Assembly (NCBI RefSeq): GCF_014133895.1
Contig: NC_050730.1
Coordinates: 62,001-126,000, forward strand
DNA length: 64,000 bases
From: Torulaspora globosa
Lineage: Eukaryota; Ascomycota; Saccharomycetes; Saccharomycetales; Saccharomycetaceae
Reading direction: 5' to 3'
Shown piece by piece: positions 1 to 64,000 of this stretch. Position 1 is the stretch's first letter. Each line of letters opens with the position of its first letter. A program made the position numbers and the translations under genes. Under the pieces are notes generated by a model, which did not search any database, was not told the DNA's origin, and saw only the letters and a list, made by a program, of their open reading frames with translations.

Positions 1-801
1 GATCTTCGAAATGTATTGTTGCACCGGAGTTGAGCTTATGCTCGTGTCCACTGAGACAGAGATACCATCTGAAAATTGTTTCACTGGAAGCTCAGTCTTG
101 CCAACGGTTATAATAGGATTGAACTCGACCGCAGAGGCTTCCTCCACGAGAATCGGCACCTCTTCATCGACCTGTACTGCTCGCGTTTGTGGATCTTCAG
201 TTGTCTGAGACCCTGTGGTATCGACATAAAAGATCTCCTCGTTTTTCAGCTGTGTAACGTCCTCCTCGCTCTCCTCAGAGGCCACCTCGGCGCAACGGTG
301 CGACTCTTGAGCTGAGCCATCTGCCACGTCCACGAAGTTTCCAGCTTGAGATATCTTGTCGTGGGCGTTTTTCCTTCTCAGCTGCTCGATCAAATCGTGC
401 GACGGGTCGTAAATTTCCTTGGCTCGTATGAACTCCATCGGTCTGCTTCTAAAACTCGCTCTAGCGCTGCTGAGATCACTCGTCGACTGATTGCGGCTTC
501 CTAGCCTTAAACCACCCATCTTCATGGATTTTTCGTTCTGAGACCGACCAAAGTAATAGTCCGCAACAGCACTAGGCGACACGAATGACCGCCCAGCGCC
601 TTGTGAATACACATCTGACATCAAGGGATTATCCAGATCCCCATCGCCCATTGCCAGCCCAGAATTATGCCAGATATTTTGCCTCTTTCCCGTGTCGCGA
701 TCCTGTCTTCGAGCACCCCTCCGCCTATTCCCCCGACCTCTCGAGCCTCCCCGGCCATGAGGTTTCCCTCGGCTGTTGTAATGACTGTGTCTCTTAGCCA
801 T
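1..801 (-). CDS. SQS1: Sqs1, Prp43-activating G-patch protein, N-terminal part (runs off window)
   Basis: The minus strand is open from an ATG at 801 to the window edge, giving 267 codons without a stop, so the C-terminus is missing. The protein begins MAKRHSHYNSRGKPHGRGGS and has an RG-rich head (about residues 12-35). A block around residues 75-135 then contains VADYYFGRSQ, SMKMGGLR and RAKEIYDPSHDLI, which I recognise as the conserved N-terminal region of yeast Sqs1. An acidic Glu-rich tract follows. In S. cerevisiae Sqs1 binds and stimulates the DEAH helicase Prp43 in ribosome biogenesis and splicing; its R3H and G-patch domains lie near the C-terminus and would be outside this window. 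It is divergent from ATG4, as in S. cerevisiae (YNL224C-YNL223W). Confidence 0.9.
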   Translation of the reverse strand, partial: MAKRHSHYNSRGKPHGRGGSRGRGNRRRGARRQDRDTGKRQNIWHNSGLAMGDGDLDNPLMSDVYSQGAGRSFVSPSAVADYYFGRSQNEKSMKMGGLRLGSRNQSTSDLSSARASFRSRPMEFIRAKEIYDPSHDLIEQLRRKNAHDKISQAGNFVDVADGSAQESHRCAEVASEESEEDVTQLKNEEIFYVDTTGSQTTEDPQTRAVQVDEEVPILVEEASAVEFNPIITVGKTELPVKQFSDGISVSVDTSISSTPVQQYISKI

Positions 802-1009
802 CTTTCAGCACTGCTGGTTGTGCTAACGACAGCTTCTAGAGTTTTTATATTCTTCAATCTCTAGTAGTTTGTATGTTCTTGTAATTAAGAGGGCTATCTT
901 ACGAATCTTGTTGTAAAAAGTGAAAAGGATCAAAGCTTGCAAGATCATATAAAAGAAGCACTGTAGGGTCCTGTTTGCAGCGAAGCAACGAGCTCAATAA
1001 GGTGATCGG

Positions 1010-2413
1010 ATGATGGAGCTTGTTCAGAGGATTTCACAGCAGCTTTTGGAGTCCACAGATCAGCCCACTGGACCTAGGGAATACGTCGTTCTGGGAGAAA
1101 TATACTCGTCTGTTTGTGCTGATCAAGGTGAAGAAGGGTCCCATGTTGGAAGTTCTGGATTTTTGAACGGATTCCTTGCCAGGAATGAGAGCTTAAATCA
1201 AGATTTTTTGTCAGATGTACAGTCCAGGCTGCAGTTCACGTATAGAACCAAGTTTGTTCCAATCCCGAGAGCAGCTGGTGGACCATCACCGCTTAGTTTC
1301 CATTTCTTGATCAGGGAAAACCCGTTGGCTACGATAGAGAACGCAATACACAATCCAGACTGTTTCAATACCGACATTGGCTGGGGCTGCATGATACGAA
1401 CTGGGCAAAGTCTTCTGGGAAATGCATTGCAGATAGCTAGACTCGGAAGGGATTATAGAGTACACCAGGGTCGGGACGAGGAGGAGCACGAGATTATGGA
1501 TTGGTTCATCGATTCGCCAGAGGCGCACTTCTCCGTGCATAACTTTGTGTCAGAGGGCTTGAGCCTCTCGAACAAGAAGCCAGGCGAATGGTTTGGCCCT
1601 GCTGCGACATCGCGAAGTATACAGAGTCTGCTCAACCGATTTCCCGCCAGCGGAATCGACAGATGTTTGATTTCGGTGTCGTCTGGTGATGTTTACGAGG
1701 ATGAGGTAAGGCAGACCTTTGCGGAGAACGAAAATGCCCGAGTACTGCTGCTGCTGGGAGTTAAGCTAGGGGTTAATGCTGTGAATGAGTATTATTGGGA
1801 TGATGTAAAGCAAATACTGGCATCGAAATTCTCTGTGGGGATAGCAGGAGGCAGGCCCTCGTCGTCATTGTATTTTATCGGGTACGAAGGAAATGAACTG
1901 ATATACTTTGATCCTCATACGCCACAGCCCTCTTTTCAACCCAATGCTTCAAAATCATTCTACGAAACATGCCACACCACTAGTTTTGGCAAGCTGCTCA
2001 TATCTGGCCTCGACCCTTCCATGCTAATCGGAATCCTTCTACGCGGCAAAGATCAGTGGTTGCAATGGAAGGAAGAGGTCAAGACCTCGAAGATTCTCAA
2101 TGTCCTGGACACCAAGCCATGCGACCTGGATGTCGTGTGCGAGGACGACATGGAAAGTGTGAACTCCTCTCTGCCAGGCAAGCACAACGACCGATCCACT
2201 CTGGTCGATGGGGATTACGTGGACATCAAGGCCATTCTGCAGCACAGCGCAGGGTACGCCGGCGACGCAGAAGAAGAGTTCCAGGACGTGCAGTGCAAGA
2301 AGCAGCAGATCATGGTGATGGGTGACCGAAGTTTTTCCTACAACTCGGTCGATGTCGAAGTGGAAAAGATCCTAGTCGAGCAAGAAACCATACACATAGC
2401 TAGATCCAACTAG
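1010..2413 (+). CDS. ATG4: Atg4 cysteine protease (Atg8 processing and delipidation)
   Basis: This 467-residue C54-family peptidase processes the C-terminus of Atg8 and later cleaves it from phosphatidylethanolamine during autophagy. The catalytic cysteine lies in DIGWGCMIRTGQSLLGNAL (Cys127), and the catalytic Asp and His are in YFDPHTPQPSF (Asp301, His303). A GIAGGRPSSSLYFIGY block precedes the Asp/His pair, as in the family. Two ATGs are adjacent (1010 and 1013), so the start could be either. The C-terminal tail carries EEEFQDV (residues 421-427), an acidic-flanked aromatic-x-x-aliphatic motif of the kind that binds Atg8. It lies between SQS1 (divergent) and SSU72 (tandem), matching YNL223W. 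Confidence 0.97.
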   Translation: MMELVQRISQQLLESTDQPTGPREYVVLGEIYSSVCADQGEEGSHVGSSGFLNGFLARNESLNQDFLSDVQSRLQFTYRTKFVPIPRAAGGPSPLSFHFLIRENPLATIENAIHNPDCFNTDIGWGCMIRTGQSLLGNALQIARLGRDYRVHQGRDEEEHEIMDWFIDSPEAHFSVHNFVSEGLSLSNKKPGEWFGPAATSRSIQSLLNRFPASGIDRCLISVSSGDVYEDEVRQTFAENENARVLLLLGVKLGVNAVNEYYWDDVKQILASKFSVGIAGGRPSSSLYFIGYEGNELIYFDPHTPQPSFQPNASKSFYETCHTTSFGKLLISGLDPSMLIGILLRGKDQWLQWKEEVKTSKILNVLDTKPCDLDVVCEDDMESVNSSLPGKHNDRSTLVDGDYVDIKAILQHSAGYAGDAEEEFQDVQCKKQQIMVMGDRSFSYNSVDVEVEKILVEQETIHIARSN

Positions 2414-2607
2414 CAGAACCACAGGCAGTCGCAGTGCGATGTGAAAGTCATCTTATATGCATGACCAGATTAAATATCTGCTTCCAGTAGCTGTGTTACC
2501 CTGCGCTATCTTTATAAGCTTATATATCAGCATGTAGTGGAAGTAGGTGATAGTTTGAAGCTCAACTAAGGCTAGCCAGAAGGGAAGCGGGTTGTCCATC
2601 TATTCAT

Positions 2608-3228
2608 ATGTCGCAGCATCGTAACCCAGACTTGAGGTTCTGCACAGTATGTGCATCCAATAACAATCGTTCAATGGAGTCACATAAAGTGCTTCTAGAA
2701 GCTGGGTACAACGTTAGCTCGTACGGTACTGGTTCTGCAGTGAGACTTCCGGGTCTCTCTATAGATAAACCCAACGTATATGCCTTCGGTACGCCTTATA
2801 ATGATATATATAATGATCTTCTCTCACAGTCGGCGGACAGATACAAGTCCAACGGGTTACTGCAAATGCTGGATCGAAATCGCAAGTTGAAGAGGGCACC
2901 AGAGAAGTGGCACGACAACACCAAGACGTTTGACTTTGTTTTCACCTGCGAGGAGAGATGCTTCGACTCTGTGTGTGAGGATTTGATGTCCAGAGGAGGC
3001 ACACTCAACAAGATAGTCCATGTCATAAACGTCGACATCAAGGACGACAACGAAAACGCCAAGATTGGCAGCAAAGCCATATTGGAGTTGGCAGATATGC
3101 TGAACGACCAGGTTTCCGATTGCGAGAAGAATGGTGCGCCGTTTGAAGACAACATTGTGGAGGTAATAGCTAACTGGCAAAAAGATCACCCACAGCTTCC
3201 CGCTTTGTATTCGCCAGCATACTATTGA
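2608..3228 (+). CDS. SSU72: Ssu72 phosphatase of the RNA polymerase II CTD
   Basis: The 206-residue protein matches the usual length of the family. The phosphatase signature CX5RS is at the N-terminus, within [18 protein letters not shown], with Cys15 as nucleophile and Arg21. The conserved blocks [24 protein letters not shown] and HVINVDIKD are all present. Ssu72 removes Ser5 (and Ser7) phosphates from the polymerase II CTD and is part of the cleavage and polyadenylation factor, acting in termination and 3'-end formation. It sits directly after ATG4, as in S. cerevisiae (YNL222W). The ATG at 2608 is the first in frame. Confidence 0.97.
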
Positions 3229-3282
3229 GACTTGTAAGCAGGAATATATCAGTTGGACTATCTATAGTTAGATGCAAGCTAG

Positions 3283-4734
<1,452 letters not shown>

Positions 4735-5217
4735 CTACCATCCTGCCACACTCGATTTTCTGGCCGAGCCTATCAGTTTATATACGCGGGCCGGTTCCTC
4801 GAAGAGCGTGCCATCTGCTGATAAGGAACCAGCACATCGCCGGCCACCGCGATAACAGACCGCTAGATAGCAGGAAGCCACTTGTCGTCGTCGCCATAGC
4901 TTCTCCAGTTGTCGAACCTTGGCAGACCTTGCAAACGCCGCATAAGCTCAGCACCGGCTCCCCAGCAATGCCAAGCCAAGTGCCATTGCTGCACCCGTCG
5001 TCGAATCCAGACGCTTCCTCGCTGTCAACATAGCCATGCTTGCTGTATGCTAGTCGGCGTCCAACGTGGGTGTCTGTAATTGCATTGTGGCGCGGCCCGC
5101 GCCAGTTTTCTGCATTGTGACAGTAAAGAGGACAATGGCAGCTCATCGAGTATAAAAAGATAGAGATAGCTAGAGATCCGGCAGGCTGGCGGAAATATTG
5201 GGAAATAATTGCAGAAA
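4735..5217. promoter_or_regulatory. Divergent promoter region GUD1 / AIM6
   Basis: This 483 bp gap holds no convincing gene; the open frames across it are short and start with non-ATG codons. TATA-like elements face each gene: TATATAAAC on the minus strand near 4775 for GUD1, and TATAAAAAG at 5151 for AIM6. Two GATAA cores on the plus strand (4820 and 4851) lie close to GUD1. Confidence 0.7.
4820..4856. promoter_or_regulatory. Paired GATAA sites (UAS-NTR type) upstream of GUD1
   Basis: GATAAG at 4820-4825 and GATAAC at 4851-4856 lie in the same orientation, 26 bp apart and about 90-120 bp upstream of the GUD1 ATG. GATAAG elements bind Gln3/Gat1, and GATAA pairs 15-35 bp apart are the Dal80 arrangement. 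GUD1 of S. cerevisiae is under nitrogen catabolite repression, so the placement makes sense; occupancy is inferred. Confidence 0.5.
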
Positions 5218-6414
5218 ATGCTGTGTGTTAAGACGTGGTTTTTGGTGCTGGCACTGTACCTTGTTGCTGTCTGTACGTTGCTGTCGCCTGGTGCCAAAAC
5301 GAGCGAGCTGTCGTTTCTGTCGGACATCGACAAGAGAGGAGTCGATGGGCCAGCGTATCGTGTGGGTAATCTGGGGGTCAGCGGAAGTGAGCTTCTGAGA
5401 CTGTTTAGGAAACATCTGGTGCAGGTAGTGGCTCGCACAGACGGCGACGAGCCGGTACGAGTGTCGCCGTACTATGACAGTCTCAGAGAGTATCTGTTCC
5501 AGGGCGACGAGGATGCGGCGTGCTCGCCACACCGCTCCGCGGTGGCGAAATTGACCAGCAACGTGAATCCGATCCCGGTGCATTCTCACAACGACTACTG
5601 GCGGTCGTTGCCGCTGTTCGAGGCAATCGCAAACGGAGCGTCAAGCGTGGAAGCTGACGTGTGGATCGTGCCGGATGTGGAGCGTGCGGGCGAAAAGGCT
5701 CTCGCGGTGGCTCACAGCAGGGCGTACGTCGACCCTGTGCATCGGACTCTGGACTCGCTCTACACAACGCCGTTGCTCAGGATGCTCGACCAGGTCAACT
5801 GCGGCGAGGCGGGGGACGCTAATGGCGTGTTCTTCGACTCTCCCGAGACGACCCTCTTTCTCTTTATCGACTTCAAGTCTCCCGACAGTGGATTGATCTA
5901 CCAGTTGCTGATGGAAAAATACCTGAAGCCTCTCATCGACAAGGGCTATCTGACACACTTTGATATGCAGCAGGGAAAGCTCGTCTGGAGACAGATCACC
6001 GTGGTGCTGACGGGAGATTTCCCGAACGATCTCGGCATCATCGACAGAGACGTTGGACTTGGCTATTTGGGAGACGGCAAACGATACGTAACGCTGGAGT
6101 CAAGTATAGTGGACCAGTCGTCGACGATACGAAACACATCGGTGATGGCTGCCTCATCGTTCTCTCAGATGCTGGAGCGCTGTGGATCTTCCGAAATTAA
6201 AGTCGTCTGGCGTGGCCGTCTGGCGCGCTCAGAGATCCAATGCCTAAGGTCGATGATCAAGAGCACTCAGGAGGCAGGTATCAGGACGAGGATCTGGGGG
6301 CTACCGAACTGGCCATTACGAACCGTCAAGACACTTTGGTCACAGGTGATCGAAGATCTGCATTCTGACGTTTTGAACGTGGACGATCTGCATTTAGCTA
6401 GCAGGCGATTTTAA
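5218..6414 (+). CDS. AIM6: Aim6-like phosphodiesterase-fold protein
   Basis: The 398-residue protein starts at the ATG at 5218; the frame can be extended to a TTG at 5209 but that is not a credible start. Residues 7-24 form a hydrophobic N-terminal segment (signal anchor or signal peptide). The body shows a PLC-like/glycerophosphodiester phosphodiesterase fold signature: NPIPVHSHNDYWRSLPLFEA (His122, His124, Asp126) followed by GASSVEADVW (Glu145, Asp147), then AVAHSR. This matches AIM6/YDL237W, whose deletion affects mitochondrial inheritance in S. cerevisiae; its substrate is unknown. It is divergent from GUD1 as on chromosome IV and convergent with the U1 snRNA gene. Confidence 0.93.
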   Translation: MLCVKTWFLVLALYLVAVCTLLSPGAKTSELSFLSDIDKRGVDGPAYRVGNLGVSGSELLRLFRKHLVQVVARTDGDEPVRVSPYYDSLREYLFQGDEDAACSPHRSAVAKLTSNVNPIPVHSHNDYWRSLPLFEAIANGASSVEADVWIVPDVERAGEKALAVAHSRAYVDPVHRTLDSLYTTPLLRMLDQVNCGEAGDANGVFFDSPETTLFLFIDFKSPDSGLIYQLLMEKYLKPLIDKGYLTHFDMQQGKLVWRQITVVLTGDFPNDLGIIDRDVGLGYLGDGKRYVTLESSIVDQSSTIRNTSVMAASSFSQMLERCGSSEIKVVWRGRLARSEIQCLRSMIKSTQEAGIRTRIWGLPNWPLRTVKTLWSQVIEDLHSDVLNVDDLHLASRRF

Positions 6415-6536
6415 CCATAGTGATAGCATGTAATAGAGGCTTAATAGATTAATTCTCAAAGCAAAGGACGTCGACTGACATACATCTGTTGTGAGAAAGG
6501 GAAATCAAAATATCCTTTCAAAGGAATAGTTTGAGA

Positions 6537-7099
6537 AAATAAATCAAAAATTATAAGACCCACCCGTTCCTACCAAAACTCTCTGGCGATTCTATCCCAC
6601 CACAAGGGCAGGACACACCCTGTTGTGAAGTTTCGATCCCTCTCCGAAGAAAGGGATCACGCCCCGCAAACGAAATATTACATTGCAAGCCATCGCCGGA
6701 CCGCTCAACCTTCTCAATGGAAACTAATCCAAAGGAATCAGCAGCCCCAACAGCCTGCAATATAGGCGTAATACTCCTTTTGACAGAACAACTTCACACC
6801 AAAGTTCTCCCAGAGAGCTCCAGCTCCCCCAACACTGATTGTACTCAGTGCCATGCTTCTCCAGGCAGAAGAAAAAAAGGGCCCCTGCAGCACCCAGAGC
6901 AGATACTCCGTGTTCTGCAGAAACGAGGGAACGAAACGTCAGCAAGCACGCTCTTCGCATGTATGTGTATCGACGAGGAAGCTTACGTCAATTGCAACGG
7001 TGGGAAACCCACCTGTAAGCCGCATAGCATCCCTCGGATGAAGATGTGCACTTGGCCAGCAGGACTTCTTGATCTCCCCTGGCGTCTTAAGGTAAGTAT
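6537..7099 (-). ncRNA. SNR19: U1 spliceosomal snRNA
   Basis: Read on the minus strand, the RNA starts at 7099 with ATACTTACCTTAAGACGCC. This is the yeast U1 5' end that pairs with 5' splice sites (ACUUACC), followed by GGGGAGATCAAGAAGTCC as in S. cerevisiae U1. Further matches to yeast U1 are GCTTGCTGACGTTTC, TTTCTTCTGCCTGGAGAAG and the 3' end GGTAGGAACGGGTGGGTC followed by the Sm site ATTTTTG (about 6544-6550). The total is about 563 nt, the large yeast-type U1 (S. cerevisiae 568 nt). The 3' end is estimated from the Sm site. It lies next to POP1, as snR19 does on chromosome XIV. Open frames across this interval are chance frames within the RNA gene. Confidence 0.97.
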
Positions 7100-7160
7100 G
7101 GGGATTTAAAACAAGAGAAAGGCCTGCGAGAAGATAAATGAGAATGGAAAAAAGCCTGCC

Positions 7161-7171
7161 TTTATATACCT
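7161..7171 (-). promoter_or_regulatory. TATA box of the U1 snRNA gene
   Basis: The minus strand reads GGTATATAAAGG about 65 nt upstream of the mapped U1 5' end at 7099, a normal yeast spacing for a polymerase II snRNA gene. Confidence 0.6.
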
Positions 7172-7262
7172 AGACAATGAAAAATTTGAGCCCTCAGTTC
7201 TGGTGCGGGTAACCGCCGAAAATACTGAAATAAAATAGCCGCCCAGCTATATGCTTTATCAG

Positions 7263-9815
7263 TCATATATCGATATGAGTCCAGCTTGCTAATCTGTAGG
7301 TTGTAGTACCAACATTCCGCACAAGAACGTAGCGCGGGGACTGGTTTCTTGCATCGATGAAACCGTGGGCGACTCCTCGTCCAAGCCCTAGATGAAAGGA
7401 GCCGCTGGTAACAAATCCGATCAAATCTGTGACTCTTGGCGACGGGTGATGCACATCATGGTCGACTCTTCCATCGGCGCGGTAAATGCCGTCTTTGACG
7501 CTCATCCAGTGTTCCTGATCTTCTGGAGGTATCTTGTAGATTCTGGCATTATCAGTTGGGCGGCCTCTCTCGAGCAGAGTGCAAGAGATGGCTACTACAT
7601 CCAGCGGCGTCTGTGATAACGAAAGCTGGAGCGGCTCTTGCCAGCTTCGTTCGACCAACTTTTCGCGGCGACCAGTAAGCCTGATAGGCAAACATTCGGA
7701 GCCCTGGGGCTGCTCTATTCCTGCAAGGTCCTTATATAACTCGAAAAGGTCATTCACTGTTTGAATCTCCCTCATGCCGTTAGCTGCAAACTGTGACGTC
7801 TTGGCCTGATGAAACAGTGTCAATGGTTGGTCTTGCCTTGTTAAGTATTCAAGGCCGTTTCTAAGCAGCTGTAAAAGCCTCCAGTCTGAGGTAAAAGAGT
7901 CTCCTATTTCACCAGCAATAGCGGGAATCGGCTCTCTATGCAGACCGGGAATTCGTTCGAAATTTATCCTTTTGGCAGGCGGCTTCCTGGTCCATTTGCT
8001 CCTGGAGGCGCCTCCCTTGAGCGCATTTTCCATCTCTCCAGCTTTGGTAAACGGAAAATCGTCTGGAAAGTAGAGTCTACCATCCTCAAAGTTCAATTGT
8101 TGCTGTTGTCTTAGTCCGAAATGATGAACCCGCGATACTCTATTCAGCTGACACCAAAACGGAAGAACCCAGAACCATGGAAGTAGCAGCACCCAATCCT
8201 TATTCTGCTGTCTCTTTACCACCAGAAGAGGGATGGCAGGATCTGTCTTGGAGTCAAAGGGGATCATATTCTGTTTTCGATCGGCAGGTTCACTCGAAAG
8301 CAACGCTTGTCGTCTGCTAGCGATCTGCTTGAGAGTTTGCTGGTTCTTGTATGAGTCGCTTCTGTTTTTTGGGTCGCAGAGTCTCTTCAAAACTTGCGTA
8401 ATCGCTTCAAGCGGGAAGTCGTTCTGCAGAGATATGATTTCCTCTATCGTTGGAGCTTTTGCCAGCTCAGATGAGTTAATCGGTCTCGGCCTTGCTAGAT
8501 GGCGGGGGTCCATGCAATTAAAGGCAAACATCGTCCTGTGAGGTAGACTGGAAATTTCAGACACTCTGGAAATCCTACTGAACTGCTGATATGATAGAGA
8601 TTTCTCGCAGCTCCGCAAAACGGAAGCCAACGACATCAAGGATTTTGCTCCCTTGAGAGTTATGCTACCCAGTGAATAGCGACAGTCGTGGATCCTAAAG
8701 CCATTCGGTATCCTGCTTTTCAGTGATTTGAACACCTTAGAGTAAATGGAAGGATGTGTTCTAATCATCACCATGTTTAGCTCTATCCATAGCAGATCCA
8801 TCTCACCGAGTATAGCCGAGGAATCTTCTTCCAAGTCGTACAATAGCCCCTCGAACCATGTCTTAGAGATACGGTACTTGCTCAGGACGGCGCGTTGGTT
8901 GGTCATTTGGGACACAAGTTCTTTCAGGGCAGCTGATTCTCCGGTAGACGTATCGGTGATAATCAACGTTCCGTAGAAGCTGGTGTCCATGCTTAGCGCT
9001 CCATCTGATGCGGAGACATTCCCACCAATGCGATGAGCAAGTTTGAAGCACTTTTGAGTCGGCGACCAGGGTATCTGGAAACCCCATCTTTTGATCATAT
9101 GAGATCTCTTTGCATTCCATATGTGAGACGGCAGCCATGTGAAGAGTCTCTGTCTCTTGAAATACTTGGGCCGGCCCTTTGGGGTAGATGCTAATTCTCC
9201 TAGACCCGTATTATCGTAGCTCCCTAGTTTATTGCCCAGCAACTCACGCTGCCCCGCACCAGAGCGTGCGGAATTAATCGTTGCACGCAACGCCCTCAAC
9301 TTCTGTCTCAGATTGCAGCTCTTCGCGGTGATATCGCGAGGCAGGCCCGCACGCATCGAAGTGCACTTCCCGGCCAGCCGCAGTAGTTTCGTGGACATTT
9401 TGGCCCTGTACAGCTGTCGAGCGGTCAGCCCGTGTCTCCTGTGCTTCCCGCTTTTCTTTACCACAGTACTTTGCTCACTTTTGAGCATCTCTCGAATAGC
9501 CCTATTGCGCAGCCTTTTGGGGATCCTCCTAATGTTGTGAGACGCCGTTCTCCGGCGCAGCTTGCGAGGCAGCGCCTGGAACACCCTTGTCGAATTTGCC
9601 GCCTTCGACGACCGCATTGCAGCCTGCAATTCCCTGATTTCAAATTCTCGTGACCCAATAAACTCACCGATCTTAAGCATACCTCCTCCCTCGCTCAGCT
9701 CGCCTGCTCCTTTTCCATCGACGGCGACAGCCTGCGCTCTTATCGTCCTCGCATCTCGGACTTTCTGCCTCCGAAACGCCTGATTCTTGTTGACAGCCTT
9801 CTTGCCCCCAGACAT
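7263..9815 (-). CDS. POP1: Pop1, protein subunit of RNase P and RNase MRP
   Basis: The 850-residue protein starts at the ATG at 9815; the 6-codon extension to a GTG at 9833 is unlikely. Pop1 is the largest protein of nuclear RNase P (tRNA 5' processing) and RNase MRP (rRNA ITS1 cleavage). The diagnostic N-terminal block FQALPRKLRRRTASHNIRRI (about residues 79-98) and a second Arg/Lys-rich motif, RRHGLTARQLYRAKMSTKLL, are present. Further blocks such as FTWLPSHIWNAKR, DTSFYGTLIIT and LLPWFWVLPFWCQLNR match the central Pop1/POPLD region. The C-terminal GFVTSGSFHLGLGRGVAHGF segment is also typical. It is divergent from ADE12, as YNL221C-YNL220W. Confidence 0.96.
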   Translation of the reverse strand: MSGGKKAVNKNQAFRRQKVRDARTIRAQAVAVDGKGAGELSEGGGMLKIGEFIGSREFEIRELQAAMRSSKAANSTRVFQALPRKLRRRTASHNIRRIPKRLRNRAIREMLKSEQSTVVKKSGKHRRHGLTARQLYRAKMSTKLLRLAGKCTSMRAGLPRDITAKSCNLRQKLRALRATINSARSGAGQRELLGNKLGSYDNTGLGELASTPKGRPKYFKRQRLFTWLPSHIWNAKRSHMIKRWGFQIPWSPTQKCFKLAHRIGGNVSASDGALSMDTSFYGTLIITDTSTGESAALKELVSQMTNQRAVLSKYRISKTWFEGLLYDLEEDSSAILGEMDLLWIELNMVMIRTHPSIYSKVFKSLKSRIPNGFRIHDCRYSLGSITLKGAKSLMSLASVLRSCEKSLSYQQFSRISRVSEISSLPHRTMFAFNCMDPRHLARPRPINSSELAKAPTIEEIISLQNDFPLEAITQVLKRLCDPKNRSDSYKNQQTLKQIASRRQALLSSEPADRKQNMIPFDSKTDPAIPLLVVKRQQNKDWVLLLPWFWVLPFWCQLNRVSRVHHFGLRQQQQLNFEDGRLYFPDDFPFTKAGEMENALKGGASRSKWTRKPPAKRINFERIPGLHREPIPAIAGEIGDSFTSDWRLLQLLRNGLEYLTRQDQPLTLFHQAKTSQFAANGMREIQTVNDLFELYKDLAGIEQPQGSECLPIRLTGRREKLVERSWQEPLQLSLSQTPLDVVAISCTLLERGRPTDNARIYKIPPEDQEHWMSVKDGIYRADGRVDHDVHHPSPRVTDLIGFVTSGSFHLGLGRGVAHGFIDARNQSPRYVLVRNVGTTTYRLASWTHIDI

Positions 9816-10296
9816 GCCAACTACACCGCTCACAAGGGCTTAAATAGTCCTCAATCTTATGCTACTCTGCATAGTTAATACCTGAGTTTACTGCTCATCT
9901 CTTCGAAAGTAGCCTGAGGTCTGGTCTGTCCGATATCTGCCGGGTATGTTTCGGACAGTAAGAAGTCAATAATGAAATCAATTAATTTTTCGCGAAAATG
10001 GAAAATAATGAAAAGTGAAAAATTATCGCCCGCGATATCAACAATATCATATAAAAGAGTTGGAATAGAGCCGTTTTTCTACGGCTTCCGTTCATTCGGT
10101 GGATATCTGATGTTATTAGCCTACTTTGTTATTCGTTTATCTTACATGTCTCATCCACAAACATTATTTTTACATTTGTATAATTCTTGCATCTTGATTT
10201 TTGTTTAAAACTTGTTGTGTCTTCTGGGCTCGAAGGATTTAACGTAGGTTTCCCGTCTGAGACTTGCGTTCAGGTTCTAGTTGCAATTGTATCGAT
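9816..10296. promoter_or_regulatory. Divergent promoter region POP1 / ADE12
   Basis: This 481 bp AT-rich gap contains no gene I can support; a 78-codon open frame on the plus strand is compositionally random. It holds a PAC-like GATGAG core on the minus strand (9894-9899), a perfect palindrome TTTTCGCGAAAA (9987-9998), an RRPE-like TGAAAAATTA (10016) and a short hairpin, AGCCGT/ACGGCT, at 10069-10086. The first and third would fit POP1 being co-expressed with ribosome-biogenesis genes. Confidence 0.5.
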
Positions 10297-11598
10297 ATGG
10301 TTAACGTGGTGTTAGGATCCCAATGGGGTGACGAAGGTAAAGGCAAGCTAGTTGACTTGTTGGTGGGTGATTACGACCTAGTCGCTCGTTGTGCCGGGGG
10401 AAACAATGCTGGCCATACGATTGTGGTTGATGGCGTGAAATATGACTTCCACATGTTGCCCTCTGGGCTGGTTAATCCTAACTGCCAGAACCTTTTGGGT
10501 AACGGTGTTGTGGTTCATGTGCCATCGTTCTTCAAAGAGCTGGAAACGTTGGAGGCTAAGGGATTGGAAAATGCCAGGGAGAGACTGTTCATCTCGTCTA
10601 GGGCGCATTTAGTGTTTGACTTCCATCAGCGGACTGATAAGCTGAGAGAAGTTGAGCTCTCGGGCCAGGCTAAGGACGGTAAAAACATCGGCACCACTGG
10701 TAAAGGTATCGGTCCAACGTACTCGACCAAGGCTTCGAGATCTGGTATCAGAGTTCACCATTTGGTCAACGACAACCCTGAGGCATGGGACGACTTTGTG
10801 GTTAAGTACAGAAGGCTCTTGGAGACGAGAAAGCAGCGTTATGGCGACTTCGAGTACGATGCTGAGGCAGAGTTGGCTCGCTACAAGAAGTACAAGGAGG
10901 AGCTTAAGCCCTTTGTTGTGGACTCTGTGGTTTTTATGCACAAGGCCATCGAGGCAAAGAAGAAGATCCTAGTCGAGGGTGCCAATGCGCTAATGTTGGA
11001 TATCGACTTCGGTACTTATCCCTACGTCACCTCCTCCAACACCGGTATCGGTGGTGTGGTCACCGGTTTGGGTATTCCACCACGTACTGTGGATGAAGTT
11101 TACGGTGTGGTGAAAGCCTACACGACCAGAGTCGGCGAAGGTCCTTTCCCAACCGAGCAGTTGAACGAGTACGGTGAGAAACTGCAGGAAATTGGTGCCG
11201 AGTTTGGTGTCACTACTGGACGTAAGCGCCGTTGCGGTTGGTTGGATCTTGTCATACTGAAATACTCCACCTTGATCAACGGGTACACGAGTTTGAACAT
11301 AACGAAATTGGATGTCTTAGACACCTTTGAGGAGATTCCTGTCGGAATTTCTTACTCTCTAAACGGAAAGAAATTAGACTTGTTCCCAGAGGATTTGACG
11401 ACTTTGGGCAAAGTTGACGTGGAATATGTTACTTTGCCCGGCTGGAATCAGGACATAACGAAGGTTAAGTCATACGATGAATTGCCCGAGAATGCTAAGA
11501 AATACTTGAAATTTATCGAGGACTTCGTTGGCGTCCCAATCGAGTGGGTTGGTACTGGTCCTGCCAGAGACAGCATGCTGCACAAGAACATCAAATAA
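10297..11598 (+). CDS. ADE12: Adenylosuccinate synthase
   Basis: Translation from the ATG at 10297 gives 433 residues, the exact S. cerevisiae length, beginning [20 protein letters not shown]. The frame can be extended 11 codons upstream but only from a non-ATG codon. Visible GTP/IMP-binding elements are the GDEGKGK P-loop (residues 12-18), GNNAGHTIV with catalytic His, [40 protein letters not shown] and [10 protein letters not shown]. The enzyme joins IMP and aspartate using GTP in the first committed step to AMP. Codon use is strongly biased to favoured yeast codons in the first half. It is convergent with ALG9 with only 35 bp between stops, as YNL220W-YNL219C. Confidence 0.99.
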
Positions 11599-11633
11599 AC
11601 GAAGTTACACAGATTTGTTATATAAAATTATCT

Positions 11634-13301
11634 TTACTCTAGATGCGAAGGGATATCGATCTTCTCATATAAACAGTACTCCACCTTCTCCGCGCCATAG
11701 TATCTGTCCCAGCTGGTAGGGAGTAACGACTTCATGAAGCCTGCGAGCTTCCAAGGAATATAAAAGGCTCTTCCAAAAATCTTGGAATGATCGACGTCTA
11801 TGAAATCAGCACACCTTAGCACTCTCCAGTTTGCTGGCATAGCCAATGGATCATAGGCGTCCTTTTCCCGATTGGCAGGAATCACTATATCGACGTAATA
11901 ATCACATTCGTCGGCGTCCCAAATTTTGCCACCGTCAAAAATATTCTTCTTGTTCATACCTTTTGGAACCTCTCTGATCTTAGAAAAGATCGAGCCTACC
12001 TCCGGAAAATCTCCAGGAAGCAATCCGTCAAATCCGGATGCTGTGAATCGTAATCTGTGGTTATCTGGTAAGAAGAAAGAGTTGGGGAAGTGATACCATT
12101 CTCTTCCGGTGCACACATTAGAAACCTGTGGCCCTGCAGAATTCGAAAGATGTAAGTCGGAGTATACCGTCAGCGGCGCACTATAGTTCACTGTAAGTGC
12201 TACAATACGAGAGAGACCGATTAACATGACAGTTGAAAACGTAGCGATTTTGAAAAACCTCTTGAGTGCCTTAGCACCATCAAAAGGCTGTAGCAAATTG
12301 CTGAGGCCGACGCTAGCGCTCAACGTAACCAAAGCGTAGACAGGATAAAGAAACCTTTCCTCTTTGTGGGGTTGACCGGTAAACACGCTTAACCACAGCA
12401 GCAACGAAGTCCAGAGCGGCCACAACTTGAGGTGGAAAACACCCACGACGGACAGTAGCAGAACGGGAAGTGGAAAATTCAAAACCATATTGAACAGGTA
12501 ATATTTCCATGATTCCACGCCAAAAATATTAGGCCCAGACTCTTCATCTGCATTCAGCACATTGTACCAGAATATGTTCCAGCTTACAGGAGCAAATTTC
12601 CCGTAGAACAGCGTGTCTACTGCGACCGTAACCGTTGTGACAGCCGCAATTATGACCATGGAATCAAAAGCCGTGCGCATCGTAGCGATCAAGCTGTGCT
12701 TCGCGAAATAGTGCAGACATAATGGCACGCTCAGCACCAACACAAATGGCCATCCGACGATCCCGGCAACAACGTTAAAAGTAAGACTTGCCAAAAAGCT
12801 AGACGTAGAGTTTCTCGACAAATACCGTAGCGCGTACTTGATTGAACCCAGATACAGAAGCATTGCCACGGAAGAAGGCAGCAGTTCCACCGAAGCGTGG
12901 AACCATCCGGGGCTGAACATCTGGAACACCAGCCACGAGTTAGCGACTTTTAAAGACAGCGTGTTTGCAATCTCGCGGTGAACACTGCACTCCAGCACAT
13001 AGCTAGCGATTCCCAACACAGCCCGTATGACGTAAAAGTTCCAATCGGCATCGAAGCTTGCGATCTTGTTCAACGGGTACAGAATCCCCCAGAAGGGCAC
13101 CAAAAATGCCCACGACCTTATCGCGTATTCTGGCGAATACTCCCAGGTTTGCTTGCCAAACCCTCTAACCAGCAAATTCAACGGTTCCCAATAGTTGAAG
13201 GTCTCATCACAATCCGAAATCACAGACACCACGGGCTGCAAAGCCAACCTTAAGAAACCGAGTAAAAGAAGCAGCACGGCCGTAAGCAGCTTGCAATTCA
13301 T
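11634..13301 (-). CDS. ALG9: Alg9 alpha-1,2-mannosyltransferase (N-glycan assembly)
   Basis: Translation from the ATG at 13301 (MNCKLLTAVL) gives 555 residues, identical in length to S. cerevisiae Alg9; the 12-codon upstream extension lacks an ATG. It is a GT22-family multispanning ER membrane enzyme that adds mannoses 7 and 9 to the lipid-linked oligosaccharide in the lumen. Near the N-terminus, SDCDETFNYWEPLNLLVRGF (residues 29-48) contains the conserved luminal acidic motif. NPGWFHASVELLPSS-like (here SPGWFHASVELLPSSVAMLL) and PHKEERFLYPVYALVTL are further family blocks. Many hydrophobic helices follow, then a soluble C-terminal part with CTGREWYHFPNSFFLPDNHR. Confidence 0.98.
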   Translation of the reverse strand: MNCKLLTAVLLLLLGFLRLALQPVVSVISDCDETFNYWEPLNLLVRGFGKQTWEYSPEYAIRSWAFLVPFWGILYPLNKIASFDADWNFYVIRAVLGIASYVLECSVHREIANTLSLKVANSWLVFQMFSPGWFHASVELLPSSVAMLLYLGSIKYALRYLSRNSTSSFLASLTFNVVAGIVGWPFVLVLSVPLCLHYFAKHSLIATMRTAFDSMVIIAAVTTVTVAVDTLFYGKFAPVSWNIFWYNVLNADEESGPNIFGVESWKYYLFNMVLNFPLPVLLLSVVGVFHLKLWPLWTSLLLWLSVFTGQPHKEERFLYPVYALVTLSASVGLSNLLQPFDGAKALKRFFKIATFSTVMLIGLSRIVALTVNYSAPLTVYSDLHLSNSAGPQVSNVCTGREWYHFPNSFFLPDNHRLRFTASGFDGLLPGDFPEVGSIFSKIREVPKGMNKKNIFDGGKIWDADECDYYVDIVIPANREKDAYDPLAMPANWRVLRCADFIDVDHSKIFGRAFYIPWKLAGFMKSLLPTSWDRYYGAEKVEYCLYEKIDIPSHLE

Positions 13302-13733
13302 CTCACAGCTTGTCCAATTGGCCCAAACAACGCTCACAACTACTCAGCAGCTTCATCCAAGCCTCTTCTATCAGTTGCTCTACAACTTCATTACCTGTTA
13401 AGTAAAGGCCCGCGTTTGTTACGCAGGGCCCAGTAAGACACTATACGACAAAACGTGCAAAGGGGAACCTTTGAGCACTCCTGGAAGCTATATAAGCCGT
13501 CAATGGCGTTGCACCACCGTCCAGACAGCATGGAAGCTAGCCAAGGCTCAGCTCGATTTCGAAGCAGATCTCTAGCAGCGATGTTGCGAGATTTCTCCCG
13601 GCACGGGTAAGGCGAGATTCGTTATCAATTGATATTTCACTCGTTTCTCCAAGGCAGGCGACCAATATAAAGAGAGAGGTTGGTGAGATTGCTGGATTGA
13701 CGCCTGGAAGCCACCGATTCGACACTGCTAAAA
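13302..13733. promoter_or_regulatory. Divergent promoter region ALG9 / PHO13
   Basis: There is no gene in this 432 bp. A TATA-like TATATAAG lies near 13488, and a pyrimidine/purine-rich stretch precedes PHO13. I see no strong factor site. Confidence 0.5.
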
Positions 13734-14663
13734 ATGACTACCGATGGCCCTATGAAGATAGATTCGAAGGCAGTTGCCCAAGAGTTTCTCGACAGCTTCG
13801 ATACGTTTCTGTTCGACTGTGATGGAGTGTTGTGGCTCGGAACTCATCTCCTACCCAGCATCAGAGAGACCCTGGAGCTACTGAACAGCCTGGGCAAGCA
13901 GTTGGTTTTCGTGACTAATAACTCGACCAAGTCTCGTGCGGCATACACCAAGAAATTTGCTTCATTTGGGATCAGTGTCCGCGAGGACCAGATTTTCACC
14001 TCTGGCTATGCTTCAGCGGTCTACGTTCGTGATTTCCTGAAGCTTGAGCCTGGCACGGATAAGGTTTGGGTCTTTGGTGAGAGCGGGATCAGTGAGGAAC
14101 TCGGTTTGATGGGATATGAGTGCCTTGGCGGGAGCGATCCAAGGCTGGACGAGCCTTTTGATCACAAGAGTTCACCATTTCTGGTCGACGGATTGGATCC
14201 CGCAGTTCGTTGCGTCGTAGCAGGTCTGGACTCCAAGATCAACTACCATCGCTTGGCAGTTAGTCTTCAGTATCTGCAGAAGGGAGACCAGGTGCACTTT
14301 GTTGGCACCAATGTGGACTCTACGTTCCCGCAGAAGGGGTTTATCTTCCCTGGTGCAGGGTCCTGCATCGCCTCGCTTGCGTGCGCGTCCGGCAGGACAC
14401 CCACGTATTGCGGCAAGCCCAACATGAACATGCTGAACACCATCGTCTCTGCAAAGAAGCTTGACAGATCTAGGTGCTGTATGGTGGGCGACAGACTGAA
14501 CACTGACATCAAGTTCGGAGTCGAGGGTGAGCTTGGAGGTACTTTGCTTGTTCTCACGGGTATCGAGACGGAGGAAAGGGCCCTCGAAGTGAGCCAGGAG
14601 CACCCTAACCCTAGGTACTACGCAGAAAAGCTTGGCGATGTATACGAATTGACGATGCGCTAG
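13734..14663 (+). CDS. PHO13: Pho13, HAD phosphatase of the phosphoglycolate phosphatase type
   Basis: This 309-residue HAD-superfamily enzyme has motif I FDCDGVLW (Asp28 nucleophile, Asp30), motif [11 protein letters not shown] and motif [15 protein letters not shown] near residue 245. The C2-type cap is typical of the Pho13/PGP family, which removes phosphate from metabolic side products such as 2-phospholactate and 4-phosphoerythronate and was first found as p-nitrophenylphosphatase. GSTFPQKG-like cap residues appear in [19 protein letters not shown]. The ATG at 13734 is the first; a second at 13752 is possible. It corresponds to YDL236W, the chromosome IV neighbour of AIM6, here separated from AIM6 by chromosome XIV genes. 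Confidence 0.97.
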
Positions 14664-15053
14664 GCAACTTTCATCCTACATCTATATAATTTTGAGGAAA
14701 GAATAAATTCTTGGAGCTCGTAATTTCAGATATACAGGAAATAGAGATATAGAGTTGATGGCCAACTTATCTTTTTTTGTCCTTTTGGTTGTAAACTGTA
14801 AGTAACGTACTAAACGTTAATTTTCCGAAGTCGAAAGTGTCGTTATTCTTTTATTCAGAATAGATAAAGATTAGGTCTGTGGTTGGACCAATCGGCCGTA
14901 GATCAATCCGCCAGTCGCCTCAGAAGGCTCACTGGGTAGCAAATCTTGTGTATCTCTGTAGCCCTCTAGCGATGTCTACTAGCATAGCGTAGCGCGACGC
15001 TAAATTTCCAGCTTCTAGAGAATAGTTCATTACTAACCCGCTGACGAAAGTTG
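14664..15053. other. Intergenic region PHO13 - MGS1
   Basis: These 390 bp hold the PHO13 3' region and the MGS1 promoter. I see AT-rich sequence without a gene. A chance TACTAAC at 15031 lies 17 bp before the MGS1 ATG, without matching splice sites. Confidence 0.5.
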
Positions 15054-16703
15054 ATGAATCATTCAAAGAGCTCTGATGGGCAACTAATTTCATGCCCTGT
15101 TTGCAATAAGCAGATTCCTTACATTTCGATTAACTCACACCTGGATTCTTGTGCCTCTGGGGGCAGTGAGAATGAACCCAAGCGACAACATACCTTAACT
15201 GGTGTCTTGGGTGGAAACAGGAAAAGAAAATCCTCAAATTCCCAAGTTGTTGACTTGGAGGCTGATGAGAGAGTTACACAGGCAGGCTCAAACGACAGTA
15301 AGAAAAGCAAGGAATCAAAAGATTACTCCTTAGATCGGGAATACCGGTGGTTATTGAAAATTAGTCATTTACCACTAAGTGAGAAGCTCAGGCCTAGGGA
15401 TATACGAGACTATGTTGGCCAGCGACACATCCTTTCACAGGAGAATGGAACTCTGTCCAAGTTCGTTAAGCAAGGAATTCTTCCGTCAATGATCCTGTGG
15501 GGACCTCCAGGTGTCGGGAAGACCTCATTGGCACGTTTATTAACCAAGACGGCTTGCGACAGTGGGACCACATACCACTTGATAGAGACAAGCGCGACAA
15601 GAGCCAATACTTCGGAACTTCGTTCGATATTTGAAAAGGCCAAGAACGATTTCAATCTGACGCGAAGAAGAACTGTCTTATTCATTGATGAAATTCATAG
15701 GTTCAATAAGGGTCAACAGGATTTGCTACTTCCTTACGCCGAGAACGGTGATATAGTGCTTATCGGTGCCACTACTGAAAATCCAAGTTTCCAACTCAAC
15801 AACGCTCTGATAAGTCGGTGCCATGTATTTGTTCTTAATAAACTCAACCTTACCGAGAGCTGCATCGTCTTATCTAGAGGCATAGCTCTGCTAAATAAGT
15901 GCAGGCAGATGATATGGAAAGTCGGGCATCCATTAAAGCTTTCAAGAGCCATTCTAAAATATATTGTTGATTTGTCAATGGGAGACATCCGTCGCGCACT
16001 AAATTTACTAGAAATGATAGAAGTATCTAGCAGAGATACTGGACCGAAAGAGCTGACAATTGAAGATGCTCGGTCGATGATCAAAAACAACAGTGAAGAC
16101 GGCCTAAACACATATTACGACACACATGGTGACAATCATTACGACACCATCTCCGCCTTTCACAAAGCCATTCGTGGTTCGGATGAGAATGCATCACTTT
16201 ATTATTTGGCACGTATGCTACAAGGCGGCGAAGATCCGCTTTACATAGCCCGCCGAATGATCCGAATTGCCAGCGAAGATATAGGATTAGCCGATAACAG
16301 CCTTTTGCCTCTCGCAGTAGCCGCACATGATGCTGTAACGAAGCTAGGGCTGCCCGAGGCAGACCTTGCTCTTGCTCAGTGCTGTGTCGCCCTGGCTCGC
16401 TCACCAAAGTCGGTGGAGGTTTACCGTGGTTGGAACAAACTGAAAGCAATGCTCAAGGAAAACACATTCTCCTTGGCTAGCAGTGGCATCCCCATGCACA
16501 TACGGAATGCGCCAACGGAACTCATGAAGGAGCTCGGCTATCACAAAGGTTACAAGTATAATCCCGATTACCTAGACGGTAAAGTGAAGCAGGAGTATTT
16601 CCCACAGGAAGTCCTGGAACAGTGTCCGGACCGGAGCGATTTAATCTTTGTCAACGGGAAACCGCTTGGTGACCAGATCGACTCGGACTTGGAAAACGAA
16701 TAA
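15054..16703 (+). CDS. MGS1: Mgs1/WRNIP1 AAA+ ATPase for genome maintenance
   Basis: The 549-residue protein starts at the ATG at 15054. A UBZ4-type zinc finger lies at residues 14-33 (Cys14, Cys17, His29, Cys33 in SCPVCNKQIPYISINSHLDS), which in this family binds ubiquitinated PCNA. The AAA+ core follows: box VII region LRPRDIRDYVGQ, Walker A GPPGVGKTS (about 150-158), Walker B LFIDEIHRF, sensor 1 IGATTENPSF and sensor 2 GDIRRALNLLE. The RarA/MgsA C-terminal domain begins around NYYDTHGDNHYD-like sequence (here TYYDTHGDNHYDTISAFHKA). Mgs1 acts in replication fork maintenance and post-replication repair. It corresponds to YNL218W, after ALG9 in chromosome XIV order. Confidence 0.97.
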   Translation: MNHSKSSDGQLISCPVCNKQIPYISINSHLDSCASGGSENEPKRQHTLTGVLGGNRKRKSSNSQVVDLEADERVTQAGSNDSKKSKESKDYSLDREYRWLLKISHLPLSEKLRPRDIRDYVGQRHILSQENGTLSKFVKQGILPSMILWGPPGVGKTSLARLLTKTACDSGTTYHLIETSATRANTSELRSIFEKAKNDFNLTRRRTVLFIDEIHRFNKGQQDLLLPYAENGDIVLIGATTENPSFQLNNALISRCHVFVLNKLNLTESCIVLSRGIALLNKCRQMIWKVGHPLKLSRAILKYIVDLSMGDIRRALNLLEMIEVSSRDTGPKELTIEDARSMIKNNSEDGLNTYYDTHGDNHYDTISAFHKAIRGSDENASLYYLARMLQGGEDPLYIARRMIRIASEDIGLADNSLLPLAVAAHDAVTKLGLPEADLALAQCCVALARSPKSVEVYRGWNKLKAMLKENTFSLASSGIPMHIRNAPTELMKELGYHKGYKYNPDYLDGKVKQEYFPQEVLEQCPDRSDLIFVNGKPLGDQIDSDLENE

Positions 16704-16795
16704 AATGCATATGTTACACACCTACGCAGCACCCCGTATACTTCTACGTAAGAGACCATGCCGCATGAGATCAAAGACCGTTCACATGGCAGTCG

Positions 16796-17275
16796 CTACA
16801 GCTCGGCACCGTAGTACGCGGACAATTCCTTCCTTGCCAACGAAAACTCGTATCTAGCCTGTTCCAGAGCTTCTGAGATCAACTTCAAGTAGAACGAATC
16901 CTCGTGCGAGTCTCCAATCCGCGTGTCCATGTACTCGCCCGGCTTTGGAATTTCTAGCGGCGATTGGTACACCAAATATTTCTTCTCAGGGAACCGATTC
17001 TCCTTCTTTCTCCCCAGGTTCTGAATCCGCTCACACACCCACGCGATCCTCTGCAACCCCAATGCCGCAGACGACCCTTTCAAGAAATGACCCAGATTCG
17101 CCAAACTCTTCAGATCTCCGGCATCTTCCAGGTTCGTTTGCATCTGCCGGAACGTCGTCTCTGCCTGCTCGAAATACTGTATAATCAATCCTTTTGAGAA
17201 CTCCGGATCGTCCTCATCCATAGAGACTATTTCATTCAGTATATTCCAATCAACGATCTCTTTTGGAATGGGCAT
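16796..17275 (-). CDS. YPD1: Ypd1 histidine phosphotransfer protein
   Basis: The 159-residue HPt protein starts at the ATG at 17275; two codons can be added upstream only from a TTG. The phosphorylated histidine is His63 in ANLGHFLKGSSAALGL. Ypd1 passes phosphate from the osmosensor kinase Sln1 to the response regulators Ssk1 (HOG pathway) and Skn7, in cytoplasm and nucleus. The four-helix bundle is evident from the long amphipathic stretches. A Lys/Arg-rich loop (LGRKKENRFPEKKYL) separates the last helices, as in yeast Ypd1. Its neighbours MGS1 and PPN2 are chromosome XIV genes while YPD1 (YDL235C) is from chromosome IV, part of the interleaving. Confidence 0.97.
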   Translation of the reverse strand: MPIPKEIVDWNILNEIVSMDEDDPEFSKGLIIQYFEQAETTFRQMQTNLEDAGDLKSLANLGHFLKGSSAALGLQRIAWVCERIQNLGRKKENRFPEKKYLVYQSPLEIPKPGEYMDTRIGDSHEDSFYLKLISEALEQARYEFSLARKELSAYYGAEL

Positions 17276-17579
17276 TGCCAATCACAGTTCTGCCGATCTA
17301 CCGAACCAAACCACTCGCTGAAAACCCACAGTAAAAGCTCAAGATCTGGACTGATTCCCGCAAGACTCTCGACCCCCAACTGCCACAACATACCGCAATC
17401 TTCATCGTCAACAGGGTCCGGGTCTTCATAAGTTTAGCATCCAGCTTCCAGCAGCTGGGAGTTGCAAGAAGACCCACGTGACCAAGTTCCAAGCTATAAG
17501 GGAAATGGGTATATAAGAGGCCCTGAGATCCAGGTTCGATGCCAACCAGTTCCACGGTTGGGAGGACTGAGGCTGATTG
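17276..17579. promoter_or_regulatory. Divergent promoter region YPD1 / PPN2 with a CACGTG site at 17475-17480
   Basis: This 304 bp gap contains CCCACGTGACC, whose CACGTG core is the Pho4 (and Cbf1) binding site, about 100 bp upstream of PPN2. A TATA-like TATATAAGAG lies near 17511. Since PPN2 is a polyphosphatase and Pho4 drives phosphate-starvation genes, Pho4 control is plausible; the flank TCACGTG on the opposite strand also fits Cbf1. Confidence 0.55.
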
Positions 17580-18554
17580 ATGACGAGAGCGCTCAGATTT
17601 GCTGCTGCTGGACTGCTGGTACTTGGACTTACGGCGATTGGCGTTCTGAAAAGTGGCTGGATGGCTGAGACCGACGCGCTTGAGAGGGAGACAGCGGCGC
17701 CGTGGCTGCCGCCCATTGGGCTGATAGAGAAGGTGGTTTGCGACGGCAATCGCGACTTCCGCTTGCTGTTTATTGGAGACGTTCACGGCCAGTACCAGGA
17801 GTTGATGCGTCTGATCGAAGACGAGGCCGGCGGGTTGGACGACGAGACGACCGTGGTGCTGCTGGGAGACATGGTTAGCAAAGGACCGGATTCCGACAAG
17901 GTAGCCGATTTTGTGCTGCAGAACAGAGATAGGGTAAAGTTTGTCTTCGGGAACCACGAGCTGGCCACGCTGTTTGCATATGTGAACCCGGAGCTGAACT
18001 GCAAGCCGCTCGAAAAGGTGCAAGAGCGTCTCCTGCCGCTTAGATTCAGCGATACGAAAGAGCTGTTTTTTCCAAGAGATCTGTCCAAGGTGAAGAAGTC
18101 GCACTCGTCGCTGGCGAAGCAACTTGGCTTTGATGTCTTGAAGCGCCTCGCGTTGCATGGGTCGCTGGCGCTGCGCTTCGAACTGCCGACGAAACAGACG
18201 CTGTACGCGGTGCATGCCGGGATGCTGCCGGGCGACTTCGCCGACACAACGCCCTCGGTGCACTCGCTCACCGAGATGAAGTTTGTAGATCCGGCAAACT
18301 GGAAACGTACCTCCAAGAGCAAGTTCCCGGGCGCTGAAAGATGGTACAAGCTGTGGGATCGCAGCAGCCCGAAGCGCACGACGGTGCTCTACGGACACGA
18401 CGCCAGGAGCGGTCTCAACCTGCGCGACCGCACCAAGGGGCTCGATTCGGCGTGCGTAAAAGGCGGAAAACTCACCGCTTTGGAGTACACATACAGTCAC
18501 AAGAAGGGTGAAGTTACCACCAGACTTCTACAGACCAAATGTGTCCAAGACTAG
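17580..18554 (+). CDS. PPN2: Ppn2 vacuolar endopolyphosphatase
   Basis: The 324-residue PPP-type metallophosphoesterase starts at the ATG at 17580. Residues 5-24 form a single N-terminal hydrophobic segment, a type II anchor. Metal-binding motifs run in the standard order: FIGDVHGQYQEL, LLGDMVSKGPDS, FVFGNHELA, YAVHAGMLPGD and LYGHDARSGL. In S. cerevisiae the orthologue YNL217W is a vacuolar Zn-dependent endopolyphosphatase that cleaves long polyphosphate chains. The coding region is GC-rich, and long antisense open frames (such as 17298-18500 on the minus strand) are shadows of it. It lies upstream of RAP1 in the same orientation, as YNL217W-YNL216W. Confidence 0.93.
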   Translation: MTRALRFAAAGLLVLGLTAIGVLKSGWMAETDALERETAAPWLPPIGLIEKVVCDGNRDFRLLFIGDVHGQYQELMRLIEDEAGGLDDETTVVLLGDMVSKGPDSDKVADFVLQNRDRVKFVFGNHELATLFAYVNPELNCKPLEKVQERLLPLRFSDTKELFFPRDLSKVKKSHSSLAKQLGFDVLKRLALHGSLALRFELPTKQTLYAVHAGMLPGDFADTTPSVHSLTEMKFVDPANWKRTSKSKFPGAERWYKLWDRSSPKRTTVLYGHDARSGLNLRDRTKGLDSACVKGGKLTALEYTYSHKKGEVTTRLLQTKCVQD

Positions 18555-18758
18555 GCCCACTGCCGGGCTTCATGGCCGTGTCTTCTTCAGTCCGTCTCTG
18601 GCTCAGGTGGTTACCCGTCCCGATTTTCAAGAATCGGGAAGAACCCGCGAAGAGGGCAGGATGAGCTAGAAATCCCAAACATCCACCACCTAAACACCAT
18701 ATAGCTAAGAGCGGGAGGAAGTAGTGGAGCTTCTAGAAGCGAAAGCAGCGCTAGTGTG

Positions 18759-21020
18759 ATGTCCAGTCCAGCAGAGTTCGAGAGTGCACCGGAGGATTTC
18801 GTTGACACGTTGGATGAGAACGGTAGCAGACCGCAGGGTGATATAGAACAAGCTGTAGGGTCGCAGAGTACTGGTGAGGGTCAAAATGGTGGAGAACCGA
18901 AGGAAGACGGGAAAACTGCCGATGAGAAGGCTCGTTCTGTTATATTTCAGGACATACTGTTCTATTTGAATCGGAGTGCTCTAAGGCAGGATCCCTCCGC
19001 AGACGTTGGACAGTTGAAGAAACTGATCGAAGAACGCGGCGGAAAAGTACTGAATGAACTGCCCGGGGAGGGCGTCAAGAATGCATTTGTGGTGTCGCCC
19101 TACAACGATACTAAGTTACCGACCGTGACATCTACTTATATTAGAGCATGCTGTCAGAACGAGAGGCTGTTGAAGATCGAAAATTACCTGGTGCCGTTTG
19201 ATGAGTTTCGTTCCGTGATTGACACCGAGTTACAGAATGAGCAGCAAAATGGGAAGGGGGATGCGTCTTACGCGGAAGCAGAGGGTCGGGATGAGCAAAA
19301 AGTGTCGAAGGACGACGGAGATCAGTCCGAGACGGCAACTAAGGCTGACGCCCTGGCTGGTCCAACACGTGTCAATGTCGCATTGCAGGAACCTGAGAAA
19401 CAAGAGGAAGCAGAGGATACCAAGCAAAAGAAGCAGGGCGGGGAGATTCTGGCGGAGATCGTTGATCAAACTTCTGCGAAAGTTGATGAGACCGAGGGAG
19501 GTAGCGACGTCTCTAGCGACCAGACCTTCCAGACGAATGGAGTAATGCTTAGCCGTGCTAACCTGCCTGCCCACAACAAGGCATCGTTTACGGAAGAAGA
19601 GGACGAGTTCATTCTTGACGTTGTGAGAAAGAATCCGACAAGAAGGACCACTCATACCCTTTACGATGAAATATCTCATTACGTACCTAACCACACTGGA
19701 AACTCGATAAGGCATCGTTTCAGAGTCTACTTGTCCAAGAGACTTGAATTCGTGTATGAGGTTGACAAATACGGAAAGCTGGTGCGTGATAAGCAAGGAA
19801 ATTTAATCAAAACTAAGAACTTGCCGCCTTCGATAAAGAAAAAATTTACCGCAGAAGAAGATTATTCGTTGGCTATTGGAATTAAGAAGCAGTTTTATCG
19901 AGATCTCTATCAGGTCGATCCTGATACAGGTACTTCTTTGATTTCAGAGGAGGACAGCCCAACGGCGGTTGCAAAGAGAAACATGACAATGGATCCGAAT
20001 CACGTACCAGGTACTGAGCCTAGCTTCCAGGACTATCGAGTCAATGATCGTAGAGGTCCAATTGCCAGGGAGTTTTTCAAGCAATTTGGCGAGAATAATC
20101 CGACGCACACAGAGAATGCTTGGAGAGATAGGTTCAGAAAGTTTCTGCTGGCATACGGTATCGACAATTACATTCAATATTATGAAACAGAGAAAAGTCA
20201 AGGAAATGAGCCGGAGCCGATGAAAAACCTTACGAACAGGATCAAGAGACCAGGCATACCAACACCTGGGAATTACAACTCTGCGGCCAAGAGAGCTAGG
20301 AACTATGGCTCTGAGAAAGAATCACCAGGGGGTGACAACACAGCGGCAGCATCCACAGCAGCTGCGGCTGTCGCCGCTGCGTCAGGAAATACAGGTGGCA
20401 ACGTCGAATCCGGAGCCGCTCAATATGCTATCCCTGAAAGTGACTTGCTTGATGAGGACACAATGAATTTTATCTCAAGCTTGAAGAATGATTTGTCCAA
20501 GATCGATAATGGCATACCATTCGAGTACCCTCAAGAAATCGCGGAGGCTATCAGAAACGACTTTTCAAATGAAGAGGCGATATACGATAATATTGATCCT
20601 GATACGATTCCTTTCCCACCAGAGATTGCAAGCATTGATTTATTTTTGCCGCAATTCTTTCGCATGTCAAGTACTAGAGAGTTCTTGGATAAGCTGCATG
20701 AAGTTATTTCAAGAGATTACGAACCGTCACAGGCAGAGAAACTTGTTCAAGATCTTTGCGATGAGGCTGGTGTCCGCAAGACCTTCAGCACTAGTATCCT
20801 TACTGCCCTCTCTGGTGACTTGATGGTATTCCCAAGATATTTCCTGAACATGTTTAAGCATAGCTCCAATCCACCAGCGGATGTTCCTGGAATATGGACT
20901 AGAGAAGATGATCGCATGCTAAGATCCAACAAGGAAGATGAAATAAGGGCTTTGATAAAGAAACATGGGACCGGTAGGATGGAAATGAGAAAAAAATTTG
21001 TGGAAAAGGATTTGATTTAG
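18759..21020 (+). CDS. RAP1: Rap1 telomere and promoter binding protein
   Basis: The 753-residue protein starts at the ATG at 18759. Domains in order: a BRCT domain (about residues 58-146; SVIFQDILFYLNRS to RLLKIENYLV); an acidic Glu/Lys/Asp-rich linker; Myb-like repeat 1 (about 274-330; FTEEEDEFILDVVRKNP) and repeat 2 (about 361-480; FTAEEDYSLAIGIKKQFY, with a long insert). An Ala-rich stretch lies near residue 525. The C-terminal RCT domain runs from about 640 to the end (STREFLDKLHEVISRDYEPS). Rap1 binds telomeric repeats and ribosomal-protein and glycolytic promoters and recruits Sir3/Sir4 and Rif1/Rif2 through the RCT. It corresponds to YNL216W and is convergent with GYP7. Confidence 0.98.
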   Translation: MSSPAEFESAPEDFVDTLDENGSRPQGDIEQAVGSQSTGEGQNGGEPKEDGKTADEKARSVIFQDILFYLNRSALRQDPSADVGQLKKLIEERGGKVLNELPGEGVKNAFVVSPYNDTKLPTVTSTYIRACCQNERLLKIENYLVPFDEFRSVIDTELQNEQQNGKGDASYAEAEGRDEQKVSKDDGDQSETATKADALAGPTRVNVALQEPEKQEEAEDTKQKKQGGEILAEIVDQTSAKVDETEGGSDVSSDQTFQTNGVMLSRANLPAHNKASFTEEEDEFILDVVRKNPTRRTTHTLYDEISHYVPNHTGNSIRHRFRVYLSKRLEFVYEVDKYGKLVRDKQGNLIKTKNLPPSIKKKFTAEEDYSLAIGIKKQFYRDLYQVDPDTGTSLISEEDSPTAVAKRNMTMDPNHVPGTEPSFQDYRVNDRRGPIAREFFKQFGENNPTHTENAWRDRFRKFLLAYGIDNYIQYYETEKSQGNEPEPMKNLTNRIKRPGIPTPGNYNSAAKRARNYGSEKESPGGDNTAAASTAAAAVAAASGNTGGNVESGAAQYAIPESDLLDEDTMNFISSLKNDLSKIDNGIPFEYPQEIAEAIRNDFSNEEAIYDNIDPDTIPFPPEIASIDLFLPQFFRMSSTREFLDKLHEVISRDYEPSQAEKLVQDLCDEAGVRKTFSTSILTALSGDLMVFPRYFLNMFKHSSNPPADVPGIWTREDDRMLRSNKEDEIRALIKKHGTGRMEMRKKFVEKDLI

Positions 21021-21299
21021 ATTTGATGGCTCTTGACATCGAAGTATAGGATATCTGGTGGGCAATGATATGGTTTACCTCCAACACTCGGACTCAGAGC
21101 GCATGAAAAGATGTCTCAGTCCGCTATTGGCTCTGCTAGGCGAAGTTGCGATAGGTCAGAACTTCCTTATTTTGTGCACTCATGTAATTTAAGTATTTGC
21201 TATTCAAAAATATCTAAATGTGGAACAGTTTGTTATTGAGGAAACTGCGCGAAACTCTGAACCTTCCCTCCGTATGTCTCATGCTTTGAAAAGTATTGC

Positions 21300-23558
21300 T
21301 TACCTTATTGAATCTTTTACCCTCGAGCTTTCTCTTTGTATGACCAGCTTTTTGGACAAAAGGAGCTGCAAATTCTTGCTGGCACATGGTGGCTCCCCAT
21401 CCCCGTTATCTTCAACGTCAAAATCGTGCAACTGTACGCCAGTAGCTTTAGGGCCGCTATCATCGGGTATTTGCACTTCAATCTCTTTTCTTCTCTCCAT
21501 AACTTCCATAATTTTCTTGAATCTAATAAATAGAAGCTCACTTCGAGTCATCAAATCGCTCCAATCCATGGTGTCATGCAAATCATTAAAATACTTCAAA
21601 ACTTGATCAAACTGGTCAAGATTCTGCATTATCGGTTGACTGTTTCTTTGCAAAATCGCTAGCATGAAAAAGAGCTGGAACTGTGAAGAGTAAAAATCAG
21701 TCAATAAAATCTCCCAGATGGAGCAAACGTCTGAAAACTCGAATTCCCTCTTAAACCAAACCAGCAGCATGCGGAAGCAAAAAAACAAATTAGAAGAGTC
21801 GCATTTGTTCAGATGTTCACTCAGTTGCGGCAACATTAATTGACAAAGTTCGGTTAGAGTAAGCATTTGGTCACGAATACCTGACTGATCTCTTAGGAAG
21901 TTACGCTCCATTCGCTCCATAAAGTTCACGAAACACCAAAAAGAAAGCGCTTCATCACGAACAATGTAATAAACCACGGATAAGAGGTCAGCCATTCCTT
22001 GCACATACCCCAAATTAGGATTGTAGATATTATAACACACCAGAATGTTTTTCAATGCCTGGAGATGAGGATTTTTTATTTCCCAATGTCCAGCATGGCG
22101 TATTTCGTCAGTCTCCTGGTTCACTTCATCACTGAGCTCAGGTGCTGAAGCATCGGGGGTATTGTATTTGTAAATGTCTAAATTTCGATCATTTCTCTTC
22201 ACATCTTTCTCAATTCTAAAGATTTGGTCCTGCCAGTATTCTTCCTCATGTTCATCCGGATTGGCCGACCTGTTCAGCCATTTCGATTTGTAATTGTTAT
22301 TGTACATCTCTTGAAGGGTTTGATTCAGCTGCTCCCGCTCGTCAAGCGAAGAGTCCCAAGGATAGGCACCGAGTAAAAAGAGCCAGACTTCACTTCTCGT
22401 TGCGAAATCTTCAACCCCGCCATGAAATATGTAATCTTTGACTTCATTAACCGTCAAAGCCAATCTTCCCTGTGCATCAAAAAAGGACTCCCATTTCTGT
22501 CTAGAGACCGGAAAATTCCTTTCTAATGCTTTGTTCAATTCCTCATCTGTAAACTGAACATCAGACTCGCTGTCAAATCCTAGCTCCCGCGTGAGTGTTC
22601 GACGGTACGACTCGCTTAGTTCGTGGGTTCTCTGATACTGATCAGCCTGCTGCTTGACTCCCAAAGCCCATTTCGCCAAATACACTCTGGCAGAATCGAA
22701 ATCGTCCTGAACCTCTCTAACTCTGGGATTCTCCAGCAATTTTCGAACGTAGGGATTGTCTCCGTTTCTCTCAGCAAGCCTCACTAGTGGATGTTGTCTA
22801 ATCAGCGATCCCATTAGGGAGCCAGTTTTGAACGTTGCGTCAGCAATCTTAGTCATAATGCCCCATCTCGCAGATTCCCATTTGGCCCACAGTGATGTTC
22901 CCTCCACAGATTCCACCTCTGCAGCATCCAGTCTCTTTTGCATCAATTGCGGTGAGAAGTTCCGCAGATCATCCAGAGTAGCGTTCACAAGCCACACAGT
23001 CGGTTCCATGAATGTTTGCTTTAGTTCAACCAAGCATGCCACCGCGGCCCTAAAATCCACACCACCCCAATACACATCCCCAGAGCTTGTAAACGGGTTG
23101 AAGTCCCTGTTCAGCTCCGTCTTCTTATGCTTGGTGGATGGACAGACGTCATCGTGGAAGAACAGGACGGGCAACGTATCGTCCTCCTGTGGTGTCTTGG
23201 AATGTAGCACAACTGATCCGTACCACAGACCGGTCGGACTAGGAGACCTGAACTCGATCGAGAACAGATATCCCAGCTTGATCGAAAACGACCATGCCGT
23301 ACCGGTGCTGCCGGCAAGGATCTTTGAGTCTAAGTTCAGCACACGACTTTCCGAACTTCCCAACTTGAGGTCCGCATTAATCAACCAATTCAGCTGTTTC
23401 TTATCAAGGGCACTCTCAGGAATCCAGCCTAACGTAGAGTCCTGCTTGGGTTGGCCCTTCTGGTTGTATATCAGCAGAAACCCAGCAACATTGTCAGTTG
23501 AACTCTTGGTAGGATGCACAAAGACCTTCGATTTGCAAAACAGCAGTTCCATCGTCAT
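21300..23558 (-). CDS. GYP7: Gyp7 Rab GTPase-activating protein
   Basis: The 752-residue TBC-domain protein starts at the ATG at 23558; an ATG two codons downstream is also possible. The N-terminal half resembles the PH-like region of Gyp7/TBC1D15 (FCKSKVFVHPTKSS; AGFLLIYNQ). The TBC domain starts near DYIFHGGVEDFATRSEVWLF. The arginine finger is in FRIEKDVKRNDRNLD (IxxDxxR) and the glutamine finger in LGYVQGMADLLS (YxQG). Gyp7 promotes GTP hydrolysis by Ypt7, controlling vacuole fusion. It corresponds to YDL234C; its neighbours RAP1 and IES2 are adjacent chromosome XIV genes between which this one is interleaved. Confidence 0.96.
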   Translation of the reverse strand: MTMELLFCKSKVFVHPTKSSTDNVAGFLLIYNQKGQPKQDSTLGWIPESALDKKQLNWLINADLKLGSSESRVLNLDSKILAGSTGTAWSFSIKLGYLFSIEFRSPSPTGLWYGSVVLHSKTPQEDDTLPVLFFHDDVCPSTKHKKTELNRDFNPFTSSGDVYWGGVDFRAAVACLVELKQTFMEPTVWLVNATLDDLRNFSPQLMQKRLDAAEVESVEGTSLWAKWESARWGIMTKIADATFKTGSLMGSLIRQHPLVRLAERNGDNPYVRKLLENPRVREVQDDFDSARVYLAKWALGVKQQADQYQRTHELSESYRRTLTRELGFDSESDVQFTDEELNKALERNFPVSRQKWESFFDAQGRLALTVNEVKDYIFHGGVEDFATRSEVWLFLLGAYPWDSSLDEREQLNQTLQEMYNNNYKSKWLNRSANPDEHEEEYWQDQIFRIEKDVKRNDRNLDIYKYNTPDASAPELSDEVNQETDEIRHAGHWEIKNPHLQALKNILVCYNIYNPNLGYVQGMADLLSVVYYIVRDEALSFWCFVNFMERMERNFLRDQSGIRDQMLTLTELCQLMLPQLSEHLNKCDSSNLFFCFRMLLVWFKREFEFSDVCSIWEILLTDFYSSQFQLFFMLAILQRNSQPIMQNLDQFDQVLKYFNDLHDTMDWSDLMTRSELLFIRFKKIMEVMERRKEIEVQIPDDSGPKATGVQLHDFDVEDNGDGEPPCASKNLQLLLSKKLVIQRESSRVKDSIR

Positions 23559-23748
23559 CCCAGCGTCGCTGATGAGCCTTGAAGCGTCGATAATGCCTCT
23601 GCAAAGTAGCTTGTAAGTTTGGCAAGAAGCGGTCCCTTATTCAAAGCCTCTCTACAAGAGCTTAGTTTGACCCGTGCTTAAATATAAAAGCTCAGAACCA
23701 CTACTGAGCGACATAGGGATTGTCAAGCCTGGCCCAGGTGAGCTCGTA

Positions 23749-24597
23749 ATGGCAGCTGATAGTGAATTGAGCGAGTTCGAGTCAGAGACATCGGTGGTCT
23801 CTGAGAAGGTGGACGAGTATGATGAAGAGATGGCCAACGAGAACATGAATGCAGATGACGACGAATACGTGGAAGAGTTCATGGAGGTGAGGCCCAGCAA
23901 GCCTAAACGAGGAGGTTTGAAGAGGAAGCCTGGTAGAAGAGCCAAGAGACTGGCCAACGATGATGACGACGACGACTTTGAGCGGGTGCATCCAGCTCGA
24001 AAGAGAACCAAGACGGCCAGGGCCCTCCAGCTGGAAGACCATGAGGAAGACGACGTCGAGGCACCGAGTGCAGACGTCGAATTTGACGACGAAGAGCCCC
24101 TGGAGGCGACGGAGCCCGCGGATCAGGTCGAAGATGACGAAGAGCTCTCCGATGCAGCAAGCACAAGAGTGCCCTCCACACAGGCAGAAGAAGACGACGA
24201 GACCCGCGAGGCCACCGAGGACTCCCTCAAGAGGCCCAGCAAAAGCAAGATGCTGCAGGAGCTGCTGGGCGACTCGCACTCGAGAAGAAGTCTGACAGAG
24301 GAGGAAGCCCAGCTACGGAGAGCAGAGAACGCACGTAAGCGTAAGAATCTGAGCGAGAAGAGGCTCGAAGAGGAGAAGCAAGAAACCATCAACAAGCTTC
24401 TGAGAAGACGTGCCGGCAAGTCTCGAAGCCATTTGCCGAAGGAGGATGAGCCAGAAGTGGGAAACAACGACTCGACCGTTTTTGCGAAGCCAAGGCGACC
24501 TTACGACAGCACGGGGATGACCCGCACGCTGCGAAGGGTAGACGGAGATCTGTACTGTACTGTGGCAGACCGCCAGCCCGAGCCAGCGGCTTCCTAG
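23749..24597 (+). CDS. IES2: Ies2 subunit of the INO80 chromatin remodeller
   Basis: The start is the ATG at 23749 (MAADSELSEFESETSVVSEK), giving 282 residues; an open extension to 23674 uses GTG and overlaps a TATA-like AAATATAAAAG. The protein is highly charged, with acidic tracts (DDDDDDFE) and basic patches (KPKRGGLKRKPGRRAKR). The conserved C-terminal part reads LRRAENARKRKNLSEKRLEE, then ETINKLLRRRAGKSRS and the final zone TGMTRTLRRVDGDLYCTVAD, matching the Ies2/INO80B PAPA-1 family. Ies2 binds the Rvb1/Rvb2-Ino80 module and stimulates its ATPase. It corresponds to YNL215W and is divergent from GYP7. Confidence 0.9.
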   Translation: MAADSELSEFESETSVVSEKVDEYDEEMANENMNADDDEYVEEFMEVRPSKPKRGGLKRKPGRRAKRLANDDDDDDFERVHPARKRTKTARALQLEDHEEDDVEAPSADVEFDDEEPLEATEPADQVEDDEELSDAASTRVPSTQAEEDDETREATEDSLKRPSKSKMLQELLGDSHSRRSLTEEEAQLRRAENARKRKNLSEKRLEEEKQETINKLLRRRAGKSRSHLPKEDEPEVGNNDSTVFAKPRRPYDSTGMTRTLRRVDGDLYCTVADRQPEPAAS

Positions 24598-24795
24598 GCT
24601 GGTATATATACATATAACGATGTTTAGTCTAAAGCTGTGTTGTCCACGCTTTCTTAGCGGGCTCACAAGAGACGGGCTGGATGCCCGCTTACTATAGTGG
24701 AAAATTGAGCAGCAATAAGAGTAAAGCAGCCATTGGGAAGATTGAGCTCCACTGAGGAGCTAGATTGCTTGGAATTGAGCTGGGATTGGGCTTGG

Positions 24796-26598
24796 ATGAG
24801 GGATAGTCGAAGGCAGCAGCCGGTTCGTTCGGACCGGCAGCAGCCAATGGACAGGTCGGGCGAACATGTTATTCACAATGGTCATCAGGGTATGTTTCCG
24901 AGGCAGAACACAATGCCAATGCAGCCAGCGGTGTACCACTATGAGGGACAGCAGCAGCATATACCGAACGTGGCGCAGATGCAGCCTCCGTTCTCGATGG
25001 GGTCGCAGATGGGCAACGCTCCGTACAATGGAGTACCGATGTCTGGGACAATGAGTGGCTCCACGGGCCCTACACCGTTCCAAGGGGTTCCACAGCCTGG
25101 TCTGGCGCCTGGAATGGTGCCGACGCCGCAATTCGAACCTGTTGAGCAGAATCGCTTTGCGCCAGCGCATTACTCGAGACCTCTGCCGAACCAAGCATAT
25201 GCGGCGTTTGATAACAGTGGCAAGCCATTGAGTGGCGGGTTCATGCCATCGAGCAACAAGCCCGTGGCGTCTGCTGATGCCACGACTGCGGCGGGAGGTG
25301 CTGGATATTCAGGACAGTATCCGGCCGATTTCCTCACTCAGACGTACATGGGAAGCACACTCTCGTCAGATACTGGTGGAACCAACGAGGAAAATGTGAA
25401 CAAGCGCAAGAGTTCGCAGGAAGACGACATGCAAGGCGGTAGGAGGATACCGATGACTGGTCAAAGCCCTATGGCCACTCAAAGCCCGATGGTTTCTGCG
25501 CTTAGGTTCGAGTATCTGCGGAAGTATCAGGCAGAGCAGGCATTATTGCAGATATACGGAATTATTGACGCTATAAACGTTGCAGGGCCCCTGATACACG
25601 ATCTCACATTCTGGAGGAAACTCAGTGATTATTATTTCAGTCCTCGAGCAAGCGTCAGACACACCAGAAAGCTTGGCGCAGATTACAGGCTTTTTGAGTT
25701 CGCAATGCCGTTGCTACCGATAATGTGGGTCACCTTGAGTACCCTGGACGTCCAGAAAATTGAAATCTCAATGTCACAGATAAGAACAGAAGTTCTCAGT
25801 AATGGAAGCATAGTATTCCATACCCCGGCTTTGAAATCCACCTACTATTATTCGGATGGCAGCTACGTTACAAATCACTCTCAACTCAAGGGCTGTTTTA
25901 ATGCATCTTTGAAGATCCAATGGCTCGACATTTTCATGTACAAGTTCAGTCCTGGTATTGAGTGGAGTTCCCTGGAAAGAGTTCTCGCTAGACCAAATCT
26001 GAGGCTCAGGAATATACTCAAAGCAGCTGAAATGTCGGGATCGGAAGAAAGAACCAATAATAACAGGTCGGTAAATGAGAAGCCGGAAGATCACAATGGC
26101 TTTAATGAGCTGCGCTCTAACTTTTCTGTTTTCAAAAGCATTCCGGGCCAGGGGCTTCATGAACGTCTTCTAAGAATGTTTCAAGTAAGCGACGTGATGT
26201 CGACACTGTCTGATCTATGCGTCTATCAACGCGACCAGAAGATCAAGAGCCCTCTGGAAGCACTGGACTTATTCGTTAAGCAAAATAGAGATGAGAGCAC
26301 GTCGAACTCGATGGAAAACATAGGCGCTTTGCATCCTACAGATGGCGGTGGAATGGCGAGGGGAAAGAGCTTTCCTGCTAAGGAGGACCAGGTAAGCGTG
26401 GGAAGCACTCCCACCGCTTGTTCTCCCCAAGATGTCAGGGGGAATAGGCCGGCTGTTGGTGAAAGCGGCTCTCAGCCGAAAAGAAGTCGACCTAGCAAAG
26501 TTATTTCGCGGGCTTCAAAGGGCTCCTCAAGCTCGACTCCAACAAGTGAGAGTTTTGATTGTAATGGCATTCCAGGGACTAAAAAGATAAAATTTTGA
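24796..26598 (+). CDS. MFG1: Mfg1-like filamentous growth regulator
   Basis: The first in-frame ATG is at 24796, giving 600 residues; 21 open upstream codons begin at a TTG. The N-terminal 230 residues are low-complexity, rich in Gln, Pro, Met and Gly (MPMQPAVYHYEGQQQHIPN). A folded core (about 235-440) starts RFEYLRKYQAEQALLQIYGI and continues FWRKLSDYYFSPRASVRHTR, then IQWLDIFMYKFSPGIEWSSL, resembling the LIM-domain-binding (PtaB/Ldb-type) region. The tail is Ser-rich with a KRSRPSK basic patch. Mfg1 acts with Flo8 and Mss11 at FLO11 and other filamentation promoters. It corresponds to YDL233W, the chromosome IV neighbour of GYP7. Confidence 0.88.
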   Translation: MRDSRRQQPVRSDRQQPMDRSGEHVIHNGHQGMFPRQNTMPMQPAVYHYEGQQQHIPNVAQMQPPFSMGSQMGNAPYNGVPMSGTMSGSTGPTPFQGVPQPGLAPGMVPTPQFEPVEQNRFAPAHYSRPLPNQAYAAFDNSGKPLSGGFMPSSNKPVASADATTAAGGAGYSGQYPADFLTQTYMGSTLSSDTGGTNEENVNKRKSSQEDDMQGGRRIPMTGQSPMATQSPMVSALRFEYLRKYQAEQALLQIYGIIDAINVAGPLIHDLTFWRKLSDYYFSPRASVRHTRKLGADYRLFEFAMPLLPIMWVTLSTLDVQKIEISMSQIRTEVLSNGSIVFHTPALKSTYYYSDGSYVTNHSQLKGCFNASLKIQWLDIFMYKFSPGIEWSSLERVLARPNLRLRNILKAAEMSGSEERTNNNRSVNEKPEDHNGFNELRSNFSVFKSIPGQGLHERLLRMFQVSDVMSTLSDLCVYQRDQKIKSPLEALDLFVKQNRDESTSNSMENIGALHPTDGGGMARGKSFPAKEDQVSVGSTPTACSPQDVRGNRPAVGESGSQPKRSRPSKVISRASKGSSSSTPTSESFDCNGIPGTKKIKF

Positions 26599-27215
26599 TA
26601 AGCATTTTCAAAGGCATACCTACGAAACGTTGATGTGTACTTTACTGTAATTATACTAAGGCAACTAACGCATAATTTGCATTTATACACTGTTAGAACA
26701 CAAATATGAGTGATACTGCTCAAGAACAGGCAGAGCATCGTTGAAAGTGGTCCGATAATACCGAAAACACAGTTGAATAATGGCGCCGGCGTCTAACGGC
26801 TGCAAGAACACTAAGAGCTTCATTGATATCGCTAAGCGAATCATCAAGTTATCATTGCGACAAGACAGGAAACCTGGCGCACTGCAAATACGACAGAATT
26901 GGGTAGGAGGCAAAACGACCTCAGATGCTAAGCAGTGAAGTAGTGTCTAAACCTTGCTCAGCAATCTGGGAAATCAGCTTTCCCTACCGCTTCGAGATGT
27001 TGACTGTCTCTCGTATCATGGTCTCTTCCGGGCACCATTGGCATTCTTATAGATAATCTAATAGTGAAGCTGTCAATGGTATATTTAGTAGCTCATCACC
27101 ATTTCTAGTCGTCATCTCTTGTTAATTAGCAAAGTTCCTCAATAAGCGAAGACTTATCGTTCTTCAACAAACATTAGAAGCACTCAGTAGCACTTCTGCT
27201 GGGCAACGGGTCGAG
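26599..27215. other. Intergenic region MFG1 - PEX17
   Basis: These 617 bp contain no recognised gene. A 52-codon open frame from an ATG at 26780 to a TGA at 26938 has a plausible amino-acid composition and is listed separately. The rest is MFG1 3' region and PEX17 promoter. Confidence 0.5.
26780..26938 (+). CDS. Small open reading frame, unrecognised
   Basis: This 52-codon frame starts MAPASNGCKNTKSFIDIAKR and is basic, with an amphipathic helix-like segment, SFIDIAKRIIKLSLRQ. I do not recognise it. It is short enough to be chance, and no corresponding gene is known to me between the S. cerevisiae counterparts of MFG1 and PEX17. Its only support is composition and an isolated position in a 617 bp gap. 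Confidence 0.2.
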   Translation: MAPASNGCKNTKSFIDIAKRIIKLSLRQDRKPGALQIRQNWVGGKTTSDAKQ

Positions 27216-27827
27216 ATGAACAACAAGGATCTGGAACTAATCAAATGGCCTGAGGAGAGGAACATAAACAACTACGTTGCAAAAAATCCCACTGCTTCGA
27301 TAATACAGGGTTTGTTCACGAACGCCGGTATAATAGGCTCAATAATCTATATTATGATCAGGCAGGTCATCGTGCCCTGTCTGGATTCGCACTACTTACA
27401 AAGGGTTAGTCTAAGCGCTTCAACTCTGCTGCAGCTGAGAAGAGCTGTCACATTGTTGCAAGGGAAGCTGAAGTATACTCCGGTATCAGCACTGGGCTTC
27501 AACGAAAGCGATGGCCGAGTGGAAAGATCCACTCAGACTCTCAATGAGAGCTGCGACAGGGCCCAAGAACGTGAAAGCCGGTGGAAAAGGTTCAATGATA
27601 AGCTGAAGGAAGCTGATAACCAACTTCAACTGTTCAACTCAAACTCCAGCTCATCCAAAAATATGGACTCTTTCCATCTTCAGGTCAAGCTGCTGGTTGA
27701 CGGGATCAAGCTGGATGAGAGTAGGGAGAAGACCCGGGAGTGCTGCGAAAGGATTATACGCTCTATTCGGGAGGCCAAAGGCTGGCTAGTCAATGGAAGA
27801 TCTCCGCGACTCGCTAATGCATGCTGA
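27216..27827 (+). CDS. PEX17: Pex17, peroxisomal docking complex peroxin
   Basis: The 203-residue protein (S. cerevisiae 199) starts at the ATG at 27216. A hydrophobic N-terminal segment (about residues 26-55; GLFTNAGIIGSIIYIMIRQV) is followed by helical, coiled-coil-like sequence (SASTLLQLRRAVTLLQGKL; ERESRWKRFNDKLKEADNQL). Pex17 is a peripheral component of the Pex13-Pex14-Pex17 docking complex for import of PTS1/PTS2 cargo at the peroxisome. Sequence similarity within the family is low, so the call rests on length, architecture and position: YNL214W lies between IES2 and RRG9 in S. cerevisiae. It is convergent with RRG9, 23 bp away. Confidence 0.85.
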   Translation: MNNKDLELIKWPEERNINNYVAKNPTASIIQGLFTNAGIIGSIIYIMIRQVIVPCLDSHYLQRVSLSASTLLQLRRAVTLLQGKLKYTPVSALGFNESDGRVERSTQTLNESCDRAQERESRWKRFNDKLKEADNQLQLFNSNSSSSKNMDSFHLQVKLLVDGIKLDESREKTRECCERIIRSIREAKGWLVNGRSPRLANAC

Positions 27828-27850
27828 TAGTTATGTACATGAATTGATCT

Positions 27851-28468
27851 CTAATCATTACGAGCAGACCGCTGCAACAGAAACAACTTGCCCTTCTTCG
27901 CACCGCTATTCTTTCCGCTATTGAGAGCCGGCTTTTGTTGTTTGGTGAAGTTCGTTGTGCTTCGCACGACCAGATCCGGCGATCTTCGTCCCGAAGCTAT
28001 GCTAATCTTTTTGCGAGGCTCTATTCGCCCCTGTCTCAGTTCCGGTGACGTCTGGTACAGCTCCTGTATTCTTTCACCTCTCCTCTTCCACCTTTCATGC
28101 AGTCGTACCATTTCCTCCTCGGTGGGTTGCCATTTGGACTTTAAAACTCGTCGAACAACTTCGGGCGAAACTTTGTATCTCTCAGACAGCTCGCTGGCGG
28201 TAAGCTGGGGGAATTGAGCCCTGAGAATCCGCATTCCTTCCATCTCTGTCCTCGACAGTTTTTTCGCTGGATTCCATCGCTCGCCCTTGAACTTCCGTTT
28301 TAATGCCAATACCTGTTTCTTCCAGCTTGGGAGCTCCCGAGCCTCGCTCTCGTTCTGCCCACTTGACTCCTTCACGAGCTTCAGCACTCCCTTGGCGCTC
28401 TTTGAGCCGGCTGCCTCTAGCGGCCTTCGATGGTGGAACCATCGCACAAACACCGTCGGAAACCTCAT
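27851..28468 (-). CDS. RRG9: Rrg9, mitochondrial genome maintenance protein (neugrin family)
   Basis: The 205-residue protein starts at an ATG at 28468. Its N-terminus (MRFPTVFVRWFHHRRPLEAA) is basic and free of acids, a likely mitochondrial targeting sequence. The conserved Rrg9/neugrin core is clear: SWKKQVLALKRKFKGERWNP, then KKLSRTEMEGMRILRAQFPQ, LTASELSERYKVSPEVVRRV and LHERWKRRGERIQELY. The helix-turn-helix-like TASELSERYKVSPEVVRRVL segment is the strongest part. In S. cerevisiae Rrg9 is needed to keep mitochondrial DNA and respiration. It corresponds to YNL213C, convergent with PEX17 and divergent from VID27. Confidence 0.95.
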   Translation of the reverse strand: MRFPTVFVRWFHHRRPLEAAGSKSAKGVLKLVKESSGQNESEARELPSWKKQVLALKRKFKGERWNPAKKLSRTEMEGMRILRAQFPQLTASELSERYKVSPEVVRRVLKSKWQPTEEEMVRLHERWKRRGERIQELYQTSPELRQGRIEPRKKISIASGRRSPDLVVRSTTNFTKQQKPALNSGKNSGAKKGKLFLLQRSARND

Positions 28469-28722
28469 ACGAGCAATCTTCGTCAGCGGTACTGCTGGTA
28501 TCAGACACGATCGGATCGGAACCCTGGCTCAAGGACGCTCCCAATGTCTTGGAAGTCCTCTAGATCTCATCGTCTCCAGGTCAGTTTGATATATGAAGTG
28601 AAAAATCATTATACACGAGGAGGTGAGCCGTTCTTAGACAGCAAGTGGATAAAGGGCAGATTGATAGACTTTAAGCCTATCAGTTATAAGAACAACTAAC
28701 CGCCGAGGTCGTGAAGACAGTC

Positions 28723-31152
28723 ATGAATATCCTCAGGAAGTTCATGGAGTCTGGGGTGAAACAGGAGGTTATGATGATACCATCTGGTCAGTTTGATTTG
28801 CTGCGGTCGAAGAAATCGCCGAAGGCCTCGCTGGAGTGTATTTACAATGACGCCACCCTGGCGTTGAGAGAGACTGGTCATTTTTCTTACGCCTTGGTTG
28901 TTCAGAAGAACGCTGATGAGTTAGAAGCTTCAAATGGAGAAGGTGGAGACGAATTTTCGGATGATTCGATGAGTGCGTTATCTGTACAAAGCAAAAAGAA
29001 GGAGGACGAGTGGGTTTTCGAGCTCTCAGAGGAGCTGGGATTCCACAAAAAATGGAATAAGCAGGGCGATATGGCGTTTGTGTGGAATAATACTTTGGGA
29101 GACGAGGAAGACGAGAGAGTACAGTTTGTGTTGGCACCTGATGTGCCGCATCGTGATGTGGATCAGTTTCTGCAGGTGGCACAGCGTTGCGAGTATGAAA
29201 CTAAGTACAAGGAGTCTGCCAGCAATGCCACCCGCGCTGATCTCGACAAAATTGCGGCTAAATCTGTTCTTTTGTCTAATAATTCCGACTATCAGGAGGA
29301 GCCCGAGATCAAGGATGAAAAGGATCCGCACGACGGCTTTCCGATAAGCGACAAATTGAAGAGATTGGAGCTGGCTGAGTCCAGCAGTGACGATAACTCG
29401 GAGTTTGAGGACGCCAAGGAGACACCCCAGGATGTCAAGGCTCAAGGAAGCTTTGATCCTAACAGATTTATTGAGGTTAAGAGCGCTCCCAAGGGTAAGC
29501 ATTTGTGTACTTTAGCGTGCGAGATATTTGTGTTCGATCCAATTCAAGGAATATTCGTTTGGCAGCAGGATGCAGTCGGTTTGACGATTGTGGAAACTGG
29601 CGATTATGAGTACTGGTTGGCCCTGGAGGGAAAATCTTTGAAAATGGGAACGGATCTGTCACCAAATATTAATCCTACCTTTGATCTTCAGAAAAACTCG
29701 TTTATTTTCAACTACACGTTCAATGGCATCACGCTCTCCTACATGTTGAAATTTGCCAACTCGGAGGACGTTCTATCATTTAAGTCAATACTTTCTAAAT
29801 GCCTATGGTTAACTCTCAATAAAAAACCTTGGGAAGATTTGCCAGACAATGAGAAAGTGTACGTCACCAATACTGCCGCTACTGTAGACGAAGAACTTGA
29901 CGAGATACTCAAGGAAGATTCAAATGAAAGCAGTTCGGAGAATGAATTATCTGAAAGCGACGAGGAAGATAATCTGGAGCACTCAAGCAGAATTCTTTCT
30001 TCTGAAAGTTTCGGAGAATCTGCGGGACTCGGCCGCCCAAAGTCTGAAGGAAACAGATCATTGACCGTGGCCTTCAAGAATGACAGATCTTATGTGGTTC
30101 GTGGCAATAAAATAGGAGTTTTCAAAGTTGACTCAGAGGGTCTGGATTTTGTTGCCGCTATTCAAGATGTGTCTGATCTAGCCGGTAACAGAATTGACCC
30201 TACGAATCCAATGCTGTATATGGAGGACAAGGCGCTAGTGCTAAGGGATGGTAAGGATAGCGAAAAAATATACAAAATGGATCTGGAAAGAGGGAAAATA
30301 GTTGAAGAATGGGAGACTGGTGGAAAGAATATGATTCAGGTAGGACCGGCGAAGAAGTTTGATCAAATGACACCGGAACAAACCCTATTAGGTGTTTCGA
30401 AGAAAGGCTTGTTTAAACTGGATCCAAGACTGAACAAGAAAGACAAGGTTGTGCAAGAGCAGTCAAAGGAATACGCATCCAATTATAAGTTTAGCACGTT
30501 AGGTACAACTGAGAATGGATATATCGCTGTAGGCTCTGAGAACGGTGACGTTAGACTTTACGATAGATTGGGCATAAGGGCCAAGACAGCAATTCCATCA
30601 CTTGGTCAACCAATTAGGCACATAACGACTTCGTCGGACGGCCGCTGGCTGCTCTGTACGTGTGATACTTCATTATTGTTAATGAATTTGACAGTTCAAA
30701 CAGGGAAAAATGCAGGAAGCATTGGCTTCTTGAAGCCATTTCCGGCAAGCGAAAACGCCAAAACGTATATTTTGAACATAAGCCCGGAGCATGCCAGCTA
30801 TATCGTTACGTCTACAAGAAAGCCCATCAAGTTCACAAAGGCTTATTTCAATACTGGTGTAGGGAAGGAAGAGCAAACGATCGTGACATCCACTGGTCAA
30901 TTTGCAGTTTCATGGTCGTTAAAGAAAATAATAAAAGGTGACAATAAATCGTACGTCATGAAAAGGTATGAAGCCGATGTGATTGAAGACAATTTCGAAT
31001 TCGGAACTGATCGGAAAGTCATCGTCGCCTTGAAAGATGATGTGTCCGTCTCGAAGATCAAATCTTTCAAGACGCCAGATAAGCAGGTAATGGCTCCCAA
31101 TCTGAGCCTATTTTACAGCAGTGACGACGACGACGATAACAGGCAAAGATAA
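28723..31152 (+). CDS. VID27: Vid27 cytoplasmic protein
   Basis: Start is the ATG at 28723 (MNILRKFMESGVKQEVMMIP), giving 809 residues; a four-codon extension to GTG is not used. The N-terminal PH-like domain (IPSGQFDLLRSKKSPKASLE) and an acidic central linker are followed by a C-terminal beta-propeller-like Vid27 domain, with SLTVAFKNDRSYVVRGNKIG, KKFDQMTPEQTLLGVSKKG, GYIAVGSENGDVRLYDRLG and FLKPFPASENAKTYIL. Originally linked to vacuole import and degradation of fructose-1,6-bisphosphatase, its molecular role is not established. It corresponds to YNL212W. Confidence 0.97.
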   Translation: MNILRKFMESGVKQEVMMIPSGQFDLLRSKKSPKASLECIYNDATLALRETGHFSYALVVQKNADELEASNGEGGDEFSDDSMSALSVQSKKKEDEWVFELSEELGFHKKWNKQGDMAFVWNNTLGDEEDERVQFVLAPDVPHRDVDQFLQVAQRCEYETKYKESASNATRADLDKIAAKSVLLSNNSDYQEEPEIKDEKDPHDGFPISDKLKRLELAESSSDDNSEFEDAKETPQDVKAQGSFDPNRFIEVKSAPKGKHLCTLACEIFVFDPIQGIFVWQQDAVGLTIVETGDYEYWLALEGKSLKMGTDLSPNINPTFDLQKNSFIFNYTFNGITLSYMLKFANSEDVLSFKSILSKCLWLTLNKKPWEDLPDNEKVYVTNTAATVDEELDEILKEDSNESSSENELSESDEEDNLEHSSRILSSESFGESAGLGRPKSEGNRSLTVAFKNDRSYVVRGNKIGVFKVDSEGLDFVAAIQDVSDLAGNRIDPTNPMLYMEDKALVLRDGKDSEKIYKMDLERGKIVEEWETGGKNMIQVGPAKKFDQMTPEQTLLGVSKKGLFKLDPRLNKKDKVVQEQSKEYASNYKFSTLGTTENGYIAVGSENGDVRLYDRLGIRAKTAIPSLGQPIRHITTSSDGRWLLCTCDTSLLLMNLTVQTGKNAGSIGFLKPFPASENAKTYILNISPEHASYIVTSTRKPIKFTKAYFNTGVGKEEQTIVTSTGQFAVSWSLKKIIKGDNKSYVMKRYEADVIEDNFEFGTDRKVIVALKDDVSVSKIKSFKTPDKQVMAPNLSLFYSSDDDDDNRQR

Positions 31153-31273
31153 CTTTAAGTTTAATTGGTAATTTATTCGGAGAATATAGTATTTTTATGT
31201 AAGTGTGTAACTCATTATAAGGAAATCTTAGAAATCCCTTTACGAGCAACTCTGTGCTATTGTCATCGTCGCC

Positions 31274-31612
31274 TTAGTCCTTAAAGTACCTGCTGCTCTT
31301 CTTCGGCAGCCCCAAGGTACTTCTCATCTCATCCCAAAACAGTATTCTATAAGCTTTAAACTTCTGCATAGATGTTGGTTTGAATGTCCAGTGCAAATCC
31401 GAGGATGGATCTTCCCTCAAAGGTGGTTCTTTGATATTGTTCAGCTTTCGGTAAATTTTACCCACAAATCGGTGGAAACCCTCACTGTCCAGCAGTTTGT
31501 AATAAAGCCATTCTTCCAGACTTCTTGGAGGCCTTCTCATGAGACCTTTTATTACAGAGGTACTGGTGGCCTCGTTCGATGAAATTTCATGCTTCGGCGC
31601 AGTGTCAATCAT
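31274..31612 (-). CDS. MRX7: Mrx7-like mitochondrial protein
   Basis: The first in-frame ATG is at 31612, giving 112 residues; the upstream extension to 31636 begins with GTG. The conserved core is PRSLEEWLYYKLLDSEGFHR then FVGKIYRKLNNIKEPP, and near the end KFKAYRILFWDEMRSTLGLP. This matches the small YNL211C/MRX7 family, reported with the mitochondrial ribosome-associated MIOREX set; function unknown. S. cerevisiae Mrx7 is shorter (about 89 residues), so translation may instead begin at the Met before RRPPRSLEE. It is convergent with VID27 and divergent from OST4, 90 bp away. Confidence 0.85.
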   Translation of the reverse strand: MIDTAPKHEISSNEATSTSVIKGLMRRPPRSLEEWLYYKLLDSEGFHRFVGKIYRKLNNIKEPPLREDPSSDLHWTFKPTSMQKFKAYRILFWDEMRSTLGLPKKSSRYFKD

Positions 31613-31702
31613 TTCAAGTCTGACCTTGGCAAACACCTAAGATCGTCAGAACGGACGCCTCAGAAGAGCAAAGGACGCTTGTTTGGTATCGATCTGGCAG
31701 TT

Positions 31703-31819
31703 ATGATAAACGATGATCAATTGAATACTTTGGCTATCTCGTTGGGTCTGGTAATGATGGCTTTGATAGTAGTATACCACGCGATAAGTTCGAGTGCAGG
31801 AAAAAGCGTGAAGGCATAA
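31703..31819 (+). CDS. OST4: Ost4 mini-subunit of oligosaccharyltransferase
   Basis: This 38-residue protein, MINDDQLNTLAISLGLVMMA followed by LIVVYHAISSSAGKSVKA, is almost entirely one transmembrane helix, matching the 36-residue Ost4 of S. cerevisiae. Ost4 bridges Stt3 and Ost3/Ost6 in the ER oligosaccharyltransferase that N-glycosylates proteins. The ATG at 31703 lies inside a longer open frame whose upstream codons are not coding. It corresponds to YDL232W, next to BRE4 as on chromosome IV. It is easy to miss because it falls below common length cut-offs. Confidence 0.95.
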   Translation: MINDDQLNTLAISLGLVMMALIVVYHAISSSAGKSVKA

Positions 31820-31928
31820 GTGAACTTCTATAATATTAGGCTTATATATCCTTGGCTATAGTACAATTTTGATTCAGTTTTAAATTACAGTTCATGGGAA
31901 GGACTATTGAAGGACGGGCAAGCGGATT

Positions 31929-34900
31929 TCAAGGGAGTTCCTCACCTAGAATATCCTTTGAACATGCCACGACGATTTGCAGCGCTTCTGTAACGTCTGT
32001 GAAGGCTCTTGCGAATGCCATGCCATGGATCTCGGTCCAATGAGATTTCTCGTAGGCTTCGGAATGATATGCTACCGCATGTCTTGCGTATATTTTTTTC
32101 TCCAGCGATGAATGTTGGCAGGCGTTTGATTCCTCATGCTTTGACTGGCGAATCTGGGTCCTTCTTTGTTGGAACTCGGAGAGGAAGTCGTATAGCTTCT
32201 TCCGTGAGAGCATAGGATTGGGTAAATAGAGTGGCACCTTGTTTTTCGAACGGAAACAGTTCGATAGGATGTAAAATACAAAAATAACCGACGACACACT
32301 GTCTCTGCGAAGCGACAACAATGCTCTAGTGGTCTCATTGTCAGGATCCTGATTCCAAATCTCGAAAAAAGTTCCAGAAATCCTAGCTTCAATAATTTTC
32401 TCTAATAGGAAGTCGCAGGCGTCCAGCAGGCGTTCATACTTGACAGGAGAGAAATTTGATATAGATGACGTGAACGACATCTCATTCTTCGCCTTCGTCA
32501 GCAGATCTCTCACCGCCAGGGTACTCTGGGTTAACCTAATTTCCCTGATATGAGAGAGCGCTAACGTAAGTTCAGTAGGTGCATCGTCCAAGTCACGGTA
32601 GAGATACCGGTCGGTAACAGACTGGTAAGACTGGCTGAGATGGCTGAGTAAAGAAGATAGGGATAGTCGCAGCTCCGAGCGAGCTCTGAAAGACCAAACT
32701 ACCCAAGTTATCGGAATAGATGTCAAAACCGCGATGACGAACGACAGGCCAGTAACCCAAGTGTTCTTCCATATGTCCGCAGTGTTCAAAGATGGCGAGC
32801 CTTTTCCATAGGGTTCCAAGACTATGACAACAAAGCATAGGAGTGCAGTAAAGCTTGACTTCGTGTTTCCATAAACAAATATGTTTGCGGCGAACACTAT
32901 TGTCAGCAGGCCGCCAAAAGTGCAGATGACGTATGGGTTTCCGAAATGTCTCGACTGATTGGCAGCCCAGCCCCAGAAGATACCCATGAGAGCGCAACCA
33001 AGTCTCAGACTAAGAGTTCTCCATTTTGCGGAAAGTTTCCTGTGAGCCAACAACAGAACTGTCAGCGGAGCCCACCAACATTGATACCTATCGTACCATA
33101 AATACGATTCAGGAATCCAACCTGGGAGACTAAAAAAGATAATAACAAAAGTGACTTTCAAAGACCATTTCATTTCAGGACCTACAAGCGCTGTGCTCAG
33201 CTTCCAGAGTCTGAATCGCCACTTGTTTTTAGTCGTATGAAAATTAAAATCGTTGTGATCGATCGCCCTTATCGAGACTCCAGTTTTCTTTTCATTCTCC
33301 CCCTTGGTGTACTTATGTCTTGAAGTGTACGAGTTGTACAAACATTCGAAAATATTATCGACGTCTCTCTTCGTTTCGAAATAGTGCAAAACATTACCAG
33401 CTCCCTCATCCAGAGCACATTGTTTTGGTAATCTGATCAAGGCTCTGTGAAGGGGGTAATGTAAGGGAACAATCCTCCATCTTATTTCTGATCCCAAACT
33501 TCCGCATTTCTCAATAACGATAGTCAAATGCTTGGCGGCATTCCTTAGGTATCTGATAAATAAGAAGATGTCAATGCAATCGGCATCAGCCAGTAACTCC
33601 TTACAGAAGAAATCAGACTTTGTAAAATTCTTGTAACAAACATCCAACTTGTAAATCTTACGTTTGAGCCTATGTGACGAGTGCTCGAGCATGCTGTTTA
33701 GTTCATTCAAATTTTTGAAGTTGAGTTTGGTTTTCTCGAATTTATGCAAGGCCTCTGCCATACGTTCCAAAACAGAAATCATTTCCAGAATCAATGCAAA
33801 GGTATCCCTAGAGAATGAAGATCTTAGGACGCTAAGGTATAATTCGCTATTCAACGCTAGCCCAATGGGTAGTGCTCCTGGGCTTCTAGGAGATGGCGTA
33901 ACTGAACCGGAATGTACCATTGGTGTTTCTACTTCAGGCGTGGCGCTCGCCTCCGCGTTCTTTGAAATACCATTTTTTGGATTGCTCAGTTGTTCATACA
34001 GTTTTACTAGTTCGGTCCTATCTAAAAGCTTGTGGCTGATTGGAAGGACTCTAAGAGGAGAAACAAAACTAGTTAAAGAATTTCTCAATTCCTTCAGCTT
34101 ATTCTGGTTAAATTTTGATATGGTCCATTGATTCGCAAATTCTCTGTAGCCTTCTGACAACCCTACACTAATGGAATTGATCATTTTCTTTTGTAAAGCC
34201 GCTAATTTATGTTCTTCCAAAACATTCTCTCTATCGATTAGCGCGAGCAGGAACTGTTTTGTGCTAGTTATCGAATGGCTATAGTGTTCGACCAATTCAG
34301 CGTTACCGCTGTGTGGATCTACCAGGACGCATACGATTAACGACAAAAGAATTCCAAAAAGATATGAGATACCGAAATCCCAGAAAACTCTCCATTGCAG
34401 ATCCTGCTTGGAGGAAACGAGGCTGACATTGTGTAAAAATACGATGGCGATGCCGAAAGACATGGTGATATACATCAGTCTCTGATAGAGCTCTCGCAGC
34501 CAGATAGCCCAAAGTAATCCCAATGTCAAACTAGCAAAGAGTATGCCACCTTGATGACTGGCTGTGGGTCTCGTTGCAACAGATATATACCATGCCAAAG
34601 CAGACCAGCCCATCCCCAATGCCCCACCTAGCGTTGATGCCAATGATATTTCCAGCTGCACCCCAATGTTCCTGACCGGATGGTGAAGAAGGACAGCAAC
34701 TGGAAGAAAATAACGATGCTGATGGCCAACCCATTTGCCTGAAGGATGGATCACGCAAATTACCAAGCTGGCGAAAAATGCAGCACAATACTTGAAAATG
34801 CGAAGCTTTTGTCGTTCCAGCTCCACGATTAAGCTCTTGACTGACTGATAACGATTGATGTCTTTCAGGCGCGCATACGCACTGATAGAATGAGGGACTT

Positions 34901-35210
34901 CATTATCCTCATCAGCATCAGACTGGAAGCTTTTCTCCGGTTTGGTAAAGACTGGATCGAAAAAACCATCCCTCAGCTCTTCTAGATTAAAGTCATCGAG
35001 CTCTTTCCATTTTCTGACCTTTGCCGAGCTTTCGAGTCTCAAACATGACAAATTTACCCTCGAAAGTTGTGGCGACACCAAATTATTGGCACTATCTTTA
35101 AGCGTCACACCTGCACTCCTATTCAAATCACGAAGACTTAGATACGATGTTTGTTGATATGATCCTTTCGATATAGCCGCACTCGAGGGCCTTGAATTCT
35201 TAAAATCCAT
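31929..35210 (-). CDS. BRE4: Bre4, brefeldin A sensitivity membrane protein
   Basis: The 1093-residue protein (S. cerevisiae 1125) starts at the ATG at 35210. After a hydrophilic N-terminus, two clusters of hydrophobic helices appear. The first runs from about residue 140 to 310 (KYCAAFFASLVICVIHPSGK, then ALGMGWSALAWYISVAT). The second runs from about 690 to 830 (MKWSLKVTFVIIFFSLPGWI, WAPLTVLLLAHRKLS, AALMGIFWGWAANQ-like). This duplicated layout is that of the aromatic-acid exporter/FUSC-like fold. Bre4 is a conserved fungal endomembrane protein affecting brefeldin A sensitivity and trafficking; its substrate is unknown. It corresponds to YDL231C, divergent from PTP1 as YDL230W. Confidence 0.94.
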   Translation of the reverse strand: MDFKNSRPSSAAISKGSYQQTSYLSLRDLNRSAGVTLKDSANNLVSPQLSRVNLSCLRLESSAKVRKWKELDDFNLEELRDGFFDPVFTKPEKSFQSDADEDNEVPHSISAYARLKDINRYQSVKSLIVELERQKLRIFKYCAAFFASLVICVIHPSGKWVGHQHRYFLPVAVLLHHPVRNIGVQLEISLASTLGGALGMGWSALAWYISVATRPTASHQGGILFASLTLGLLWAIWLRELYQRLMYITMSFGIAIVFLHNVSLVSSKQDLQWRVFWDFGISYLFGILLSLIVCVLVDPHSGNAELVEHYSHSITSTKQFLLALIDRENVLEEHKLAALQKKMINSISVGLSEGYREFANQWTISKFNQNKLKELRNSLTSFVSPLRVLPISHKLLDRTELVKLYEQLSNPKNGISKNAEASATPEVETPMVHSGSVTPSPRSPGALPIGLALNSELYLSVLRSSFSRDTFALILEMISVLERMAEALHKFEKTKLNFKNLNELNSMLEHSSHRLKRKIYKLDVCYKNFTKSDFFCKELLADADCIDIFLFIRYLRNAAKHLTIVIEKCGSLGSEIRWRIVPLHYPLHRALIRLPKQCALDEGAGNVLHYFETKRDVDNIFECLYNSYTSRHKYTKGENEKKTGVSIRAIDHNDFNFHTTKNKWRFRLWKLSTALVGPEMKWSLKVTFVIIFFSLPGWIPESYLWYDRYQCWWAPLTVLLLAHRKLSAKWRTLSLRLGCALMGIFWGWAANQSRHFGNPYVICTFGGLLTIVFAANIFVYGNTKSSFTALLCFVVIVLEPYGKGSPSLNTADIWKNTWVTGLSFVIAVLTSIPITWVVWSFRARSELRLSLSSLLSHLSQSYQSVTDRYLYRDLDDAPTELTLALSHIREIRLTQSTLAVRDLLTKAKNEMSFTSSISNFSPVKYERLLDACDFLLEKIIEARISGTFFEIWNQDPDNETTRALLSLRRDSVSSVIFVFYILSNCFRSKNKVPLYLPNPMLSRKKLYDFLSEFQQRRTQIRQSKHEESNACQHSSLEKKIYARHAVAYHSEAYEKSHWTEIHGMAFARAFTDVTEALQIVVACSKDILGEELP

Positions 35211-35487
35211 TGCAAGGTTTTATTGAACAAATAATGCTTCGCCAAAGAGAGGCTCACCGGCTCAGCGTGGCAGACCTTCGGCCAAGGCTTTTAATGGCTT
35301 GGATTCACTGAACGATGGCCAAATAGTCCATCAGCCGATATCGTCATTTTTCGATTTGGATTTACCCTGCTCGAAGTACTAGCCTTGGGGATTATAACGG
35401 AAGCACATCAAATAGTAGTCAGATGGCTCACTGATAGACGTTGACACCTATTATCGCAACGTAGCTGAAATCAATTGCCTGGACCAG

Positions 35488-36513
35488 ATGAAGTGTGTCG
35501 TTCCTTCGTATTTGAAACAGTCCGATATGGAACTTGTACAGAAATTCCGGTTCATCCAGCACCGGGAAGATGAGCGACTCCGAGAAGCCACGATGGACGA
35601 TAAGCACTCCAGATGGTCCTTGGGGGCTAGTTTTTTGGAGCAAAACGATGATAGAAATAGGTACGTTAATATCATGCCCTATGAGCGAAACCGAGTAAAG
35701 CTCGACGTTGTCAGTGGAAACGATTACATTAATGCATCGTACGTGAAACTGGACGTTCCAGGCCAAAGCGTGGTACCGGGTCATTACATCGCCACACAGG
35801 GCCCGACAAAGAAGACGTGGCCGCAGTTTTGGCAGATGTGCTACCAGAAATGTCCCAAGGAGAACATCGTGGTAGTGATGGTAACCCCATTGAAGGAAGC
35901 CAACAGGGCGAAATGCTATCCCTACTGGCCCATGGGGAAAAAGCCAGATGATGCGGTAAAAATAGTACCCAAGTCACAGTATCCAGGAGGCGCCTCCGAC
36001 GAGAGTTCGTTCCTCGACGAGCTTCACGTCGAGTACCATGATCACGTCCGGGTGGACGACCTCTACACGATGACCACCCTCAAGCTAGTGCCCCAGCACG
36101 GCACTGGACCCACCAAAACGGTACACCACTTCTATTTCGACCAGTGGAGGGACATGAGTAAGCCAGAGGAAGTGGTCCCCATCATGAAGCTGTGCCGCCA
36201 TTCGCACAGCTGCAACTCGGATGGAAATCCGATCGTGGTACATTGCTCCGCCGGCGTTGGCAGAAGCGGCACTTTCATAGCATTGGATCATCTGATCCAC
36301 GACACAGCAGACTTCACACCTCACTCTCCTGCGGGCCAGGGATACCAGACGCTTGTTCCTGTACAGGACTACCGCCACGACCTTATAGAGCAGATAGTCT
36401 CGCAACTGCGGTCCCAGAGGATGAAAATGGTCCAGATGGTCGACCAGTACACCTTCATATACCATGCCGCCAGATATCTCTACGAGCTGTCACAAAAAAA
36501 GCGGCTTGCATAG
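35488..36513 (+). CDS. PTP1: Ptp1 protein tyrosine phosphatase
   Basis: This 341-residue classical tyrosine phosphatase has the signature VVHCSAGVGRSGTF (Cys253 nucleophile, Arg259). NDYINASYVKLD, the IATQGP block and the KCYPYWP segment are the standard conserved motifs. The WPD-loop region is FYFDQWRDMSKPEE; the expected WPD triplet reads WRD here, which is worth noting because the loop Asp is retained. The Q-loop is in QDYRHDLIEQI. Ptp1 dephosphorylates tyrosine in the cytoplasm. The ATG at 35488 gives the expected length (S. cerevisiae 335). It corresponds to YDL230W and is followed at 98 bp by MER1. Confidence 0.96.
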   Translation: MKCVVPSYLKQSDMELVQKFRFIQHREDERLREATMDDKHSRWSLGASFLEQNDDRNRYVNIMPYERNRVKLDVVSGNDYINASYVKLDVPGQSVVPGHYIATQGPTKKTWPQFWQMCYQKCPKENIVVVMVTPLKEANRAKCYPYWPMGKKPDDAVKIVPKSQYPGGASDESSFLDELHVEYHDHVRVDDLYTMTTLKLVPQHGTGPTKTVHHFYFDQWRDMSKPEEVVPIMKLCRHSHSCNSDGNPIVVHCSAGVGRSGTFIALDHLIHDTADFTPHSPAGQGYQTLVPVQDYRHDLIEQIVSQLRSQRMKMVQMVDQYTFIYHAARYLYELSQKKRLA

Positions 36514-36522
36514 CTTCAAATT

Positions 36523-36532
36523 TAGCCGCCGA
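36523..36532 (+). promoter_or_regulatory. URS1 (Ume6 site) upstream of MER1
   Basis: TAGCCGCCGA, a perfect match to the Ume6 URS1 consensus, lies 80 bp upstream of the MER1 ATG in a 98 bp intergenic region. URS1 represses early meiotic genes in growing cells and activates them with Ime1 in meiosis. Confidence 0.85.
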
Positions 36533-36611
36533 GCTCGCCGCGCGCCACCTATTTAACGTCCCCTCTTGATGCTCCCTCACTACAACATTACATACAACAG
36601 CAGTCTTCGCC

Positions 36612-37460
36612 ATGGGGGCTTTCGCTGACGAACCGCTACATGAACTCGATCTGAACAGCCTGCCAGGCCCCCAAGAGACCGAGTGCTCTTCGGCGGCTAA
36701 AGCGACGGCGCTGCTTGCAAGGATAGACACGCTGGGATGCCACAGAAGCTACACGGTAAGAGAAATGCGGCCTGAGGGGCAGTACGTGGTGTTGGAGGCC
36801 GACTGGTACGAATTCCGGTCGCAGTTGGACCGGCTGGCGACGTCGCTGGTGCAGGTCACAAAGACCGCCAATGGAACCGCGGTGCTGGTGTGGTCCGCGA
36901 GACCGCAGGAGGATGAGACGCCCGGGAGCTGGCGCTGGCTGAGAATCAGACTGAACCGTCTAGTCACTCCCTGTGAACTGAACCTTTCGCTGCCACACCG
37001 GCTGTCCGCCGACTCGAGGTCGGTCATATTGCCGCAAATCACCTTCACGGAGCTGCGTCGGGAAGTGCTGCTCAACGGCAGGCTGCTGACATGCCGTCGG
37101 AGCGAGCTGCCGCCGATCTCAGCTCCGCCAGGCGCACCGCTGCCCGTGGCTGCTGGTCCCCGCCAGGCAGGGCCGCAGGCGGCCCTGCCACAGACCCAAG
37201 AACTACATCTGACGAAAGCCGCGGTCACCTACTTGATCGGCCCCGTTGGAGAACGCATAGAGGCCACCAGACTCCAGTCACAGGCCACCATCAAAGTGCT
37301 CCCCATCTGCAAGCGACTCAGCGCGTCCGAGCAGAGCCACCCGCGCTCCCTGCAGCAGACGCTTGCCATAACGGGCGACCGCCTCCAGATAGCCACCGCC
37401 ATGGCCCTGCTCGAGGCCCAATTGAGCCTCCATCGTCTGGCTCCAGACCACCAGCTTTAA
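36612..37460 (+). CDS. MER1: Mer1 meiosis-specific splicing activator (KH domain)
   Basis: The 282-residue protein (S. cerevisiae 270) starts at the ATG in CCATGGGGG at 36612. A C-terminal KH RNA-binding domain (about residues 202-272) contains the GxxG loop GPVGERIEATRLQSQATIKV. The N-terminal region is poorly conserved. In S. cerevisiae Mer1 binds an intronic enhancer and the U1 snRNP to activate splicing of MER2, MER3 and SPO22 in meiosis. Support comes from the KH domain, the length, the position (YNL210W, next to SSB2) and a perfect URS1 in its promoter. The gene is distinctly GC-rich compared with the following SSB gene. Confidence 0.88.
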   Translation: MGAFADEPLHELDLNSLPGPQETECSSAAKATALLARIDTLGCHRSYTVREMRPEGQYVVLEADWYEFRSQLDRLATSLVQVTKTANGTAVLVWSARPQEDETPGSWRWLRIRLNRLVTPCELNLSLPHRLSADSRSVILPQITFTELRREVLLNGRLLTCRRSELPPISAPPGAPLPVAAGPRQAGPQAALPQTQELHLTKAAVTYLIGPVGERIEATRLQSQATIKVLPICKRLSASEQSHPRSLQQTLAITGDRLQIATAMALLEAQLSLHRLAPDHQL

Positions 37461-37559
37461 AGGCCTTGGGTGCTCGATGGGCATCGCGTCTAACGGATGG
37501 CGGGCTAAAAAGAAAAGTGAAATTTTTTTCACCAAGCATAGAGGTTGACGCAGAATTGA

Positions 37560-37570
37560 CAAATTTTTCA
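37560..37570 (-). promoter_or_regulatory. RRPE motif upstream of SSB
   Basis: The minus strand reads TGAAAAATTTG, ten of eleven positions of the RRPE (Stb3) consensus TGAAAAATTTT, about 120 bp upstream of the SSB ATG. SSB expression follows ribosomal genes, so the site is sensible; a second TGAAA-T7-CA element lies at 37518-37531. Confidence 0.5.
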
Positions 37571-37688
37571 GCTATTCCCATCAGTTATAAAGCTGTAGTG
37601 GACAGTATTAGTGGGAATCTCTGGTAAAATTCTTTGTTTTTGGGTTTGAGATTTGGTAGAGAGTCAATTAAGTCCTAACCAATTAACA

Positions 37689-39530
37689 ATGGCTGAAGGT
37701 GTTTTCCAAGGTGCTATCGGTATCGATTTGGGTACCACTTACTCTTGTGTTGCTACTTACGAGTCCTCTGTTGAGATTATTGCCAACGAGCAAGGTAACA
37801 GAGTTACTCCTTCGTTCGTTGCATTCACCCCAGAGGAGAGATTGATCGGTGAGGCTGCCAAGAACCAAGCTGCTTTGAACCCAGAGAACACCGTCTTCGA
37901 TGCCAAGCGTTTGATCGGTAGAAGATACGATGAGGAGTCTGTTCAAAACGACATGAAGACTTGGCCTTTCAAGGTGATCGATGTCGACGGTTCTCCAGTC
38001 ATCGAGGTGCAGTACTTGGGCGAGACCAAGACTTTCTCCCCACAGGAAATCTCTGCTATGGTGTTGACCAAGATGAAGGAGATCGCCGAGGCCAAGATTG
38101 GCCAAAAGGTTGAGAAGGCTGTTATTACCGTTCCAGCTTACTTCAACGATGCTCAAAGACAGGCCACCAAAGATGCAGGTTCCATTGCTGGTTTGAACGT
38201 CTTGCGTATCATCAACGAACCAACCGCCGCTGCCATTGCTTACGGTTTGGGTGCTGGTAAGTCCGACAAAGAAAGACACGTGTTGATCTTCGATTTGGGT
38301 GGTGGTACTTTCGATGTCTCCTTGCTGCACATCGCTGGTGGTGTCTACACCGTCAAGTCCACTTCCGGTAACACTCACTTGGGTGGTCAAGATTTCGACA
38401 CCAACTTGTTGGAACACTTCAAGGCTGAGTTCAAGAAGAAGACCGGTAGCGACATCTCAAACGACGCTAGAGCTTTGAGAAGATTGAGAACTGCTGCTGA
38501 AAGAGCTAAGAGAACCTTGTCCTCTGTTACTCAAACCACCGTTGAAGTTGACTCTTTGTTCGACGGTGAAGACTTTGAGACTTCTATCACCAGAGCTAGA
38601 TTCGAAGACTTGAACTCCTCTCTATTTAAATCTACCTTGGAACCAGTCGAACAAGTATTGAAGGATGCTAAGATCTCCAAGTCTCAAATTGACGAAGTTG
38701 TCTTGGTCGGTGGTTCTACCAGAATTCCAAAGGTTCAAAAATTGTTGTCTGACTTCTTCGAAGGTAAGCAGTTGGAGAAATCTATCAACCCAGATGAAGC
38801 CGTTGCTTACGGTGCCGCTGTTCAAGGTGCTATCTTGACTGGTCAATCTACCAACGATGAGACCAAGGACTTGCTATTGTTGGATGTTGCTCCATTGTCT
38901 TTGGGTGTCGGTATGCAAGGTGACATTTTCGGTATTGTTGTCCCAAGAAACACTACCGTCCCAACCATCAAGAGAAGAACTTTCACAACTGTTGCTGACC
39001 ACCAGACCACCGTTCAATTCCCAGTTTACCAAGGTGAACGTGTCAACTGTAAAGAAAACACTTTGTTGGGTGAATTCGACTTGAAGAACATTCCTCCAAT
39101 GGCTGCTGGTGAACCAGTTCTAGAAGCCATCTTCGAAGTTGACGCTAATGGTATCCTAAAGGTCACCGCCGTTGAGAAGTCTACCGGTAAGTCCGCTAAC
39201 ATCACCATCTCCAACGCCGTCGGTAGATTGTCTTCCGAAGACATTGAAAAGATGGTTAACCAAGCTGAAGAATTCAAGGCCGCTGATGAAGCTTTCGCCA
39301 AGAGACACGAAGCTAGACAAAGATTGGAGTCCTACGTTGCATCCATCGAACAAAACGTCACTGACCCTGTCTTGTCTTCTAAGTTGAAGAGAGGTGCCAA
39401 GTCCAAGATCGAAGCCGCTTTGTCTGATGCTTTGGCTGCTTTGGAAATTGAAGACGCCTCCACCGATGACTTGAGAAAGGCTGAAGTCGGTTTGAAGAGA
39501 GTCGTTACCAAGGCTATGTCTTCCCGCTAA
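37689..39530 (+). CDS. SSB1: Ssb ribosome-associated Hsp70 chaperone
   Basis: Translation from the ATG at 37689 ([20 protein letters not shown]) gives 613 residues, exactly the S. cerevisiae Ssb1/Ssb2 length; a 12-codon extension upstream begins at a non-ATG codon. Hsp70 signatures are present: [48 protein letters not shown] and [16 protein letters not shown]. The substrate-binding domain follows. Ssb binds nascent chains at the ribosome with RAC (Zuo1-Ssz1). Codon use is extreme (GGT, GCT, TTG, AGA, AAG), marking a highly expressed gene. It stands where S. cerevisiae has SSB2 (YNL209W) and SSB1 (YDL229W) on two chromosomes; here there is one. Confidence 0.99.
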
Positions 39531-39644
39531 GCAGTTTGTTAAGATTGTTACTTCATTTCTAGTCTTAATCTGTATCTTAGTATAATGTTTCATTGTATAT
39601 CCCACACTCTATTGAAGAAAGCAAATTGAGTTCACCATTTTACC

Positions 39645-41390
39645 CTAAGAAACTATCATGCTTTGACCCTTTCTTGGCCCCCGTATCTCATCATACTTGA
39701 GTATTCCCTTACACCTACCACATATTAGCCCGCTAACTGTGATACCATCTGGAGAGACTCCTAGTTCTTCGCCTCTTAATTTGGCTTTCTTTATTTCTCG
39801 CGCTTCTGGTACATATTTGCAATTCAAGCACCTGTAACCGCTAAATTTATAGCGGCCATAGCATCTGCCGCAAATACGGTGATTGCCAGACCAGTCTTTG
39901 TAGAAATATCGTACGCCCTTGCGTGGGCAGGCAATGCAATGTTTGAGACATTTGGTTGTCGTAAATTTTGGTTGTTCCTTGATACAATGCTCGCCACAAG
40001 CATGTACTGTGAGCTTATTCTCCAAGACAATATTTTTACCAGATTCTGTGGTGATTCCGTAGACTACTTGCTGGCCACATTTTTCTTCGCTGAATCCGAA
40101 ATAAATGGGTTCTCTTTTGACTTCATCGGGAGCTGGCCTTCTCTTGTGACCACTGCGACAATAGGATAGAACATTTTGCAGTGGCGAACGTCCAGCAATG
40201 TGACAATCGTAAGTGAAATGGCAATTTACCTTGCGACCTTCAATGGTCTCCGTTCTTGCCGATCTGGTAGTTACTGTTGTAGCGATTCCTAAAGAGCGAG
40301 AAACATGCACAATTCCATTCATGATGGATGGATATATGGTCTGGATCGAAACTTTATAAGCATCCGGTCCCTCATTACGTTTGACGACGTAGCCATCTGA
40401 GTCGATAAGCCCTGCCAAAAAAGCTTCACGAATCTGGATGTCTTCAGACCACATGAACGAAGGGACCTGCTTCTCACCATCCAGATCTCTCTTGAATTTT
40501 AGATTAAGAACAACATTCCAGAACGGATTCTCTTTCCTCAGATTCCGATTTCTACGGTTGCCATCTGCCTTTTCGCCGAAATATAATCTGGTGTGCTTAG
40601 CTCTTAAAGGAACCTGTTCGTCCTTGTAGGTTGGATATAACCCCCAAGCTCTACATCTCTCAGTGAGGCCTTTCATGAGCTCAGTGTCAAAACTGTCGAC
40701 ACTAATTTCAGGTTCCTTAGTGGTACCGTCGCCAAGCCAAAGTCCAAGAAGCCATGCCATGTCGAGCACATACGGAGTAATAAGATGTTTCTGCCCCGTC
40801 AAAAACTCCGACAGGACACCTCTGCCAGTCAATATAGGTCCGAACCGTAGAAATGAATTGACGCGAATATGAGCTTCTAACAGATCCAGATCTCGGACTT
40901 GTATACTGAACTCCAGATAAAGTCCGTGTTCCTCTTCCTTTTGTGCCATGAAAGCTCTCGCAAGCATCTCACCTTCTGGGGTCATGGGAAAGTCCTTGTG
41001 ATGTGTTTTTGGCAGGTTTATTATCCGACCGTCTGGGGTCAATTGTTCCTCCATAGTTTTCCACTTAACCTTATAATTGTTCCTCTTGAAAGAGTTCTCA
41101 AGCGTCGGTTTGGCTGACGTCCTCAAAGGCAGCCTGTGAGCCACAGTGCATTTAAATCCCAGTCTGTGATATATCTGTTTCCTCAAGGGATCAGTCCGAC
41201 CAGCCTCTCCCTCGTTTGCTCTATGCTTAGTCTTTTGCAGGAGCTGATAAGTCATCTGTTCATCCTTCGATATCGAAGTAATACGATCTACTGTCCCGTC
41301 TGCACATAAAACCATCGAATTAGTTGTGATATGTTGGATTGGCTTCGCTTGGCCATCAGCCATCAGTATTTTGGTACCTTGCTCGAACAT
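39645..41390 (-). CDS. HO: HO mating-type switching endonuclease
   Basis: The 581-residue protein starts at the first in-frame ATG, 41390 (MFEQGTKILMADGQAKPI). HO cuts the MAT locus to start mating-type switching. It is a domesticated relative of the VMA1 intein. The two LAGLIDADG motifs are WLLGLWLGDGTT (213-224, Asp221) and FLAGLIDSDGYVV (324-336, Asp330/Asp332). The intein-type block B CTVAHRL (TxxH) is kept. The HO-specific C-terminal zinc finger has Cys pairs from residue 465 to 560 (CLKHCIAC, CGRCYGRY, CLNCKYVPEAREIKKAK, CGRC). No frameshift or missing catalytic residue is visible, so the gene appears intact. It lies convergent with SSB, matching YDL227C. Confidence 0.98.
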   Translation of the reverse strand: MFEQGTKILMADGQAKPIQHITTNSMVLCADGTVDRITSISKDEQMTYQLLQKTKHRANEGEAGRTDPLRKQIYHRLGFKCTVAHRLPLRTSAKPTLENSFKRNNYKVKWKTMEEQLTPDGRIINLPKTHHKDFPMTPEGEMLARAFMAQKEEEHGLYLEFSIQVRDLDLLEAHIRVNSFLRFGPILTGRGVLSEFLTGQKHLITPYVLDMAWLLGLWLGDGTTKEPEISVDSFDTELMKGLTERCRAWGLYPTYKDEQVPLRAKHTRLYFGEKADGNRRNRNLRKENPFWNVVLNLKFKRDLDGEKQVPSFMWSEDIQIREAFLAGLIDSDGYVVKRNEGPDAYKVSIQTIYPSIMNGIVHVSRSLGIATTVTTRSARTETIEGRKVNCHFTYDCHIAGRSPLQNVLSYCRSGHKRRPAPDEVKREPIYFGFSEEKCGQQVVYGITTESGKNIVLENKLTVHACGEHCIKEQPKFTTTKCLKHCIACPRKGVRYFYKDWSGNHRICGRCYGRYKFSGYRCLNCKYVPEAREIKKAKLRGEELGVSPDGITVSGLICGRCKGILKYDEIRGPRKGQSMIVS

Positions 41391-42808
41391 GCCGCAATCG
41401 ACAATGCTCTCTCCCGGAGGAAGAGACGGGACAGATCGGAAAGCATGCAAATATTTAGGCAGTCTTGATCAGCTTTAATAGCAGTTAAGGCCGCAACTCG
41501 TCCTCCACATCAATCGCCATCTTTCAAACGCCATTACAGTTGACTGGATCGTGGTCGCTACAATTAGGCGCCAACGCCATCGATTTGGCGTCCCAACTCG
41601 CTAAAGATCAGGCTCGTCACCACTACCTTCAATAAATATAGTTCCTCTTTAGTATATTCAACATCCACCGTAAATCAATTTCAGGATCTTCGACCTAAAA
41701 GATAGGCATCCTGATGTCGCCGGAAAAAGAAATACGCCACGTTAAGCTCCATGCCTCAAAGCTGTCGTGGAATTAAGATGCCAACTTGGGTGAAATTACT
41801 CCGGTCGAAATCTCTTCTTTCCTGGCGAGCAAGATTTTTCACGTCCCAGGTGTCAGTAAATGATGCGGTGTTGGAAAACGCGATTGCGAGGCGTGGGGTA
41901 GATCTGCAGCGTGCCAAATATCCATAAGGCTTCTCTTTGGCTTTAAGATTTTTTTTTCCATATTTTATTAATTACTGTCATCTCGGTGTCAGCGATCGCG
42001 AAATACCGTTTTCCAATTGGTGATCCCGAACAAGTTTATAATATTGCCCCCCAGTTCTTATTCATCAACCCGCCAGATGAGCCTTGACATAACCTGCCTA
42101 GCGGTCGTCCACGATTTTCCTTACTTGATTCGTAGCCCCTGTCATTGGTTGGGGTTATGACTACGTTTTTCGACACGCTCTGACGCCAAATGAGGTTCGG
42201 AGCTGCAAGAATGTTGGATTATCGTTGACCGGATAATGCTGTGAGTCGGTTGCCTTCGTTTTTGCCTGGCAGTTCGGCATTTATTTTCCTCATTTGAGCC
42301 TCCCTGCAGCTCCCTGGACGCTCCTTATTCAATACGTAACAATTGATTGAAGATAGTAAATCTCGAGAGATGCCTGTCCTGTCGTGTAGTCTAGACGGGT
42401 GTATCAGACAGAAGAAGCGGACTGGCGGTCGGCTTAGATAGTGTGTCGGACGTAATCTTGGATTTTAACCCTTCTGGGACACCTAACACAAGCAGACTGC
42501 TTATCGAGCAGATCTGTCGGCAAACATACAGCCGACACATATGCGGCCGACGCAGGAGTCTCCTGCATAGCTCAAGCCCATGTTTCCCGCTCGTATCTGA
42601 GTGTTCTGCCTGGGATGTTTGTTTGCCAAGCCATGCCAAGCCATGCCAAGCCACGATGCGCTGACGCGCTATGACGCAGATCGAAAGGAAACAAAGAAGA
42701 ACTACGTCAGACCAAGTATTAAAGGCAACTGGCGTGAAAGCTTTCGCTGAAGCCTCTGCTGCTCTTCGATTGCCTGAGATCGTCGAAGATATCTGAAAAT
42801 ACAAGCAC
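41391..42808. promoter_or_regulatory. Long HO upstream region
   Basis: This 1.42 kb stretch between HO (minus) and a small plus-strand gene is the largest intergenic interval in the window and holds no supported gene. Near the HO end are one SBF-type CGCGAAA (41997-42003), an MCB-like AACGCGA (41878) and an AT-rich stretch with T9 (about 41949). Toward the far end are a palindrome (42552-42566) and a 10-bp tandem repeat (42625-42654). S. cerevisiae HO has a similarly long URS1/URS2 regulatory region, so the length itself is meaningful. Confidence 0.6.
42625..42654. repeat. 10-bp tandem repeat, three copies
   Basis: GCCAAGCCAT occurs at 42625-42634 and 42635-42644, and GCCAAGCCAC at 42645-42654. 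It sits in the HO / small-gene intergenic region. Confidence 0.85.
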
Positions 42809-43117
42809 ATGGACCATCATAACTGTCAGAATCACCACTGCTGTGAAGGGAGACGAGGTAGAAGGGGAAGAAGATGCAGACCTGGAGCTGTCTACCTGTT
42901 GGTGTCTTTCGTTGTACGTCAAAGCGTTAAGGCGTACAAGAAGAAGAAGCAGCAAAAGACGGTGGCCGCTGCAGCTGGTTCTGGTGGGGCTGTTGCAGCT
43001 GGTCCTGGTGGGGCCGCTAGAGCTGGTCCTGACGAACCCGCTTCATATAACGAAAAGAGCGACTACCACAAGAGAGATGAGAAGAACGGAGATGATGCTC
43101 CACCACCTTATCTGTGA
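42809..43117 (+). CDS. Small basic protein with C-terminal PPPY motif, unrecognised
   Basis: I do not recognise this 102-residue frame. It starts at an ATG and has a Cys/His-rich head (MDHHNCQNHHCCEGRRGRRG), a hydrophobic-then-basic helix (VYLLVSFVVRQSVKAYKKKK), an Ala/Gly/Pro segment built of 8-residue repeats (AAGSGGAV, AAGPGGAA, RAGPDEPA), a charged stretch and a final PPPYL. PPPY is a typical ligand of WW domains such as those of Rsp5. Codon choice (AAG, AGA, GGT, GCT) looks like a real yeast gene. It sits upstream of RIO2 in the same orientation, the position of YNL208W in S. cerevisiae, but I see no sequence similarity to that protein. An overlapping frame from 42843 is less protein-like. 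Confidence 0.5.
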   Translation: MDHHNCQNHHCCEGRRGRRGRRCRPGAVYLLVSFVVRQSVKAYKKKKQQKTVAAAAGSGGAVAAGPGGAARAGPDEPASYNEKSDYHKRDEKNGDDAPPPYL

Positions 43118-43166
43118 CGCCGGTAGGCTTCGAGTTAATGCTATCTAATGTTTCGTATAATATGAG

Positions 43167-43211
43167 TGAAATTTTTCATATAATAAAGAGGCTCTTAAGC
43201 GATGAGATGAG
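43167..43211. promoter_or_regulatory. RRPE (43167-43178) plus PAC (43199-43211) upstream of RIO2
   Basis: The minus strand at 43167-43178 reads TGAAAAATTTCA (RRPE, Stb3), and the plus strand at 43199-43211 reads GCGATGAGATGAG, a classic PAC element (Dot6/Tod6). The pair lies 60-105 bp upstream of the RIO2 ATG, the standard architecture of ribosome-biogenesis promoters. Confidence 0.85.
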
Positions 43212-43270
43212 CTATATCAAGCAAAGCTGGGGCCCAGGTGTGGGCATCGTAGCAATCTTACCAGCCAGTT

Positions 43271-44521
43271 ATGAAATTGGATATAGGCCATATGCGGTAC
43301 CTTACCGCGGACGATTTTAAAGTGCTGAAGGCTGTGGAACAGGGCTCGAAAAACCACGAAGTGGTTCCCACGAGCCTGATTCATCAGATATCCGGCATGA
43401 GGGCGATCTCCGGGACCAATAGAGCCATTGGCGATCTTGCCAAGGTGAAGCTTATATCGAGGGTAAGGAACGCCAAGTACGACGGATACAAGCTGACTTT
43501 CAATGGATTCGACTATTTGGCTGTCAAATCGATGCTTAATAAAGACACGGTTTATTCATTTGGGAGCACCATCGGCGTCGGGAAGGAATCCGACATCTAC
43601 CAAGTTAGCGATAAGAATGGTGTAGCTAAGGTCATGAAGATCCATAGACTGGGAAGAACTTCGTTCCGGACGGTCAAGAACAATAGAGATTACTTAAAGA
43701 GATCCAACCAGGGCACGAATTGGATGCACCTATCCTCGTTGGCAGCTAACAAGGAATACCAGTTCATGTCACTGTTACACTCAAAGGGCTTTATAGTACC
43801 TGAACCATTCGATAGTTCCCGTCACATGGTCCTGATGGAACGCATTGATGGCTTCCCAATGAGAAATCTGAGGAAGCATCGGAATATACCGAAACTTTAC
43901 AGTGATCTCATGCTTTTCATCCTTAAGCTAGCTAATAGCGGATTGATTCATTGCGACTTCAATGAGTTCAATATCATGATCAAGAATGACGTCGAAGACT
44001 CAACCGACTGCGGTTTCGTGGTGATCGATTTTCCACAATGCATATCAATTGAGCACAGGGATGCAGAGTTTTACTTCCAGCGAGACGTCGAGTGTATCAG
44101 ACGATTTTTCAGGAAGAAATTGAAGTACGATCCTAAACCTGATGTGGCAATGCTCGACGAAAGCGGATTCGGTGACGGATACAGATATGCATACCCGGAG
44201 TTCGGCAGAGACGTTTGCAGGTGCGATAATCTTGATGAGCTCGTGCAAGCTTCTGGATTCAGTAAGAAACATCCCGGTGATAGATCCCTGGAAGAAGCTG
44301 TTGACAGTATGCGGAACCATGAGTATGTCTCTGACGAGGAGAGTTACTCTAGCCAGGGAGAGGATTCTGACTATTATAACTCAGACGACTATGAAGAGGA
44401 CGAGGAGGCAGAAACCACAGATTCCGAGGATGACGAAAATGAACGCATCATCGAAGCTCTCACCACCGGGGTTGGGAACTTGAAAATGGATAAATTAGGC
44501 AATTACATACTTGAGGATTGA
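43271..44521 (+). CDS. RIO2: Rio2 atypical kinase/ATPase of 40S maturation
   Basis: The 416-residue protein starts at the ATG at 43271 (MKLDIGHMRYLTADDFKVLK), with the Rio2-specific winged-helix domain at the N-terminus (about 1-90). The RIO kinase domain follows: P-loop STIGVGKESDIYQV, Lys in VMKIHRLGRTSF, catalytic loop LIHCDFNEFNIMI (Asp in HCDFNEFN) and metal-binding VVIDFPQ. The C-terminus is acidic (EEDEEAETTDSEDDEN) and ends KLGNYILED. Rio2 is needed in the cytoplasm for late pre-40S maturation, before cleavage of 20S rRNA. The promoter carries PAC and RRPE. It corresponds to YNL207W and is convergent with RTT106. Confidence 0.98.
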   Translation: MKLDIGHMRYLTADDFKVLKAVEQGSKNHEVVPTSLIHQISGMRAISGTNRAIGDLAKVKLISRVRNAKYDGYKLTFNGFDYLAVKSMLNKDTVYSFGSTIGVGKESDIYQVSDKNGVAKVMKIHRLGRTSFRTVKNNRDYLKRSNQGTNWMHLSSLAANKEYQFMSLLHSKGFIVPEPFDSSRHMVLMERIDGFPMRNLRKHRNIPKLYSDLMLFILKLANSGLIHCDFNEFNIMIKNDVEDSTDCGFVVIDFPQCISIEHRDAEFYFQRDVECIRRFFRKKLKYDPKPDVAMLDESGFGDGYRYAYPEFGRDVCRCDNLDELVQASGFSKKHPGDRSLEEAVDSMRNHEYVSDEESYSSQGEDSDYYNSDDYEEDEEAETTDSEDDENERIIEALTTGVGNLKMDKLGNYILED

Positions 44522-44593
44522 CGAATCTTCTCCAGTAAAGCGCTCATAGCAGATCAACGCGAATGTCTTCAGGTTCCGTCGAGACTTATTCTT

Positions 44594-45886
44594 TCAGCCG
44601 TATTCCACGCCAGAGCCTTCTTCATCGTCGTCCACCTCTATCGGTATATCCTCCAACCCGATGTCTGCGGTGCTACCCACTGTCTGTGACTGTTCATTTT
44701 CTACTGCAAATTGCCTATTATCCGAAAGCACGTCATCACGCTCGGCGCCGTTCAGCTCAATGTCTTCGCCATTTTCCTCAGCCTCCGACTCTACACCGCT
44801 TCCATCTGACAAATCACTTTCGCCTTCAAAATTCTCGTCTTCTTCGTCATCATCCGAACCCAGTCTGATATTTGGAGCAGTTGCTTCATTTTCCATTTGC
44901 TGAGCAGCCTCTTCAAGCGCAGAAGGTACATTGTCACCTTCGTTGTTCTGTTGGCCTCCCTTACTTTTCGACTTTGCCTTTAATTCCGCAGACATCGATT
45001 TATCCTTCACTTGCTTTCTCTTCACATATTCGTCAATTTTGGCAAATTCATTCTGATCAATCATCGAAAATTCGAACTTCTGCTCGCCTTTAGTGATTAA
45101 AGTTACGTTGAACGTTAATCTTGTAATAGAAGAGTATGTTATCGCCTCAATGTCTACGGATTGGAAAAGTAGTATAGGCTTTTTGAAACCGAAGATCAAA
45201 TGGTCGGGTAGAAAATACAGAGTGCCCTCTTTGGTTCCCCTATGGCACTCGACATGGAAAGACTCATTTGCTGCTCTTTGACTGGAAAAGAACGGGTCTG
45301 AGATTCTGAATCCTGCTAAGATAGCCTGTTTCCTCATATACTCGACACAATTTGAGAAATCATCAACCGAAGAATCCAGAAGGCCAGATTCCTTAAACTG
45401 CTCAAGTAGCGCATTTTTATTCAAAGTCATTAAAATCGGTTCCGTATACTTACCACTAACCGAATTTTCGTAACTGATAAAGATGTAAATGTAGTTCTGC
45501 TTCTCAGCTACCGGAAGGAAGGTAGCCATCTTAATATTTGTCCTCAAGTCTTTGATCGTCAACTCTGGCTTACCATTTTTCAACAACGATAGCATAGGTT
45601 TCCCTGTCTGTGGGGACAAATGCAATATGAAGTTCAACTTCTTTCGTATTGGAGAAAGGACAGATGCATCCTTAATGGAAAAAATTATCTGGTTCTTATC
45701 GGGAGCTGTATTTTCCAATTGGCCTTCTTCACCGTCAAGTTTCCTCACCTTCCTGGCTTGATCAGCATTCTCAGAGGCATGCATATATAGCTGTTCGAAG
45801 ACTGGCAGTGATTCCGGCACAATGTTCACTACGCCAATAACCTTTGATCGTAGTTCATCGGGCAACTTTTCCAAGAATGGATCCAT
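44594..45886 (-). CDS. RTT106: Rtt106 histone H3-H4 chaperone
   Basis: The 430-residue protein starts at the ATG at 45886 (MDPFLEKLPDELRSKVIGVV). The central part is the tandem PH-like histone-binding region, with IIFSIKDASVLSPIRKKLNF, KNALLEQFKESGLLDSS, FHVECHRGTKEGTLYFLPDH and LIFGFKKPILLFQSVDIEAI. The C-terminus is a long acidic tail (GSDDDEEDENFEGESDLSDG). Rtt106 deposits H3K56-acetylated H3-H4 behind replication forks and helps silence heterochromatin and regulate histone genes. It corresponds to YNL206C, convergent with RIO2 and in tandem with GCS1. Confidence 0.96.
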   Translation of the reverse strand: MDPFLEKLPDELRSKVIGVVNIVPESLPVFEQLYMHASENADQARKVRKLDGEEGQLENTAPDKNQIIFSIKDASVLSPIRKKLNFILHLSPQTGKPMLSLLKNGKPELTIKDLRTNIKMATFLPVAEKQNYIYIFISYENSVSGKYTEPILMTLNKNALLEQFKESGLLDSSVDDFSNCVEYMRKQAILAGFRISDPFFSSQRAANESFHVECHRGTKEGTLYFLPDHLIFGFKKPILLFQSVDIEAITYSSITRLTFNVTLITKGEQKFEFSMIDQNEFAKIDEYVKRKQVKDKSMSAELKAKSKSKGGQQNNEGDNVPSALEEAAQQMENEATAPNIRLGSDDDEEDENFEGESDLSDGSGVESEAEENGEDIELNGAERDDVLSDNRQFAVENEQSQTVGSTADIGLEDIPIEVDDDEEGSGVEYG

Positions 45887-46141
45887 CTCGCCGGTAGTAC
45901 CTCAGGTATAGCAGGAGGACCCAACTCACAAGGTTGACGTGCTAGTATTGGCCCAGGTACCAAGTTCATGATTATAGTTCAATAGCCATAAGAGATGAAA
46001 AATCATCCGCAACGGCAGGATCTATCAGATGTGCTATACAAATTGAACCTTCAGGGCTCAGTAATCATCCATCAGGCATTTATCACAGCTTACTGGGCAG
46101 GCACTGATAAACATACAGGGTTGGAAGCCGACTTAGCACGG

Positions 46142-47239
46142 TCAAAACTCGTCCCATTCATCAGCAGCAGGTTTTTTGGACTTCTCATTTGATTTTGCAG
46201 CGTAAGTTTCTTGGTCGTTCGCCAGCCCTTCTTGAGAATCGACCTGTGACAAGTGGGAATACGGCGAATTCTCGTGCAGGTTGTCTCCCATGTAGTGCTG
46301 TTGCATGTTTTTCGTGAAAGACGAAAAAGCCTGCATGCCATAATGACTTGTTTCTTGAACCTTCTGTCCGAATTGAGCAGCAGCACGTCTAGTGTCTTCA
46401 GATAGCTCGCCTGACTGCCATTGCTGATAACCGGGTTTGATGACAGATTCGTTCACCTCTTCAAACGACTTAGTGACGGCGGAGGAGAACAGCCCCCATC
46501 CTTTGGCAAAAGTTCCCAAGGGATCCTTCTGGAAATTATCCAAGCTTAATGTGTTAGAAGCTTGACCTCTAGCTCCATTGCCGTTTGAAGCATCGTTGAC
46601 AGGGGTGTTGCCAAAGCCTTGGTACTTGCCGCCTTGAGACGGTGGCAAGTTTTCTGGCTTACTTTGATTCTTTTTCCCCATTTCCTCAAAGAAAGTTTCG
46701 TTTCTTGTCCTCTGTTCGAGAGAGCTCTTCGGCGTTGCTGAGCGTCTGGACTTTATTGGTGTCTGTTGCCGATTTTCAACACCGGCGGCGGCCGTTTTAA
46801 CCTCCGGCTGCTGGTTGGCCAGCGATGCAGGATCGAAATCCGGGTGCTCGGCTTCCGTAAACGGCTCACCGGTCACCTCGCAAGTCAACTTGCGTTTATA
46901 GTCCTCCGCGATCGGGTTATCGTACTTGGCCTTGTGTGGCAGCGACAGATCAACATTGTGAGAGCTCATGTACTCTTCAAACGCCTCATTGCCACCTTTC
47001 TCCATCCGGACCAGCTCTTCCGGCTTGAATTGATCCATCGTGATTGATCTCACAAACGAGATATGGACCCCTAAGCTCCGATGAATTCCGGCACATTCGA
47101 GACAGATAAAAACCCCGAACTTGGGAGAAGCCCATTGAGGGTTTGGTGCTCCGCAGTCCACGCATTTCTTATTAGCACCGAGCTTTTGTAGTTGTAGCAG
47201 CCTCCTTCTGTTATCTGGATCTACCTTCCACTCGGACAT
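46142..47239 (-). CDS. GCS1: ArfGAP Gcs1 (ancestor of the Gcs1/Sps18 pair)
   Basis: This 365-residue protein has an N-terminal ArfGAP domain (about 8-125). The zinc finger is CX2CX16CX2C (Cys26, Cys29, Cys46, Cys49) followed by GIHRSLGVHISFVRS with the arginine finger Arg54. A lipid-binding ALPS-like region (TFAKGWGLFSSAVTKSFEEV) lies near residue 250, and the protein ends DEWDEF. Gcs1 promotes GTP hydrolysis on Arf1 in Golgi-ER and trans-Golgi transport. In S. cerevisiae the locus is split into GCS1 (YDL226C) and sporulation-specific SPS18 (YNL204C); here one gene is divergent from SPS19, keeping the SPS18-SPS19 arrangement. Confidence 0.97.
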   Translation of the reverse strand: MSEWKVDPDNRRRLLQLQKLGANKKCVDCGAPNPQWASPKFGVFICLECAGIHRSLGVHISFVRSITMDQFKPEELVRMEKGGNEAFEEYMSSHNVDLSLPHKAKYDNPIAEDYKRKLTCEVTGEPFTEAEHPDFDPASLANQQPEVKTAAAGVENRQQTPIKSRRSATPKSSLEQRTRNETFFEEMGKKNQSKPENLPPSQGGKYQGFGNTPVNDASNGNGARGQASNTLSLDNFQKDPLGTFAKGWGLFSSAVTKSFEEVNESVIKPGYQQWQSGELSEDTRRAAAQFGQKVQETSHYGMQAFSSFTKNMQQHYMGDNLHENSPYSHLSQVDSQEGLANDQETYAAKSNEKSKKPAADEWDEF

Positions 47240-47580
47240 CTTTGCTCCCTAGCTTACCAAAACAATACCAAATCAAATGCTATCCCCGCCAAACCCTGTG
47301 CCGCGAACCACACAACCACTGAGCAAGCCAACAGCTGGACCAGATGCTGTCTATCGCTTGCTTTCACTGCTTCAAGTTGCTCGATTCTTCACTCTGTTCG
47401 ACGACTTTGCAAATCTACTGCTTTAGTCGCTTTCGACGAGAGATGTGCGGCGCTACCATCTTCGGTCTTAAAGCTTCAAACTCCGACTGAAGTATAAAAC
47501 TAGACTATATAAACGGTAAATATCCTGGGGTAGAATAGTGTCCCTGAAGACCAAGCTTGGTGGTCTTACTGCTAGACAGG
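47240..47580. promoter_or_regulatory. Divergent promoter region GCS1 / SPS19
   Basis: These 341 bp contain no gene. Near SPS19 are an oleate response element (47463-47485) and a TATA box, TATATAAA, at about 47507. Confidence 0.6.
47463..47485 (+). promoter_or_regulatory. Oleate response element upstream of SPS19
   Basis: CGG at 47463, three bases, T-A-A (fitting TNA) at 47469-47471, eleven bases, then CCG at 47483-47485. This fits the Oaf1/Pip2 consensus CGG-N3-TNA-N9-12-CCG exactly, 96 bp upstream of the SPS19 ATG. SPS19 in S. cerevisiae is induced by oleate through such a site. Confidence 0.85.
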
Positions 47581-48450
47581 ATGGTCAACACATTGGATGC
47601 TTCTTTCGTGACGGAGGGGTGCTGGAAACCCGGGCTGTTCGAGGGTAAGGTGGTTATTGTTACTGGTGGTGCTGGCACTATCTGCAGAGTCCAGACGGAG
47701 GCTATGGTTTTACTTGGTTGCCAAGCTGCAATTGTCGGAAGAAATGAGGAGAGCACAGTGGCAGCTGCTGAAGAGATCTCGCGGTTGGGGAGTGATGGCT
47801 GCGTGCTGCCTCTCTACAATATAGATGTTCGTGACTTCAAGCAAATGGAGGAGGCTGTTGCGCGGACGCTGGCGAGATTTGGGCGTATCGACTTTGTCAT
47901 TGCTGGAGCCGCTGGCAATTTTATTTGTGATTTTGCCCATATGTCGCCCAATGCCTTTAAAACGGTGGTAGACATCGATCTATTGGGCAGCTTTAATACC
48001 GTGAAAGCTTGTTTCCCACAATTGGTAAAGAATAAGGGCTCTATACTCTTTGTATCTGCTACGTTGCATTACTATGGGGTGCCCTTCCAATCGCATGTTG
48101 GCGCTGCCAAGGCTGGTATCGACGCGCTCTCAAATGCGCTGGCTGTAGAGCTTGGGCCACTGGGTATTCGGTCAAACTGTATTGCTCCTGGTCCAATAGG
48201 TGGCACAGAGGGATTTAGACGTCTGGTGCAGAAGGATCTTCGCGACAAAGCTATCGAGTCAGTACCCTTGCAAAGACTTGGAACGACACGAGACATCGCC
48301 GAGTCAACAGTCTTTCTCTTCTCCCCGGCGTCTGCTTTTGTTACCGGTACCATTTCCGTTGTCGACGGCGGTGCCTGGCATGTAGGAACGCATTTCTCGC
48401 ATAATATGTATCCTAAGCAGTTGGTGGAAAGAATGAGGTCCAAACTTTAG
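47581..48450 (+). CDS. SPS19: Peroxisomal 2,4-dienoyl-CoA reductase Sps19
   Basis: The 289-residue short-chain dehydrogenase starts at the ATG at 47581; eight further open codons upstream begin at a TTG. The nucleotide-binding glycine motif is VIVTGGAGTICRVQTEAMVL, followed by the NAG-equivalent IAGAAGNF and the FVSATLHYYGVPFQSHVGAA segment with the conserved Ser and Lys positions (AAKAGIDAL). It ends in SKL, a canonical PTS1, placing it in peroxisomes. The enzyme uses NADPH to reduce 2,4-dienoyl-CoA, an auxiliary step in beta-oxidation of unsaturated fatty acids, needed for sporulation on such substrates. It corresponds to YNL202W. Confidence 0.98.
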   Translation: MVNTLDASFVTEGCWKPGLFEGKVVIVTGGAGTICRVQTEAMVLLGCQAAIVGRNEESTVAAAEEISRLGSDGCVLPLYNIDVRDFKQMEEAVARTLARFGRIDFVIAGAAGNFICDFAHMSPNAFKTVVDIDLLGSFNTVKACFPQLVKNKGSILFVSATLHYYGVPFQSHVGAAKAGIDALSNALAVELGPLGIRSNCIAPGPIGGTEGFRRLVQKDLRDKAIESVPLQRLGTTRDIAESTVFLFSPASAFVTGTISVVDGGAWHVGTHFSHNMYPKQLVERMRSKL

Positions 48451-48508
48451 CAAAGAATCCGTGATACGTTTCGATTTATATTGTTACACACATATAAGTC
48501 TATATATG

Positions 48509-50980
48509 CTATTTTCTCATTAGTTCACCCAGCATCGCCGATGGGGGTTCAACTGTATTCAGTTTATCAATAACTTTCTTAAAATTCACATTGTTGTTGA
48601 CAAACGATTCGTGCTGCTCATCAGGGAGAATATCAGGCTCCGACCGAAGCCTTTTGAATGCCTTATTTTCATCATCTAACGCTACGTGAGAGTTCCCGTT
48701 GCCATTACTATCCATGCTAATGTCTTCTTTGTCATCTATTTTCCCGTCTTCAAATGCTGACTGCTCCTCGTAAAATTCGATCAGTTCATTGAAAACACGG
48801 ATGTGATTCGCACGATGTATAGTTTCCCCATAGTCTTGGAAGAGGTGCTTATTCAACAATGTAAAATTTGATTTCCGATAGCTTGCTTGTTGTTGTCCGT
48901 CGACATCCATTCTTGTCGCTAAACAGTGCACCAATATAATCTTGCAAAAATCTTGCACACAAGAGTTCGCTAGGTTATCTTTATTCAAATTTTCTTGGAG
49001 CAACGAAAATATTGGTCCGTATAACTTGTTAGATATCATGTGCCTGTGGTAGTACTCATCGTCCAGGCACATGATGTTTTTGAAACACCTCACTGCAGTC
49101 AACCTTAGCTGTAATGAGTGACAAGGCTCGATTAATTGGCTCACTGATTCTAAGATTTGATTCTCCAATATGAACTCCCTGGACATGCGGCGATTATGCT
49201 CGGTACAAATGAAAGATACCAGTTTTACCAAATGAATAAGTAGGTTCTCATCGTTCACGCTCTGTACCTTAGCGCCCATTAGCGGCTTGAATAGAATCGG
49301 AGCCACTCGACTGTAGAATTCTGTGAAACATTCAGTCATACGGAAATCTGTATAGCTACCGTCACCATTCATCATACTGCCATTGCAGCCCACATGCGTT
49401 TCGTAATTCGAATCTGGCATAAGATCCATGTTCCCATTGTGACCGTCTCCCGGGCTCGCTCCCGGGCAACAGCCTTCAGGGTGTAGTAGCGTGTTTAGAG
49501 CTTGACTAACTTGTTCTCTCATGCCGGGGCTTTTGTCTGTCAGAAGAATTGTCGACAATATTAGTAATAGCGAAACATCAAAACTTTCTGTCTTCCCCTG
49601 AGCGACATCATTCATGCTATCCAGTACAACCCCTCCATTAGACTCGTCCAACTCATGAAGCGAGCGATCATTGCGTTGAACATTGGAAATCAGAAGAATA
49701 TCATATTCTATTATTGTTACGATTGTGTCGGTGGCCAAAATCCTCAAATTGCTTTCTCTTTCCTTATGAAATGCATAGTCCAGAACCTTGAAGAGATTCT
49801 TTTTAATCAAAGTGCGGTAAAAATTCTCTTTATCTCCCATATCTAGGTTTTTGGATGTTTGAACACACTGATGCAACAACCTTATGCCATCTCTACGTTT
49901 CTCAATAAGGGTCTCGTCGACTTCTTCCGCGGCTCTCTCATCATACAGTGCGAATAAAGTGTCTAGGAAAGGCCCGACTTTTATGAAATCGATGATGCAC
50001 GTTTGCAGATCTAAGATAATCTCGAGAATGAAACTATTATTGTGGTCATCCAAGAACCGTACAAGGACAACATCTTTCAAAAACTGTAAGCGAAAACACT
50101 TCTTGACAATATCCTTCAGCTCCTCGTTTGGGATCGGTATTACTTCCTTGATAGTAGGGTTATAGGCCTCCAAACATTTCCTGTGATTTGCCTTGGAGCC
50201 TGGAAAGTCGGTGTCGTACTCTAGGATCCCGACAATCCCTACGATATTCTCATCGTCCGTCATTTTCTCCAGTATATCTCTCTGATTGTACAGGATCAGC
50301 GTCTTGACCAAACTACCTAGTAAAAGCAGATCTCTCGGAAGCTTCTCTGCTTCCGCTTTGTGGAAATGGTTTATCAAAACGCCAATATAATTCGACTCCA
50401 ACACGAACTCAACGGTCTCATTTTTCAGAAACTCAAACGCTATATTCTCGTTAAGAATCCTCAAAGCACTCATCAGCGTCTTCTCATCCTGCTTGGGATC
50501 GCTGGAAGGCAAAGACACAGGACCCGTTATTATCTCATGCACGGAGCCAATCCCACTCTCGTTGGACTTAACGGCCACCAACGAAATGTTTGACTCCAGG
50601 TTCCGCTGCACCTCTACAATAAAATCGCATAGCGCATCACATCCTATGCTCTCTTCGAAGCTCAACGCTATGTCCTTGCCCGTCAGATCCTTCCAAACAA
50701 TCAACGTTTCTTCCTGTCTCTGATATTCAATATTGCCCTCCAACCGCGACCGGAGCAGCACCTCTCGCGAAGCCTCCTCATTCGTAACCACCAAAAACGC
50801 TCCCCTCGAGCCGCCTTCCCCATCTTCCCCGTCCACTTTACCGATGCAAAATCCAGTTCCGGTGTCCTTCCATTCGTTATTCTCCAACACATAGGCTTTA
50901 ACTCTCCTCGGTTCTGTATCCCGGACGACAGTCTCTCCTCGAGAGCTCACACCCCCATCGAGACCATTGGCCCTCGACAT
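48509..50980 (-). CDS. PSY2: Psy2, regulatory subunit of protein phosphatase 4
   Basis: The 823-residue protein starts at the ATG at 50980. An N-terminal EVH1/PH-like domain (about 25-120; [20 protein letters not shown], then [20 protein letters not shown]) binds targets. The central SMEK/PP4R3 armadillo region follows ([60 protein letters not shown]). The C-terminus has an acidic, Asn-rich tail. Psy2 with Pph3 and Psy4 dephosphorylates gamma-H2A and Rad53 during recovery from DNA damage and acts in meiosis. It corresponds to YNL201C and is convergent with SPS19 (58 bp). Confidence 0.96.
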
Positions 50981-51395
50981 ACCTATCTATGAGTCGCTTC
51001 CAATGAGCTTCGCTCTTCTTTCCCAAAAACCCTTTTCAACCAGGACTGCCTTCGCTCAAACTTGCAATGACCAGCCAATGACTACTGATTCACCACCAGA
51101 ACCGTCGTCTACCAATGACTGCCCAACAATACCTTGGTATATCAACGCTATTCAATTGAATCGCCTCATCCAGTTTGGCGTTTGCCTTTCTTTATTCATT
51201 GCTTTTGTTTTTGCCCCAGGAAGAAGAAACGACGAAACGTCAGCGAGACGGCGCCAGATCACGTGGCGACGGTAGTTCAAAGTGTCAGTAAATCAAATTG
51301 GTTATTTGTGGCTATTTAACCGGTGGTTGGAGATGGGCTTGGTGCTCGATGTGGCCAATGCACGGCCTGCATATAGATGTATACTGTTTTGAATC
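50981..51395. other. PSY2 upstream region with one weak small open frame
   Basis: This 415 bp gap is the promoter of PSY2 and the 3' region of NNR1. A 90-codon plus-strand frame from an ATG at 51003 to a stop at 51275 includes one hydrophobic stretch, FGVCLSLFIAFVFAP, flanked by basic residues. I cannot recognise it; it may be chance. Confidence 0.4.
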
Positions 51396-52130
51396 TTACA
51401 ACTTGAGTATCTGATCGGTAGACTGGTAGTTGAAGGGGTCGAAACCGTACTTATTGGCAAACTCTCTAGGGACAAACCTCCCGCCTACGTAATGCGCGCT
51501 ACCCTCTTTGAGGAAATTGCTGCACGGTTTGGGTACCGTCAGAGACACAAGCACGGAAGGGTTGATGCAGTTTTCTGTGGTGGGGCCCTCGTCGACGTCC
51601 CAGCCGGAGGGGACGTCGACGGAGACGATGGGTACCTTGTTTTCCAGCTCGTGCAACTGCTGCAGAATGCCCTTGAAGGGCTCTCTCAGAGGCTGTTTGA
51701 AACTGAAGCCGAAGATGGCATCGACTATGCAGAGAGTCTTTTCTGGTTGCAGGTACTCGAGCCAGTCTGCGCCGGCGGCGTCCTGCGACAGCACGGGCAC
51801 TTTGAAGAAGCGCAGCTGGTTAACCAGCTGCTTGTAAAACTCGTTCCTCTCGCTTCTCTTCGGGTAGTACACGATGGGGTTGTAACCGAACAGCTTCAAG
51901 TGCCTGGCACAGACAAGGCCATCGCCGCCGTTGTTCCCGGGCCCGGCGATGACGAATATGTGCTTGTCGACGCCGGCTTTATCAAGGGGGAACTCGCGGG
52001 ACACTGCTTGTGCGACACTGAGGCCTGCCAATTCCATCAGCTGTTGCAGGGTGAATCCAACCTGCGGACCCATCAATTCTTGGTCAATCTCCGCTGCCAG
52101 CTTCGATGATACAACTTTGAGCAACGACAT
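51396..52130 (-). CDS. NNR1: NAD(P)HX epimerase
   Basis: The 244-residue protein (S. cerevisiae 246) starts at the ATG at 52130. The YjeF_N domain signatures are GFTLQQLMELAGLSVAQAV near residue 26, FVIAGPGNNGGDGLVCARHL near residue 59, VDAIFGFSFKQPLREPF and VSVDVPSGWDVDEGP. The enzyme interconverts the R and S epimers of hydrated NAD(P)H so that a partner dehydratase can repair them. It corresponds to YNL200C. It lies between PSY2 and GCR2, all on the minus strand, in chromosome XIV order. Confidence 0.97.
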   Translation of the reverse strand: MSLLKVVSSKLAAEIDQELMGPQVGFTLQQLMELAGLSVAQAVSREFPLDKAGVDKHIFVIAGPGNNGGDGLVCARHLKLFGYNPIVYYPKRSERNEFYKQLVNQLRFFKVPVLSQDAAGADWLEYLQPEKTLCIVDAIFGFSFKQPLREPFKGILQQLHELENKVPIVSVDVPSGWDVDEGPTTENCINPSVLVSLTVPKPCSNFLKEGSAHYVGGRFVPREFANKYGFDPFNYQSTDQILKL

Positions 52131-52267
52131 CTTGCCCTTGAGCGCCTCTCAATGGCATCACTCAGCATAGAAGAAGCCGTTGTCCCTTATATTCCCCCAG
52201 GCTTCGAGCTGGGTAACGCGAGTTGAATAAGATTACAACTTGCATTTACCGCTATATAAGATGCTAT

Positions 52268-53770
52268 TTACCTTCTAAGATCCTTCAAAAGACTCCTGAC
52301 GCACCCCATGTCTTCTATGAGCATCTTGCGGAGCCATTGAGTTTCCTGTCTTTGCAGTTCCACTTCTCTTTCGAGTTGAATGATCCGCTGATTCTTTTCC
52401 GAGACTAGCGTATCGTAGGTGTCCTTAAGCTGTCGCACCAGCGTATCACCAGCAACCAATGCATTGTTCATACTGTCATTAAAAGTTAAGTTATCGTTAA
52501 CGGGGTTCATGGTGTTGTTCGTGGCCGTTGAATTTGTGAAGTCATTCATTGTAGGGGGTATTGTTGTGGCGCTGCGTGAGACGTTGGTCGCAGTCGAGTT
52601 CATAATCGGCCCAGAAGTATGCTCATTAGTTTGTCTTGTTTTGAGATTATTTGCTGCGTTGGCAACGGCTCCGGTCGTTGCCGCGTTGTGTAAGTTCACC
52701 GGAGTCTCTGTTCTTTGCCGCTTCGTGGTATTGGTGAGTTGCAGCAGTTCTTCAACTGCCTCATCGTCGAGGGCATTCTCTGCCAGTGATCCCAAAGACC
52801 TCCTCTTCCAGGAAGTCCCCGCGTTTGTGTTACTGAACGTACTCGGGTTGTACAGGGTTGCGTCATTATCAAGACCAAATCCGTATCCGCCGCCTTGACC
52901 GGGACTTGTTGGTTGTGTATAGTAGCCGTTCAACGACCTTGAGTTTATGTCCTGGGATATGGTCTGGAGCCTTCTTTGCAGCTGCTGCGGTAGGGACGCG
53001 TCCATCATCATGCTGTTTAGTGTTGGATTGACTGTCTCATTGCGCGCGGCCATGTTGGCCTGTGGTTTATTTATCGTGCTGCTGTTATTGCCGGTGTTAT
53101 TCAGCAGCTCTGTCGGTGAGCCTTTGGTAGAGGCCGCCAGAGAGCCACCTGTTTTCCTGCGTCCCTGAGTGATAATTTGGCCGGTTCTGGGATCGTACGT
53201 AGAGAAAATGCTTGCCGATACCAAATCCCAAAGTCTATCGGACTTCAGTTCTACATCGTCTCTTATCTGCCACAGGCCCTGATCGAGCCTCTGAAAATAT
53301 CTGCTGTAGGGGCTCACTTCGTAGCTCAGTTCCAGCTCTTTTATGATCTGCTGAAATCGCTGATACAGCTCTATGGCCGACTTCGGCGACGTCGATCGGT
53401 CGTCGATCGCCCCCGTCGAGATGGTCGCATTGTACAGCTTCGATATCTTGCCAAACAGCTGCGAATACTGGTATCGAATGCTGTTATTGGGTCCCATTCC
53501 GTTGGTTGTATTCACGTTGTTATTCCCGCTGCCGCCGTTCTGGCTTGACACGCTACTGCTGACGTTTGTGGCTGACGATCCCGCGGGTGTAGCCGATGTC
53601 GTCTGCGGCGAGTTCGTCACGCTTTGTAGAGTATTGCTGTTTATAATCGACCCGCTCGAGAGTAACTTGTAAGCCCTGATGATAAACACATCGAGCTTGG
53701 TCTGATGGTGCATCATACCCGTACCCGAGATCACTTGGTTCGAAAGAGACCTAAAATCGAGTTCACTCAT
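52268..53770 (-). CDS. GCR2: Gcr2 glycolytic gene activator
   Basis: The 500-residue protein (S. cerevisiae 534) starts at the ATG at 53770. The N-terminus reads TKLDVFIIRAYKLLSSGSII, followed by Asn/Ser/Thr-rich filler (GGSGNNNVNTTNGMG). A conserved mid-domain contains QYSQLFGKISKLYN and YQRFQQIIKELELSYEVSPY. The C-terminus has a coiled coil (about 440-495; LVSEKNQRIIQLEREVELQR). Gcr2 does not bind DNA itself but partners Gcr1, with Rap1, at glycolytic promoters. It corresponds to YNL199C. The factor RAP1 is encoded elsewhere in this window. Confidence 0.93.
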   Translation of the reverse strand: MSELDFRSLSNQVISGTGMMHHQTKLDVFIIRAYKLLSSGSIINSNTLQSVTNSPQTTSATPAGSSATNVSSSVSSQNGGSGNNNVNTTNGMGPNNSIRYQYSQLFGKISKLYNATISTGAIDDRSTSPKSAIELYQRFQQIIKELELSYEVSPYSRYFQRLDQGLWQIRDDVELKSDRLWDLVSASIFSTYDPRTGQIITQGRRKTGGSLAASTKGSPTELLNNTGNNSSTINKPQANMAARNETVNPTLNSMMMDASLPQQLQRRLQTISQDINSRSLNGYYTQPTSPGQGGGYGFGLDNDATLYNPSTFSNTNAGTSWKRRSLGSLAENALDDEAVEELLQLTNTTKRQRTETPVNLHNAATTGAVANAANNLKTRQTNEHTSGPIMNSTATNVSRSATTIPPTMNDFTNSTATNNTMNPVNDNLTFNDSMNNALVAGDTLVRQLKDTYDTLVSEKNQRIIQLEREVELQRQETQWLRKMLIEDMGCVRSLLKDLRR

Positions 53771-54905
53771 AACGGAATCAATCTAGAAAATGCAAATAGG
53801 ATGGAAAATAAACTGAAAAGAAAGGGCTTCGGACCACTGAAGCTAGAGCGGAAGACTGCTCAACCACTGCGTAGACGAAAACTGAAAGCCGGCTACTCTA
53901 ACTCGATTCCTAGCAGCTTTACAATTCGTATCTTCGAACGTGGCTACTACCTCAGTATTTTTTTTTTGGTTTTCACCAAATGCGATAAAAGAAGAACGCA
54001 ACAAAGGCTGCTAGGAAAAAAAAAAAAAACCTCTGCAAAATTGCCCTGCCAGTCGCGTATTAGAGGCCCTTTAATTGACTCACTAAACCCTCTCGCTGAG
54101 CTCACGTCTCCTTTACTGTGAAATGACCAAAATCTGCCAGGAGGTAGCTTGATCAAATTTGTTCGCTGGCCTCGTTTAACCGGTGAAAAAAGCGTATAGG
54201 CTCGTAAAGCGCGATGATGGTGCTAAGATGTGCAGCGCCAGCGATATTTGACCAGAAGCGATCCTGGATTGGTGGATCTTGTTCAGCAGGGCCTACTGGT
54301 TGGATCTGCTGGATGCCGGAACCCTTGTCGGATCCGCACGCAACATGTGCGTTCGCTTTTCCGTAAAGGCGAATCATTTCCGATACAACTAGCGACACCT
54401 CCCCATCCTCTCGCGGCCCATCAACTCGGTGATAACACGATTCTGTCTACGGGCGGACCCACTCGATATAGGCAGTTACGTCATTGTGATGGCTCCGATG
54501 ACGCGCTTCTTCTGGGCTCTAGATGTAGCCAAACTCACTCTTGCTTGTTTGCTAGGCAGCGCTTGTTCCGTTGAATATCTGCCAAAACCCTCTCTTTGGA
54601 TCATAACATGACGATTGACTGCTGAAACAGCGCCAAAGTTTAGAGGTCTTACGGAGGACAGACAATGCGATCCCGGCTAGCAATAAGTGATTAGTTAGGT
54701 TGAATGGTAGCGCCGCTCGTGAGATCTGGCCGTCCGAGGCTTCCGCAGTTGTCGGACAGCTTAACCCGGGTAATCCCCAGCATTCCCAATTAGCTGTTCA
54801 AGACTAAGGCGTACTGGATCTGTTATAAATGCGACGCGAGGTAAACGCAACGATTGCTGGGATCTAGAGGTCAATTGATTCCATATTGCCCGCCTTTGCT
54901 TGGCC
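53771..54905. other. Long divergent region GCR2 / SHS1
   Basis: I see no supported gene in these 1.13 kb. Open frames are short, rich in Arg/Ser and unlike yeast proteins. The GCR2 side has T9 (about 53957) and A13 (about 54017) tracts. I looked for tRNA A/B boxes and found none. Between 54250 and 54335 GGATC/GGATG words recur, without an exact repeat unit. An undetected non-coding RNA cannot be excluded. Confidence 0.4.
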
Positions 54906-56522
54906 ATGCCGGATCCTACTCCACCGCCCAACTTGTTCCGCAGAAAGAAGGAAAATAGGCGTGGTATTACATATACCATGCTCCTATGCGGTCCGTCCGG
55001 TACTGGTAAGACAACGTTTGCAAATAATCTGTTAGAATCAAAGGTTTTTCCCCACAAGTACAATCAAATGGATTCGTATGAGATTTCTCCTAACGTGCGA
55101 GTTGTGTCGCCTACAAAAGTTGTATCTTTCAATTCGAAAAACGGTATCCCATCTTACATGTCACCTTTCGATCCCGTCCGAGCAGAACTGGAACCAGGAA
55201 TTACAGTGACGTCCACTTCTGTTGAGATTGGTCTTCAGGAGTCTGCAGAGAAGAATACTCACGATCCGGCTCAGGAGGAAGACGAAGTCATACTGTTCAA
55301 CTTGGTCACTGCCCATGGCATAGGCGAAAATTTGGATGACTCGCTGTGTTTTGAGGAGATCTCCATGTATCTGGAACAGCAGTTCGACATCGTTCTTGCT
55401 GAGGAGACGCGGATCAGAAGAAATCCCAGGTTTGAGGATACGAGAGTTCATATTGCTCTTTACTTTATCGAACCTACGGGCCATGGCTTGAGAGAAGTTG
55501 ATATAGAACTTATGAAACGCATTTCGCGATACACAAATGTTTTGCCGATCATTTCAAAAGCAGATGCCTTCACCAAGGAAGAATTGAACGAGTTTAGGAA
55601 GAATATCATGGATGACATCCAAAGGTTCCACGTCCCGGTGTACAAATTTGAGGTTGATCCCGAAGAGGACGACCTAGAAACTATAGAGGAAAACCAGGCT
55701 TTAGCAAATCTGCAGCCCTTTGCTGTCGTATGCTCAGATGTCAAAAATGAGAATGGTTATTACGTCCGAGAATATCCATGGGGCACCGTTTCGATCAATG
55801 ATGAACGAGTGTCAGATTTGCACATACTGAAGAACGTACTATTTGGATCGCATCTACAAGAATTCAAGGACACAACTCAGAACTTACTTTACGAGAATTA
55901 CCGAGCCGAAAAGTTATCTTCTGTTTCTGAAGCAGAGTCTATCGAGAAAGACACCGTCACCAAAAGCAGAGAATCTAATGCACCAAGTTTAAGTAATTTC
56001 GCTTCTTTGGTCAATACCGGACATTTCAAATCTTCTCAATCATTGGCGCTATCATCTGAATTACCTGCTACTCCAAAGCTGAAATCGCCCGATGATGATC
56101 AATATAGTTCACCAATAAGACAAATTTCTCAGTCGATTAAGAATGAAAATGAGGAGATCATCAGAACGATAAAGCAAGAGTCTCCCAGGTTGAACGCGGC
56201 AGACGCCCCTGAAAGAAGTAAGCTGAGAAATATCTCCGAGACTGTACCTTATGTTTTAAGACATGAAAGGATTATCGCAAGGCAGCAAAAACTGGAAAAG
56301 TTGGAGGCCCAGTCAGCTAAGGAGCTTCAGGCTCGTATTCTAGAGCTCGAGAAGAAAGCTCATGATTTGAAACTAAGAGAGAAGCTTTTACGAGAAAGAA
56401 AGCACAGTGAATCCTCATCGTCGTTGGCATCCTCACAAGCAACTCCATATCCACAAGGGCAACAAATCAAGAAAGAAGATACTCATACAGACTTGGCATC
56501 CGTCGCATCGAGTCAGAAGTAA
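54906..56522 (+). CDS. SHS1: Septin Shs1
   Basis: The 538-residue septin starts at the ATG at 54906; two more codons upstream begin at TTG. The P-loop is CGPSGTGKTTF (residues 28-38), preceded by the basic lipid-binding stretch FRRKKENRRG. The usual G3 DTxG is absent and replaced by VTAHGIGENLDDSL; the G4 motif is ISKADAF. The septin-unique region (VCSDVKNENGYYVREYPWG) is followed by a Ser-rich tail and a C-terminal coiled coil (about 445-500; RIIARQQKLEKLEAQSAKEL). Shs1 is a terminal subunit of septin rods at the bud neck and bends filaments into rings. It corresponds to YDL225W. Confidence 0.97.
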   Translation: MPDPTPPPNLFRRKKENRRGITYTMLLCGPSGTGKTTFANNLLESKVFPHKYNQMDSYEISPNVRVVSPTKVVSFNSKNGIPSYMSPFDPVRAELEPGITVTSTSVEIGLQESAEKNTHDPAQEEDEVILFNLVTAHGIGENLDDSLCFEEISMYLEQQFDIVLAEETRIRRNPRFEDTRVHIALYFIEPTGHGLREVDIELMKRISRYTNVLPIISKADAFTKEELNEFRKNIMDDIQRFHVPVYKFEVDPEEDDLETIEENQALANLQPFAVVCSDVKNENGYYVREYPWGTVSINDERVSDLHILKNVLFGSHLQEFKDTTQNLLYENYRAEKLSSVSEAESIEKDTVTKSRESNAPSLSNFASLVNTGHFKSSQSLALSSELPATPKLKSPDDDQYSSPIRQISQSIKNENEEIIRTIKQESPRLNAADAPERSKLRNISETVPYVLRHERIIARQQKLEKLEAQSAKELQARILELEKKAHDLKLREKLLRERKHSESSSSLASSQATPYPQGQQIKKEDTHTDLASVASSQK

Positions 56523-56943
56523 ACGCGCCATTAAGAACGAAATCTCGTGCTTAAAGATAGATCTTTACGTAGTACAAACATAAGTTCACATTATATACAC
56601 AATCAATGTTGATAAAGTGGTCGCGATGGGATAAAAAAATGAGAAGACATTGAGCTAGTATTGTATCTGAGCAAGTGGGATGGTCCTTCTGATATCATCT
56701 TTATCGACTGATGATCTTGTCACGAGGAAAATAACTGGCCCAGGAATGAAATTCAGAATAATATTGTTACAGGCAAAGGGAAGTGAATAACCACCGGGAA
56801 TTAAAAGATGCGATATATGACAATTGAGTTCCTATAGCATGGCTTCGAACCGTATAAGGAATAATTTTAGTTGAGTAGACATTCGCGCTGAAAGGTGCCG
56901 AAATAATGAATACAATGAGTCATGAGAGCCAATTCATTCAAGA
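56523..56943. other. Convergent 3' regions of SHS1 and WHI3/4
   Basis: These 421 bp are AT-rich without an open frame of interest. A GGTTCGAAGCC word on the minus strand (56841-56851) resembles a tRNA B box but no tRNA fold surrounds it. Confidence 0.5.
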
Positions 56944-58965
56944 TCAAACTTTGTTGAAACCAGTGGGGTAGTTATAATTATTGAATCCTGATGTATTACC
57001 GCTGCTTGTGCCCGTAGAATTATTAACAGACGTGTTGCTCCCGTTTCTTCTGTTATTAGGACCCCTTACGCCTAGCGGATTCTTTGAAAAGCTGAGTCTT
57101 ATGCCGCCTTTGTTACTAGCGCTAGCACGAGGTAGTTGGCTACCGTAAAGTTCCGCTAAAGCTCTTGTGGCGAAACTAACATCCTCAAATTCAACGAAGC
57201 ACATAGGCCCATGACCATTACCATTACTATTCTTATTCCTGAATGATAAACGTCTAAAACCTTGTTGCCCTGAAAACAATTGTCTTAGCTCCTGCTCAGT
57301 CGTGTCGGGAGGAAGATTTCCGACGTAAAGTGTATTGCACGGAGGATTTTGATCTGCCGGGTTAGCTGGTGGTGGAACTCTTGCCAATAAAGATAAATCT
57401 GCTTGGGAAATTGTGGTGGAACCAGCCACGTTGGTGGACGACGAGGGGTTGGATATGCTATTCTTCTGAGCGCCATTACTTGAATGAGTATTCCTACCAA
57501 TACCCCCTCTAACCTGAGAGTTTTTCTGCGGTGTTCCAGTCTGAGACGTTGACACAGAATGCTCTTGCAATGGCATCTGCTGTTGTGGTTGTTGTTGCTG
57601 TTGCTGTTGCTGATCTTGCTTAGTCGAATTCATGTAAATATTATGCTTTCTTTGAAGGGAACCAATTTCAGAACCGCCGATGACGTTCGGCATGCTCGAT
57701 TGCCCGCTATTTGAGACCTGGCACATTATATTGAATGGCGTAGAAATCGTAGCACTGGATGGTGTACTTCCTGCAAGTCCATGAAGTGATGGAGTTACAT
57801 CAATTGTCTGTGACACTGTAGCTTGGCCAGTGGAACTTCTCGTCTGTGGCAAAAAAAAAGAAGAGCTTGGCTTCCTATTTGTGGTACCCCATTCCAGAAT
57901 TGGCGTAGAGGGCTGTGGAGTACTTGAGAAACCATTCATACTGGAAGGCATTACGTTCGAACCCCATATGCTATCATTAATGTCATCACTCTCCATCAGC
58001 AAAAATGATTTACCTACATCAGTCGAAGAGCTCTCTTGATTAGAACGGCTATGAGGCAAAGCAGAACTAGAATTATGCTGTATCTTTGTTTGTTGATCGT
58101 TCACTTGTTGCTTCGTTTCGCTGGAAAATGGGTCATTGAATGAAAATCTAGATCTTGTTGGCAACAAGCTTGGCCTGCCAGAAGTGGATGAGACAGGAGA
58201 TGCTTGCTGCTGCTGCTGCTGTTGCTGCTGATGCTGTTGCTGTTGGTGATGGCGCTGCTGTTGCTGGTGATGCTGCATTGAAGCTGCCGATGTAGTAGGA
58301 GCAATAGGAGCCGATATTTGATAATGCGAATGAGTAACGTTGAAATTGGGCTTCTCGAAATGCACATGCTCGTTGGTTGTCTCATCTATTACTTCGACAT
58401 ATAAAGCGCATGAAAAGTTTGGGCCGAATATGTCAGTTTTCGAACTCAAAATGGATGCATAATGTGTTACTAATGGCAGGGACCCAAACTTTGCCACGAT
58501 GGAGAACTCAAAATTCTCCGAGGTTGAATCCTTGCGCCGTTTCACCAGCTCGATGTTTCTCAAGCCATTGGCCAGCGCGAAAATAGCATAGCTCTCTCTC
58601 AGAGTAATATTATGAGGAATGTTTTTCAATATCAGGAGATATGAACCTTGCATTATGTCTTGATGGTGTTGAGGGATATTTGAGTGCATCATACTAGTCA
58701 ATGGCAAGCTGTGCAGCATAGAGGCTAAATGCAATGGTGAAGTTCCTTCATTGCTATGAGGCAGATGTGAGTTCGAGGAATGCATTTTTTGATTAATGGA
58801 GTTCGTGCCGTGTATGCTTGTCTCGCTGTTTGAGTGGTCCAGGTTCAAGACAGCTTGATGACCTGGTGAAATATTATGACCTGTGTTCTCTTTACTGGTT
58901 GTAAAATCTCTCTGAGTGAAATATCCCGAGTTCTCCACAAGACGGGTTTCTTGAACTAGAGGCAT
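56944..58965 (-). CDS. WHI3: Whi3/Whi4 RNA-binding protein
   Basis: The 673-residue protein starts at the ATG at 58965. The C-terminal RRM (about 544-627) has RNP2 [10 protein letters not shown] and RNP1-like [10 protein letters not shown]. An N-terminal conserved region near residues 105-190 ([20 protein letters not shown]) resembles a second, degenerate RRM. Two glutamine-rich tracts occur: one of mixed His/Gln near residues 228-260, and one with nine consecutive Gln codons near 435-455. Whi3 binds CLN3 mRNA, limits Start and forms condensates through its polyQ. S. cerevisiae has two copies, WHI3 (YNL197C) and WHI4 (YDL224C); this single gene is their unduplicated counterpart. Confidence 0.96.
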
Positions 58966-59802
58966 AGGGAAAAGGGAGGACTCTATAAAATAACCTTACT
59001 CTTGCTTTCAAATGATACTGTCCCAGTTAGATATAGAGCGTTCTGAGTTGTCTATTCCGTTTCTTGCCTTTCTGGTTCCGCTTTCGAAATACACAACAAT
59101 AGCGAGGGCTTACTTCTTCAATAATAAGCCTGGAAAGATGGTTAAAGCCTGCAACGAAAAGTGAGTTATCTCTTCGCGATCAAGTCTTGCCTTCAATAGA
59201 ACGTCCAGCCAGTCAATCTCTATATCACTTTTGAACGTTCCCCTCCTTGTTGTTAATCTGTTTTGTGTTTATTTTCCCGTGTGCTTGAGTTGTTCCTTTC
59301 TCTGTTTTTCTCTTTCGCTTCAGATATTCGTCCGACAGAGAACCGCGTAGTGAGGCAATAAAACAATACGACCACTGGCAAGGTACTTTCCAGCAACTCA
59401 AGGGGCTCGTGACAGAAGCTGGGTAATTTTGTTAACGTTTGGATGGCTGCCAAGAAAGAACTTCGCGAACCTTAACGACACTTGAAGAAAAACAATGCCA
59501 AGCGGTCAAGGGCAGACACGTTTGGTAGTCAGGAAATGAGAGTCTAGCTCCTGGCACCTGCTTCCGGGTTTGTAAGATGGCTTCTTCGATCAAGGCAGGC
59601 GGTTTACCGTGTTGCCTGTCGTCTCAAATTGATGTCGTCAGCGGTCCTAAGACAGAGTAGACAGTGGTTTTTGTGAGGGGTCCTTGATTTGACTTGTTTC
59701 AACCGTCGCAAAAGAACGTGGCTCTTCGTGGTTAGTGATTGTGACTCCTTTTCAGGAACCGTCTAAAAGAGGGTAACGGCCTGTCTTTAAGCCAGTTGGC
59801 GG
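58966..59802. other. WHI3/4 upstream region
   Basis: These 837 bp separate the WHI3/4 start from the SLZ1 stop, both on the minus strand. Only short open frames are present and none is convincing. Such a long leader/promoter is in keeping with a regulated cell-cycle gene, but I see no clear factor sites. Confidence 0.45.
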
Positions 59803-60276
59803 CTATTTTCTGCAACATGTTGGCATACGGGGCCGCTGTTCTGCCCCTTTCTCGTGGTTTTCCAGCGAGTTAGAAGAGCTTTGACGTTGTATTTTGCATA
59901 AGGCTCTCAGCTCTTTGCTCAATTTGATCAGTAGATGATCTCTCACTTGGTCTTCGTCAGCAAATGAACCATGGAAAGCACGAGGTGAGTTCTGAGCTTC
60001 TGGAGAACTATGATATAACTTCTCGAGCTGGATTTTCACAAGAGATACAGTCTGCGTACACTTGTCAACTTTTTGCGCTCCCTCAGATCTCTTCCGCGTT
60101 TTATCGACTTGTGGCTCCTTAAACCTGAAATCTTTTCTATCGCTCTTGCAAATGTCGGCGGGAAAGCTCCTTTCTACAACACAATTTTTCGCTTCTTGTC
60201 TCTTCTTAACCGTGTGTTTGGATTTAGCCCCATTTGCGGCCCACTCGCCGCTACTCTTGCGTTCGTTCGTAGACAT
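59803..60276 (-). CDS. SLZ1: Slz1-like meiotic protein
   Basis: The 157-residue basic protein starts at the ATG at 60276. It has a Lys/Arg-rich first half, then DKCTQTVSLVKIQLEKLYHS and LLIKLSKELRALCKIQ, short amphipathic helices. Similarity is weak by eye; the call rests on position (SLZ1, YNL196C, follows WHI3 in S. cerevisiae) and on a perfect URS1 in its promoter, which fits a sporulation gene. S. cerevisiae Slz1 is about twice as long and is part of the Mum2-Ime4-Slz1 complex that methylates adenosine in mRNA during meiosis. It could alternatively be an unrelated small meiotic gene. Confidence 0.65.
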   Translation of the reverse strand: MSTNERKSSGEWAANGAKSKHTVKKRQEAKNCVVERSFPADICKSDRKDFRFKEPQVDKTRKRSEGAQKVDKCTQTVSLVKIQLEKLYHSSPEAQNSPRAFHGSFADEDQVRDHLLIKLSKELRALCKIQRQSSSNSLENHEKGAEQRPRMPTCCRK

Positions 60277-60640
60277 TGTTGTTCGATATTATCTTCAAGT
60301 ATATGTGTCGTCTTTTGTTCCCAGACACGCGCCTTTTTATATGCAGCGTGAGGCGAGTTCTGAAGTCTGAAGCACTTCGGCGGCTATCGTGTACCATGAT
60401 GGGCTAACTTTACCGATAGTCATTTCAAGGAGAATCTGAAGTGTATGAAGATTTGTTGACTTATATGTGAATTACCGAGAATCCCTATGCCGAAGGTTCT
60501 TTCATCAAAGGAAAAGGCAGAGGCTAAGTTGGAAACATGCATACTTCTGACATCACTATACATGATACGTAAGAACTTAAACATAACTCATAAAAAGATA
60601 CCGGAAATTTTGAAAAAAAAAAGTCCTGTTCATAAAATCA
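60277..60640. promoter_or_regulatory. SLZ1 promoter region and HBT1 3' flank
   Basis: This 364 bp gap holds the SLZ1 promoter, with URS1 at 60377-60386, and the 3' flank of HBT1. A Lys-rich 62-codon frame (60487-60675, plus) overlaps the end of HBT1 and is probably chance. Confidence 0.5.
60377..60386 (-). promoter_or_regulatory. URS1 (Ume6 site) upstream of SLZ1
   Basis: The minus strand reads TAGCCGCCGA, identical to the URS1 consensus and to the site in front of MER1, 101 bp upstream of the SLZ1 ATG. Confidence 0.85.
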
Positions 60641-62883
60641 TCATTCGTTACTATGGTGAGAAATTACATTCTTGATGGTACCAATAATACCAGGTTTGGA
60701 ATGCCCTTGATGCGATTCTCCCTTGTCTTCTTCTGAAATATCCTTCTGCTGGTGAGAACGTGGAACGGCTTCAGGACCGTATTCAAAAATTGGTTCTTTG
60801 TGTTCTTGGTCATGAGAAACCGTATGATGACTTCCAGTTGATAAGTCAGTGCCGCGCGAATCTGAACCGGGTTCATGAGGTTCATTCTCCTGAGAGCCCA
60901 CAGACACTTTTCTTTCCGTCATATTCTCCGAGTGGACTTTGTAGGATCCTCCTTCACCGATTGTAGCTGTCGTTTCCTCCTTGTGACGATAAGTTGGGAA
61001 ACGAGGATCAACCATAGCTGGCATATTGCCAATATTTTTGGCGTAGGAGCCGGCCTCTTCAGAACCAATGCTCAATGACCTATCAGTTTTCTTAACGCCT
61101 GAGTCTGACGCATTTCTTTTGACCGGCTGGTCTTCAACTGTAGGCACCTTGGAAGGGTACAGCTTGTTTTTGTCACCAGTTGAACCCGTGCTAGCCCTCC
61201 TGTCGCCGCCACTAACGCTTCCGCCAGATCTCGTTCCAGTGGTATGCTCCGAGCCGGTTGGAGCTTCGGCGGGACCACTAGCCACATTGGTTTCATGGCT
61301 ACGTTCTTGCTGCTCCTTACCAGAATTCGATTCTTTACCAAATATTTTTGGACCTGAATGCGAACTTCCCTCGGAGTCTCGGTCCTTCTCATGATGTGAT
61401 TTGTGGATACCTATCTCTTTACCGAAAAGCTTGGGGCCTGTCGATTCAGAGTGTGAAGTACTCTCACTGGTGTTCTGTGAGTGAGAGGACTTACCAAAAT
61501 GTAATTCCTTGCCGAATATCTTAGGGCCAGAGGTGGATGAATCTTTTCTATGAGATGATTCATGAGTAGCAGCGGCCCCAGAAGCCACCTTTGTCCCTTG
61601 ACGGCCGGGTTCGTCGGCTCTGCCGCCAACCGAATTGTCTTTTGAGGTATCGTATGTATGAGCTGGGAAATCCGATGCAGATTTGTCCTGGCGATTAGAG
61701 GCACGGCGTGCGTTCCGGTCAAAATCGCTTGGCTCGTTGAAGTCGGACAGTTTTCTGGAATCTCTACGAGCGGGTGCGTTAACGCCAGTGTTTGCACTCT
61801 CGCTTACGTGAGCCGGTCTTGGAAGGTTTTCACGATCAATCGAATCATTTTCGGAAGGATAGGATTGTCTCGAAGTCTCAGTGCCTGGAATTCTGGTTTT
61901 CCCCTCCGATTCAAAGCCTGGGATTGTGGTGGTCTGAGAACTTGCCATGTGTTGAGAATCCATTTTTGCAGCAAGCATTTCGTTTGGATTGAAGGCACAC
62001 TTCTTCATGTGCTGTGGAGGTTCAGTTATCCTACCACAACCGGGTATGTGAGGCTCCGAACCATAGCCCTTCGAGGTACTCTCAGGAAGGTGTGGCTGAG
62101 CGCCTGTAGAATGGCCCATTTTACCTTCCTTCGCCAGCTCAGGATCTAGAGGGTGGTTTCTTCTACCAACGCCTGGAATATATGACTCCAGGGGCTCATT
62201 CTTCTCCTGGGGGTGTTGAGCGGCTGTTGGGTGATAAGCTTCACTCGCCTGACTGTAATCACCAGTCATTCCCGCACTTGGGGAGCGGTTCTTCCTACCA
62301 ACACCAGGAATATATGACTCTAGTGGTTCATCATTGAGGGCGGAGGTCTTGCTGATACCAGTTCTAATATCGGTCTTTTCTCCCAAATTCATGTTGTACA
62401 TCCCGGAGACAACATGTGGATCGGTAGTTGATTTTGACAGCGTTTCCTCTACAGGCTTTGTCGTGCTGGTCGAAGGATTACCGCCGTGCTTGGAACTGTC
62501 TGAAGACCCGGGGTTTCTTTCACCAACGTTTTGTCCCTCTCCAAGCAAGCGACTATAACTCTCGACACTGTGGAATCCTGTATTCTTTTCTTCTTCCTCT
62601 TTCTGTGCAGTGTCGGTTTTCTTATATTGCTCGAAAGCCTCTACTGGATAATTCTCACGGTCATTGTCTTTCTTCTCTTGTTGGTTGAATTTACTGTTTA
62701 CGAAGAGAACGTTAATAGGTTTTCAAACGTTAGTAAAATTGATTATATATTACTCTCTTTCCCTGTACAGGCCAGGCCCAGTGAAATGAAAATTAAAATG
62801 TAAAATTAAAATGACAGAGGAAACAATATTAGAGCCCCTTGCCTAATTAGAGAACTGGCATCAAGCTTCTCAGCTGAGGCCAT
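60641..62883 (-). CDS. HBT1: Hbt1-like protein, probably spliced: join(62883-62843, 62693-60641)
   Basis: The long frame (to 60641) is open up to 62696 but has no ATG until 62404, although its first 90 codons look like protein. A perfect TACTAAC (62735-62729) and a CAG (62696-62694) lie just upstream. An ATG at 62883 starts MASAEKLDASSLI, and splicing at G|GCAAGG (62843/62842) joins it in frame to SKFNQQEKKDNDRENYP, giving 697 residues. The 5' site is GC-type, so exon 1 is tentative; translation from 62404 is the alternative. The protein is hydrophilic, with repeats EPLESYIPGVGR (twice, plus a degenerate EPHIPGCGR) and GPKIFGKE (three). Hbt1 is a substrate of the ubiquitin-like Hub1 and acts in polarised growth. 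Its counterparts are HBT1 (YDL223C) and YNL195C. Confidence 0.72.
62694..62842 (-). other. Candidate GC-AG intron in HBT1
   Basis: The 149 nt intron candidate has a 5' site AG|GCAAGG, a perfect branch site TACTAAC (branch A at 62730) and a 3' site AACAG|, 36 nt after the branch. Phase 2 is kept across the junction. Confidence 0.5.
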
Positions 62884-62954
62884 ATTAGTTTTGGTCTTTT
62901 TGTGGGTATCGTAATCCAAAATATTACAACTCGTGATAGCTAGAAATGCCCCGC

Positions 62955-63887
62955 TCAAGCCATGGTCTCGTTGACGTTCGCCACTGGCTGAACCGGCTGA
63001 ACCGGTTGCTGAACGGCATATTCGCGCGTTTCGTACTCGACTTCGTCAGCTGGCACTGCCTGGTCACGAGTAGGCGAATGAGCATGAGGGTGCATGAGCT
63101 CCCTCTTGGTTCTCAGCTTGGTGAAGAAAGTTCTACTGCGAGGTTTCTCACTGTTAAAGGTCGATTTATCCATGTGACCCTCTGAAGAGCTCGTATTATC
63201 GTGAAACCCTCCACCGTACGTGCCCGAGTCCCTGGACTTTTTCCTGCGGTGAAGTCCCAGAGTGACGGAGGCCCAGATTGCGTCCACCAACAGCAGAAAG
63301 ACCGAAGTCCAGATAAACGCAAAGTTTCTAGGACCCATCTTGCCACGTCTGCCCTGGCTATGAAATCCCTTCTTGGCCTTGGCGTAACAACCGGTATACA
63401 AACATGCCGCCAACAGTATGAAGAACAGCGACGTCCAGGTGCCCACCGTCAACCAGATTGCCATCGACGTGACAGTCTTGAACAATATCACAGTGGCCGG
63501 AATGATTGTCAGAATAAGGAAGAACAGTCCGATAAGCAACATTGCCCACCCGACACGCGACAAGTAGTAGTACGCGTCTCTGTCATTCAAAAAGGTGCTA
63601 GGCATCGCACTGCTCGCTCCGAAGTTGTCACGTGGAGAAAACGCCTGCGCGGCTACACTTTTCGAACAATCTACCAAGTTGCCCCCCATCACTCCGCAGA
63701 ACCGATAATTGTACCATCTAGTTATGATTGGTGCATTGTTGAACCCGTTCGTATTCGCCTCAAACCAATAGAATTTCGCTAACGTTCCACTAGATCTAGC
63801 CCCATTCAAAATTAGGAAAAAACACAGCAGCCCGGCCCCTATGAGAAAGAGATATGATATCGCATGTACAAACTTATTAAAAATCAT
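62955..63887 (-). CDS. FMP45: Fmp45, SUR7-family eisosome membrane protein
   Basis: The 310-residue protein (S. cerevisiae Fmp45 309) starts at the ATG at 63887 (MIFNKFVHAISYLFLIGAGL); five further codons begin at GTG. There are four transmembrane segments: about 5-28, 110-135, 145-170 and 195-215. The first extracellular loop carries the SUR7/claudin-type WYNYRFCGVMGGNLVDC. A cytosolic tail follows. The protein localises to eisosome (MCC) patches and cell cortex and is needed for sphingolipid balance and sporulation. It stands for both FMP45 (YDL222C) and YNL194C. The tail has a short Val-Gln-Pro repeat (VQQPVQPVQPVANV) from tandem 9-bp DNA units. Confidence 0.96.
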   Translation of the reverse strand: MIFNKFVHAISYLFLIGAGLLCFFLILNGARSSGTLAKFYWFEANTNGFNNAPIITRWYNYRFCGVMGGNLVDCSKSVAAQAFSPRDNFGASSAMPSTFLNDRDAYYYLSRVGWAMLLIGLFFLILTIIPATVILFKTVTSMAIWLTVGTWTSLFFILLAACLYTGCYAKAKKGFHSQGRRGKMGPRNFAFIWTSVFLLLVDAIWASVTLGLHRRKKSRDSGTYGGGFHDNTSSSEGHMDKSTFNSEKPRSRTFFTKLRTKRELMHPHAHSPTRDQAVPADEVEYETREYAVQQPVQPVQPVANVNETMA

Positions 63888-64000
63888 GTTGCCAATTTCC
63901 ACTCTTATTCCCTTATGTTTCCGTGGTCAACCTATAGTACTGTTAAAATCCTCTGTTTCTCGACGAGGACTACTTGAGCCTGGTTACTTATATAACCCCA

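What the first reader, a model, noticed from the sequence alone, without database searches (positions are those of the whole stretch)
39645..41390. HO retains intein junction chemistry residues at its C-terminal block
After the YGITTESGKNIVLENKL stretch, the protein reads TVHACGEHC. The VMA1 intein ends VVVHN followed by the host sequence CGERG. Thus this HO keeps the penultimate His (463) and the +1 Cys-Gly-Glu, with the splicing Asn replaced by Ala (464), while Met replaces the intein's Cys1. S. cerevisiae HO reads EVKSC at this point, so this HO looks closer to the ancestral intein and may even preserve the first residues of the old host exon.
Basis: partly seen in the sequence, partly recalled or inferred. 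Interest (0 to 1): 0.75.

Follow-up and report, generated by a model that had tools for sequence, protein, structure and literature searches.

The report
Yeast HO keeps an intein scar
The mating-type switching enzyme HO of this Torulaspora yeast still carries the disarmed cutting-and-joining site of the self-splicing element it came from, perhaps with the first residues of that element's old host protein, which helps show how a selfish gene was tamed.

Summary
The minus-strand ORF 41390..39645 is a 581-aa HO endonuclease of Torulaspora globosa reading ...LTVHACGEHC..., with Met at position 1. Sequence and fold alignment to PI-SceI put M1 on Cys1, H463 on His453, A464 on Asn454 and C465 on the +1 Cys. 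A tree built without the junction joins HO and WHO (100/97) and favours nesting them in Saccharomycetaceae VMA1 inteins, but VMA1-intein monophyly is not rejected (p-AU 0.073). The block is a disarmed splice junction, not special to this species: +1 Cys and block-B His in 33 of 33 HOs, penultimate His in 12, splicing Asn in 1. The +1 Cys is clearly inherited. For His and for Gly/Glu at +2/+3 retention is plausible, not proven: two-state parsimony even prefers regain of His. Nothing beyond +3 resembles VMA1. WHO proteins keep the other flank: Gly at -1 in 20 of 25, often Phe-Ile/Leu-Gly where VMA1 has Tyr-Val-Gly. This qualifies the published statement that HO and WHO lack motif G and exteins. 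Ancestral reconstruction was not available.

The parts
39645..41390 (-). HO endonuclease ORF, 581 aa (intein-like Hint + LAGLIDADG domains, C-terminal zinc-finger domain)
41388..41390 (-). Met1 start codon, at the position of intein Cys1
   Evidence: 31 of 33 HO have Met in this column, the other 2 have a gap there (models P0011 and P0033 start later); model residue 1 = PI-SceI residue 1
41136..41138 (-). His85 = block-B His of inteins (PI-SceI His79)
   Evidence: 33 of 33 HO, 91 of 91 VMA1 inteins, 0 of 30 WHO (Gln in 28)
40725..40754 (-). LAGLIDADG motif 1 (WLLGLWLGDG, Asp221)
   Evidence: Asp221 in 33 of 33 HO
40389..40418 (-). LAGLIDADG motif 2 (LAGLIDSDGY, Asp330, Asp332)
   Evidence: both Asp in 33 of 33 HO
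39999..40106 (-). C-terminal Hint blocks F and G, residues 429-464
   Evidence: strands 429-448, 454-456, 460-462 in the model; end residue 464 = PI-SceI 454
40002..40004 (-). His463 = penultimate His (PI-SceI His453)
   Evidence: 12 of 33 HO, 90 of 91 VMA1, 0 of 30 WHO (rows listed)
39999..40001 (-). Ala464 in place of the splicing Asn (PI-SceI Asn454)
   Evidence: Asn in 1 of 33 HO (P0028); fold alignment
39996..39998 (-). Cys465 = +1 nucleophile / first C-extein residue
   Evidence: 33 of 33 HO; 465 = 455 in 1ef0
39990..39995 (-). Gly466-Glu467, possible VMA1 +2/+3 (extein or homing-site) residues
   Evidence: G 13 of 33, E/D 16 of 33 HO; Cys-Gly-[ED] elsewhere in HO 2 of 588 Cys
39984..39986 (-). 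Cys469, partner of Cys465 in a CX3C (CX4C in P0025, P0029, P0030, P0031) pair
   Evidence: 33 of 33 HO
39711..39938 (-). zinc-finger domain, Cys485/488/507/510 and Cys521/524/557/560
   Evidence: these Cys in 32-33 of 33 HO and 28-30 of 30 WHO

Best explanation
The block is the C-terminal splice junction (block G plus the +1 position, possibly +2/+3) of a VMA1 (VDE) intein from which HO descends, disarmed so that the zinc finger stays attached. Mechanism: in an active intein, cyclization of the terminal Asn cuts the chain before the +1 Cys. In HO that Cys is followed by the zinc-finger domain, which holds residues essential for cutting MAT, so a working Asn would separate it. Asn has therefore been replaced (Ala here) and Cys1 has become the start Met. 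The now harmless penultimate His is free to vary. The +1 Cys and block-B His are kept in every HO examined, so they probably have a new structural job: with Cys469 the old nucleophile forms an invariant Cys pair, possibly a metal or packing site at the Hint/zinc-finger seam. Gly466-Glu467 are probably VMA1 flank residues, carried along or present in a look-alike target. Shown: residue equivalence, conservation pattern, HO+WHO kinship. Inferred: selective reason, new role of Cys465, retention of His, source of Gly-Glu.
For: Residue equivalence by sequence and by fold (1lws 1-464 = 1-454; 1ef0 1-465 = 1-455). Careful tree without junction columns: HO 100/100, WHO 100/100, HO+WHO 100/97, HO+WHO with S. 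cerevisiae-type and T. globosa VMA1 inteins 95/83, plus the Eremothecium intein 99/97. Conservation: Asn in 1 of 33 HO, +1 Cys 33 of 33, block-B His 33 of 33, penultimate His 12 of 33; the +1 Cys needs 1 change over the 88-row tree. Cys469 33 of 33 with variable spacing. Zinc requirement of HO and essential zinc-finger residues are stated in PMC7282813 (section 4, read). Mutation of the terminal Asn abolishes C-terminal cleavage (PMC4031507, passages).
Against: No ancestral reconstruction. Two-state parsimony prefers loss of His before HO and three regains (7 changes) to retention (10 or 11 by hand count on the printed tree). Gly and Glu/Asp need 8 and 7 changes among 29 HO rows, so they are labile. 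VMA1 inteins as one clade with HO+WHO outside are not rejected (p-AU 0.0732, lnL difference 22). Nothing beyond +3 resembles VMA1. No coordinates were available to test a metal site. VMA1 rows were chosen by a pattern that already demands Cys1, Asn and CGERG, so their invariance at those positions is partly built in.
Confidence: 0.72

Rival explanations
1. [quoted passage not shown] 2020).
For: Published mis-homing model (PMC7282813, section 13). The matching flank residues on both sides (-3..-1 in WHO, +1..+3 in HO) sit next to the insertion point; that they lie inside the endonuclease recognition sequence is recalled. Similarity stops at +3.
Against: No zinc-finger gene with this sequence was looked for here. 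A chance target would have to give Cys-Gly-Glu in frame.
Confidence: 0.35
2. Convergence: only the +1 Cys was kept (as a zinc ligand). Penultimate His was lost early and regained in some HO, and Gly-Glu-His arose as ordinary loop residues of a Cys-X3-Cys knuckle; the likeness of these residues to VMA1 is accidental.
For: Cys465 and Cys469 are both invariant in 33 HO; His, +2 and +3 vary. Two-state parsimony for His is lower with loss and regain (7 changes; 10 or 11 for retention by hand count). Background chance of G then E/D is about 0.9%.
Against: Three regains of the one catalytic residue at a site where non-His rows hold ten different residues. Gly and Glu/Asp recur in distant HO clades (for example P0032 CGD; P0012, P0014 and P0017 CGS; P0020 and P0023 CTE). 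Cys-Gly-[ED] is rare at other HO cysteines (2 of 588).
Confidence: 0.3
3. The block is a functional auto-processing site: HO still cleaves itself at the junction.
For: His463, Cys465 and block-B His85 are present.
Against: Asn is replaced in 32 of 33 HO (and alignment) and Cys1 by Met in 31 of the 31 rows that have the N-terminus; mutation of the terminal Asn blocks C-terminal cleavage (PMC4031507, passages).
Confidence: 0.02

Closest known systems
VDE / PI-SceI intein of VMA1
   Different: Cys1 is Met, Asn454 is Ala, no VMA1 exteins apart from possible +1..+3, a C-terminal zinc finger instead
HO endonuclease of S. cerevisiae and relatives
   Same: ortholog: HO clade 100/100; neighbours protein-tyrosine phosphatase, Hsp70, RIO2-like, RTT106-like, ArfGap (likeness to the S. 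cerevisiae HO locus is recalled)
   Different: junction reads TVHACGEHC instead of EVKSCRGCC
WHO elements (Coughlan et al. 2020)
   Same: intein-like domain + zinc finger; sister clade of HO; this genome has three intact WHO genes, WHO10 by the account of PMC7282813
   Different: WHO lost block-B His (Gln in 28 of 30), His453 and +1 Cys (0 of 30 each), but most keep Gly at -1 (20 of 25) and have Gly in place of Cys1 (23 of 30)
PI-SceI miniprecursor 1EF0
   Same: identical VHACGE string
   Different: a construct of the true intein; this HO carries the same Asn-to-Ala state naturally

Membership tests
HO endonuclease | falls in the HO clade | tested here: met
   29 of 29 HO rows one clade, 100/100
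HO endonuclease | Hint + LAGLIDADG domain with both catalytic Asp | tested here: met
HO endonuclease | C-terminal zinc-finger Cys pairs | tested here: met
   Cys485/488/507/510/521/524/557/560
HO endonuclease | free-standing ORF beginning at the intein Cys1 position | tested here: met
HO endonuclease | cuts MAT at Y/Z | not testable with these tools
   needs an assay
active (splicing) intein | nucleophile Cys/Ser at position 1 | tested here: not met
   Met1
active (splicing) intein | terminal Asn | tested here: not met
   Ala464
active (splicing) intein | +1 nucleophile | tested here: met
   Cys465
active (splicing) intein | block-B His and penultimate His | tested here: met
   His85, His463
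WHO element | falls in the WHO clade | tested here: not met
   20 of 20 WHO rows one clade, without this protein, 100/100
WHO element | lies beside FBA1 or a fragment of it | not tested
   8 neighbouring ORFs show no aldolase domain; the rest of the window was not scanned

The most novel reading that the evidence does not exclude
The last common ancestor of HO and WHO was still a splicing intein, with a zinc-finger protein as its C-extein and a short N-extein, both flanks matching the VMA1 site. Splicing was then lost separately in the two lines by different mutations: HO lost the N-side (Cys1 to Met, no N-extein) and the Asn but kept block-B His, His453, Cys+1 and CG[E/D]; WHO changed Cys1 to Gly and lost His, Cys+1 and block-B His but kept the N-side F-I/L-G (VMA1 Y-V-G), and one WHO lineage (P0042, P0046) still has Asn. 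Of the five splicing residues followed here, all but Cys1 are present in at least one descendant.
Probability: 0.27. Interest if true: 0.6.

Novelty: new member of a known kind. Interest (0 to 1): 0.4.

Why it matters
How a selfish intein became a free-standing, domesticated mating-type enzyme is the open step in the accepted HO story. The key paper states that HO and WHO lack intein motif G and have no exteins. If much of motif G and 1-3 extein residues survive in HO of the Torulaspora group, and the N-side flank survives in WHO, the junction becomes a fossil that can be used to place the loss of splicing and to tell extein carry-over from mis-homing. It also predicts a testable new role for the old splicing nucleophile and a simple experiment: put Asn in and see whether HO cuts off its own zinc finger.

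Tried and rejected
IQ-TREE with bootstraps on 113 rows timed out; replaced by FastTree and by treekit on 88 rows. Similarity of HO 468-485 to the VMA1 C-extein beyond +3: none. A residual N-extein in the HO 5' leader: the in-frame leader before the ATG reads ...SIVDCG and the modelled N-extensions of other HO (P0002, P0003, P0004, P0006, P0009, P0030) share nothing evident in the alignment, so I treat the final Gly as chance. Alternative alignment of WHO in which its Cys (HO column 462, 18 of 30) is the +1 Cys after a deletion: not favoured, because the WHO10 model puts T515 on Asn454 and A516 on +1. Zinc site with the PI-SceI Glu80 position: that column is not conserved in HO (Glu in 8 of 33, Arg here). 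Self-cleavage of HO: rejected (no Asn, no Cys1). The zinc finger was not folded alone; in the fold searches no listed row went beyond residue 469 of the HO model, so nothing is said on its fold.

By a two-state count that is not so (7 changes against 10 or 11); the report now says this and the odds were lowered.

Full report
What is there. The minus-strand ORF 41390..39645 codes for a 581-aa HO endonuclease. The window belongs to Torulaspora globosa: contigs C1, C2 and C3 of the held genome have exactly the lengths (1735737, 1315948, 1234107) of the contigs that carry three T. globosa HG536 proteins, and the 614-aa WHO ORF of C1 is one of them. Among 8 neighbouring ORFs scanned, Pfam finds a protein-tyrosine phosphatase, an Hsp70, RIO2-like, RTT106-like and ArfGap proteins, as expected for the HO locus (gene order of S. 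cerevisiae recalled).

The observation. Residues 458-469 read NKLTVHACGEHC. The VMA1 intein of the same genome ends ANQLVVHN and is followed by CGERGNEM. The alignment is exact at the catalytic positions by sequence and by fold: the AlphaFold model (33-sequence alignment, mean pLDDT 88.3; 94 and 90 in blocks 451-460 and 461-470) aligns with PI-SceI structures as 1-464 = 1-454, with 1ef0 as 1-465 = 1-455, and with the extein-bearing 1jva as 1-468 = 284-741. So Met1 sits on Cys1, His463 on His453, Ala464 on Asn454, Cys465 on the +1 Cys. The 1EF0 construct has the same VHACGE string.

Is it inherited? I used 33 HO (P0001-P0033; P0034, a fragment, and P0035, a hybrid gene model, left out), 30 WHO (fragments P0049, P0256, P0257 left out) and 107 VMA1 inteins that passed a junction pattern out of 116 proteins tried, thinned to 91. 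The pattern demands Cys1, Asn and CGERG, so VMA1 invariance there is partly by construction; its 91 of 91 block-B His is not. The careful tree (88 rows: 29 HO, 20 WHO, 38 VMA1, 1 kinase intein; 434 columns, junction left out; near-copies and short rows dropped) gives HO 100/100, WHO 100/100, HO+WHO 100/97, and places HO+WHO with Saccharomycetaceae VMA1 inteins (95/83; with Eremothecium 99/97), rooted on an intein in a protein kinase. Holding VMA1 inteins together costs 22 lnL units but is not rejected (p-AU 0.0732). FastTree on 113 rows also has HO+WHO at 0.997.

Pattern of keeping and losing. Over 33 HO: Met at position 1 in 31, a gap in 2; block-B His 33; penultimate His 12; terminal Asn 1 (P0028); +1 Cys 33; +2 Gly 13; +3 Glu or Asp 16; Cys469 33. 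Over 30 WHO: block-B His 0 (Gln 28), penultimate His 0, Asn 2 (P0042, P0046), +1 Cys 0. On the 88-row tree the +1 Cys needs 1 change, His 7 (5 within HO), +2 Gly 12 (8), +3 Glu/Asp 9 (7). His-bearing HO rows lie in three places: 8 of the 10 rows of the clade with the window protein, P0014 with P0016, and P0022.

Retained or regained? The +1 Cys is plainly retained. For His the evidence is mixed. VMA1 inteins have it in 37 of 38 rows. A yes/no count reaches its minimum of 7 with loss before HO and three regains; keeping His at the base of HO costs 10 or 11 by my hand count on the printed tree. But the non-His HO rows hold ten different residues, so they are not one state, and three returns to the one catalytic residue are a special demand.

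Old host residues. The +1 Cys is the position of the first extein residue. Gly-Glu is plausible VMA1 flank: Cys-Gly-[Glu/Asp] follows 8 of 33 junction Cys but 2 of 588 other HO Cys, and the residues recur in distant HO clades. Rows are related, so these counts are no probability. From +4 on there is no likeness.

The other flank, in WHO. Of 25 WHO with at least five residues up to position 1, 20 have Gly at -1, 16 of these with a hydrophobic residue at -2; Phe stands at -3 in 11. VMA1 has Tyr-Val-Gly (Tyr 91, Val 89, Gly 91 of 91, but chosen by a pattern on these residues); residues further upstream are not shared. The WHO10 model (P0040, mean pLDDT 77.1) aligns 10-515 with PI-SceI 1-454 and residue 8 with VMA1 residue 282, so Gly10 replaces Cys1 and Ile8-Gly9 stand on Val-Gly of the N-extein; in two T. 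globosa WHO genes that Gly is GGT, one base from TGT. WHO thus keeps the N-side and HO the C-side of what looks like the same VMA1 site. Against this: five of the 25 lack the Gly (P0244-P0248), and five further WHO rows have no usable N-terminus (P0042, P0046, P0239, P0242, P0251).

How it probably works. HO is an intein whose cutting residues have been removed because the chain after the junction is now its own zinc finger. PMC7282813 (section 4, read whole) states that HO does not splice, that residues essential for cleavage lie in the zinc finger too, and that zinc is required. The terminal Asn is what breaks the chain at that point (PMC4031507, passages). The old nucleophile is kept with Cys469 and may hold metal; zinc bound at the terminal Asn and a catalytic cysteine is described for the Prp8 intein (PMC6805012, abstract and passages). 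That the 1EF0 structure itself has zinc at the junction is recalled. This part is inference.

Against the literature. Coughlan et al. 2020 (PMC7282813; sections 4, 6, 11, 13 read) write that HO and WHO have no exteins and lack motif G, and propose mis-homing of VDE into a zinc-finger gene. In HO of the Torulaspora group much of motif G is present. A 2014 paper on Zygosaccharomyces sapae (PMC4065246; section 17 read, passages) already labels relic Hint motifs including G in an HO alignment, so the idea of a splicing relic is not new. Six literature searches showed me no statement on retained +1..+3 residues in HO or a VMA1-like N-flank in WHO; for all but PMC7282813, PMC7282806, PMC4065246, PMC6805012 and PMC4031507 I saw listings only, and subscription papers are mostly not held.

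Noticed in passing
WHO proteins (in this genome L004 1186..3054, L003 1237..3081, L005 1444..3321): Short N-terminal stretch ending Phe-Ile/Leu-Gly-Gly, matching the VMA1 N-extein Tyr-Val-Gly plus a Cys1-to-Gly change.
   Followed up: yes
residues Cys390, Cys396, His266 of HO (ORF 41390..39645): Kept in 33, 32 and 33 of 33 HO, while Cys390 and Cys396 are Cys in only 4 and 3 of 30 WHO and none of the three is among the commonest residues of VMA1 inteins there; with Cys465/Cys469 they may mark an HO-specific metal or structural site.
   Followed up: no
P0208 (740 aa): A VDE-like intein inside a Ser/Thr protein kinase (LSG|CFERGT ... VICHN|CHPFDGDS), i.e. a VDE relative at a non-VMA1 site; used as outgroup.
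   Followed up: partly
own genome, among others C1:942124, C7:160599 and 162343, C2:1263699: Besides HO, the VMA1 intein and three intact WHO genes, nine further Hom_end_hint matches, two under the cut-off; L006 and L007, the two looked at, are broken WHO copies in pieces.
   Followed up: partly
HO_P0028: The one HO of 33 with Asn at the old splicing position, without His before it or Cys1; the similar P0027 has Thr.
   Followed up: no
window 41391..41450 (minus strand): The HO leader is open in frame before the ATG and ends in a Gly codon (...SIVDCG|MFEQGT); probably chance.
   Followed up: partly
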